Source: a virus. Taken from it: DNA of 25,665 nucleotides. Location of the stretch: IMG/VR virus record IMGVR_UViG_3300018428_000158, positions 1 through 25,665 of that record; one strand, 5' to 3'. Shown here piece by piece: positions 1 to 25,665 of the stretch (positions are counted from its first letter, which is position 1; every line of letters starts with the position of its first letter). Position numbers and translations under genes: made by a program. The notes below the pieces were generated by a model. It was not told the DNA's origin. It worked only from the letters and a program-made list of their open reading frames with translations, and did not search any database.

Positions 1-20
1 CTATTAATTTACCTATGTTC

Positions 21-28
21 TATTTATA
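21..28 (-). promoter_or_regulatory. T4-type late promoter (TATAAATA)
   Basis: The plus strand reads TATTTATA, so the minus strand carries the exact T4 late promoter octamer TATAAATA. It lies just after the stop codon of the 700-residue protein gene and points leftwards out of the window. The next gene downstream is therefore probably a late (head or tail) gene. In T4 this octamer is recognised by gp55-programmed host RNA polymerase with gp33 and the gp45 clamp. Confidence 0.65.
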
Positions 29-32
29 AAAA

Positions 33-2135
33 CTATTCACCAACCTTTGGATTGATAGTTACTTTTTCTTTTTTGCCGCTAATCTTCTTAGCATCATCGT
101 TTTCAGAAGGCTCTTCTTTTTTGCTTTCCTTCTTCATTGCTTTTTTGATTGCTTTGCGACGATTGTGCAAATACTTATCTGACTTATCTACGTCACCGTC
201 GTTGTCGATATCAGCATCTGCTTTACCTACAGGGTCAAGCGCTTCGTTGCGTTGTGCTGCATAGTAAGCACCTTTTGCCATACGAATACGCTCTTCTTTT
301 GTCTTACCGTCAAAGCGCTTATCATCAGAGTGTACAAAGTCGCTTATCCATCTGTCGATAGAATCAGATGGGCTCAACTTTTCTGCTAACGTTTCTTCTC
401 CCATCATTTGCTTGAGAGTTTGTGTCACTAACTTCTTAGCAGCAAGCTTGTTTCCACCAGTCAGTTTCTTAGCAACAGCAGCAATAGCTTGATCAACGTT
501 TTGCGTAGGACCCATAATTGCTTCAACTTTCTTCATAACTGCTTTATCAGCATTAGATGCAATTTTAGATTCTTCGATTTCCTTTCCTGAGATACGGTCA
601 CGGAAATACTTCTTCATTTCTGTGTCTGGAACACGCTTGACCATTTGAATATAGTCAGGCTTCTTGAGCAATCGTCTAAGAGTATTTTTTACTCCACCGA
701 CGCTATCACCCTGAACAAATGTTGTTGGCATACCTTCGATTTCAACTTTGTACATTGATTCTTCTTCTAACGGTTCCCAACCTTCACTCATGTATTCTGA
801 AGGCTTCATTTTGACATTATGTGTCAAACGAAGTTCTGATGCTGCAAACTGTGACAACCATCGAATCTTTGCTTTCGCCATTGTCATCAGTTCATCTTTA
901 CTAAGACTAGCAATAAACTTCTTTGCTTTCTTGTAAGCAGGTCCAGCAACATTTACTTTCTCGATGCTGCCATATGCTTTTCTCAGTTGAGCAATCTGTG
1001 AAGGCGTCATCTTAGATACTTCGACTTCTTTACCGCCTGTTTTGACCATTACTTCCATCAAATCGATTTCGTTGTCAAGTTCTACTGACTCCTTCATACC
1101 CTTGATGTGGTTAATAGCTGCTTTTCTTGCTTTGGTAAATGATTGAAAGGTTTCCCACTCTTTTTCGTCAATGTATACAACAACTGGAGAATTCATCTTC
1201 CCGCCTTTACTATAGTGACGGTGACTGTGATATTTACCATTCGCATCCTTATATTCATAAGCACCAAGAAACTTCATACCATCAGGAACTTTTGGTGCTT
1301 CATCAAGTTCGACCGACTCTTTCTGAATCTTCATAATGGCAGTTTTAACTTGTATGTCATTACGATACGGGCCCATAGCCCCATTCTTAGACTTGTTAAT
1401 CAGATATCGATATCCATTCTTATCTTTGCGAATGATAATGTTACCTGCTTCAAGTTCTTTGCGAGTGAATGCTGTTTGATTCTCTTCAAGTTCTACTTCT
1501 TCTTGTCTGTTTTTCCAAGCAGTAGCCGACATCGAAGTGCCTTTGGGATAATCTTTAGTAGTCAACGCACGTTGTTTGCTCATCTTTTTCTGAGAGTCTT
1601 TAAACTTCTGAGCAGACATCGAGGTACCCTTGGGATAATCACTGGTTTTCAGTGCTGCTTCATCAAGATCTACTGATTCACCCATTACTTTCATGTTATC
1701 TAATTGTTTGTTAGAAATGGGTTTTTTAAGAGGTTGTACTTTGCCCTTGATACGGGATGCCATCATCTTTGCTTCACGTTCAGAACTGGTGCCACCTGCA
1801 ATCTTCCCATCTTTATCACGAACAATGAATGAGTATTTCTCATCAAGTTCGAGTGACTCTTTTGCATACTTCTTCTTGGCTTCTTCCAACTCTTCCTCTT
1901 CGATATACTGTTCAACAAGTTCTTTTCTGAAAGACGAAAACTTCTTGCCTTCTACTGTATATGTCGCTTTTGAAATGTTTGATTTGTTCATCGTTACTCT
2001 CTTCCCAATGTGTTTAATCAACTCTATTACTTTGTCAATAGGGCTTCTTTCAATATAGTTAGACGATAGTTTTTTCGCAGCATCTTTGATTTGACCCTGC
2101 GTAACTTTCAATGCTTCATCAATATTGTCTGTCAT
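33..2135 (-). CDS. Large late protein with repeated prohead-protease-like sites and a C-terminal EF-hand loop
   Basis: A 700-residue protein not assigned to a named family. Its striking feature is a repeated heptad of ESVELDE type at residues 93-99, 153-159, 212-218, 273-279 and 349-355, about 60 residues apart, with different sequence between copies. Several fit the T4 gp21 prohead protease rule (L/I)xE before A/S/G, for example LDE-A at 157-160 and 277-280, and IDE-A at 5-8. A ten-residue block DYPKGTSMSA occurs twice (166-175, 195-204). Residues 642-653 form a canonical 12-residue EF-hand loop (D642, D644, D646, G647, V649, D653), followed by a very basic tail. Marine T4-like phages carry similar VELDE proteins. 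I infer a head-internal polyprotein cut during maturation. It overlaps the upstream gene by ATGA and is the last gene of the late cassette. Confidence 0.7.
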   Translation of the reverse strand: MTDNIDEALKVTQGQIKDAAKKLSSNYIERSPIDKVIELIKHIGKRVTMNKSNISKATYTVEGKKFSSFRKELVEQYIEEEELEEAKKKYAKESLELDEKYSFIVRDKDGKIAGGTSSEREAKMMASRIKGKVQPLKKPISNKQLDNMKVMGESVDLDEAALKTSDYPKGTSMSAQKFKDSQKKMSKQRALTTKDYPKGTSMSATAWKNRQEEVELEENQTAFTRKELEAGNIIIRKDKNGYRYLINKSKNGAMGPYRNDIQVKTAIMKIQKESVELDEAPKVPDGMKFLGAYEYKDANGKYHSHRHYSKGGKMNSPVVVYIDEKEWETFQSFTKARKAAINHIKGMKESVELDNEIDLMEVMVKTGGKEVEVSKMTPSQIAQLRKAYGSIEKVNVAGPAYKKAKKFIASLSKDELMTMAKAKIRWLSQFAASELRLTHNVKMKPSEYMSEGWEPLEEESMYKVEIEGMPTTFVQGDSVGGVKNTLRRLLKKPDYIQMVKRVPDTEMKKYFRDRISGKEIEESKIASNADKAVMKKVEAIMGPTQNVDQAIAAVAKKLTGGNKLAAKKLVTQTLKQMMGEETLAEKLSPSDSIDRWISDFVHSDDKRFDGKTKEERIRMAKGAYYAAQRNEALDPVGKADADIDNDGDVDKSDKYLHNRRKAIKKAMKKESKKEEPSENDDAKKISGKKEKVTINPKVGE
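1071..1859 (-). repeat. Five spaced ESVELDE-type coding repeats
   Basis: Codons for ESLELDE (1839-1859), ESVDLDE (1659-1679), EEVELEE (1482-1502), ESVELDE (1299-1319) and ESVELDN (1071-1091). Start-to-start spacings are 60, 59, 61 and 76 codons. The intervening segments are not repeats of each other. This looks like conserved linkers between different modules rather than tandem duplication. Confidence 0.8.
1524..1640 (-). repeat. Duplicated DYPKGTSMSA coding block
   Basis: The ten-residue block DYPKGTSMSA is encoded at 1611-1640 and again at 1524-1553, 29 codons apart. The peptide copies are identical but the codons have diverged by synonymous changes, so the peptide seems to be kept by selection. 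Both copies lie between the second and third VELDE-type sites. Confidence 0.8.
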
Positions 2136-2413
2136 AACCCCGGCCCAGTTCCTAAGTTTGCTACCAAGGCTGTCACAATCGCCAGCCCGATACCCAATAA
2201 AATCTTTGACATTAGGTCCATCCTTGCACCTAATGACGTTACTCTTTCATCAACATCATCAATAGACGCTGATAGACGATTGACCCTTTCATACGCTTCT
2301 GACCTGCGTGTCTCTAAATCCTGTATCTTACTCTCAACTCGTGCGAGTGTTACAGTCACTTCAGTAAGGCGGTCAATCTTCTCCTCAATACGAAGAAGTC
2401 GTTCTTCAGACAT
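2132..2413 (-). CDS. Small coiled-coil protein with C-terminal membrane segment
   Basis: A 93-residue protein. Residues 1-65 are strongly charged and heptad-like (RLLRIEEKIDRL, RVESKIQDLETRR), indicating a coiled coil. Residues 69-86 form one hydrophobic membrane segment ending in a short GTGPGL tail. This layout resembles XhlA/haemolysin-type holin-associated proteins and other small phage membrane proteins, but no specific motif proves a function. An AGAGG ribosome binding site precedes the ATG, and the gene overlaps the next one by ATGA. Its place in the late cassette would fit a lysis-related or head-associated role. Both are guesses. Confidence 0.7.
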   Translation of the reverse strand: MSEERLLRIEEKIDRLTEVTVTLARVESKIQDLETRRSEAYERVNRLSASIDDVDERVTSLGARMDLMSKILLGIGLAIVTALVANLGTGPGL

Positions 2414-2423
2414 TGTTTACCTC

Positions 2424-2774
2424 TTAGTTATCTACTTTTGCGCTCGCACGCCATTGATAACACGACCAATATCTGGCTTTCCACTTGGGACCAGGATTGT
2501 CGCACCCGTGTCTCGCCCTGAAAGATTTTCTTCTTTCTGGGTCGTCTCTCTTGATTTCCATATTTGGGTCGCCAAAAGTCACTTTTACAACATTCCCTTT
2601 ATCGTTCTTTACATAAACCCCAAACTTTTTCTTAGACCCAGAAGGCAGTCTAAAAGGGTTGTTCAGTTCTACTTTCTTACCCTGATATTCTGATTCTGTA
2701 ATCTCAAGTTCTTCGTATATTGATTCGCAAGTACAGTCGATGGAATCGGCTCTATGTTCTTTGAATGATTTCAT
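2424..2774 (-). CDS. Conserved small phage protein with CTS-like N-terminus
   Basis: A 116-residue protein of unknown function. It starts MKSFKEH, like the leaders of the two enzyme-like proteins upstream, and has an ITE-S site near residue 26 that fits the (L/I)xE|S prohead protease rule. The rest is a compact basic domain: a GKKVELNNPFRL strand region, a KFGVYVKND segment, then FGDPNMEIKRDDPERR and two cysteine-containing stretches (HGCDNPGP, YWSCYQW). I recall similar proteins beside head genes in marine T4-like phages, without a known role. It overlaps the upstream gene by ATGA. It is probably a late, head-associated protein; that is inferred from context. Confidence 0.75.
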   Translation of the reverse strand: MKSFKEHRADSIDCTCESIYEELEITESEYQGKKVELNNPFRLPSGSKKKFGVYVKNDKGNVVKVTFGDPNMEIKRDDPERRKSFRARHGCDNPGPKWKARYWSCYQWRASAKVDN

Positions 2775-3838
2775 TTCTTCTCTCCAAACACTTCAGCGAA
2801 CTCATCATCGACTCGCTCGTGAATCTTCTTAATGCGTTGTGTATTGACATCGTTCAAAGCATTCATAACTGAATCGACTGAATACTTCATCGTAACGATA
2901 TCTGGATTCTGACCAGGCGTTGCTCTAGCATAGTAGATGCGAGAGTCGTCTGTGCCATACTCCAAAACTTTTTCCTGTAGGTCTGCGTCAGTATCTCCGT
3001 TAGCAAGGAAAGTATTTACTCGTGAAAATGCAACTTGCTGAGGAGTCTTGAACCGTTCATCTTCGTATGATTCCAAACCACGATTGTATACTTCTAGCAC
3101 AATGTCAAACGGAACTTCATGACGGATTGCTTTGTTTCGAAGATTAGAATACTCTTCGTAGAATCCTTCAATGTCTTCTAACTCTTCTTTACCAAGGTCT
3201 AACATTGCTTCGATAATAGCAGACTCAGAGTATTCCTCATCATCATCGTCTTCTTCGTCTTCCTCTTCTTCGTAATATTCGAGGAAGTCTCGCACAGTAG
3301 AAATGTAGTCAGCAGCAAGAGTGATTTTAGACAGAACCCATTCATCAGGCTCTTCTTCCATAGAATCCATTAGTTCAATAATAGCAACAGCATCTTCTGC
3401 GATGTCGTACAGTTGCGCTTCTGCCATCTCTAAGCCGTCAGTGTCAGGCTCATCATAGTTCTCGATAAACAGATTATCAAACTCCAAATCCAATTCTTCT
3501 TTGCTCATTCCACGCTTTCTTTCGATTTCTTTTCTGCGGAATTGAGGAGTTAGCCTTGCAGCTAAGCGCCCGATGACCTTCTTCATCTTTTCAGCGCGAC
3601 GGTCTACTGTAATTTTTTGTGCTGTGGATAGCTTAGAATACGATTTGCCACCCGCGAATCTCTTCTTGAGAACGTTTCGGGCACCTCGTTTGGCTCTTTT
3701 TGTGATACGTGCTTTATCAGCAAATCGACGCATCTGTAACGCTCGTTGTCTCTTAATACGAGCCTTACGACGGCGAAGTTGCATTCCACGCTTACGGCGT
3801 TGACGCAGATTTAATACTGCTTCGTTTTGATTTTCCAT
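2771..3838 (-). CDS. Late structural-type protein with basic N-terminus and acidic centre
   Basis: A 355-residue protein. Residues 10-115 are extremely rich in arginine and lysine (runs such as RQRRKRGMQLRRRKARIKRQR), which suggests nucleic acid or scaffold contact. Residues around 120-250 are acidic, with a near-continuous E/D tract around residue 190 (EEEEDEEDDDDEE). The C-terminal third is mixed and ends with a helical segment. This charge split resembles head core or scaffold-associated proteins. I recall related proteins in marine T4-like phages, annotated only as hypothetical or structural. The ATG follows a weak AAGG site, and a late-promoter-like octamer lies about 65 bp upstream. I cannot assign an exact role. 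Confidence 0.75.
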   Translation of the reverse strand: MENQNEAVLNLRQRRKRGMQLRRRKARIKRQRALQMRRFADKARITKRAKRGARNVLKKRFAGGKSYSKLSTAQKITVDRRAEKMKKVIGRLAARLTPQFRRKEIERKRGMSKEELDLEFDNLFIENYDEPDTDGLEMAEAQLYDIAEDAVAIIELMDSMEEEPDEWVLSKITLAADYISTVRDFLEYYEEEEDEEDDDDEEYSESAIIEAMLDLGKEELEDIEGFYEEYSNLRNKAIRHEVPFDIVLEVYNRGLESYEDERFKTPQQVAFSRVNTFLANGDTDADLQEKVLEYGTDDSRIYYARATPGQNPDIVTMKYSVDSVMNALNDVNTQRIKKIHERVDDEFAEVFGEKK

Positions 3839-3901
3839 TGGAGTTTACCTTAGTCTTATCCATGTACAGGTTTGCCTTAGCCTTACTGCACTTCATTATG
3901 T

Positions 3902-3909
3902 TATTTATG
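3902..3909 (-). promoter_or_regulatory. Possible late promoter variant (CATAAATA)
   Basis: The minus strand reads CATAAATA, one mismatch from the T4 late octamer. It lies in the 76-bp gap between the cytidylyltransferase-like gene and the 355-residue gene, at a reasonable distance from the ATG at 3838. The gap also holds a short degenerate repeat of CTAAGG(C/T)AAAC and no other feature. Confidence 0.4.
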
Positions 3910-3914
3910 ATTAT

Positions 3915-4523
3915 TTAACTTTTGACTCCCATCCCTTTCTTTAGATCGTCAAACAGTTTTTTAGCATTAGGGCGCGACATACTAGAGGGAACACCCTTAA
4001 GGAATGTATCAAAATCATTATTTGCGACATTCGCTCGCTGTTTGGATGCTGACATTCCCTCAACGCCTTCTGCGTCAGGATCTCTATCCCCAGCAGAAAT
4101 AATATCTATCTCATCAAAGTCATAAAATCCGTGGCGGGCCTTTACGCCGTTGTACTTTTTCAACAGCGTTTCAAATTCAGATATTCTATCTTGACCAACA
4201 ACCATAGTGACTTTCTTAAAGCCTTTGCTGTGTAGCGAGTTAGCAATATCAAAAACGTTTTTGACTTTTTTATCTAAGATAATACTCTTAGCGTGTTTTG
4301 GGAACATCTTTCGTGCATGTCCAATCTTTTGCTCATACGTAAGAGGATTTTTCTTAGCATCTTGCGAATGAGACAAGTATATATAGTATGGCTTATTTCC
4401 AGACTTTGAGGAAAGCACATCCATCAGTTTTCCGTGACCCACTGTGGGTGGATTCATCCTACCGAAAGTGAAGAATGCTTCTTTTTCTTTTTGTTCTTGT
4501 ATGAAGCCTCTGAATGATTTCAT
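3915..4523 (-). CDS. Cytidylyltransferase-fold nucleotidyltransferase with CTS-like leader
   Basis: Predicted nucleotidyltransferase of the HxGH superfamily (NMNAT, phosphopantetheine adenylyltransferase, cytidylyltransferases), which joins a nucleotide to a phosphorylated substrate and releases pyrophosphate. Counting from the ATG at 4523, the nucleotide-binding loop FGRMNPPTVGH lies at about residues 20-30, with TVGH matching the HxGH position. The second motif GMSASKQR near residue 157 matches the ISSTxxR type. The protein starts MKSFRGFIQEQ, similar to the T4 capsid-targeting leader. A longer reading frame begins at a TTG at 4532, but the ATG at 4523 forms an ATGA overlap with the upstream stop and is the better start. 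Substrate is unknown; an NMN-adenylyltransferase-like activity is one option. Confidence 0.8.
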   Translation of the reverse strand: MKSFRGFIQEQKEKEAFFTFGRMNPPTVGHGKLMDVLSSKSGNKPYYIYLSHSQDAKKNPLTYEQKIGHARKMFPKHAKSIILDKKVKNVFDIANSLHSKGFKKVTMVVGQDRISEFETLLKKYNGVKARHGFYDFDEIDIISAGDRDPDAEGVEGMSASKQRANVANNDFDTFLKGVPSSMSRPNAKKLFDDLKKGMGVKS

Positions 4524-5731
4524 TTGTCCCAACCTTTTACGACATCTGGTGAAAAATTATTGTATGAGAATTCCATTCGGTCAACGAGTTTGACAGCACC
4601 ACCACTGAGTTTGTCGATAGCGACATAACCTTCTGCACCAGTTACTTTGTAGCCTTTATTTGTCTTTACGAACGTGTCAAGACTTTGTAACTCGTTGAGT
4701 TTGTTTATGAGTTTGAGTTTTGCGATGACCATCAACTTTTGTAATCTAAACATATCTACAAGATTGACTTTGTTTTTCAGAGAGAAAAACTTTAGCAAAT
4801 CATCACGCTTCTGTCGTTGTGTTGCTTTGCCTGCAGCCGTCTTGCGTTTATCCGCTTCTTTACCGTACTTATCTTTGATCCAGCGAATCAACTTCTCGGC
4901 GTGTGCGACTTCATTCTTGATAATCTCACCACGTCTTACGTAAGTGTTGTTGAACGTCTCGATGTGTTGTGCGAGTTCTTGATTTGCTTCTAACTCACGC
5001 AAAGTAGAACCAGCAATAGACCTAAACAATGTACCAATCTCAGATAATGTTTCGTTAACACTATCCGTCTCGGCTTTCGTCATTGTCGCTTTAGTCACGT
5101 CTCGCAGGAATGCGTCTTGCGACCATACGTTTAGTGATTTCTTTAGAGACTTGACATCAACACCAAACGATGCTCGCATAGACTCAAATGTGTTGCCTGT
5201 GTATGTTGTATGCCATACGATACCGATCTTAGCCGCACGAATAGGAGCAGACTGTTCAAAAGGTACTGCATACACAATAGTATTAGGATGAAAGGTAACG
5301 TATTTTTTACCGTCAATGTTCTTAGTCTTTACATCACCCCGACCAAACAGAAAGTCGCCTTGAATTACGCCTTTGATTCCCAAAGCAGGTAAATACTTCA
5401 AAGCGTCTTTCAGTTTGGCTGCGAGGTCGCCAGACGTGTCTGCGTCGATCTCAGCGGGTGTCTTATAGACCTTGGGATTTTTATTGAAGATTCCTTTCTT
5501 AGCAACAAAGAACTGCCCGTCCCTTGGATCAGTCCCAGCAAAGATTGCTGGTGCTCCATCCCATTTGACTGATACGTTTCCTTCCTTCTTCCCTGATAAC
5601 ATATCTCGCATGTCACGCAGAGCAAAGATGGCTTGGCGAGTGCCATTGACACCACCATACAACACCTTATCCTCAAGGTGTGTCATATGTGTATTTTTTT
5701 GTTCGGCAATAAATTGCGTAAAACCTTTCAT
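4520..5731 (-). CDS. KxDG-motif nucleotidyltransferase, ligase-like (DUF6267-type)
   Basis: A 403-residue protein with features of the covalent nucleotidyltransferases (DNA/RNA ligases, capping enzymes). Motif I is K56-W-D-G59, so K56 would be the AMP-accepting lysine. A motif III-like IQGDFLF is at 123-129, a IIIa-like YVTFHPNTIVYAVPF at 144-158, a motif IV-like EGYV at 367-370, and a motif V-like AVKL at 379-382. Between IIIa and IV is a long, mainly helical insertion, so the spacing is unlike standard ligases. The protein begins MKGFTQFIAEQ, very close to the T4 internal-protein leader MKTYQEFIAE. It is the first gene after an exact late promoter and is coupled by ATGA to the cytidylyltransferase-like gene. 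Nucleic acid ligation is plausible but unproven. Confidence 0.75.
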   Translation of the reverse strand: MKGFTQFIAEQKNTHMTHLEDKVLYGGVNGTRQAIFALRDMRDMLSGKKEGNVSVKWDGAPAIFAGTDPRDGQFFVAKKGIFNKNPKVYKTPAEIDADTSGDLAAKLKDALKYLPALGIKGVIQGDFLFGRGDVKTKNIDGKKYVTFHPNTIVYAVPFEQSAPIRAAKIGIVWHTTYTGNTFESMRASFGVDVKSLKKSLNVWSQDAFLRDVTKATMTKAETDSVNETLSEIGTLFRSIAGSTLRELEANQELAQHIETFNNTYVRRGEIIKNEVAHAEKLIRWIKDKYGKEADKRKTAAGKATQRQKRDDLLKFFSLKNKVNLVDMFRLQKLMVIAKLKLINKLNELQSLDTFVKTNKGYKVTGAEGYVAIDKLSGGAVKLVDRMEFSYNNFSPDVVKGWDK

Positions 5732-5756
5732 TTAGTATTATCCAATTTTGTAATAC

Positions 5757-5764
5757 TATTTATA
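5757..5764 (-). promoter_or_regulatory. T4-type late promoter (TATAAATA) for the late cassette
   Basis: The exact late octamer TATAAATA is on the minus strand, 3 bases beyond the gp41 stop codon and 25 bases before the ATG at 5731. It marks the switch from replication genes to late genes and should drive the ligase-like gene and the genes after it. Confidence 0.8.
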
Positions 5765-5766
5765 AC

Positions 5767-7173
5767 TTATGCGAACTTAAATTTCGAATAATCTCTCTCT
5801 TGTAATGTTCTTGACCCAAAGTCGGATTTATCAAACAAAGGCGTATCATCCACCTGACCGCTGTCAGTTATATTCGCTTGTGCTGATTGCTCGACATCAA
5901 ACAACTTCATTTTAGATTTATCAACTCCTATAATGAATCGCTTATTAGTATCAGGGCTGTTATATCTATTCTTCAACTGTTTGACCATAATTTGACCTAG
6001 GTCAGCAAGCTCTTCCGTAGATATCAAAGCAAACATAAAGTCAGCGGTTGCTGGAAGCCCAAACGACTCACTTGTATCTGTTAAGTCAACATCAGAACTA
6101 GCATAGCCACTACGAGTAGTCTGCGTAGCACTAACAATCGGTACATCATACTCAACTGCTAAGCCTCGCAATTCTTCTGCGATAGACTTGACGAGTGTAT
6201 AAGAATTCACTGAAGCATTACCACGAATCCTAGATGAAGCACAGATATTCAAATAATCAATGTAAATGATGTCAGGCTTAAACTGTTTCTTCAACTTGAT
6301 ATCGTTCAGCAAATGCTTAAAGTGTGACACACTAGCAGATGCTGTTGGATATTCTTTAACAATCAACTTACCTTTAGTCTTGCGCTTAATCTTTTCTATC
6401 TTGTTCATATATTCGTCTTTAGATAGTTGCGTGAGATAATCCAAAGGCGTATTCATTAAGTTAGCATCAATCCTCTCGGCAATCCTTTCCTCACTCATCT
6501 CTAGCGTAATATATAGAACGTTTTTACCTATAGATAGATTCGCTGCAGCGCAATGACACATAAACAGAGACTTACCAACACCAGTTCCTGCTAGACATAT
6601 GTTCAGCGTTTTGTTAGGTAATCCATTCTTAGTGATGCGATTCATATAGTCAAGGTCAAAAGGAATTCTAGATTCTACTCTATGATAGAACTCAAATCGG
6701 TCCTCGGCATCAACGATAAAGTCGTGCCCTACATGGCTGTCAAACGACACCGCAAGCGCATCAGAAAGAATATTAGGAATCGCTCCCTTATCAAGCTGTT
6801 TAGACTGACCGTCAAGAATCTGAATACTCTCCATAATCGCATTATAGACAGCCTTCTCTTGACAGAACTCTTCAGTACTTTCTACTAGCCATTCAGTGTC
6901 TTTATCTGACACATCATTAAATGACAACTCGTCGATGTAGTCCACCGCTTTATTGTAGTGGTCCTGATTGATATTCGCTACAGAATCAATCTCAATCTTT
7001 AGCGCATCAATCGTCGGAGAGTTATTATACTTGATTATGTAATCGAGTACATTCTTAAATAAGAGTTTTTCGATATTGTCTTGAAAGTATTCTTCCTTTA
7101 GAAATGGTAGCGTTTTCCTAACGAAATCATCGTCATAAAGTAAGTGTTTAAGTATTTTCTTTTCTAAGTTCAT
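5767..7173 (-). CDS. 41: Replicative DNA helicase, T4 gp41-like (DnaB family)
   Basis: Hexameric 5'-3' replicative helicase that unwinds the fork and works with the primase. At 468 residues it is close to T4 gp41 (475). An N-terminal helical domain leads into the RecA-like core. Walker A is GTGVGKS at residues 196-202, followed by LYITLEMSEERIAERID, typical of DnaB helicases. Walker B is IIYIDYLN near residue 300, then a SATQTTRSG segment matching DnaB motif H3/H4, and KNRYN near the C-terminus. The ATG at 7173 has a GAGGAAAG site. The gene overlaps the upstream small gene by 26 bp and follows UvsX as in T4. Confidence 0.95.
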   Translation of the reverse strand: MNLEKKILKHLLYDDDFVRKTLPFLKEEYFQDNIEKLLFKNVLDYIIKYNNSPTIDALKIEIDSVANINQDHYNKAVDYIDELSFNDVSDKDTEWLVESTEEFCQEKAVYNAIMESIQILDGQSKQLDKGAIPNILSDALAVSFDSHVGHDFIVDAEDRFEFYHRVESRIPFDLDYMNRITKNGLPNKTLNICLAGTGVGKSLFMCHCAAANLSIGKNVLYITLEMSEERIAERIDANLMNTPLDYLTQLSKDEYMNKIEKIKRKTKGKLIVKEYPTASASVSHFKHLLNDIKLKKQFKPDIIYIDYLNICASSRIRGNASVNSYTLVKSIAEELRGLAVEYDVPIVSATQTTRSGYASSDVDLTDTSESFGLPATADFMFALISTEELADLGQIMVKQLKNRYNSPDTNKRFIIGVDKSKMKLFDVEQSAQANITDSGQVDDTPLFDKSDFGSRTLQERDYSKFKFA

Positions 7174-7486
7174 TATTGTATCTTTCCTCGGCTCTGTTTA
7201 CACTTTCTGTTAGGATAGAGTTTAACACAGAACTTATAACATCTTCAAATCTTTTTTTGATATTTTCATCGGAAAGTATTTTGTCCTTATTTTCATCGAG
7301 GATTGTGTATTCAAAAGAAACTTTAAATGATTCTTCGCCATCTTCACCTAGATTGACTACACCATATGAATATTCGATACCGGAAAACTCTGTGTCAATC
7401 AACTTAATCTTTGCGAGTTCTCCATCTTTCTCATATCCGTTGTTGGGGTCAATGATTACGTAGTCTCTATTCTCCCGCAGTTTCAT
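7148..7486 (-). CDS. Small protein at the T4 gp40 position
   Basis: A 112-residue acidic protein. The reading frame is open to 7546, but the ATG at 7486 ([12 protein letters not shown]) is chosen because it has a strong GAGGAGAT site and only a 20-bp overlap with uvsX. It contains a beta-rich N-terminal half ([25 protein letters not shown]) and a helical C-terminus ([19 protein letters not shown]). In T4 the gene between uvsX and 41 is gp40 (114 residues, a head-vertex assembly chaperone), so position and length agree. I do not recognise a conserved motif that proves homology. Confidence 0.7.
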
Positions 7487-8525
7487 CGAGAATCTCCTCT
7501 TCGATTTCACCAGCACCGTACAAGAACTCACTCTTACACGCATCATCGATTAACGCCAACACATCTTCAGTGTAATACTTCTCAGGCTCTCGATTGATAA
7601 CTGTACCAAACACTTTTGACCCGTCAGGCAACTCATATCGAGTAGATACTTTCTTGAAGATACCATACTTCTCTGCGATTTCAAGCAAGCCATAGTATCG
7701 GTCCAGCCCATGCTGATAAGTAATCTTCACTTCGACTTGTGCGTTCTCTTTAGTCAGACGAGACTTCTGCATCTTTGCTCTGACGATATTACCAATGACT
7801 TCTTTACCGTCTTTCTCTTTCTTCTTGGAAAGCATAACGATAGTTGATGCGGTGTACTTCAAGCCGGAGCCACCAGACATTTCTTTCATAGGAACATAGG
7901 AACCAACAACATCATAGACGTGGTTTGTTACCATAAGAGGAACACCAATCTTTGCAAGTCGTAGATTGAGTACACGGAAAGTCGCTTTGAGAATTGACGC
8001 TTTAGTCATATCCTTAGTCTCTTTTCCTTCCATCGTGTCTTCCATCTCTTTAGTGGATGACAACTGACCTAAAGAGTCAAGAATCATAATCATCGGTTCA
8101 CGCTTACTTTCAGGTTGCGCAGAATAGTTCTCAATGATTTTCAGTGCAGTGTGACGAAACTTCTGAATAGTGTCGGGCTCTGAAATGACAACTCGTGACG
8201 TATCAATACCACGGTCTTCCATCATACCCTTTGTGACAGCCGCTTCAGTATCGAAGTAAATGACACCACCTGTAGGATTTGCATCTAGGAATTGCTTGAC
8301 GATACCTAGAACAAAAAACGTTTTACCTGTTGCGGATTCACCGGCGAATGCGGTGACTTTATTATTGGGAACACCACCGTAGATACTACCAGACAACACA
8401 GCGTTGAGTGCGTAACTACCAGTATCGATGCATCCCGTATATTCAGCAGACGCATTACCATCGGCAAGGATTTTAGTATCCTCATCTTTGAGCGTCTCAA
8501 CTAGATTATTAAAAAATTTACTCAT
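7467..8525 (-). CDS. uvsX: UvsX RecA-like recombinase
   Basis: Strand-exchange protein for recombination-dependent replication and repair, working with UvsY and gp32 in T4. The 352 residues (T4 UvsX 391) contain Walker A GESATGKT at 62-69, a switch glutamate region [10 protein letters not shown], Walker [10 protein letters not shown] near 146, and the L1/L2 area with NHVYDV and [10 protein letters not shown]. The ATG at 8525 follows an AACAGGAG site. The gene has its own sigma70-like promoter, one of two identical copies flanking the two-gene cassette upstream. Its 3' end overlaps the gp40-position gene. Confidence 0.95.
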
Positions 8526-8532
8526 ACAAAAC

Positions 8533-8583
8533 TCCTGTTCAAGTTGCGGTCATTATATCACAAAAGATAAAAAAAAGCAAGGG
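8533..8583 (-). repeat. 51-bp direct repeat, copy A (uvsX leader)
   Basis: Identical over 51 bp to 9788-9838. It contains the -35, spacer, -10, leader and the AGGA ribosome binding site core. On its right it directly abuts the TAG stop (8584-8586) of the PD-(D/E)XK-like gene; on its left it runs into the uvsX start. It holds only one arm (CCCTTGC on the minus strand) of the terminator hairpin that is complete at the other copy. Confidence 0.95.
8552..8580 (-). promoter_or_regulatory. Sigma70-like promoter of uvsX
   Basis: On the minus strand: -35 TTGCTT (8575-8580), 17-bp spacer ending TTTTGTGA, -10 TATAAT (8552-8557). The TGTGA before the -10 and the T-rich spacer are shared with the promoters near 9807, 21842 and 24948. 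Confidence 0.8.
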
Positions 8584-9165
8584 CTAAAGTTTCGAACATT
8601 TTACGATTTTATGTTCCTTCGACTTTGGATCGACAAAAATAAAAAAATCAGCATGCGATAATTTCTCTGTTTCAGTGACATTGTAACGTAAATTATGTGC
8701 AGTTTTTATTTGGAAGGTAAACTGATTACCTTTAGTATCAGTGAGGATGGCGTCTATTTTGTAAAGCATATCAATTTCAGATTTATGACCACTAACAAGA
8801 TTTACATTGGAAACGTCAGGATACTGCCTTAAAATATCTACCGCAATATTTTCAGTCTTTTTACCTTTTTCAATACAGTCATCAACAATTTCCTTCATCT
8901 TTTTACAAACATCACTATTCGGGTCAAAAACGTCCGGATCATTTGTAACACACTGGTAAAGGTCTTTCATTTGATCGAGTGGATTTTTATGAGGAATATT
9001 ATACCAAGAGAGCAATTCTTTCCCAAGTTTAACATTTGTAGTTACATAGCTGTAAAAGTAAATGTCTGAAGGTGAGATTTCGTCTAAGTGAAGAAAAAAC
9101 CATTTGTATTTTTTTCCTATGGGACTATCTTGTAAAGCTTCCTTAAAAATCATCATCCAACTCAT
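8584..9165 (-). CDS. PD-(D/E)XK nuclease-like protein of the inserted cassette
   Basis: A 193-residue protein with a possible restriction-endonuclease-like core. A helix with E106 precedes the signature: KIDAIL (D138), a turn DTKGNQ, then FQIKT (Q152, K154), matching the D...(E/Q)xK arrangement. A following strand HADFFIFVDP is also usual for this fold. Its N-terminal 100 residues are unrecognised. The gene is coupled to the upstream ORF by TAATG, and its TAG stop directly touches the 51-bp repeat before uvsX. No full-length family is recognised. It may cleave DNA or be a DNA-repair/anti-defence nuclease; role unknown. Confidence 0.7.
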   Translation of the reverse strand: MSWMMIFKEALQDSPIGKKYKWFFLHLDEISPSDIYFYSYVTTNVKLGKELLSWYNIPHKNPLDQMKDLYQCVTNDPDVFDPNSDVCKKMKEIVDDCIEKGKKTENIAVDILRQYPDVSNVNLVSGHKSEIDMLYKIDAILTDTKGNQFTFQIKTAHNLRYNVTETEKLSHADFFIFVDPKSKEHKIVKCSKL

Positions 9166-9779
9166 TAGACCAAAGGTCGTAAAACAGATTCTAAATCATT
9201 TTTTAGCTGACTAAGCGACATAAATTGACTATACCTGTATTTTTTTTCAAGAGATTCCTTAGAAATACATTTCATCACAAAGAAATCTTGCAAAGGAAAG
9301 TCGCCGTCTCTAAGTTTTCGGGCAGCAGGGTGGTCGTCTTTTTTCACAAGGAACTCCTTTCCTTTACCAAAAAAGTATTCTTGACAGAACCGACCTAAAC
9401 GTAGATTAATATTTCCCTGTTCGCTGTCGCTATACATTATACAGAGAAGCTTCGGCTCTAAGGATGTAATAGGAAAATTTAACATCGGTTCGAAACCATA
9501 GATAAAAGTAAGGCCTTTTTGAGGAACTAAATGTTTTTTACCATAATAGTTAACTCTTTTAGAGGGGGCTTCAAAATCTTCTAGCGAAACCTTCAGGCCC
9601 TGAGAAGTTTGAATTAAAGCCTTTATATAATCAAAGATGCTGTAATTAGGTTCTGTTGTAAATCTGACCCATTTCAAACTTGGGAGCATTTCAAGTTTGA
9701 TATCATTTGCGATATCTACCATGGCATATGGATTTATATTAGATAGGGGTAATACCGCTCTGCGAGATTGCAAATTCAT
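9165..9779 (-). CDS. Unknown protein, first gene of the repeat-bounded cassette
   Basis: A 204-residue protein with no motif I can place. The open frame extends to a TTG at 9797, but the ATG at 9779 (MNLQSRRAVLPL) has an AGGA site 8 bases upstream and is preferred. It is basic with aromatic residues and short hydrophobic strands (LTFIYGFEPML, KLLCIMYSDS, DFFVMKCIS); no membrane segment or signal peptide is visible. The promoter is the second copy of the uvsX promoter. The stop overlaps the next start (TAATG), so this and the PD-(D/E)XK-like protein are probably made together and may form one system, such as a specificity or partner subunit plus a nuclease. Confidence 0.7.
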   Translation of the reverse strand: MNLQSRRAVLPLSNINPYAMVDIANDIKLEMLPSLKWVRFTTEPNYSIFDYIKALIQTSQGLKVSLEDFEAPSKRVNYYGKKHLVPQKGLTFIYGFEPMLNFPITSLEPKLLCIMYSDSEQGNINLRLGRFCQEYFFGKGKEFLVKKDDHPAARKLRDGDFPLQDFFVMKCISKESLEKKYRYSQFMSLSQLKNDLESVLRPLV

Positions 9780-9787
9780 AACATAAT

Positions 9788-9838
9788 TCCTGTTCAAGTT
9801 GCGGTCATTATATCACAAAAGATAAAAAAAAGCAAGGG
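9788..9838 (-). repeat. 51-bp direct repeat, copy B (cassette leader)
   Basis: Identical to 8533-8583 over 51 bp, offset by 1255 bp. Beyond its right end this copy continues with TTCG and the second hairpin arm, which copy A lacks. That suggests this is the intact original junction and copy A a partial duplicate, or that the cassette arrived with its own copy. Confidence 0.95.
9807..9835 (-). promoter_or_regulatory. Sigma70-like promoter of the two-gene cassette
   Basis: Minus strand TTGCTT (9830-9835), 17-bp spacer, TATAAT (9807-9812), identical to the uvsX promoter. The -35 lies inside the stem and T-tract of the terminator at 9825-9856, so termination of the upstream gene and initiation of this unit share bases. 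Confidence 0.8.
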
Positions 9839-9856
9839 TTCGCCCTTGCTTTTTTT
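9825..9856 (-). terminator. Strong bidirectional hairpin terminator after the DUF262-HNH gene
   Basis: The stem GCAAGGG/CCCTTGC (9832-9838 and 9843-9849) closes a 4-base loop (TTCG on plus, CGAA on minus) and is extended by A7/T7, giving up to 14 bp and a T-run on both strands. It lies about 10 bases beyond the DUF262-HNH stop codon at 9866. Confidence 0.85.
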
Positions 9857-9865
9857 CGTTGGCTG

Positions 9866-11332
9866 TTAAGCGGCCAGTCGTTCTAGAATGTCTTGACACA
9901 AGTGATTGGGATAGTCACATCCATAATCTCTCATGAATTCATCCAGATCAAGACCAGACATTTTTTTGTTAATCTTAGCACTTATCACTATAAGATTATC
10001 ATCTTTTGTCGTTCCTCCGTTTTTGAATGATATGATGTGACCACCTTCACACAAATCTAAAGAAATTTTTTCTCCGGAAATTGCGCACCTTCCACCCTGC
10101 TCGTTATACTTTCGAATAATCTGCTCTGTTGTAAAAAGTCTTGGGGAAGAGACTGCAAGACCTGGAATTTTTTCCATGCCCATCATTTCTTCAAGAGGTT
10201 TAAACTTCAAGACCATTTGTTTATTGATGTATTTTGTCATCAAATCAGTAAATTTCATTTTACCTTTTTTACTATCGGCCTCATATAATATTGGATCATC
10301 TGACTTAGAATTTAAAATCAACTCATTTAAGTTTTCAAAAAATGAATCTGAGAATTTTTTGGTGTCCACAATTCTAAAGTCTTTCAATTCCAGATAAACA
10401 ATATATTGAAACAAGTATAACAGTCTTCCTTGACTGGTTAAAACAGCTTTACGCAACCTTCTATTTTTATCCTGCGCCTGATATATTTTTTTCACCTCAT
10501 TCAATATTCTTACAACGTGTTTTGTCGTTGCATTGGCTTCTTCTGGCTCTTTTTGATACCGACTTGTAGTATCGTAGTCTCGGTCCAACTGTTGCTTATC
10601 CAGAGTAAAAATCAAAGAGTTTCGTTTTCTAATGCTTTTTACTATCGAGAACATTTTTGCAACAAGCTCTTCGCATTGTCTAGTTTTGTTTACGTTTAGA
10701 GTGTCAGTTAAAATTTCCCATATTGGGTGCTTTCGATAGCCGTTTTCAATGTCAAGCTCACATGGATTTACCAAACCACGAATTGCTGATGCCCAATAAC
10801 CTTTAAGACCATTTCTCTTTTCTGCGTCACTTAAGGGGTTTCCGTTATTTAACTCAACAAACTTTTCGCATGCGTCAGAGTCTGACATATTTTTGTAAAC
10901 AGTTATGGCAATTCTTATTTTTGAAAAATGTGCTAATTGTTCTTCAGTCAAGTCTTCATATTTCTTACCTGACAGGTGGAACCCTACCCCAACACCTCCG
11001 GATATCGGAACAAAAATACCATCCTCTATAGCAAATTTTTCGACCACATACTGGATGATACAATCAATCCTTTGCAGCCCATCGAGAACCTCATACGTCC
11101 CATCAGGAAGTTGGCGGACATGTATAGTGTTTATTCCACGTCCCTGCCAAAGAGATTTCAATATTTTTCTCATCCACGACTTCGTACCAACCACATTTCT
11201 CTGGTACCAAGGATTTTGACTGATCTTATCATCATGATAAAGATCTATAAGTTTAGATAAAGTCCAAGTCTCAATTACCCAAGGTTGATCAGAATTCAGC
11301 CAAGAACCAGATGTCATAGTTTTTGAGGTCAT
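9866..11332 (-). CDS. DUF262-HNH nuclease (GmrS/GmrD-like restriction family)
   Basis: A 488-residue protein with an N-terminal DUF262 (ParB/Srx-like) domain and a C-terminal HNH nuclease. DUF262 hallmarks are PWYQRN (41-46) and VLDGLQRI (82-89), which in this superfamily bind and hydrolyse nucleotides. The HNH domain shows C416, C428, GGHIIS with H432, GG, DDN with N446, and N455. Such proteins include the GmrSD and BrxU type IV restriction enzymes that cut modified phage DNA. In a phage, it could attack competing phages or act as a selfish nuclease. It has its own promoter and terminator and sits between polymerase-linked genes and uvsX, where T4 has other genes. Frequent long A/T runs suggest composition unlike its neighbours. 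Domain calls are firm; target is unknown. Confidence 0.85.
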   Translation of the reverse strand: MTSKTMTSGSWLNSDQPWVIETWTLSKLIDLYHDDKISQNPWYQRNVVGTKSWMRKILKSLWQGRGINTIHVRQLPDGTYEVLDGLQRIDCIIQYVVEKFAIEDGIFVPISGGVGVGFHLSGKKYEDLTEEQLAHFSKIRIAITVYKNMSDSDACEKFVELNNGNPLSDAEKRNGLKGYWASAIRGLVNPCELDIENGYRKHPIWEILTDTLNVNKTRQCEELVAKMFSIVKSIRKRNSLIFTLDKQQLDRDYDTTSRYQKEPEEANATTKHVVRILNEVKKIYQAQDKNRRLRKAVLTSQGRLLYLFQYIVYLELKDFRIVDTKKFSDSFFENLNELILNSKSDDPILYEADSKKGKMKFTDLMTKYINKQMVLKFKPLEEMMGMEKIPGLAVSSPRLFTTEQIIRKYNEQGGRCAISGEKISLDLCEGGHIISFKNGGTTKDDNLIVISAKINKKMSGLDLDEFMRDYGCDYPNHLCQDILERLAA

Positions 11333-11364
11333 TACAAAGTCCGTTTTTCATCAATTCAAGTCAC

Positions 11365-11393
11365 ATAGTACATCAATGTATGAGGTTTGTCAA
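11365..11393 (-). promoter_or_regulatory. Sigma70 promoter of the DUF262-HNH gene with internal palindrome
   Basis: Minus strand TTGACA (11388-11393, consensus -35), 17-bp spacer, TACTAT -10 (11365-11370). An inverted repeat TACAT-TG-ATGTA (11369-11380) overlaps the -10 and spacer and could be an operator. The design differs from the TTGCTT/TGTGA promoters of the phage replication genes. The rest of the 99-bp gap (11333-11431) shows nothing else. Confidence 0.7.
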
Positions 11394-11431
11394 GCTAAAA
11401 AATGAAAAAGTGGTGGAAAATAATGGAAAAC

Positions 11432-12325
11432 CTATGGAGATTTCAAATTATCTAAGGAAAATGGACCTTTAGTTTTTCCCTGTTCCTTCATAACTTTATT
11501 AAGTTCTTCTTTCTTCATAGGTACAGGGTCAATAGTTGTTGCGTCAATGTATTCGTCTGGAATCTTAGTATTAGTAGGCTGAGGAGGTCTAATCTGCATT
11601 AGAGAATAATTCCCAGCAATCAATAACAGTACCGCTAATGGGTCAAAGACAAATATGATTGTTATGATGACCCACGTAACAGCTTTTTCCAGAATCTCTT
11701 GATCCGTTTCGCCATAGACAAACGCTGCGATGTATTTGATTGGTCCGACTTCTGCTTCGACTTCTCTTCGTTCCGCTCGTATCGGCGCAAGTTCCTGGCG
11801 ATAAGCAGTGACTTTATCCTGCGCTTTCTCGATTTGGTCGAGGAGACGTGATCGCTCTTCGGCTTGTTCGTTTCTTGCGTTGACACCTTTTGTCACAGCC
11901 CCTAGTTCAGTGTATCTATCAATTTGATCGTTTAGGGTGCTAATATCCAAACGGGCCTGAGATATAATCTCTTGCTCAATCGCAATGCGTTCTTCTATTA
12001 ACACTATTCTATCACTAACATCACCGGATGTCAACCCCTGGTCGATGTGTGCTTTTGACAGGAACCCAAAGATTCCCAATGATGTTATCATAACAAGTAT
12101 CGAAACAGCAAACACAAAATAGTATTTCAGCAACTTAGGTGCGTTATACCAGTTTCGATAAACCCAACTTGCAGCAACAAGTTTGGATACTTCTAGCACA
12201 CTACCCATCACACCGATAGCAACAGGGCTTGCAGCAAAGATAGCAATCAACCCTGCGATGGAATAGTATGCCGCTACGAGAGATACCGACAATCCAGTCA
12301 GTATCATCATAAGTGCAGTCTTCAT
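11432..12325 (-). CDS. Multi-pass membrane protein with central coiled coil
   Basis: A 297-residue protein. Hydrophobic segments lie near residues 5-30, 33-52 and 67-92, then a long charged coiled-coil region (about 100-190, with RIVLIEERIAIEQEI and RSRLLDQIEKAQDK), then a last membrane segment near 215-242, and a polar tail rich in proline and lysine. Similar proteins occur near gene 43 in marine T4-like phages in my memory, with no assigned function. It starts one base after the stop of the preceding gene, so it belongs to the polymerase operon. It may act on the host envelope, for example in superinfection exclusion, but nothing in the sequence shows this directly. Confidence 0.75.
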   Translation of the reverse strand: MKTALMMILTGLSVSLVAAYYSIAGLIAIFAASPVAIGVMGSVLEVSKLVAASWVYRNWYNAPKLLKYYFVFAVSILVMITSLGIFGFLSKAHIDQGLTSGDVSDRIVLIEERIAIEQEIISQARLDISTLNDQIDRYTELGAVTKGVNARNEQAEERSRLLDQIEKAQDKVTAYRQELAPIRAERREVEAEVGPIKYIAAFVYGETDQEILEKAVTWVIITIIFVFDPLAVLLLIAGNYSLMQIRPPQPTNTKIPDEYIDATTIDPVPMKKEELNKVMKEQGKTKGPFSLDNLKSP

Positions 12326-12326
12326 T

Positions 12327-12764
12327 TTAGCCTCTAGTCAACGTAACAATCTTACTGACTTGTTCTTCTAACTTTTCTTTTCTGTTAGGCCAATAGATAT
12401 ATTCTTTCTCTGGATTCTTCATAAGATTGACCAACAACGGCACAATCATCTTTTCAAGTTCTGTAAGTTTTGCTTGTGTTGATGCTAACAACTGAGATTC
12501 CTTAGTCGCATAGGATTCTTCTAGTTGCAACTTTTGTGTATCTAAACCAAATGTTGTTTGTTCGTAGATAGCAAGAACACTATCAATTTTCTGTTCCAAT
12601 CGAGCAATCGCTTCGTTTGATGTTGATACAGTCTCACGAATAATTGTTGTCTCAAGTGTCTCACTATCCGTGACTTGAGTTACTTCGCCTTCATCGACTG
12701 CGCTGAAGCCAAAGTCTTCTTGTGTTCTTAAATCCAAATATTCTTGTGGTATTGGAGTTGTCAT
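12327..12764 (-). CDS. Coiled-coil phage protein coupled to DNA polymerase gene
   Basis: A 145-residue acidic protein of unknown function. The N-terminal 50 residues are low-complexity acidic/threonine-rich; residues 50-115 form a likely coiled coil (AIARLEQKIDSVLAIYE, KESQLLASTQAKLTELEKM); the C-terminus has YIYWPNRKEKLEEQ. It overlaps the gp43 stop by ATGA and is followed directly by the membrane protein gene, which also has a coiled coil, so the two could interact. No enzyme motif is visible. Confidence 0.75.
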   Translation of the reverse strand: MTTPIPQEYLDLRTQEDFGFSAVDEGEVTQVTDSETLETTIIRETVSTSNEAIARLEQKIDSVLAIYEQTTFGLDTQKLQLEESYATKESQLLASTQAKLTELEKMIVPLLVNLMKNPEKEYIYWPNRKEKLEEQVSKIVTLTRG

Positions 12765-15259
12765 TTCTTGAAAAACCTCGCTAGTGATGCCACTGGTTCT
12801 GTTGTCCAGCCAAACGTATTGACGATAATGTTTAGCGGTTCTAAGTATGCTTTCTCAAATTGTAAATCGTAATCTATATATTTATCTAAATCAAATTGTT
12901 TAGGTAAGACAGACATAATCGCAAGCACATTTTCGTGCGTTGGATTAGGCACTTTCATATAGCAAAACTTGATTTTCTCTCCGTCTTTGATGGACTCATA
13001 TTTCTTAGTCAGCCCATGCTTTTCCAGCAATGAGTTGTATATGATTGAACCTCTAACGTGTATCGGTGTTCCTTTGCCGTACATAGATACTGCGTTCTTA
13101 TACTTCGTCAGTTCAGACACACCACGAGGAAATGCTACATCCTCGAAAGGGAGTTTCTTGAATTCTTTTCTGAAAGAATTGTTGAATGCGTGTAAATCGG
13201 ATTCAGTTCCTGTCATCACAATCTGCAGCGCTTCCTTAATCTTATCTCGGCAAGACATCGGAGTTGATGACTTGACTGCTTCGATACCCATCATCTTCAG
13301 TTTAGGCTCAGCATATCGCACACCCTCACTGTCCCACACGTTGAGAATGTATCGCTTCTTCGCAGTCCAGATTCCAGTATCAGCAATGACTTCACGCTTC
13401 ATAATCATCTTCTGGTCGTATGCGTTCATATAGTCAGCAAGTTCCTGGTACGACTTATCGATAAATCCTTGAAACTTTTCTTCACACACTTTGTCTAGGA
13501 AGTCGATTACTTTACTCTTATCGGGGATATTATCCTTATAGACTTTCTTGACTAGAGGACCAAAGTTCACATAGATAGAATCTGTATCACTCGCAATCAC
13601 ATAATCAATACCATCAGTGTCTAGTAGTTTGTTGAGATAGCCATTGACTTTGTTTTCAATCCAGCGAATAGATAGCTGACCTGACAATGTGATTGCTTCT
13701 GCTTGTCTCACATCGTAGAAGCGAAACCATTGATTCCCGATAGCGCCATACGCTGAGTTCAACTGAACTTTCTTTGCTAACTGTAGATTAGAATACTTGG
13801 AGATTTCATTCTCGCATTTCTGCTTCTCTTCTTTTGTTTTAGCAGCCTCTTTGTTCTTCTCCCACTCAAGCATCAACTTTTTGTACTTAGACCTATCGGT
13901 ATACATCGTATCCATCATCTCAGGCAGGAATCCAAGTTTATCTTTTCGAAAGTAATGCCCGTTTGCAGCCATACAGGCTGATGACGAAGATTTGTATTCT
14001 CCTTTGAGCAACTCATCCACGGTAACGTAAGTGTGTTTACCTTCAATGAAAGTGTCAGGGGATACGTTATATTGCATAATCAAATGCGGATAGAGTGAGT
14101 TCAAGTCAAAGGAACATACCCATTCATACTTCCCAGGCACAGGTTCTTTGACGTAAGCACCTTCGTACTTGGTGTCTTTTCTGTTGCTCTTCTTTGGAGG
14201 AACAACAATACGCTTCTTGTATAAATGATTGTGAGAAAGCGTATCCCACATTCTAACTTGTGTAAACACGTCAGTAAGATTTACTTTAGCATCGTATGCT
14301 AGAGCGAGCACCATATCAATCAACTTCATCTTATCATCGATTCTATCCACTAACGCAACGTCTTTGATGTTATAGTCGATAAACGTTTGATAATCGTGCT
14401 TGTATAGTTGGTTTAGATTTTCATACTCACTGTAATCCAACTTACGCTCACCCAGTTCTACGAACGCAATATGGTCAAGTCTAAAACTTTCCTGTTGCGA
14501 ATAGGTAAACTTCTTATACAGTTCAAGATAATCAAGTATAGAAATACCAACAAGGTCAAACGCAGTCTGTTGCTTGTTGTGAATAGTAGTTGTTCGCTCA
14601 CTCACATATCCCCAAGGAGACAATCGCTCTGCAGACTTTTCGCTTAGCACTTTAGAGATTCTGTTGTAGAGATATGGAATATCAAAGAACTGTACGTTCC
14701 AGCCAGTAACGATATCAGGCGCTTTCTTCTCCCACAAATCTAGAAAGTTTAGGATAAGTTCTCGCTCATCGTAACACTTAATGTAGTCAACATCTTTGCG
14801 AGTGTTGTTGTAGTCACCACAGCCAAGAACGTAGTACCTGCTGCGCATCTTGAATGTGATAGCAGTGATAGGCTCATTAGCAAGTGAAGGTTCTGGAAAT
14901 CCATTGTCTGACCCAACCTCGATGTCTATGTTTGCTATGCGCAGCAAAGAAGGGTCATAGTCAACACGTTCTGGATACTCCTCATTGATATATGCATACG
15001 CATAGTTTGTTGTGCCATAGTATTCAAAGTTAGGAACATCTTGATACCTGTCAACAAAACTAGCAGCATCTCGAAGACTATCCATCTCCTTGGGTTTTAC
15101 GTTTTTACCATCCAGAGTTTTCCATCCAGTTTCCTGCTGAGACGGAAGAAAAAACGTTGGGCAATACGGAACTTTACGAGAGTATTTCTCTCCCTTAGAG
15201 TATCCGATTTCTAGAATGTTGTTGCCGCGTCGTGTAAAGTGTGTATAGAATCTTGTCAT
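12761..15259 (-). CDS. 43: Family B DNA polymerase, T4 gp43-like
   Basis: Replicative DNA polymerase with 3'-5' proofreading. At 832 residues it is somewhat shorter than T4 gp43 (898). Exonuclease motifs: DIE at D112/E114, NVQFFD with D193, and YNIKD with Y296/D300. Polymerase motif A is DLNSLYP starting at D385, motif B is the KKVQLNSAYGAIGN segment, and motif C is ASDTDSIYV with the two catalytic aspartates. The C-terminal end FFKK is consistent with a short clamp-binding tail. The start overlaps the preceding small gene by ATGA. In T4, gp43 represses its own translation through an RNA hairpin; a hairpin lies one gene upstream here. Confidence 0.97.
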   Translation of the reverse strand: MTRFYTHFTRRGNNILEIGYSKGEKYSRKVPYCPTFFLPSQQETGWKTLDGKNVKPKEMDSLRDAASFVDRYQDVPNFEYYGTTNYAYAYINEEYPERVDYDPSLLRIANIDIEVGSDNGFPEPSLANEPITAITFKMRSRYYVLGCGDYNNTRKDVDYIKCYDERELILNFLDLWEKKAPDIVTGWNVQFFDIPYLYNRISKVLSEKSAERLSPWGYVSERTTTIHNKQQTAFDLVGISILDYLELYKKFTYSQQESFRLDHIAFVELGERKLDYSEYENLNQLYKHDYQTFIDYNIKDVALVDRIDDKMKLIDMVLALAYDAKVNLTDVFTQVRMWDTLSHNHLYKKRIVVPPKKSNRKDTKYEGAYVKEPVPGKYEWVCSFDLNSLYPHLIMQYNVSPDTFIEGKHTYVTVDELLKGEYKSSSSACMAANGHYFRKDKLGFLPEMMDTMYTDRSKYKKLMLEWEKNKEAAKTKEEKQKCENEISKYSNLQLAKKVQLNSAYGAIGNQWFRFYDVRQAEAITLSGQLSIRWIENKVNGYLNKLLDTDGIDYVIASDTDSIYVNFGPLVKKVYKDNIPDKSKVIDFLDKVCEEKFQGFIDKSYQELADYMNAYDQKMIMKREVIADTGIWTAKKRYILNVWDSEGVRYAEPKLKMMGIEAVKSSTPMSCRDKIKEALQIVMTGTESDLHAFNNSFRKEFKKLPFEDVAFPRGVSELTKYKNAVSMYGKGTPIHVRGSIIYNSLLEKHGLTKKYESIKDGEKIKFCYMKVPNPTHENVLAIMSVLPKQFDLDKYIDYDLQFEKAYLEPLNIIVNTFGWTTEPVASLARFFKK

Positions 15260-15561
15260 AGTACAATCTTTGATGTTGGAGTAATGATATTACCGAACAT
15301 CTGATTATACTGCATTTCTATCTGATTGTCAACTTCAACCATATACACTACGTGCGAACGATTGATATCAACAACTTTTTGACGTGAAAAGAAAACTAGA
15401 GGTTGCAAACTTAGATTTGGTTTGCCGTCTTCACCAGCAACAACACCAATCAAGCAAGGATTCTCTAGCGTGTAGGATTCGGAGTTAGTTTCAAGTTTCT
15501 CAATAACATTACCTAGAATATCTTCACCGTTTACTAGATGAAGTAGTCTTACATTAGCCAT
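15256..15561 (-). CDS. Small beta-rich protein coupled to DNA polymerase
   Basis: A 101-residue protein. Its start VRLLHLVNGEDILGNVIE has the pattern of an Sm-like or SH3-like strand-turn-strand (hydrophobic strand, NGxxxxG, strand), but the second Sm motif is not obvious. Similar proteins encoded before gene 43 are, as I recall, common in marine T4-like phages. A strong AAGGAG site precedes the ATG and a hairpin lies just 5' of it. Coupling to gp43 by ATGA suggests that its translation affects polymerase synthesis. Function is unknown; RNA or polymerase binding would be a guess. Confidence 0.75.
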   Translation of the reverse strand: MANVRLLHLVNGEDILGNVIEKLETNSESYTLENPCLIGVVAGEDGKPNLSLQPLVFFSRQKVVDINRSHVVYMVEVDNQIEMQYNQMFGNIITPTSKIVL

Positions 15562-15580
15562 AATATATCTCCTTAATGGT

Positions 15581-15605
15581 GTGGCGTTTTTGGAAGGAAC
15601 GCCAC
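15581..15605 (-). promoter_or_regulatory. RNA hairpin just upstream of the polymerase operon ribosome binding site
   Basis: The inverted repeat GTGGCGTT/AACGCCAC (15581-15588 and 15598-15605, 8 bp, 9-base loop) has no T-run after it on the minus strand, so it is a poor terminator. It ends just before the AAGGAG of the 101-residue gene. It could be a translational operator, mRNA stabiliser or processing site. Confidence 0.55.
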
Positions 15606-15621
15606 AGAAAACCTTGCGTCT

Positions 15622-15759
15622 TTAGATTAAAGGCATATAGTTAGTAGACATTTGTGTTTCGACCATAAGTTCTGGATACATTAAAGGTCCAGCAAGGCCT
15701 AACAAACATGCGCATACAACTAATACCGCAAGAGAGTAGTTTCTGATTTTTGTAATCAT
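15622..15759 (-). CDS. Tiny membrane protein, 45 residues
   Basis: Starts MITKIRNYSLAVLVV and contains one hydrophobic segment (residues 9-27) with two cysteines, followed by a short methionine-rich tail ending NYMPLI. Its ATG overlaps the stop of the 32-residue ORF upstream (ATGA), a strong sign that both are translated. Function unknown; small lysis or membrane-modulating peptides look like this. Confidence rests on coupling and hydrophobic pattern only. Confidence 0.55.
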   Translation of the reverse strand: MITKIRNYSLAVLVVCACLLGLAGPLMYPELMVETQMSTNYMPLI

Positions 15760-15854
15760 GAAACCACCACTAATGCAATCATAAGAGGAGCAGCAAGCAG
15801 AGCGAGTGCTATGCTAAAAACTGCTTGTGTAGTTTCGCTTTGAATAACTTTCAT
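15756..15854 (-). CDS. Tiny membrane protein, 32 residues
   Basis: Begins MKVIQSETTQAVF and continues into a hydrophobic stretch to the C-terminus (SIALALLAAPLMIALVVV), one membrane helix. An AAGGA site lies upstream of the ATG. It follows the Hsp20 gene by 10 bases and overlaps the 45-residue ORF by ATGA. Together the two fill the otherwise gene-free stretch between Hsp20 and the polymerase operon. Function unknown. Confidence 0.55.
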   Translation of the reverse strand: MKVIQSETTQAVFSIALALLAAPLMIALVVVS

Positions 15855-15864
15855 TTCAGTGTCC

Positions 15865-16293
15865 TTAGTGAGATTTGATTTCTATCTTTCTCGGACGCTG
15901 TTCTTCGGGCAGTTCAACTTTCAAATGAATGACTAGTAAACCGTTGACGAATTCAGCTCCATCAACGACAACATGGTCAGCGAGTCTAAACGTTTCCACG
16001 AATTTTTTTGTAGTAATCCCTTTGTGAAGATATTGTCTCTTATCTTCTTCAGGGTTACCGCGAATAACTAGAACACCGGGCTTTGCCTCGATTTCTAAGT
16101 CTTTCTTTTTGTAACCACCTAACGCAAACTCCATGGCGTATTCCGTATCACTATATTTGATAATATTGTGACGAGGAAAACCCTTCTCATTTGCTCCAAT
16201 AGAGGTTAGTCGTTCGATCTCATCCCATACGTGGTCGAAACCAATGAAACGAGAATGTGGAAATGAAAACACTTTAGTTCGTGTATTAACCAT
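15865..16293 (-). CDS. Small heat-shock protein, Hsp20/alpha-crystallin family
   Basis: A 142-residue ATP-independent chaperone. The N-terminal arm contains FDHVWDEIERL, typical of class A small heat-shock proteins. The alpha-crystallin domain spans about residues 42-130 (NIIKYSDTEYAMEFALGG, KKDLEIEAKPGVLVIRG, ADHVVVDGAEFVNGLLVIHL), and the C-terminus bears the I-x-I anchor in RKIEIKSH. A strong AAGGAG site precedes the ATG, and an exact T4 late promoter lies about 67 bp upstream, so it is probably made late, perhaps to help head or tail folding. Hsp20 genes are a known feature of marine T4-like phages. Confidence 0.93.
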   Translation of the reverse strand: MVNTRTKVFSFPHSRFIGFDHVWDEIERLTSIGANEKGFPRHNIIKYSDTEYAMEFALGGYKKKDLEIEAKPGVLVIRGNPEEDKRQYLHKGITTKKFVETFRLADHVVVDGAEFVNGLLVIHLKVELPEEQRPRKIEIKSH

Positions 16294-16359
16294 AATCGTC
16301 TCCTTATCTTTAAGCGAGATTGTTGTCTAACTACCGGACCTATTCCGCGTAGTCGTGGA

Positions 16360-16367
16360 TATTTATA
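16360..16367 (-). promoter_or_regulatory. T4-type late promoter (TATAAATA) for Hsp20
   Basis: Exact late octamer on the minus strand in the 93-bp gap upstream of Hsp20. Next to it is an 18-bp perfect A/T-rich palindrome (ACATTTTTTAAAAAATGT, 16370-16387) touching the stop of the preceding gene, of unclear role. Confidence 0.75.
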
Positions 16368-16386
16368 ACACATTTTTTAAAAAATG

Positions 16387-16830
16387 TCAATTATTTTTAG
16401 AATTATTTTCCATCCAGTCTTCAGCAGTTGTGCCTTCAGTTTCGGTGGTTGCTTGACGATAGTAGAGAATCAGTTCTTTTTGCTGCATGACATAACGACG
16501 AACTTCTTGAAAGTTCTCTGCCATTTTCTCATATCCATCGGGGGTAAGTGCGAACACTACGAAGTTACCATCAAGAATCTTTTCGATCTCTTTGATTTTA
16601 TCTTGTAGATTCTCTTCAGTGATAACAAAGAAGTTTACCTCTAGAAGGTCAATCGACTGAGGTAAAGGTGGTTGATAGATTCGTAGGGGAACCTTTTCTG
16701 TTACAGTTATAATCTGAGGCTCGGGTTTGACTTCAATTTCTTCAGAGCCCCACTCTAAGCGAGGCATCCATGAACATCCTGTTATAAAGATTGCTCCCAA
16801 CGCAATCGTGACCGGTCTATACAATAACAT
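16387..16830 (-). CDS. Predicted lipoprotein of the spanin region
   Basis: A 147-residue protein with a lipoprotein signal peptide: basic start, hydrophobic core, and lipobox ITGC with Cys19. The mature part includes a proline-rich stretch (VPLRIYQPPLPQ) and a mixed alpha/beta domain. A GGAAG site precedes the ATG. It overlaps the end of the 65-residue lipoprotein gene by 49 bp in another frame. It lies directly after the spanin pair and may join them in outer-membrane disruption, but it is longer than usual o-spanins. Function is otherwise unknown. Confidence 0.7.
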   Translation of the reverse strand: MLLYRPVTIALGAIFITGCSWMPRLEWGSEEIEVKPEPQIITVTEKVPLRIYQPPLPQSIDLLEVNFFVITEENLQDKIKEIEKILDGNFVVFALTPDGYEKMAENFQEVRRYVMQQKELILYYRQATTETEGTTAEDWMENNSKNN

Positions 16831-16979
16831 ATTTTCTTACTTCCAAAAGTTTCACACATCATTACCTGCTTTCCGCAAGGCGACTTATTTATCGTTGGTT
16901 GGTTTAACCTCTTCATTGCTTGACAACTCTGGAGTAGCAGGCTCAGAGTTATCAATATCCATAAGTTCTTGAGTGTCAT
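16782..16979 (-). CDS. Probable outer-membrane spanin (Rz1-like lipoprotein)
   Basis: A 65-residue ORF that starts inside the Rz-like gene in a different frame and runs past its end, the classic overlapping Rz/Rz1 layout. An AAGGA site precedes the ATG. The signal sequence ends in a lipobox LQSC with Cys19, leaving a mature lipoprotein of 47 residues containing four further cysteines (CGKQVMMC, CYC). In Gram-negative phages the o-spanin pairs with the i-spanin to fuse inner and outer membranes at lysis. Evidence is from layout and lipobox; the sequence itself is not a textbook Rz1. Confidence 0.65.
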   Translation of the reverse strand: MTLKNLWILITLSLLLQSCQAMKRLNQPTINKSPCGKQVMMCETFGSKKICYCIDRSRLRWEQSL

Positions 16980-17364
16980 TTTCTAAGTCCTTGAAGACTT
17001 TTGCAGTCTTCGCATTAGCACGAGTTTCTATCATCCCTGGCTTTGCTCGTGCGAGCCGTGTTAAGTTATGATCCTTGAAGATCTTCATAGCATTGTCTTT
17101 CTCTCGCTGTAACTCATTATTCCTTGCGGTGAGTGCAGACATTGCCGCTTCTGATTTCTTTGCATTTTCTTCTGCAGTCTTCAATGATGATTCTGCAGTG
17201 CGAACAGCAATCTCCATCTGAACTTGGTTTTCTTTTAGAGTTCGATTGTTCGCCTCGAGTTTACTCACTGCTGCTTCATACTTTGCAACTGTTGTTTGGT
17301 AGTGCATATATCCACCACCAATGGTACCGATAATCGCAAAAATCATAATCAATTTAAAATACAT
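16885..17364 (-). CDS. Probable inner-membrane spanin (Rz-like)
   Basis: A 159-residue protein with an N-terminal membrane anchor (residues 4-23, LIMIFAIIGTIGGGYMHY) and a long periplasmic coiled coil (about 25-105). Next comes a conserved-looking segment FKDHNLTRLARAKPGM, then an acidic, low-complexity C-terminus. This topology matches i-spanins. The overlapping downstream lipoprotein frame supports the call. It starts just after regA, so lysis functions are embedded in the replication gene cluster. Confidence 0.75.
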   Translation of the reverse strand: MYFKLIMIFAIIGTIGGGYMHYQTTVAKYEAAVSKLEANNRTLKENQVQMEIAVRTAESSLKTAEENAKKSEAAMSALTARNNELQREKDNAMKIFKDHNLTRLARAKPGMIETRANAKTAKVFKDLENDTQELMDIDNSEPATPELSSNEEVKPTNDK

Positions 17365-17365
17365 A

Positions 17366-17773
17366 TTATTCTACTCGCTTTTTAGATCCTATGCTATACT
17401 TTGTTACTAAATCCCAATCACCTCGTTCAGAATAAGAAATGATCTTAATTTGAGACAGTGGGCACAAAGGTGCTTCCACTTTTGTTGAATCTACTATAGT
17501 AAGCAATCCCCATTCAGATAACAGTTTAGCAATAGAATTTCTTCTACCTTTATCGTTATCCTCAAAGTTAGTTGGCTTACCGTCAAGCGCAAAAAGTTCC
17601 TTAAAGTGAACTATATAATACTTGCCGCGCTTGTGTAAAATATGACAGGATTGAAATAGTTTCTTTTCTTTTCTAGACGCAACACCAATTCTAGTTAGTG
17701 TTTCTCTTACCTTTAGAAAATCATCCGCATTCTTTAGTTGGACCTCCAACAATGTATCTATACCGACTTCCAT
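17366..17773 (-). CDS. regA: RegA translational repressor
   Basis: RNA-binding protein that represses translation of early phage mRNAs by covering their start sites, including clamp and clamp-loader genes in T4. At 135 residues it is slightly longer than T4 RegA (122). Strongly matching blocks are DFLKVRETLTRIGVAS, LFQSCHILHKRGKYYIVHFKEL, DKGRRNSIAKLLSEWGL and the C-terminal IKIISY segment. An extra hydrophilic tail follows. The order gp62-RegA upstream of gp43 is that of T4, although five ORFs of lysis, chaperone and membrane type, plus a small polymerase-coupled gene, are interposed here. Confidence 0.95.
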   Translation of the reverse strand: MEVGIDTLLEVQLKNADDFLKVRETLTRIGVASRKEKKLFQSCHILHKRGKYYIVHFKELFALDGKPTNFEDNDKGRRNSIAKLLSEWGLLTIVDSTKVEAPLCPLSQIKIISYSERGDWDLVTKYSIGSKKRVE

Positions 17774-17797
17774 TACCTTTATAACTCCTCATGGGGC

Positions 17798-18181
17798 TCA
17801 ATCGCCTTTTTCTGTTTTTATTCTTAAATCATTCAGTTGCTCTTTAGTAAGAACTTTTAGCGCCTCTTTAGCCTTTGATTTGTTGTATCCAAACAGTTCG
17901 GATATGAGCAGAAGATCGTCAGAAATCTCTTCCTTGTGCCACTTACTAAATCTTTTACGAGGACGTATACTATTTAGCAAAAAGAGAAATTGCGCTTTCT
18001 TCGGGAGTTGATGATACTGGTTCATTTCGTTCGCATAGAAGATAGAATCAGGAAAATACGATAATCCTCTATTCGTCAGAAATGGTTCATAGGATTTCTC
18101 TGCCAACGCATCGTTAGCAGAGTCTTCCATAAGGTTTTCTTTTGTTGAATTGATTGCGTTCAGATAATCAAATGGTTTCAT
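17798..18181 (-). CDS. 62: Clamp loader small subunit, gp62-like
   Basis: One subunit of the gp44/gp62 clamp loader that opens gp45 and places it on primed DNA. At 127 residues it is clearly shorter than T4 gp62 (187). Residues with a marine-type gp62 look include the NAINSTKENLM start, SYFPDSIFYANEMNQYH and RPRKRFSKWHK. Identity is strengthened by its position between clamp loader genes and regA. It overlaps the SNase gene by ATGA. Confidence 0.85.
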   Translation of the reverse strand: MKPFDYLNAINSTKENLMEDSANDALAEKSYEPFLTNRGLSYFPDSIFYANEMNQYHQLPKKAQFLFLLNSIRPRKRFSKWHKEEISDDLLLISELFGYNKSKAKEALKVLTKEQLNDLRIKTEKGD

Positions 18182-18615
18182 TTTACAGTGATATGCTCAT
18201 AATATTTTGTTTCAAGAAGTTCACGATTCTTTAGATGTTGATCTTCAATGTCATCTTTTGACTGCCCATAATACTCTACTGCGAGGTGTTTGTCAATCAT
18301 TAATTGATTCACAGAACATTGTCGGTCAGTTTCGGGATCATACACAATGAATTCACCAAGGATACGACCGAACTTACCTGTCGCATCTTTGTGCGTCTTC
18401 AGTGTACCTTCTTTACCTAACATTGCTTTTAGGAATTCCTTAGCCGCAAGTCCAAATCGCTTTTCCGTTTTATCACGAGTACGGGACTCAGGAGTATCAA
18501 TACCATACAACCTAACGCGCTGGTTACTGAGAATAACATCAAAACCAAGATCAATGTCAATGTCCACTGTATCGCCATCCACCACCTTTTTAATTTTGCA
18601 CCTATACTCATACAT
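18178..18615 (-). CDS. SNase-type (thermonuclease) nuclease
   Basis: A 145-residue OB-fold nuclease of the staphylococcal nuclease family. The catalytic pattern is clear: VVDGDTVDIDIDLG, then R35-LYGID40-TPE43-SR, and GKFGRILGEF with R84. It would cleave DNA or RNA with calcium, perhaps aiding host DNA breakdown or repair. No signal peptide is seen, so it is probably cytoplasmic. Its ribosome binding site (AAGGA) lies in a 23-bp repeat copied from the 3' end of the DUF3310 gene. It overlaps gp62 by ATGA. Confidence 0.9.
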   Translation of the reverse strand: MYEYRCKIKKVVDGDTVDIDIDLGFDVILSNQRVRLYGIDTPESRTRDKTEKRFGLAAKEFLKAMLGKEGTLKTHKDATGKFGRILGEFIVYDPETDRQCSVNQLMIDKHLAVEYYGQSKDDIEDQHLKNRELLETKYYEHITVK

Positions 18616-18636
18616 ATTATTTTCCTTGATTAAAAT
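18614..18636 (-). repeat. 23-bp direct repeat, copy 1 (SNase leader)
   Basis: Identical to 18832-18854. On the minus strand it reads the FNQGK-stop codons of DUF3310 plus the AAGGAAAATAATAT leader. Weaker similarity extends about 20 bp further right in both copies. Confidence 0.9.
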
Positions 18637-18667
18637 TTAAAATTGTTTGTATTCCGCTCAGATTCAT
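18617..18667 (-). pseudogene. 16-residue ORF: duplicated tail of the DUF3310 gene
   Basis: The mini-ORF MNLSGIQTILNFNQGK ends in GIQTILNFNQGK, matching the DUF3310 C-terminus GTQTVLDFNQGK. Its ATG overlaps the stop of the 51-residue ORF (ATGA), so it may be translated. It most likely is a relic of a partial gene duplication that also supplied the SNase ribosome binding site. Confidence 0.6.
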
Positions 18668-18819
18668 ATAGTAGTTTCCTCATGAACTACATAAACTTTC
18701 CATCGAGGATGCCTCTTAGAAAGGTTCTCAGCATACTTCATCAAGCGATTTTTCGACCTGCTACGTTTTTTAACAAAAGTGTTAAAACCATCTTTCACCA
18801 CTATTTTGTATCTCATCAT
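18664..18819 (-). CDS. Small basic protein, 51 residues
   Basis: Starts MMRYKIVVKDGFNTFVKK and is rich in lysine and arginine (KKRSRSKNRLMKYAENLSKRHPRW), ending YVVHEETTI. A GGAG site precedes the tandem ATGs. It fills the gap between the DUF3310 and SNase genes. No family is recognised; the charge suggests nucleic acid binding. It lies exactly between the two 23-bp repeats, so it could be lost by recombination. Confidence 0.65.
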   Translation of the reverse strand: MMRYKIVVKDGFNTFVKKRSRSKNRLMKYAENLSKRHPRWKVYVVHEETTI

Positions 18820-18831
18820 TTAAACTCCACT

Positions 18832-18854
18832 ATATTATTTTCCTTGATTAAAAT
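18832..18854 (-). repeat. 23-bp direct repeat, copy 2 (end of DUF3310 gene)
   Basis: Covers the last codons (DFNQGK) and stop of the DUF3310 gene at 18835 and the following few bases. Identical to 18614-18636. Confidence 0.9.
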
Positions 18855-19266
18855 CTAATACAGTTTGTGTTCCACCTTTAGTTATCGCATCCCACTGTTC
18901 TGGTGTAATATCATCAATACTGTGATGCCCAGGTGCAGGCTGATTCATATAATCTGATAACACTTTAGGTCGTTGACTCTGTTCCTCATCGTGTATGTAT
19001 AACTGTATCAAAGCATAGTGTAAAACTTTCAGCAGGTCTTTTCTATGATCTTCAGGCTTTCCTTTCTTTCCATATCTCTGTGCATACTTCAGCACATTAC
19101 CGATACAGAAACCAGTTCCATGCCCGCCGTCAATAACAAACTCGGTAGCCTGAAACTTTTCCTTTGCATAATGTTGGTCATACGTTGAGTTTACATACTG
19201 ATGAAACTCTTTGATGAGTTCCCCTTCATTGAACTTGTAGTTAGGTGTAATTTCACATGGTTTCAT
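18835..19266 (-). CDS. DUF3310 family phage protein
   Basis: A 143-residue protein with the DUF3310 pattern: FVIDGGHGTGFCIGNVLKYAQR, then GKKGKPEDHRKDLLKVLHYALIQLY. Here the gly-asn-lys-tyr-x-x-arg core and the DL-K-x-x-x-Y helix are recognisable. The domain is common in phages, often near nucleotide metabolism or replication genes, and has no settled function. The N-terminal 45 residues and the C-terminal 45 are extra and less conserved. The C-terminal end has been partly duplicated downstream. Confidence 0.8.
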   Translation of the reverse strand: MKPCEITPNYKFNEGELIKEFHQYVNSTYDQHYAKEKFQATEFVIDGGHGTGFCIGNVLKYAQRYGKKGKPEDHRKDLLKVLHYALIQLYIHDEEQSQRPKVLSDYMNQPAPGHHSIDDITPEQWDAITKGGTQTVLDFNQGK

Positions 19267-19276
19267 AATTAAATTC

Positions 19277-19891
19277 CTATTGCCATCTATAGAATTTATG
19301 CTGCCCTATTTGACCTACGGATTGCATACCTCTATCATTTACCCAATTGGGTGTTACATATGTCGCATGATAATGTGTTGACCCTTCAGTTATACCACGA
19401 AAACTCTGATTTGTCAAGGACCTTTCAGCCAACATTACTGCCTTCTCCCAAGCAAACTCGTCAAATGGGTCATCATCTAATCCATCACAATACCAACTAA
19501 ACTGACAGGCGTGTCTGATAGGAACTACATTACCTTTCCAGTTCACTCTAGTCTTTGCTTGCTTGACTACATCACACACAGTATCAGGAAAGCGTCTGCT
19601 TTCGATACGATTCATTACTACATCAGCGACTGCAAGTTGCCCTGCATAGTTGTCTGATCTTGCTTCGTGATATATGTTAAGTGCTAAGCACTCGACATCA
19701 TCTTTGTTGACTTCCTCTGCTTCTACTGTAAAGATTTCTTTTTCAAAGATACCAGGCTCTTCTGGTTGAACTTCTTCCACTTGTGGCTCTGGAATTGGTT
19801 CGTCACTTGCGATGATACTCTTTACGTAGACAGCAGCACCCACAACCATCACTATCCAAAACAGGATAGGACCGACGTACTTTGTTTTCAC
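19277..19891 (-). CDS. Endolysin, SleB-type cell wall hydrolase with N-terminal membrane anchor
   Basis: A 204-residue peptidoglycan hydrolase of the Hydrolase_2/SleB family. The catalytic domain spans about residues 66-204: LALNIYHEARSD (E76 is the likely catalytic acid), AVADVVMNRI, CQFSWYCDG, THYHATYVTPNW and GQHKFYRW. Residues 9-23 are hydrophobic and could act as a signal-anchor (SAR-type) for holin-independent export; an acidic proline-rich linker follows. The start is GTG at 19891, overlapping the upstream stop (GTGA). Together with the spanins downstream it forms the lysis set. Confidence 0.88.
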   Translation of the reverse strand: MKTKYVGPILFWIVMVVGAAVYVKSIIASDEPIPEPQVEEVQPEEPGIFEKEIFTVEAEEVNKDDVECLALNIYHEARSDNYAGQLAVADVVMNRIESRRFPDTVCDVVKQAKTRVNWKGNVVPIRHACQFSWYCDGLDDDPFDEFAWEKAVMLAERSLTNQSFRGITEGSTHYHATYVTPNWVNDRGMQSVGQIGQHKFYRWQ

Positions 19892-20091
19892 TTGAAAGCA
19901 TCTTCCGGTTTGTGAAGTGTTCCTTTACGGTCAACAAAGAACACAGTTCCATCATCTCTTATCTCAATCGCTTTGCAACCAAGAAGGTCGATGATTTCAT
20001 CTCCTACAGCACTGGCACCTTTATACTTACCCCAATGGTAAGCAAGTGCCATACATCCTAAAGTTAATAAAGTTTGATAGATGGGTTCCAT
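19888..20091 (-). CDS. Small membrane-anchored protein of unknown function
   Basis: A 67-residue protein with an N-terminal hydrophobic segment (residues 5-19, TLLTLGCMALAYHWG) followed by a small soluble part with a beta hairpin (GTVFFVDRKGTLHK). A strong AGGAG site precedes the ATG. It sits between gp44 and the endolysin and is coupled to the endolysin by GTGA, so it might assist lysis. Nothing specific is recognised. Confidence 0.7.
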   Translation of the reverse strand: MEPIYQTLLTLGCMALAYHWGKYKGASAVGDEIIDLLGCKAIEIRDDGTVFFVDRKGTLHKPEDAFK

Positions 20092-20102
20092 CCGTTCTCT
20101 CC

Positions 20103-21038
20103 TTACTTGAATTGACAGTCTGCCATAACTTCCGTTAGGAATGATACAGTATTTATCTCTTGGTCAGCAACAAAAGCTGAGTTATACGAGTATCTCCCTA
20201 GATGGATAATCATTTGAGGAATAGATGTTGGCTCTAACACATCATCCATACCATCAAATAGCATTCGAAAAAGGCTTGTCGGGTCTTTGTCTAAGTTTTC
20301 CGCAACCCATCTTCTCATAGCAGGAAAGTTTTTATTCTTTAAGAATGTCACAAGTTCCTGTATATTAGTTCCATCAATGTTTGCTAGAATACCAGTATCA
20401 ATCTTACCTGATGCGGAATATCTTTGCAACTCATTAAGCGTTCTTCTGAAGTCTGGAAAATATTTAAGAATGAATTTGACAAGCACTTTATCATCTGCTT
20501 CTACATTTTCTTTCTTAAGGATATCTTTCAGCCTTGCAAAAAACTTAGCGCCGAGGTCTTTATCGTGTTTGTCAATCTTAAAGTTGACAACCGAACATCG
20601 ACTATGGATAGGGTCAATAATTCGATTCAGGAAATTACAAGTCATTATGAAACCACAGTTCTTAGAAAACTCTTCAATGAAATTCCTAAGAGCAGGCTGA
20701 GTAGATTGTGGATTGAGATAATCTGCCTCGTCAAGAATGACGTACTTGCGACCACCTTTCAGAGAGACTGTGGAAGCAAAGTTAAATATCTCGTTTCTCA
20801 GTGTATCAATGTTTCTATCCATCGAGCCATTGATGACGAGATATGAACAACCTAACTCATCTAGCATTGCTTTAGCAGCAGATGTTTTACCAACACCTGC
20901 TCTGCCAGCTAGTATCATATTAGGAATGTTCTTGCTTTTCACAAACTCAAGAAAAGTATCTTTGAGTTCCTTAGGCAGAATAAGTTCATCAACAGATTTA
21001 GGTCTGTACTTCTCCACCCACAACATATCTTCTAACAT
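20103..21038 (-). CDS. 44: Clamp loader ATPase large subunit, gp44-like
   Basis: AAA+ ATPase that loads the gp45 clamp, four copies per loader with one gp62. Starting at the ATG at 21038 (MLEDMLWVEKYRP, GGAG site 7 bases upstream) it has 311 residues, close to T4 gp44 (319). Walker A is GRAGVGKT (45-52), Walker B is ILDEADYL (DEAD at 103-106), and the arginine-finger SRC motif is S146-R-C148. The YRPKSVDELILP start is typical. The frame is open upstream to a TTG at 21059, which is less likely as a start. Confidence 0.95.
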   Translation of the reverse strand: MLEDMLWVEKYRPKSVDELILPKELKDTFLEFVKSKNIPNMILAGRAGVGKTSAAKAMLDELGCSYLVINGSMDRNIDTLRNEIFNFASTVSLKGGRKYVILDEADYLNPQSTQPALRNFIEEFSKNCGFIMTCNFLNRIIDPIHSRCSVVNFKIDKHDKDLGAKFFARLKDILKKENVEADDKVLVKFILKYFPDFRRTLNELQRYSASGKIDTGILANIDGTNIQELVTFLKNKNFPAMRRWVAENLDKDPTSLFRMLFDGMDDVLEPTSIPQMIIHLGRYSYNSAFVADQEINTVSFLTEVMADCQFK

Positions 21039-21065
21039 ATCAAACTCCAAACATAACAAAGTAGC

Positions 21066-21094
21066 ATCTTACCATAAAATAGTAAATGATGCAA
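21066..21094 (-). promoter_or_regulatory. Possible sigma70 promoter of gp44
   Basis: Minus strand TTGCAT (21089-21094), 17-bp spacer, TAAGAT (21066-21071), just upstream of the gp44 start. It lacks the TGTGA element of the stronger promoters here. Confidence 0.4.
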
Positions 21095-21101
21095 GCCATA
21101 C

Positions 21102-21118
21102 GCTGTTAAAATAACAGC
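21102..21118 (-). other. Perfect 7-bp hairpin between gp45 and gp44
   Basis: GCTGTTA-AAA-TAACAGC on the plus strand; the minus-strand RNA folds with a UUU loop. No T-run follows, so termination is unlikely. It could affect mRNA stability or be an operator for the promoter beside it. Confidence 0.45.
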
Positions 21119-21137
21119 CATCAAAATTTTGAAGCTT

Positions 21138-21163
21138 GGGCTCATTCCGAGTAGGTTGAGCCC
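21138..21163 (-). other. Hairpin straddling the gp45 stop codon
   Basis: Inverted repeat GGGCTCA/TGAGCCC (21138-21144 and 21157-21163) with a 12-base loop. The right arm encodes the last codons of gp45 and the left arm includes the stop. No T-run follows. It may protect the 3' end of the clamp mRNA or be a weak attenuator. Confidence 0.5.
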
Positions 21164-21816
21164 GCTTCAGTAGCAATCCAGTATTGGAGCGTTTCATTAG
21201 CATTGACGAAGTATGAGATACCTTCAGTCGTGATAGAAACATCGTATGTGCCAGGAATAATCTTCAGGCTATCATAGCGAAAGATGCTCTGGAATTCTGC
21301 AGTAGTCTCACCAACATCAATCCAGAAAACATCAGAGTCTTCATTCTTCACGTCAATCGCTGCGATTGAAATCTTATTCCTATCACCTCGAATCACGATA
21401 TTAGGAAGACCTAACACACCACCAAGCTTCATCACTTGAGACAGAGTGTCATTAGTGAGAGTAAACTTTACTTCGGCATCTTCAATATCTAACTCATCTT
21501 CGGGAGGAGACACAACCATAATCTCATCAGACAGACGATACAGAACACGCGCTCTTTCATCGTCAATCTCAAGAGACTTGTTATCGATATTGATTTTGAT
21601 GTCAGGGCTGTTCATAATAGACAGAACAGACAACAAACGATTCAAATCATAAATCACAAAGGTCTCATCAAAAGAATCTTCAATTTTTGCTTGCGCTAAA
21701 ATGTTTTGTTCTTTAGATACAGTGCGAATGACATTGCCTTTCTTGAAAACCATTCCGTGATTGATTTGGGAAAAGTTTTTCAACACAGACATTGTGCTTT
21801 CACTTAGTTTCATCAT
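21142..21816 (-). CDS. 45: Sliding clamp, gp45-like
   Basis: Trimeric processivity clamp for gp43 and, in T4, the mobile activator of late transcription. About 224 residues, near T4 gp45 (228). The N-terminus MKLSESTMSVLKNFSQINHGM aligns with the T4 clamp start, and FVIYDLNRLLSVLSIMN matches the conserved YDLN...LS segment. The C-terminal YWIATEA plus S-T-x-S ending also agrees. The open frame begins at a GTG (21822), but the ATG at 21816, spaced well from the AGAGG site, is preferred. It has its own strong promoter. Exact late promoters elsewhere in the window fit a working gp45-dependent late system. Confidence 0.95.
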   Translation of the reverse strand: MMKLSESTMSVLKNFSQINHGMVFKKGNVIRTVSKEQNILAQAKIEDSFDETFVIYDLNRLLSVLSIMNSPDIKINIDNKSLEIDDERARVLYRLSDEIMVVSPPEDELDIEDAEVKFTLTNDTLSQVMKLGGVLGLPNIVIRGDRNKISIAAIDVKNEDSDVFWIDVGETTAEFQSIFRYDSLKIIPGTYDVSITTEGISYFVNANETLQYWIATEAGSTYSE

Positions 21817-21841
21817 ATTCACCTCTAGTCATAAAAAACAT

Positions 21842-21870
21842 ATTATATCACACAATAATAAAAAAAGCAA
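21842..21870 (-). promoter_or_regulatory. Sigma70-like promoter of gp45
   Basis: Minus strand TTGCTT (21865-21870), 17-bp T-rich spacer ending TGTGTGA, TATAAT (21842-21847). Very close in sequence to the uvsX promoter. Confidence 0.8.
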
Positions 21871-21877
21871 GAGAAGA

Positions 21878-21896
21878 GGGCGACATTGCGCCGCCC
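21878..21896 (-). terminator. GC-rich hairpin after the DUF6447-like gene
   Basis: Stem GGGCGGC/GTCGCCC on the minus strand (7 bp with one G-T pair) and a GCAAT loop, 7 bases after the stop at 21904. A T-rich stretch (TCTTCTCTTGCTTTTTTT) follows and overlaps the gp45 -35. It is probably a terminator or attenuator, as at 9825-9856. Confidence 0.6.
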
Positions 21897-21903
21897 AGTC
21901 TCA

Positions 21904-22164
21904 TTACTGAGCGGCAGCAGCAGGGTCAACCACTACAGTTTCAGCGGCGGGCTCGGCTTCTTGGGATTCCGCAGAAGCCTCTTCTGATTCACGAACCGAA
22001 AGAATAATCTGGTTAGAGAATGCATCCTTCGTCACAGAAAGCTGGTCAAGCTGGAATTGCAGGTTTTGGATCTTAGAATTAACATCCTGTACCTGAGCTA
22101 CGAGATACTTCTGTTGATCAGTCAATTGATCTTCAGTGTACTCTTTACCATCGATAGTAATCAT
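21904..22164 (-). CDS. Small coiled-coil protein (DUF6447-like)
   Basis: An 86-residue protein starting MITIDGKEYTEDQLTDQQK, followed by a coiled coil (VQDVNSKIQNLQFQLDQL) and an alanine/glutamate-rich, acidic tail ending AAAAQ. The start resembles the small DUF6447 proteins of marine phages as I recall them. Function unknown. It follows the methyltransferase gene by 9 bases and is closed by a hairpin, so it ends that operon. Confidence 0.7.
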   Translation of the reverse strand: MITIDGKEYTEDQLTDQQKYLVAQVQDVNSKIQNLQFQLDQLSVTKDAFSNQIILSVRESEEASAESQEAEPAAETVVVDPAAAAQ

Positions 22165-22173
22165 AATAACTCC

Positions 22174-23745
22174 TTAAGGTTTGTAGTAAACAAATATAGG
22201 TTCGTATTTATGAATAGAACCATTTATCACGCAACTATTTTTAAAAGTTGCTTGCTCGTCAGAAACTCTGTTTCCGCCAGGCATTTTCGCAAGAGCCATT
22301 TTCAAGAATCCTTTGTATTCCATCCCAAACTCTTCCAAAATTTCTCTGCTATCATCTTCTAGTGGTAACATATCTTTACCGAGTTTTATGTCAGCAATGT
22401 TCCACAAAAGATATCTGTCGCTCCTCAAATATTCCACAGCAGTTTTCAGTGTCTGTCTTAGAAATCCTTCCTTCCACACTTCATACGTATCAAACTTCTT
22501 GTAGGATTGTTCGTCATCTTCTGAATATGCTTCCTTAGAAAAATAAGGAGGCGACGTAAAAACTAAATCAAGATTTCCTTTATACTTTTTAAATCTTGTA
22601 TCTTTATCTATAACTTCTGAACCCAATTGGTACACATCAAATGTATTAGACTTCTTAAACAGTGTTCCAGAGTTTTTAGTTTCATTATAGAATTTTGCTA
22701 AGTGTTCGTATTTAGTACTTTTTTCTCCATTTATGTATATAGTGTGGTCAGTGTTAGGGTCAGTTCCTATGTAATTAATTATACTTGGAGAACGAACTGC
22801 CATAGCGCCTAGTATTCTTCCACCCCATCCACTTGACGGGTCATAGATGTTTATGACATCTTGGTCCTTGATGTGCCTCGTATATTTCTCGTACAAATAC
22901 TTAGCAGTCATTGGAGGAAAGTTTACAGCATATTGACACCAAGAGATTCTAAATGCTTTTAGTCCAATAGGAAACAACTTTTGTCTTTTTTTATAGATTC
23001 TAATCTGATAGATGAATCCTTCCTTATCTTCCTTCACATTAGCTTTACATGTTTCGGGAATATTATAACAGGAAAGTTCATCCTTTGTCAAGTGCAAAAA
23101 CTCAGTTGTTCTTAAATCATCCTTGAAGCCTGTATACTCTGTGTCTTTCTTATGGTCAATCCAATAATCGTGTGTGTCATATACTCTTGCTTTATTCTCA
23201 AACCATTCTATAAAACTTTTAGCATCAGTGACTGTATGAGACTGACTTCCTATAGTAATAGTCTCACCAACTTTGATAGTTAAAGAATATGAATAAAAAG
23301 AGTCACGCTTGAAATGACGCCGAGCATACTTGAGAGTTTTTTCTAGTAAGTTATCATTTTTGAAATGGTCATAAATTGACAACCCATCATCATTAGCACT
23401 GTAGTTAATTCTAGTTTTCATCATAGTAGGAAACCACTGATTGGCAGCGTTTCCTAGATTCGATGAATTTTTTATTACATCAAGTTCTCCAGTAGTATCG
23501 TCTAATCTCTCAAACTCGTGAACTGGATATCCATACATTTTCTTAAATTGGTCTTTGATTTCTTCTTCATCGTATCCTACTCTTGGAGGAAATCCCAACT
23601 CATCCCATGCGTATACAACTGCTTTGCGCAGTTCGACAAACCACTCAACAAACTCATCGTCAGTCATCCACATAACTTCTTCAAAAGGTTTGTTGGTCCA
23701 ATGGTTCATCAACCAATCGTTCTTTTCATAAAATACTTTTGTCAT
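22174..23745 (-). CDS. DNA methyltransferase with TSPPY motif
   Basis: A 523-residue S-adenosylmethionine-dependent DNA methyltransferase. The SAM-binding motif I is DPSSGWGGR (302-310) and the catalytic motif IV is TSPPY (397-401), of the kind found in N4-cytosine and some N6-adenine enzymes. The order motif I then IV and the C-terminal GFLKMALAKMPGG region fit a single-chain enzyme. The N-terminal 290 residues are long and unrecognised and may carry the target recognition part. No cognate restriction gene is adjacent. It may modify phage DNA against host restriction. It is coupled to the deaminase by ATGA. Confidence 0.85.
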   Translation of the reverse strand: MTKVFYEKNDWLMNHWTNKPFEEVMWMTDDEFVEWFVELRKAVVYAWDELGFPPRVGYDEEEIKDQFKKMYGYPVHEFERLDDTTGELDVIKNSSNLGNAANQWFPTMMKTRINYSANDDGLSIYDHFKNDNLLEKTLKYARRHFKRDSFYSYSLTIKVGETITIGSQSHTVTDAKSFIEWFENKARVYDTHDYWIDHKKDTEYTGFKDDLRTTEFLHLTKDELSCYNIPETCKANVKEDKEGFIYQIRIYKKRQKLFPIGLKAFRISWCQYAVNFPPMTAKYLYEKYTRHIKDQDVINIYDPSSGWGGRILGAMAVRSPSIINYIGTDPNTDHTIYINGEKSTKYEHLAKFYNETKNSGTLFKKSNTFDVYQLGSEVIDKDTRFKKYKGNLDLVFTSPPYFSKEAYSEDDEQSYKKFDTYEVWKEGFLRQTLKTAVEYLRSDRYLLWNIADIKLGKDMLPLEDDSREILEEFGMEYKGFLKMALAKMPGGNRVSDEQATFKNSCVINGSIHKYEPIFVYYKP

Positions 23746-24206
23746 ACTTGTTCTATTCCCACATTACTGTCAAGTAGAAACTGTTTACCTGACCCCACAT
23801 TTGATTCATAATCATCTGCGTAATAGACTGCAGTGATTCCGCTCTGGTGTATTAATTTAGCACAGTTGATACACGGCATATGAGTCGTAAACATTACAGC
23901 ATCCTTACACGATTCCGAACTCTGTGCTACTTTCGCTATAGCGTTTGTCTCTGCGTGTAAGACTTCATCCTTTGTAATCTTCTTGCAGTATACTTCGTAG
24001 TCAGAAGGATGCATCCAGTCTTCAATCGTTTCGGGGTCGTAGTACTCACACTCGTTATCCCAGCCGGATGGCATTCCATTGTAACCAATGGAAATGATGC
24101 GATTATCTTTTACAATAATCGCACCGACTTGCGCTCGTGTAGCATAGCTAAGTTCGGCAAATGTTTTTGCCGTATTCATATACGCTTCTTTGAATCTACT
24201 CTTCAT
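23742..24206 (-). CDS. cd: Deoxycytidylate deaminase-type enzyme
   Basis: A 154-residue zinc-dependent deaminase, probably converting dCMP to dUMP for dTMP synthesis. The zinc and catalytic motif HAE is at H84-E86 and the second motif PCINC at P111-C115 supplies two cysteine ligands. An insertion with C53, H66 and C74 lies between the first strand and HAE, as in T4 dCMP deaminase, which binds a second zinc there. The ATG at 24206 lies within the end of the preceding gene (11-bp overlap). Confidence 0.9.
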   Translation of the reverse strand: MKSRFKEAYMNTAKTFAELSYATRAQVGAIIVKDNRIISIGYNGMPSGWDNECEYYDPETIEDWMHPSDYEVYCKKITKDEVLHAETNAIAKVAQSSESCKDAVMFTTHMPCINCAKLIHQSGITAVYYADDYESNVGSGKQFLLDSNVGIEQV

Positions 24207-24924
24207 CTAGATACTCGAAACATTCCTTAACTGCTTTAGTTTTTTCGTCTGTGTTATGGTAGTTGAAATAATCTTGTGGAACGTCATGCCACTTTTTTAC
24301 CATCCATCCTACATACGCATAGTATCCTTTGCCATTAGTGTCGCACCAATCGTAGTTGAGTTCGCAATGAGTTTTATCATACCATACTTGCTCAGGCATA
24401 GTAGCAACGTCAGTCTCAACAAATCCAACTTGAAACTTGTTGATATCGAAGGGTTCATTCAGTTCCAAATCAACTTGCCAGAACTGACCTTTCTCTGCGC
24501 TATGAAACATAAGAACAGGAACAACATCTCCGTTCTCTAGTTCTTCGTCGCTAGGCTCTTCACTTCCAGCATAACACTCACGGCTATACACATGAGTAGC
24601 ATCATTCAAACTAAAGATTTCAGGCTCACCAATATCTTCTCCGTCATCATCTACTCGCTGAACATAGACATCCGAATCACCATAGCAACTGTTGAAGTGT
24701 TCGAGGTCGTCTATCTCGTACCAACCACCTGGATTGTATCCTTCGATTGGCTCAGGTGAATCAGAGGTCTCCCAATCTACATCCCAATCACACAATACTT
24801 CGATCAAATCGCCGTCACCATCTTCTTCAACACGCTCTTTCCAATAGCGAACGAAGTCAGCATTGACTGTTCCAATAGCAACTTCACCGCCGTAACGCCC
24901 CGCTCTCACAACATATTTGTACAT
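24196..24924 (-). CDS. Acidic protein of unknown function
   Basis: A 242-residue, strongly acidic protein rich in tryptophan and tyrosine. It begins MYKYVVRAGRYGGEVAIGTV, then alternates acidic turns (EDGDGD, VDDDGED, EEPSDEELENGD) with aromatic strands (CDWDVDW, YYAYVGWMVKKWH). Beta-rich folding is likely. The acid charge recalls DNA-mimic or inhibitor proteins, but that is speculation. A good promoter precedes it, and a GGAG site lies before the ATG. Confidence 0.7.
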   Translation of the reverse strand: MYKYVVRAGRYGGEVAIGTVNADFVRYWKERVEEDGDGDLIEVLCDWDVDWETSDSPEPIEGYNPGGWYEIDDLEHFNSCYGDSDVYVQRVDDDGEDIGEPEIFSLNDATHVYSRECYAGSEEPSDEELENGDVVPVLMFHSAEKGQFWQVDLELNEPFDINKFQVGFVETDVATMPEQVWYDKTHCELNYDWCDTNGKGYYAYVGWMVKKWHDVPQDYFNYHNTDEKTKAVKECFEYLDEE

Positions 24925-24947
24925 AATATACTCCTAACGAATATCGT

Positions 24948-24976
24948 ATTGTATCACAAAAGTTTCTAAAAAGCAA
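24948..24976 (-). promoter_or_regulatory. Sigma70-like promoter of the acidic-protein operon
   Basis: Minus strand TTGCTT (24971-24976), 17-bp spacer ending CTTTTGTGA, TACAAT (24948-24953). The -35 lies within the last codons of the upstream PLP enzyme gene. It shares TTTTGTGATA with the uvsX promoter. Confidence 0.75.
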
Positions 24977-25665
24977 CATTCCAATATAAAATATTTTTTG
25001 GCTTATCGTGCGTCTCATAGTAATCAAGCATAGGCTGCCAACCCTTTGCGTCATATGTAGGTGCAGAAGGAAAGGGAGGTACCTCGTGTTTCTTGACTGG
25101 GCGGTCAAACTTGTATGGCGAGATATGATGGATTGCTCGACCAATCTCTCTTTCTTTCATAGAGTGCCCAACTTGAACTACATGGATTTCTGCTTCGGGA
25201 AACGCTAACTGAAGCCCTCTATTGAGAGTTCCTGACGACCCTACTGACCATATAGCATCAGGCACGATAGGAAGGTCTCTAGCAACTTTGATGATAGATG
25301 CTAGTACAGTTTCGTGTTCTAATCCAAGGGGGAGAACTCGGCGAGTGGATGGGCTCTCTTCTACATACTTACGTGCTTTTGATTGCGTCACATTGAGCAT
25401 ACCCATTTTGACCCAGTGATATTCTGCACCGAGTTCCAACCCCCTCCTTTGGTAGTCATGGAGTTTATCCATACTACGCTCTGCCATAAACAGTACGGCT
25501 TTCTTTCCGTACCTTTCGCACACGACCGGCAGACTAATCTGTGCATAACCTGTTGCGGGGCAAGACCCAAACACCCATTCTTTGACATCTCTGTTTTCTT
25601 CTGCGTGACCTATAAAGTAATCAATGAAACGAATCTTGCTACCATAACTTAGCAAATCGTCACGC
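24966..25665 (-). CDS. PLP-dependent enzyme, fold type II (ACC deaminase/cysteine synthase-like), 5'-truncated
   Basis: The frame is open through the right edge, so the N-terminus is missing. The first visible residues RDDLLSYGSKIRFIDYFIG match the RDD...GGNKxRKLE segment of D-cysteine desulfhydrase and ACC deaminase. The lysine in YGSK is the likely PLP-binding residue. GSCPATGYAQIS corresponds to the substrate loop, and SVGSSGTLNRGL to the glycine-rich phosphate-binding loop. A TTG at 25655 would give a start, but it would cut into the PLP-lysine motif, so the gene almost certainly begins outside. The phage role could be amino acid or sulfur metabolism. Substrate is not predictable. Confidence 0.75.
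   Translation of the reverse strand, partial: RDDLLSYGSKIRFIDYFIGHAEENRDVKEWVFGSCPATGYAQISLPVVCERYGKKAVLFMAERSMDKLHDYQRRGLELGAEYHWVKMGMLNVTQSKARKYVEESPSTRRVLPLGLEHETVLASIIKVARDLPIVPDAIWSVGSSGTLNRGLQLAFPEAEIHVVQVGHSMKEREIGRAIHHISPYKFDRPVKKHEVPPFPSAPTYDAKGWQPMLDYYETHDKPKNILYWNVAF

Follow-up and report, generated by a model that had tools for sequence, protein, structure and literature searches.

The uvsX locus and its direct repeat

This study analyzed a 25,665-nucleotide stretch of viral DNA (IMG/VR record IMGVR_UViG_3300018428_000158, positions 1 to 25,665), which is referred to as the window throughout. Two small genes, termed the cassette, lie in front of the recombinase gene uvsX and between two copies of a direct repeat (Table 1). 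All genes associated with the repeat are on the minus strand, on which the order is a gene for a membrane-like protein (11432-12325), the GmrSD_N-HNH gene, a terminator hairpin, copy B, the 204-aa ORF, the 193-aa ORF, copy A, and uvsX. The best cultured matches of UvsX were Methylophilales phage Melnitz and Pelagibacter phage HTVC008M (Kyanoviridae), at 57-60% amino acid identity, and the genome carrying the insert appears to be that of a marine T4-like (Kyanoviridae-like) phage. The window gave no indication of genes for lysogeny. The product of the GmrSD_N-HNH gene resembles half of a type IV restriction enzyme and PADLOC NsnA, here in a T4-like phage.

Table 1. Features of the uvsX locus in the window
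Feature	Coordinates	Strand	Evidence or remarks
uvsX, RecA-like recombinase, 352 aa	7467..8525	-	Pfam RecA 1.4e-19; tblastn to phage UvsX/RecA proteins
Repeat copy A	8533..8583	-	Terminator 3' arm and T-run, extended -10, leader, and ribosome-binding site of uvsX; aligns colinearly with the lone copy in empty alleles
Extended -10 TGATATAAT	9807..9815 (copy B); 8552-8560 (copy A)	-	TGnTATAAT kept in empty alleles (TATACT in L004)
Inserted segment proper	8584..9787	.	1,204 bp between the copies; missing in empty alleles
Cassette gene 2, 193 aa	8584..9165	-	ORF; start codon and gene 1 stop overlap as TAATG
Cassette gene 1, 204 aa	9165..9779	-	ORF; no recognized family
Repeat copy B	9788..9838	-	51/51 to copy A; leads the first cassette gene
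Intrinsic terminator hairpin, complete	9824..9857	-	After the GmrSD_N-HNH gene; overlaps copy B through its 3' arm; 15 pairs, -19.7 kcal/mol, z -5.3
GmrSD_N (DUF262)-HNH gene	9866..11332	-	Pfam GmrSD_N 1.9e-7, just under cut-off; HNH weak; PADLOC NsnA 1.2e-17

The two copies are in direct orientation and identical at all 51 positions, and a wider match (8526-8583 and 9781-9838) reaches 97% over 58 bp. The repeat is the longest exact direct repeat of the whole window; among 100 versions of it simulated with an order-2 Markov model, the longest repeat averaged 14.9 bp and never exceeded 19 bp. The perfect repeat of the original prediction was thus borne out, as was its placement of the copies: copy A runs from directly after the stop of the 193-aa ORF to 7 bp before the uvsX ATG (8525), and copy B ends 8 bp short of the ATG of the 204-aa ORF (9779). 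Within the 25.7 kb of genome that the window covers, related units occur at 21823-21873 (32/51) and 24929-24979 (30/51), both of which are at gene starts and have the extended -10 without a strong hairpin. The former precedes a sliding-clamp-like gene and the latter the gene at 24196-24924.

The cassette has a GC content of 32.5-35.9%, compared with 42.6% for uvsX and 39.2% for the window, and the TAATG overlap suggests that its two genes are translationally coupled. For neither cassette protein did Pfam, PHROGs, PADLOC, or NCBIfam return a family above cut-off, transposases and homing endonucleases included, and comparison with PDB sequences yielded nothing above noise. By tblastn, the 204-aa protein had no phage match (and no convincing PDB match), and the 193-aa protein had no match in phages or plasmids. 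The only relatives of the cassette in the viral and genome contig collections were copies of the same allele. Weak matches to Sortase, PfEMP1, and GFO_1090 were below cut-off and were taken as noise or, at most, as leads; the GFO_1090 match (13-14 bits against a cut-off of 150) overlaps a candidate nuclease motif. This motif, in the 193-aa protein, comprises E130, D137, and Q152-I-K154 with strands predicted around them (model pLDDT 46, no family match), and is a possible PD-(D/E)XK-like core. The single-sequence AlphaFold2 models were too poor to use (pLDDT 31.6 and, for the 193-aa protein, 46.2). The earlier PD-(D/E)XK label for this gene is weakly backed by a candidate motif, with no family match above cut-off. 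The AT-richness, the coupling, and the sporadic presence beside a GmrSD-like gene fit an accessory operon, perhaps one involved in phage-phage or phage-host conflict.

The promoter and terminator within the repeat

Within each copy, whose sequence is CCCTTGCTTTTTTTTATCTTTTGTGATATAATGACCGCAACTTGAACAGGA, lie the 3' arm of a terminator with its T-run, an extended -10 that is perfect, and a leader in which AGGA forms the ribosome-binding core. A -35-like hexamer, TTGCTT, sits within the terminator arm at a 17-nt spacing and agrees with the consensus at three of six positions; a consensus scanner that needs four of six did not list this promoter. The putative promoter is, by its sequence, a conserved extended -10 with a weak -35-like hexamer. 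The original prediction had described each copy as a promoter-leader unit holding a -35, a -10, a leader, and a ribosome-binding core. The extended -10, the leader, and the AGGA core stood, the -35 proved weak, and the unit was found to carry half a terminator in addition, with the full hairpin at copy B.

The hairpin folds at copy B only because its other arm precedes copy B alone; copy A forms none (z +0.8). The extended -10 lies 9 nt downstream of the hairpin stem at copy B and likewise in the empty alleles, that is, the alleles of relatives that lack the cassette. Being near-palindromic, the hairpin is A/T-rich on both sides. Its loop is CGAA in all filled alleles, whereas it is TTCG in all empty alleles that have the GmrSD_N-HNH gene. 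Because CGAA is the reverse complement of TTCG, the loop looks as if the palindrome had been flipped, an apparent inversion. As copy A retains only the 3' arm, the seam of the insert falls at the tip of the hairpin, in the loop, and no terminator stands between the insert and uvsX. The insertion takes away a terminator that would have shielded uvsX from transcription arriving from upstream. In contigs L001 and L003, uvsX has a native leader of the same type as that of copy A (GGAGTTTT.TATG), and the leader of copy B departs from it directly after the repeat.

A promoter-pattern scan of the collection returned seven matching contigs, and all seven were uvsX loci rather than many unrelated promoters. 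Across two collection scans, the pattern was limited to the uvsX locus and a dispersed promoter family was not found. The hairpin, lacking the promoter pattern, also occurs as an ordinary terminator in the unrelated contigs L125 and L126.

Filled, empty, and emptier alleles in relatives

Relatives were collected from IMG/VR by a uvsX relative scan, pattern scans, and a GmrSD_N-HNH protein scan. The results revealed three states of the locus. The cassette and the GmrSD_N-HNH gene occur together in the window, L104, and L002. At least seven contigs (L124, L001, L114, L108, L116, L004, and L005) lack the cassette, and in these the GmrSD_N-HNH gene leads directly to a single terminator-promoter with uvsX next. 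Neither module is present in L003, L006, and L007, where uvsX has a plain promoter. The allele with a single repeat copy and no cassette that the original prediction had anticipated is hence found in nature, and the two genes are far from universal among relatives: L104 and L002 were the only filled IMG/VR contigs besides the window. When the flanks of the window were joined in silico, they aligned across the junction to L001 and L108 with one 1-nt gap.

The filled alleles are nearly identical. L104 (contig 3300018426_000386) is 99.86% identical to the window over 13,920 bp with no difference within the insert, and L002 is identical to it save for one base over 8383-13190. All three contigs have the two-copy structure, which is therefore not one contig's assembly accident. 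The empty alleles are diverse, with UvsX from 97% to below 90% identical at the amino acid level and each with its own single-copy promoter variant. Whereas the window copies match each other at 51 of 51 positions, they match the copy of L001, the closest among the relatives, at 47, that of L124 at 42, and that of L004 at 36. L124 carries the same GmrSD_N-HNH gene as the window (87% nucleotide identity) and no cassette. The filled alleles fall at scattered positions in the uvsX tree, as tips surrounded by diverse empty ones.

The GmrSD_N-HNH gene appears to be an earlier module that varies independently at the insert site. Its alleles in the window and in L108, L114, and L004 share approximately 35% protein identity (approximately 65% different), and the terminator and promoter are common to them and their 3' gene ends alike. 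This finding suggests that the upstream module has also been exchanged, with the terminator-promoter as the anchor. The interval between pol and uvsX holds varying extra genes in Melnitz and HTVC008M, including a methylase in Melnitz, and varies in many relatives; among the IMG/VR relatives, the gap in front of uvsX ranges from 13 bp to about 4 kb. Judged from these comparisons, the site before uvsX is plastic in this phage group.

The uvsX gene of L002 (L002:4666-5700) is a mosaic that is window-like to nucleotide 143, L003-like to about nucleotide 557, and then identical to L001 for 2 kb. It looks like a product of natural recombination; an assembly chimera is possible because the first switch lies in a 44-bp tract that is identical between the window and L003.

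Probable origin of the insert

We consider it probable that the two-gene cassette was recently gained in front of uvsX at the terminator-promoter, and that the resident 51-bp segment was duplicated in the process. The presence of diverse empty alleles around three near-identical filled ones favors insertion over deletion. Weighing on the other side, the filled contigs number only three and, being nearly identical at the insert, stand for one event. Because the copies are identical to each other and match those of any relative at no more than 47 positions, the duplication probably occurred in this lineage. If the copies had diverged as far as the window and L001 have, the chance of a 51/51 match would be about 0.016, which suggests that they were duplicated in this lineage or homogenized later; gene conversion after the insertion could also explain their identity.

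On this account, the order before the insertion, as seen in relatives, would have been the GmrSD_N-HNH gene, the terminator hairpin, the promoter, and uvsX. The gain of the cassette would then have duplicated the resident segment of terminator 3' arm, extended -10 promoter, and leader. Copy B with the full hairpin is predicted to close the upstream unit and drive the cassette, and copy A would supply uvsX with a complete promoter and ribosome-binding site plus half a hairpin, so that cassette transcripts may run through into uvsX. The arrangement may have left uvsX unharmed, as the original prediction proposed. The joining step may have been recombination or a template switch at the promoter-terminator, and a seam in the hairpin loop fits either. 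A process of this kind has been proposed for the promoter early stem-loop (PeSL) elements reportedly described in T4-type phages by Arbiol et al. in 2010 and Comeau et al. in 2014. As L002 suggests, the filled allele and its flanks may subsequently pass from one backbone to another through ordinary homologous recombination.

PeSLs are described (PMC4503421, PMC3950731) as stem-loop and promoter composites that bound exchangeable modules in T4-type phages. The present locus is similar in that an intrinsic terminator joined directly to a putative sigma-70-like promoter bounds small modules of uncharacterized genes that come and go between close relatives. At 9824-9857, and likewise in the empty alleles, a stem-loop terminator runs straight into a promoter within a short gap between genes, and the cassette and the GmrSD_N-HNH gene are present or absent independently at this boundary. 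With respect to the early sigma-70 promoter of PeSLs, the consensus extended -10 alone was seen here. The locus differs in having only half a stem-loop on one flank and in the perfect duplication of its flanks, specific to this lineage, next to the gene for a core recombinase. PeSLs are dispersed elements, whereas in this clade the exact element was found at the uvsX locus only, and this lack of dispersal across phages counts against the PeSL-like reading. Nevertheless, the insert fits as a further case of the known promoter-terminator-bounded module type of T4-type phages; what is new is an unusually clean, base-resolved pair of filled and empty alleles at a core gene.

The cassette may instead have brought its own promoter-leader from a phage with a near-identical PeSL-like element and entered by a homologous crossover there, with no duplication. 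This explanation, which we regard as possible if somewhat unlikely, matches the idea of how PeSLs would act and the split of the copy B leader from that of copy A right after the repeat. PeSLs are also reported to mediate gene shuffling among close T4-like relatives (PMC4503421). Against it, no donor bearing the element at a locus other than uvsX turned up in the pattern scans of the collection, and the element differs by at least 8% between alleles, so that a 51/51 match would need a near-identical donor or later conversion. It is distinctly improbable that the cassette is ancestral and that recombination between the two copies deleted it exactly, giving rise to the empty alleles. Such recombination would yield exactly the arrangement of L001 and L124, and T4-family phages amplify segments by UvsX-dependent recombination (PMC13096335). 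However, the many empty alleles are diverged and have their own promoter variants, all those of this type have the TTCG loop instead of CGAA, and no cassette relative was found elsewhere in IMG/VR. Least credible of all, and close to negligible, is an assembly artifact or chimeric contig: metagenomic contigs with repeats and co-occurring strains can misassemble, and L002 switches strain type within uvsX, but the same structure with unique DNA on both sides recurs in three contigs, and a read of normal length would easily span 51 bp.

The insert also shares features with other mobile gene types. Like a transposon, it lies between direct repeats of host sequence. A transposon or insertion sequence was rejected for lack of a transposase family match and, in the repeat search of the window, of terminal inverted repeats at the insert ends; moreover, the repeat is far too long for one and appears functional, as a putative promoter. 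The freestanding homing endonuclease genes of T4-like phages (reviewed in PMC2988022 and PMC2993671) likewise sit in intergenic positions adjoining conserved genes for replication and recombination, and the DNA around them spreads along with them. Homing, however, normally leaves no 51-bp flanking duplication, and such a gene was rejected because neither cassette protein matched a family of this kind above cut-off. We consider it highly improbable that an endonuclease, perhaps the PD-(D/E)XK-like cassette product behaving as a homing-type enzyme, generated the repeat as a long target-site duplication. The cassette does fit precisely between the two copies, and a possible nuclease motif is present in its second gene; against this, 51 bp is far above the usual length of such duplications, the family matches and inverted repeats are lacking as above, no second insertion site defines a target, and the nuclease assignment is a candidate only. 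The morons of temperate phages are similar as extra AT-rich genes with their own promoter and terminator, located between core genes and missing in relatives. They differ in that the background here is T4-like, with no lysogeny-gene sign in the window, and in that the promoter was copied from the neighbor rather than brought by the insert, after which no private terminator follows.

Returning to duplication of the resident segment, a one-step gain at T4-like terminator hairpins can be pictured, although we judge it rather unlikely: replication or recombination would stall at the tip, a foreign segment would be copied, and re-entry would take place upstream of the same promoter. The promoter would thereby be duplicated automatically, and both the newcomer and the core gene would stay expressed. 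If this were true, a template switch would have left its footprints in the loop seam, in the 51-bp duplicate specific to this lineage, and in the flipping of the loop to CGAA from TTCG.

The original prediction also held that the repeats permit exact excision, and recombination between the copies remains plausible on sequence grounds. The predicted junction consists of the CGAA-loop hairpin, the promoter, and GGAGTTTTGTATGAG; no excised allele of the window type was found among the IMG/VR relatives.

There is little documentation of how T4-like phages admit accessory genes to their conserved block of replication and recombination genes without damaging it, and a 2010 review noted that accessory-gene junctions usually have no similarity to known mobile-element signatures (PMC2993671). 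Here, the pre-insertion, post-insertion, and even emptier states are all available from natural relatives, and the junction can be read to the base as a promoter-terminator. The locus thus offers a concrete, testable case of regulatory cassettes as joints for rearranging such genomes.

Two further repeats were observed in the window. A second leader repeat (18603-18655 and 18821-18873; 53 bp, 81% identity) lies before two neighboring genes, and a large ORF (33-2135) contains imperfect repeated coding segments of 27-41 nt at 1072-1880.

What the first reader, a model, noticed from the sequence alone, without database searches (positions are those of the whole stretch)
8584..11332. Nuclease island between the gp43 operon and uvsX: DUF262-HNH plus an unknown/PD-(D/E)XK-like pair
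Three genes with nuclease or unknown character interrupt the conserved replication cluster. The DUF262-HNH protein belongs to the GmrSD/BrxU-type restriction group, unusual as cargo in a lytic T4-like phage core. The paired genes (204 and 193 residues, TAATG-coupled) match no system I recognise: one has a D138...Q152-x-K154 core, the other nothing known. This could be an inter-phage exclusion module, a mobile nuclease island or a new anti-defence system, and is the best candidate for an undescribed system here.
Basis: partly seen in the sequence, partly recalled or inferred. Interest (0 to 1): 0.75.

Follow-up and report, generated by a model that had tools for sequence, protein, structure and literature searches.

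The report
Swappable nuclease cassette in T4-like phage
Next to its recombinase gene, this T4-like virus carries a DNA-cutting-enzyme gene that related viruses exchange as a cassette, plus a two-gene add-on of unknown kind that most relatives lack; both look like accessory weapons or hitchhikers rather than core genes.

Summary
The three genes are real and placed as stated. The "island" is two separate things.

(1) A DUF262-HNH gene with its own terminator and the promoter for uvsX. It sits between a conserved membrane-protein gene and uvsX in 13 contigs (window plus 12), is missing from close relatives, and occurs as two alleles only 36-37% identical inside conserved flanks. Its synonymous divergence is lower than that of neighbouring genes. 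One pair of phages shares a 92-100% identical tract centred on it, and another contig is a recombinant with its crossover in uvsX. It is therefore a nuclease cassette moved by recombination.

(2) A two-gene module (204 + 193 aa), present in 3 of the 13. It is inserted exactly between two copies of a 58-nt terminator-half/promoter/leader; L093 shows the site without it. No relatives were found in any library searched. The 193-aa protein has an E105...D138...Q152-x-K154 pattern like Mrr-type nucleases, but neither profile comparison nor structure prediction confirmed the fold.

Most likely reading: an inter-phage nuclease cassette (restriction-like or homing-like) with a recent orphan add-on. 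DGQQR and DUF1524, which define GmrSD, are not met. Function is inferred, not shown.

The parts
9866..11332 (-). DUF262-HNH protein, 488 aa; D84-G-L-Q-R88 in the DUF262 part, HNH with H432, N446, N455
11365..11393 (-). promoter-like site of the DUF262 gene, TTGACA-17-TACTAT
   Evidence: consensus match only; 13 found against 10.4 expected in shuffles
9824..9857 (-). intrinsic terminator after DUF262-HNH, 15-pair stem; its T-tract lies just upstream of the next promoter
   Evidence: z -4.85
9781..9838 (-). repeat copy B: 3' half of the terminator, TG-TATAAT promoter box (9807-9812) and leader; now drives p204
9165..9779 (-). p204, first gene of the orphan pair, no known relative
8584..9165 (-). 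p193, second gene of the pair, TAATG overlap with p204; PD-(D/E)XK-like motif E105...D138...Q152-x-K154
8526..8583 (-). repeat copy A: starts right after the p193 stop; promoter box (8552-8557) and leader of uvsX; terminator 5' arm missing, so no terminator
   Evidence: z +1.32
7467..8525 (-). uvsX recombinase, right flank; the L005 crossover lies inside it, from about 8382 on
11432..12325 (-). p297, conserved membrane/coiled-coil protein, left flank of the cassette site

Best explanation
The locus is a site in the replication cluster of this clade of T4-like phages where a DUF262-HNH nuclease gene is carried as an exchangeable cassette. Shown by sequence: the cassette is the gene plus a terminator and a promoter that serves uvsX; it is present or absent and occurs as two old alleles; it moves with short flanks by homologous recombination through p297 and uvsX. 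Inferred: the nuclease acts on DNA of co-infecting phages (or other foreign DNA) that lacks the right protection, the DUF262 domain gating the HNH domain as in bacterial DUF262 nucleases; cutting plus UvsX-dependent repair would favour inheritance of the cassette. The p204-p193 pair was added later behind the DUF262 terminator with a duplicate of the uvsX promoter and now uses the original promoter; p193 may be a PD-(D/E)XK-type nuclease (about 35%) with p204 as partner.
For: Thirteen contigs carry DUF262-terminator-promoter-uvsX (window plus 12); L009, L012 and L013 have p297 directly followed by uvsX, gaps 56, 107 and 107 nt. Two alleles 36-37% identical lie in flanks up to 99% identical (L159: p145 99%, uvsX 96%), yet the last ~45 nt of the gene and the terminator are shared across alleles. 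dS: window-L093 DUF262 0.32, uvsX 1.25, p132 1.22; L157-L154 gp43 0.82, p145 1.03, p297 0.18, DUF262 0.05, uvsX 0.52. L154-L157 identity 92-100% from within p297 to within uvsX, 80-88% to the left, 57-84% to the right. L005 equals the window to uvsX nt ~143, then the L152 type. DUF262 dN/dS 0.30 against L093, so purifying selection. The pair lies exactly between two repeat copies; L093 shows the pair-free site. A 238-aa HNH protein (L075) and a 151-aa endonuclease-like protein (L069) occupy the same interval in distant relatives.
Against: No activity, target or host is known. The same tract pattern is expected from homing or from selected hitchhiking. DGLQR replaces DGQQR, so NTPase function is uncertain. 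The pair is identical in all three contigs that have it (0 differences), so selection on it cannot be shown. No profile or fold support for p193 as a nuclease. One DUF262 comparison (L157-L154) has dN/dS 0.78.
Confidence: 0.45

Rival explanations
1. The DUF262-HNH gene is a free-standing homing endonuclease like T4 SegA or the Mob proteins: it cuts a sequence in uvsX or p297 of cassette-free phages and is copied in with co-converted flanks, with no benefit to the phage beyond marker exclusion.
For: Intergenic position between conserved genes, presence/absence in close relatives, conversion-like tract centred on the gene with ends in p297 and uvsX. T4 SegA lies at uvsX/beta-gt and targets uvsX; homing leaves co-conversion tracts and explains marker exclusion (PMC2988022 passages).
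Against: No DUF262 homing enzyme is known to me; the old alleles (36-37% identical) in homogenised flanks look more like specificity types under diversifying selection; T4 Mob proteins are described as an HNH domain followed by a DNA-binding region, here the HNH domain is C-terminal.
Confidence: 0.3
2. The genes act on the host: host DNA breakdown or exclusion of plasmids and prophages, moved around by ordinary recombination.
For: Phage nucleases of this role are common (recalled); the promoter-like sites resemble host-type sigma-70 sites.
Against: Such functions are usually fixed in a phage group (recalled); here the gene is missing from close relatives and has divergent alleles.
Confidence: 0.12
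3. The p204-p193 pair is a non-functional recent acquisition, identical in three contigs because it is new.
For: 0 differences between the window and L005 or L006 in the pair; no relatives anywhere searched; lower GC (0.325 and 0.359 against 0.392 for the window).
Against: Two intact coupled ORFs with phage-like codon use, a promoter box, and insertion exactly at gene ends.
Confidence: 0.15
4. p193 is not a nuclease; the D...QxK pattern is chance.
For: hhalign gave nothing: score 13.7, reached by 32 of 200 shuffles for Mrr_cat. AF2 pLDDT 45.9.
Against: The full E-D-QxK pattern occurs in 0 of 838 viral and 0 of 88 bacterial control ORFs and 3 of 20000 shuffles, but in 10 of 22 Mrr_cat hit sequences. 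The pattern was written with p193 in view, and the 22 had been kept because they hold a [QE]-[ACV]-K, so this is weak.
Confidence: 0.5

Closest known systems
GmrSD / BrxU / SspE (DUF262 nucleases)
   Same: DUF262-like N-terminal domain and C-terminal His-Me finger (HNH) domain in one chain
   Different: DGLQR not DGQQR; HNH of PF01844 type, no DUF1524 match; phage-borne cassette rather than bacterial defence island
T4 free-standing homing endonucleases (SegA at uvsX; MobA-E, HNH)
   Same: nuclease gene next to a conserved replication gene, presence/absence polymorphism, conversion-like tracts
   Different: DUF262 domain, two old alleles, own terminator/promoter; no cleavage site known
PeSL promoter/stem-loop cassettes of T4-like phages
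   Same: composite terminator-promoter element at the edge of a shuffled module
   Different: this exact terminator was found only between DUF262 and uvsX (12 of 12 contigs with the pattern); the pair insertion kept only half of the stem-loop
Sf-FS3 'HNH Cas9-type domain' protein (XYM58844.1)
   Same: 495 aa, phrog_2598 region plus HNH, in a Synechococcus phage
   Different: 22.6% identity, different neighbourhood (2OG oxygenases), p193/p204 not found in the phage collection
Mrr_cat nucleases
   Same: helix E, D, Q-x-K order and spacing similar to p193
   Different: no profile-level match

Membership tests
GmrSD type IV restriction | DUF262 / PF03235 domain | tested here: met
   window 31.8 bits, just under the 33.2 cut-off; allele II L010 39.2 bits, above it; phrog_2598 E 2.2e-21
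GmrSD type IV restriction | DGQQR motif (nearly 100% conserved, PMC4619093 passages) | tested here: not met
   DGLQR in 9 of 9 aligned homologues
GmrSD type IV restriction | DUF1524 domain | tested here: not met
   no PF07510 match at E <= 1 for the window protein or at E <= 0.1 for L010 and L093; PF01844 weak instead
GmrSD type IV restriction | E/D-H-N-N catalytic motif | tested here: inconclusive
   H432, N446, N455 kept, but G431 precedes H instead of E/D
GmrSD type IV restriction | cleavage of modified DNA | not testable with these tools
   -
Free-standing homing endonuclease | intergenic nuclease gene, present in some relatives and absent in others | tested here: met
Free-standing homing endonuclease | co-conversion-like tract around the gene | tested here: met
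   one clear two-sided case (L154-L157)
Free-standing homing endonuclease | sequence-specific cleavage of the cassette-free allele | not testable with these tools
   -
PeSL cassette | stem-loop terminator joined to a promoter | tested here: met
   the -10 is TG-TATAAT but the -35 is poor, and the site is not listed
PeSL cassette | many similar copies over the genome at module borders | tested here: inconclusive
   two looser copies at 21842 and 24948; whole genome not available
PD-(D/E)XK nuclease (p193) | conserved core motif | tested here: met
   post hoc pattern
PD-(D/E)XK nuclease (p193) | fold or profile match | tested here: inconclusive
   pLDDT 45.9; Foldseek 0 matches at E <= 0.001; hhalign no signal

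The most novel reading that the evidence does not exclude
p204-p193 is an undescribed two-component nuclease system of phage-phage conflict: an orphan Mrr-like nuclease with an orphan partner. It was slotted behind a restriction-type DUF262-HNH cassette by duplicating the uvsX promoter, so that T4-like phages assemble stacked, swappable 'defence islands' beside their own recombinase gene, whose product would spread them.
Probability: 0.2. Interest if true: 0.8.

Novelty: new variant of a known kind. Interest (0 to 1): 0.5.

Why it matters
DUF262 nucleases are known as bacterial weapons against phages. Here a DUF262-HNH gene behaves as a swappable phage cassette inside the replication core, with two old allele types. 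That gives a ready natural comparison (empty, allele I, allele II, allele I plus pair) for asking whether phages use restriction-type enzymes against each other, and whether homing and exclusion are two sides of one process.

Tried and rejected
One island: rejected, because L093 has the DUF262 gene without the pair, and nine allele II contigs lack the pair.

Pair elsewhere: no match in the phage or plasmid collections, in GTDB genome contigs (p193 only), or in 28 of 30 related contigs (one further 15.6-bit match of p193 in G026 was taken as chance). A degenerate D...QxK DNA pattern hit only the two known contigs in IMG/VR and four ORFs in GTDB genomes judged unrelated. 395 genomes of one bacterial phylum gave 5 weak matches, taken as chance because the motif residues are not kept in the alignments printed (4 of 5 printed); that phylum was chosen only because a chance hit gave a handle, the host being unknown.

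Mrr_cat and SduA_C profile comparison: no signal; one search was a failed first version that read some hits on the wrong strand, and its output was not used. PDDEXK_5 gave too few members. The NCBIfam GFO_1090 hint (E 0.024) was followed to one member, which showed no nuclease motif by eye, and dropped.

AF2 single-sequence models: p193 pLDDT 45.9, p204 31.6; the fold search was without meaning; p204 was not fold-searched. The PADLOC name NsnA (E 1.2e-17) could not be traced in the papers.
Full report
What was checked. The window is a 25,665-base IMG/VR virus record. Its replication genes run on the minus strand: gp43, p145, p297, DUF262-HNH, p204, p193, uvsX, p132, gp41. The nearest gp43 proteins in named phages are about 54% identical, and the 30 records listed are all cyanophages. 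In Prochlorococcus phage P-HM1 gp43 overlaps uvsX directly, so the interval holds inserted genes here. The three ORFs of the finding are as described and have coding signal only in their own frame.

The repeat. A 58-nt direct repeat at 97% identity lies at 8526-8583 and 9781-9838, so it flanks the pair exactly. On the coding strand each copy reads CCCTTGCTTTTTTTTATC...TG-A-TATAAT...leader. Copy B is preceded by the other half of the hairpin and forms a strong terminator (-20.2 kcal/mol, z -4.85; 0 of 200 shuffles as good). Copy A starts right after the p193 stop, lacks the 5' arm and folds no terminator (z +1.32) (terminator also). The two copies are identical over 51 nt, while the same stretch differs by 4 positions in L008 and by 6 of 46 in L093. 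Reading: the ancestral order DUF262-terminator-promoter-uvsX was opened by insertion of the pair plus a second copy of the half element. p204 took the original promoter and uvsX kept a duplicate; read-through from the pair into uvsX is expected.

The site without the pair. L093 has a DUF262-HNH 83% identical to the window's, followed directly by terminator, promoter and uvsX. Using uvsX (80 loci kept of 587 relatives), DUF262 and the terminator pattern, I found 12 IMG/VR contigs with DUF262-terminator-promoter-uvsX; with the window, 13. Three of these 13 carry the pair: the window, L006 (99.8% identical over the 10.3 kb compared) and L005. So there may be only two independent lineages. L009, L012 and L013 (the last two alike) have neither gene, with p297 followed by uvsX after 56, 107 and 107 nt. 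L008 and L011 are cut at the contig start within DUF262. Of 50 related contigs searched with phrog_2598, 4 matched; the cut genes of L008 and L011 were not caught by that search. All 12 contigs with the exact terminator pattern are this locus.

The cassette moves. DUF262 alleles I (window, L005, L006, L093) and II (L152, L154-L159, with L008, L010 and L011; L154 is the contig of L010) are 36-37% identical to each other. Within allele II the full-length proteins compared are 73-100% identical. Yet L159, with allele II, has p145 99% and uvsX 96% identical to the window, and the last ~45 nt of the gene plus the terminator are nearly the same in allele I and in L152/L158. Synonymous divergence is lower in DUF262 than in the flanks. 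Window-L093: 0.32 against uvsX 1.25 and p132 1.22, gp41 saturated. L157-L154: 0.05 against gp43 0.82, p145 1.03, p297 0.18, uvsX 0.52. L152-L159: 0.26 against uvsX 0.57, p132 0.94 and gp41 0.36, a less clear case. L154 and L157 are 92-100% identical from within p297 to within uvsX, but 80-88% to the left and 57-84% to the right. L005 is identical to the window from gp43 through the pair apart from one base in DUF262, and on to uvsX nucleotide about 143; its p132 and gp41 then equal L152 (dS 0), with uvsX dS 0.12. These are footprints of recombination around the cassette. dN/dS of DUF262 is 0.30 (window-L093) and 0.20 (L152-L158), but 0.78 for the very close pair L157-L154.

What the nuclease may do. 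The protein has a DUF262-like part and an HNH end. GmrSD features: DGQQR is conserved in nearly 100% of that family (PMC4619093, passages); here it is DGLQR in 9 of 9 homologues. No DUF1524 match was seen. So it is not filed as GmrSD, though it may work like it. DUF262 proteins without DUF1524 exist in PD-T4-2, Menshen and Dazbog (PMC10952713, passages), and a GmrS/GmrSD doublet restricts T-even phages (PMC12373910, passages). Some phage nucleases are proposed to attack superinfecting phages (PMC7824862, passages). T4 keeps SegA beside uvsX with uvsX as target, and homing uses UvsX or RecA and leaves co-conversion tracts (PMC2988022, passages). I prefer an inter-phage nuclease over pure homing because of the old allele types, but the footprint evidence fits both. 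Shown: anatomy, alleles, exchange. Inferred: cutting, target, benefit.

The pair. No library, phage, plasmid or genome search found a relative; IMG/VR gave only the two contigs with identical proteins. The p193 pattern E105...D138...Q152-x-K154 has the order and spacing of Mrr_cat. My pattern, written with p193 in view, fits 10 of 22 Mrr_cat hit sequences, 0 of 838 viral and 0 of 88 bacterial control ORFs, and 3 of 20,000 shuffles. The 22 are not a neutral sample: 30 loci were fetched for that family, 24 were tried and 22 kept because they hold [QE]-[ACV]-K, and at least one (L114) looks mis-read. Against this: hhalign to Mrr_cat scored 13.7, reached by 32 of 200 shuffles and by other window proteins, and SduA_C was worse. 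The AF2 models have no useful confidence. I put p193 as a nuclease at about one in three and leave p204 as unknown partner.

Known context. PeSL elements in T4-like phages are promoter/stem-loop cassettes said to mediate gene shuffling (PMC4503421, passages; the original papers were not held). This locus resembles them, with a twist: half an element was duplicated at the second insertion. DUF262 proteins in other T4-like phages: short ones in JSE (172 aa) and POP12 (171 aa), and a 495-aa relative with HNH in Sf-FS3. The same gp43-uvsX interval holds an HNH protein in L075, an endonuclease-like protein in L069, and methyltransferase and radical-SAM genes in L045, so it is a recurring cargo site. 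My paper searches touching phage-encoded DUF262 listed no study of such a cassette in a T4-like phage; I saw only the listings and the passages named here.

Noticed in passing
21842-21871 and 24948-24977: Two looser copies (87% and 80%) of the terminator-half/promoter element, upstream of the ORFs 21142-21822 (226 aa, sliding-clamp position) and 24196-24924 (242 aa); the 21842 copy follows a different GC-rich stem.
   Followed up: partly
22174-23745: 523-aa protein with an N6/N4 DNA methyltransferase domain (PF01555 E 5.9e-6); could protect the phage's own DNA from a resident nuclease.
   Followed up: no
18178-18615: Staphylococcal-nuclease-like protein (PF00565 E 1e-13).
   Followed up: no
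24966-25655: Threonine-dehydratase-like protein (phrog_7093 E 2e-31) near the contig end.
   Followed up: no
11432-12325: p297, a membrane/coiled-coil protein conserved just after p145 in many of the related contigs, only weak Pfam hits; left border of the cassette site.
   Followed up: no
L045:1052-4706: Between gp43 and uvsX in a distant relative: radical SAM, QueC-like, DNA methyltransferase and tRNA-methyltransferase-like genes, perhaps a base-modification cluster.
   Followed up: partly

Follow-up and report, generated by a model that had tools for sequence, protein, structure and literature searches.

How did a tiny gene of 51 residues come to separate the DUF3310 gene from the SNase gene in a marine T4-like phage, and why does the end of DUF3310 occur on both of its sides? 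In the window, by which we mean the entire 25,665 nt analysed, the minus strand carries in order gp45 and gp44 (names that we assign after T4), orf67, a cell-wall hydrolase gene, DUF3310, the small gene here called p51 (51 aa), SNase, gp62 and regA (Table 1). We believe that the arrangement quite probably records the gain of p51 between DUF3310 and SNase, with a remnant of the older junction left behind as the SNase leader.

Table 1. Features of the p51 and uvsX loci and of the tmRNA genes that enclose p51; positions are those of the window unless a contig is named.
Feature	Position	Strand	Basis
DUF3310 gene, 143 aa; upstream repeat copy inside its final codons	18835..19266	-	Pfam PF11753 E 2.3e-10; ORF list
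Upstream repeat copy: present DUF3310 gene end, stop and 3 nt	18832..18873	-	37/42 identical to downstream copy
GGAG, probable ribosome-binding site for p51	18825..18828	-	sequence reading
p51, putatively inserted gene, 51-residue basic protein	18664..18819	-	missing here in 9 relatives; 13 homologues; pN/pS; model
16-residue mini-ORF, predicted: ATG, then in-frame DUF3310-tail remnant	18617..18667	-	sequence reading
Downstream repeat copy: probable DUF3310-tail remnant, ancestral DUF3310/SNase junction	18614..18655	-	9 relatives with same junction
AAGGA, SNase Shine-Dalgarno within remnant, 7 nt 5' of ATG	18623..18627	-	sequence reading; relatives have AAGGA too
SNase gene, 145 aa	18178..18615	-	PF00565 E 1e-13; silent-site similarity to relatives higher than that of neighbours
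uvsX-side leader copy: promoter-like TTGCTT...TATAAT and ribosome-binding site	8526..8583	-	97% repeat; single in L176, L179, L180
Second uvsX leader copy, before orf210, overlapping terminator-like hairpin 9824-9857	9781..9838	-	97% repeat
orf210 and orf193, putatively inserted genes	8584..9797	-	missing between orf488 and uvsX in L176, L179, L180
tmRNA genes enclosing p51	L260:9566-10042; L262:4307-4783; similar in L263, L264, L267, L270, L273, L274		

The direct repeat that flanks p51 extends over 18603-18655 and 18821-18873, 218 nt apart, with 43 of 53 positions identical and a longest exact run of 23 nt; its well-matched unit is 42 nt long (18614-18655 against 18832-18873), with 37 identical positions and five differences. 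Its best ungapped score, 27, was not approached by any of 200 dinucleotide shuffles of a 2.2-kb stretch, which peaked at 17, or by any of 50 shuffles of the entire window, which peaked at 18 with copies up to 500 nt apart allowed. The perfect 23-bp repeat and longer degenerate match noted in the preliminary description of this DNA are thus real. Likewise, the DUF3310 C-terminal sequence does recur in a 16-residue ORF ahead of SNase (on reading the sequence, GTQTVLDFNQGK at the DUF3310 end and GIQTILNFNQGK within the 16-codon ORF), and the coordinates place the 51-residue ORF between the copies. Constraint on a short peptide at the C-terminus, combined with a common ribosome-binding sequence, might be supposed to be all that makes the copies alike, given the conserved and AT-rich nature of the last DUF3310 codons. 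However, we regard this as exceedingly improbable: the likeness reaches past the Shine-Dalgarno, the downstream copy is part of no DUF3310 gene, and the idea is refuted by the shuffles and by the matching position in relatives, described below. At the SNase locus the repeat has no Rfam match and no promoter match, a consensus scan listed no consensus promoter or terminator at 18664-18873, and the RNA near the SNase start folds in an unremarkable way (z 0.07).

There are relatives in which the tail of DUF3310 is single. The best 80 of 146 relatives from the SNase search were kept and the upstream DNA was inspected for 21 among those 80: two have the window arrangement, nine run from DUF3310 directly into SNase, and ten carry other genes or a tRNA. 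In the nine (L005-L007 and L009-L014) the same DUF3310 tail leads straight into SNase, without p51. The terminus pattern DFNQGK-stop was found in 11 viral contigs, two with p51 and nine without, and in 9/9 of the latter the tail is followed by the TATG of SNase. The p51-free relatives have AAGGA inside the last DUF3310 codons and the SNase ATG one base past the DUF3310 stop, the junction stretch of L012-L014 reading AAGGAAAGTAGTATG. In BLAST comparisons with each such relative, the window contains an insert of 174-181 nt, and a stretch of 37-44 nt in the relative aligns to two places. An assembly chimera is unlikely, since the window arrangement recurs in two more contigs at 99.85% and 99.94% identity. 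The preliminary description had proposed a search for relatives lacking both the repeat and the 51-residue gene, and 9 of the 11 contigs with this terminus are of that kind; since single-copy relatives exist, the outcome that it had named as contrary to an insertion or duplication, two independently conserved copies with no such relatives, is not what is found, and the event itself is supported.

The direction of that event is another matter. According to the preliminary description, a downstream copy of the DUF3310 end provided SNase with a new leader and created a ribosome binding site there. The copies are clearly homologous and p51 is exactly bracketed by them, as this requires, but the tail served SNase without p51 in the nine single-copy relatives, which already have AAGGA at this place, and this largely refutes a newly made leader. 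In addition, the junction of another phage resembles the SNase-side copy more closely than the partner copy does, with 2/42 differences for the tail of L172 against 5/42 for the partner; the upstream copy differs from the L172 tail at 4/42, and all of these counts belong to tails that differ little overall (2-7 of 42). We consider it improbable that the leader was created by copying. Given that the DUF3310 tail of relatives already abuts SNase with AAGGA in its last codons, the leader was kept, not made, and the SNase-side copy is, as far as sequence comparison can tell, the one that holds the ancestral junction. On the same evidence the predicted 16-residue ORF is a remnant of the DUF3310 tail, started by an ATG that overlaps the stop of p51 (ATGA) and ending 1 nt ahead of the SNase ATG.

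Could p51 instead be old at this site and have been dropped by the relatives through recombination between the tails? Deletion between direct repeats would yield exactly the arrangement of the relatives, and the window is not nested among them. All p51-free lineages lie at about the same distance from the window, so the tree alone cannot polarise gain against loss; the remnant does. What lies 5' of SNase is a fragment of DUF3310, so that DUF3310 must once have abutted SNase, and there are three p51-free lineages against one. We assign little probability to loss and continue with gain. The ancestor would have run from DUF3310 directly into SNase, with the SNase Shine-Dalgarno in the last DUF3310 codons, as its relatives still do. 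Later p51, apparently a small mobile gene whose family has moved at other sites, would have been placed between the two, as the remnant suggests, and the recombination joint would have left two DUF3310 ends, the present gene end 5' of p51 and the 42-nt remnant 5' of SNase. The remnant would have been retained because it carries the ribosome-binding site of SNase, and the mini-ORF, with the remnant in its old frame, may hand ribosomes from p51 to SNase as DUF3310 formerly did. The tail may have been doubled by in-place copying or by unequal recombination between related phages; no donor carrying a DUF3310-p51 junction was found.

Silent sites are compatible with exchange in this region. Silent-site identity to relatives is 75-88% in SNase, against 55-59% in DUF3310, 47-49% in gp44 and 56-67% in gp62, and eight of nine Fisher tests on these sites gave p below 0.005 (SNase versus gp62 for L175, p = 0.097). 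The excess in SNase fits recent exchange around that gene and does not choose between the routes. Relatives switch haplotype in this region as well. When third positions of L169 and L175 are compared, agreement is 100% over the stretch that begins with gp45 and ends with the hydrolase, and falls to 94% in DUF3310, 77% in SNase and 52% in gp62. This abrupt divergence across SNase and gp62 makes the border look like a repeated recombination point. Over the last 20 DUF3310 codons, L172 gives the only comparison in which silent-site identity is raised (p 0.02), and the signal is gone once the last four codons are dropped, so that no one haplotype can be named for the upstream copy. Such an assignment had looked convincing from raw third-position counts (17, 15 and 13 of these 20); it was dropped, as the signal survives against L172 alone when only codons for the same amino acid are compared. 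Replacement of the whole gp45-DUF3310 block was also rejected as the main reading: gp62 and regA downstream are about equally diverged at silent sites, with SNase the exception.

In databases, the window p51 has no significant family and no Pfam match, and weak matches to it or its relatives in Pfam, PHROG and PADLOC were set aside; p51-like matches downstream of DUF3310 in L085/L086 were noise (E about 2-3). A tblastn search of the phage collection gave no match, and in genome contigs the p51 pattern found 70 stretches and 0 relatives. The pattern of the p51 C-terminus gave 20 stretches, comprising two of the window arrangement, 13 true homologues and five chance matches. The homologues, one of them partial, have phmmer E values of 1e-8 to 1e-19; six that were aligned are 62-64% identical to the window p51, with 30 invariant columns in the seven sequences. 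Diverged pairs have pN/pS of 0.14-0.41, which indicates a protein under selection (L266 against L260 and L267 gives 0.48 on six changes, too few to judge). A confident single-sequence model (pLDDT 89) has a predicted strand-strand-helix-strand fold, and its structural matches are weak, with one DUF2188-named viral model at E 0.06 and no PDB match under E 0.2. Judged from these alignments, p51 is a conserved family under purifying selection, present at unrelated sites.

One kind of site is the tmRNA gene. An ARAGORN scan of 14 p51 loci was positive for 8/14, with p51 between the halves of a permuted tmRNA (L260, L262, L263, L264, L267, L270, L273 and L274); L269 is a ninth carrier, by Rfam only and cut off at its 3' end, and L261, which ends at p51, was outside the scan. 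The nine contigs represent few lineages (L260/L264/L274 are 99.98% and L262/L263 99.85% identical). The tags readable in these genes include ANDSRFALAA and ANDELYALAA. The window itself has no tmRNA. Elsewhere, p51 lies directly 5' of the dCMP deaminase gene in L259 and L268, an interval occupied in the window by g24924, and in L266 it lies about 0.6 kb before a tmRNA without p51. Compared with L172, g24924 (window 24196-24924) is itself an insertion, and a clean one that shows an overlap of 6 nt.

The L266 gene is informative on how p51 moves. A cassette of 167 nt (L266:5319-5485 and L260:9654-9820) is 95.8% identical between contigs whose other listed matches are 64-78%, and its edges are sharp: one is the CCA end of the tmRNA half in L260, the other the p51 stop. 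What travels is thus hardly more than the p51 reading frame itself, the behaviour of a small mobile gene. With the direction of transfer that we infer, the L266 p51 carries a scrap of its former neighbour, like the DUF3310 scrap on the SNase side. A broader proposal, which we find possible but doubtful, is that p51 settles at RNA or translation borders, namely a gene tail and the start codon served by that tail's ribosome-binding site, the position before another gene's start, and the excised segment of a tmRNA, and that it is tolerated there since each insertion keeps or copies the leader of the host gene.

The preliminary description also drew a parallel with a repeat before uvsX, and this holds, the repeat being 58 nt long and 97% identical (8526-8583 and 9781-9838) rather than 51 bp. 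Between orf488 and uvsX, the window has two genes, orf210 and orf193, bracketed by both copies of the uvsX leader, whereas three single-copy relatives (L176, L179 and L180) have orf488, one leader and then uvsX; L178, L181 and L182 are without orf488 too. The layout in the window is leader, new genes, leader, old gene, in contrast to the clean insertion of g24924. As side observations, orf210 and orf193 are without database families, and orf488 (window 9866-11332) resembles NsnA and other defence-related PADLOC models (best E 1.2e-17).

Morons are lone genes inserted where related phages have two genes side by side. p51 resembles them as one gene between neighbours that touch in relatives, being missing between the same neighbours in nine p51-free contigs. 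It differs in that a consensus scan revealed no promoter or terminator of its own, and in that the end of the upstream gene, holding the downstream gene's ribosome-binding site, is present on both of its sides. A second comparison is with PeSLs (promoter plus stem-loop), mobile regulatory cassettes of T4-type phages (Arbiol 2010 and Comeau 2014, as cited in PMC4503421 and PMC3950731). As with PeSLs, repeated leaders stand at module borders, and the uvsX leader, which joins a hairpin to a promoter-like site, is a candidate of this kind; the copy at 9781-9857 has the hairpin and promoter-like hexamers, and the uvsX-side copy only half the hairpin. In contrast, what is repeated at the SNase locus is the tail of a gene; it carries a ribosome-binding site and neither promoter nor hairpin, and does not qualify as a PeSL. 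Finally, in nine contigs a permuted tmRNA gene (Rfam RF04321; PMC11915505) has a p51 relative within its intervening segment. The available part of PMC11915505 reports a tRNA gene in one such segment and mentions no protein gene, and the titles and abstract openings listed from open-licence literature describe neither a tmRNA whose intervening segment contains a protein gene nor an insertion like that of p51.

One would not expect to find a protein gene within a phage tmRNA. At the SNase locus, gene gain in a compact phage genome would have left a legible scar, in which the ancestral site, the insert and a retained regulatory scrap can each be read. Moreover, at two insertions within the same 25 kb the gene downstream keeps its leader because the leader is doubled, and tight operons may acquire genes by some such simple rule.
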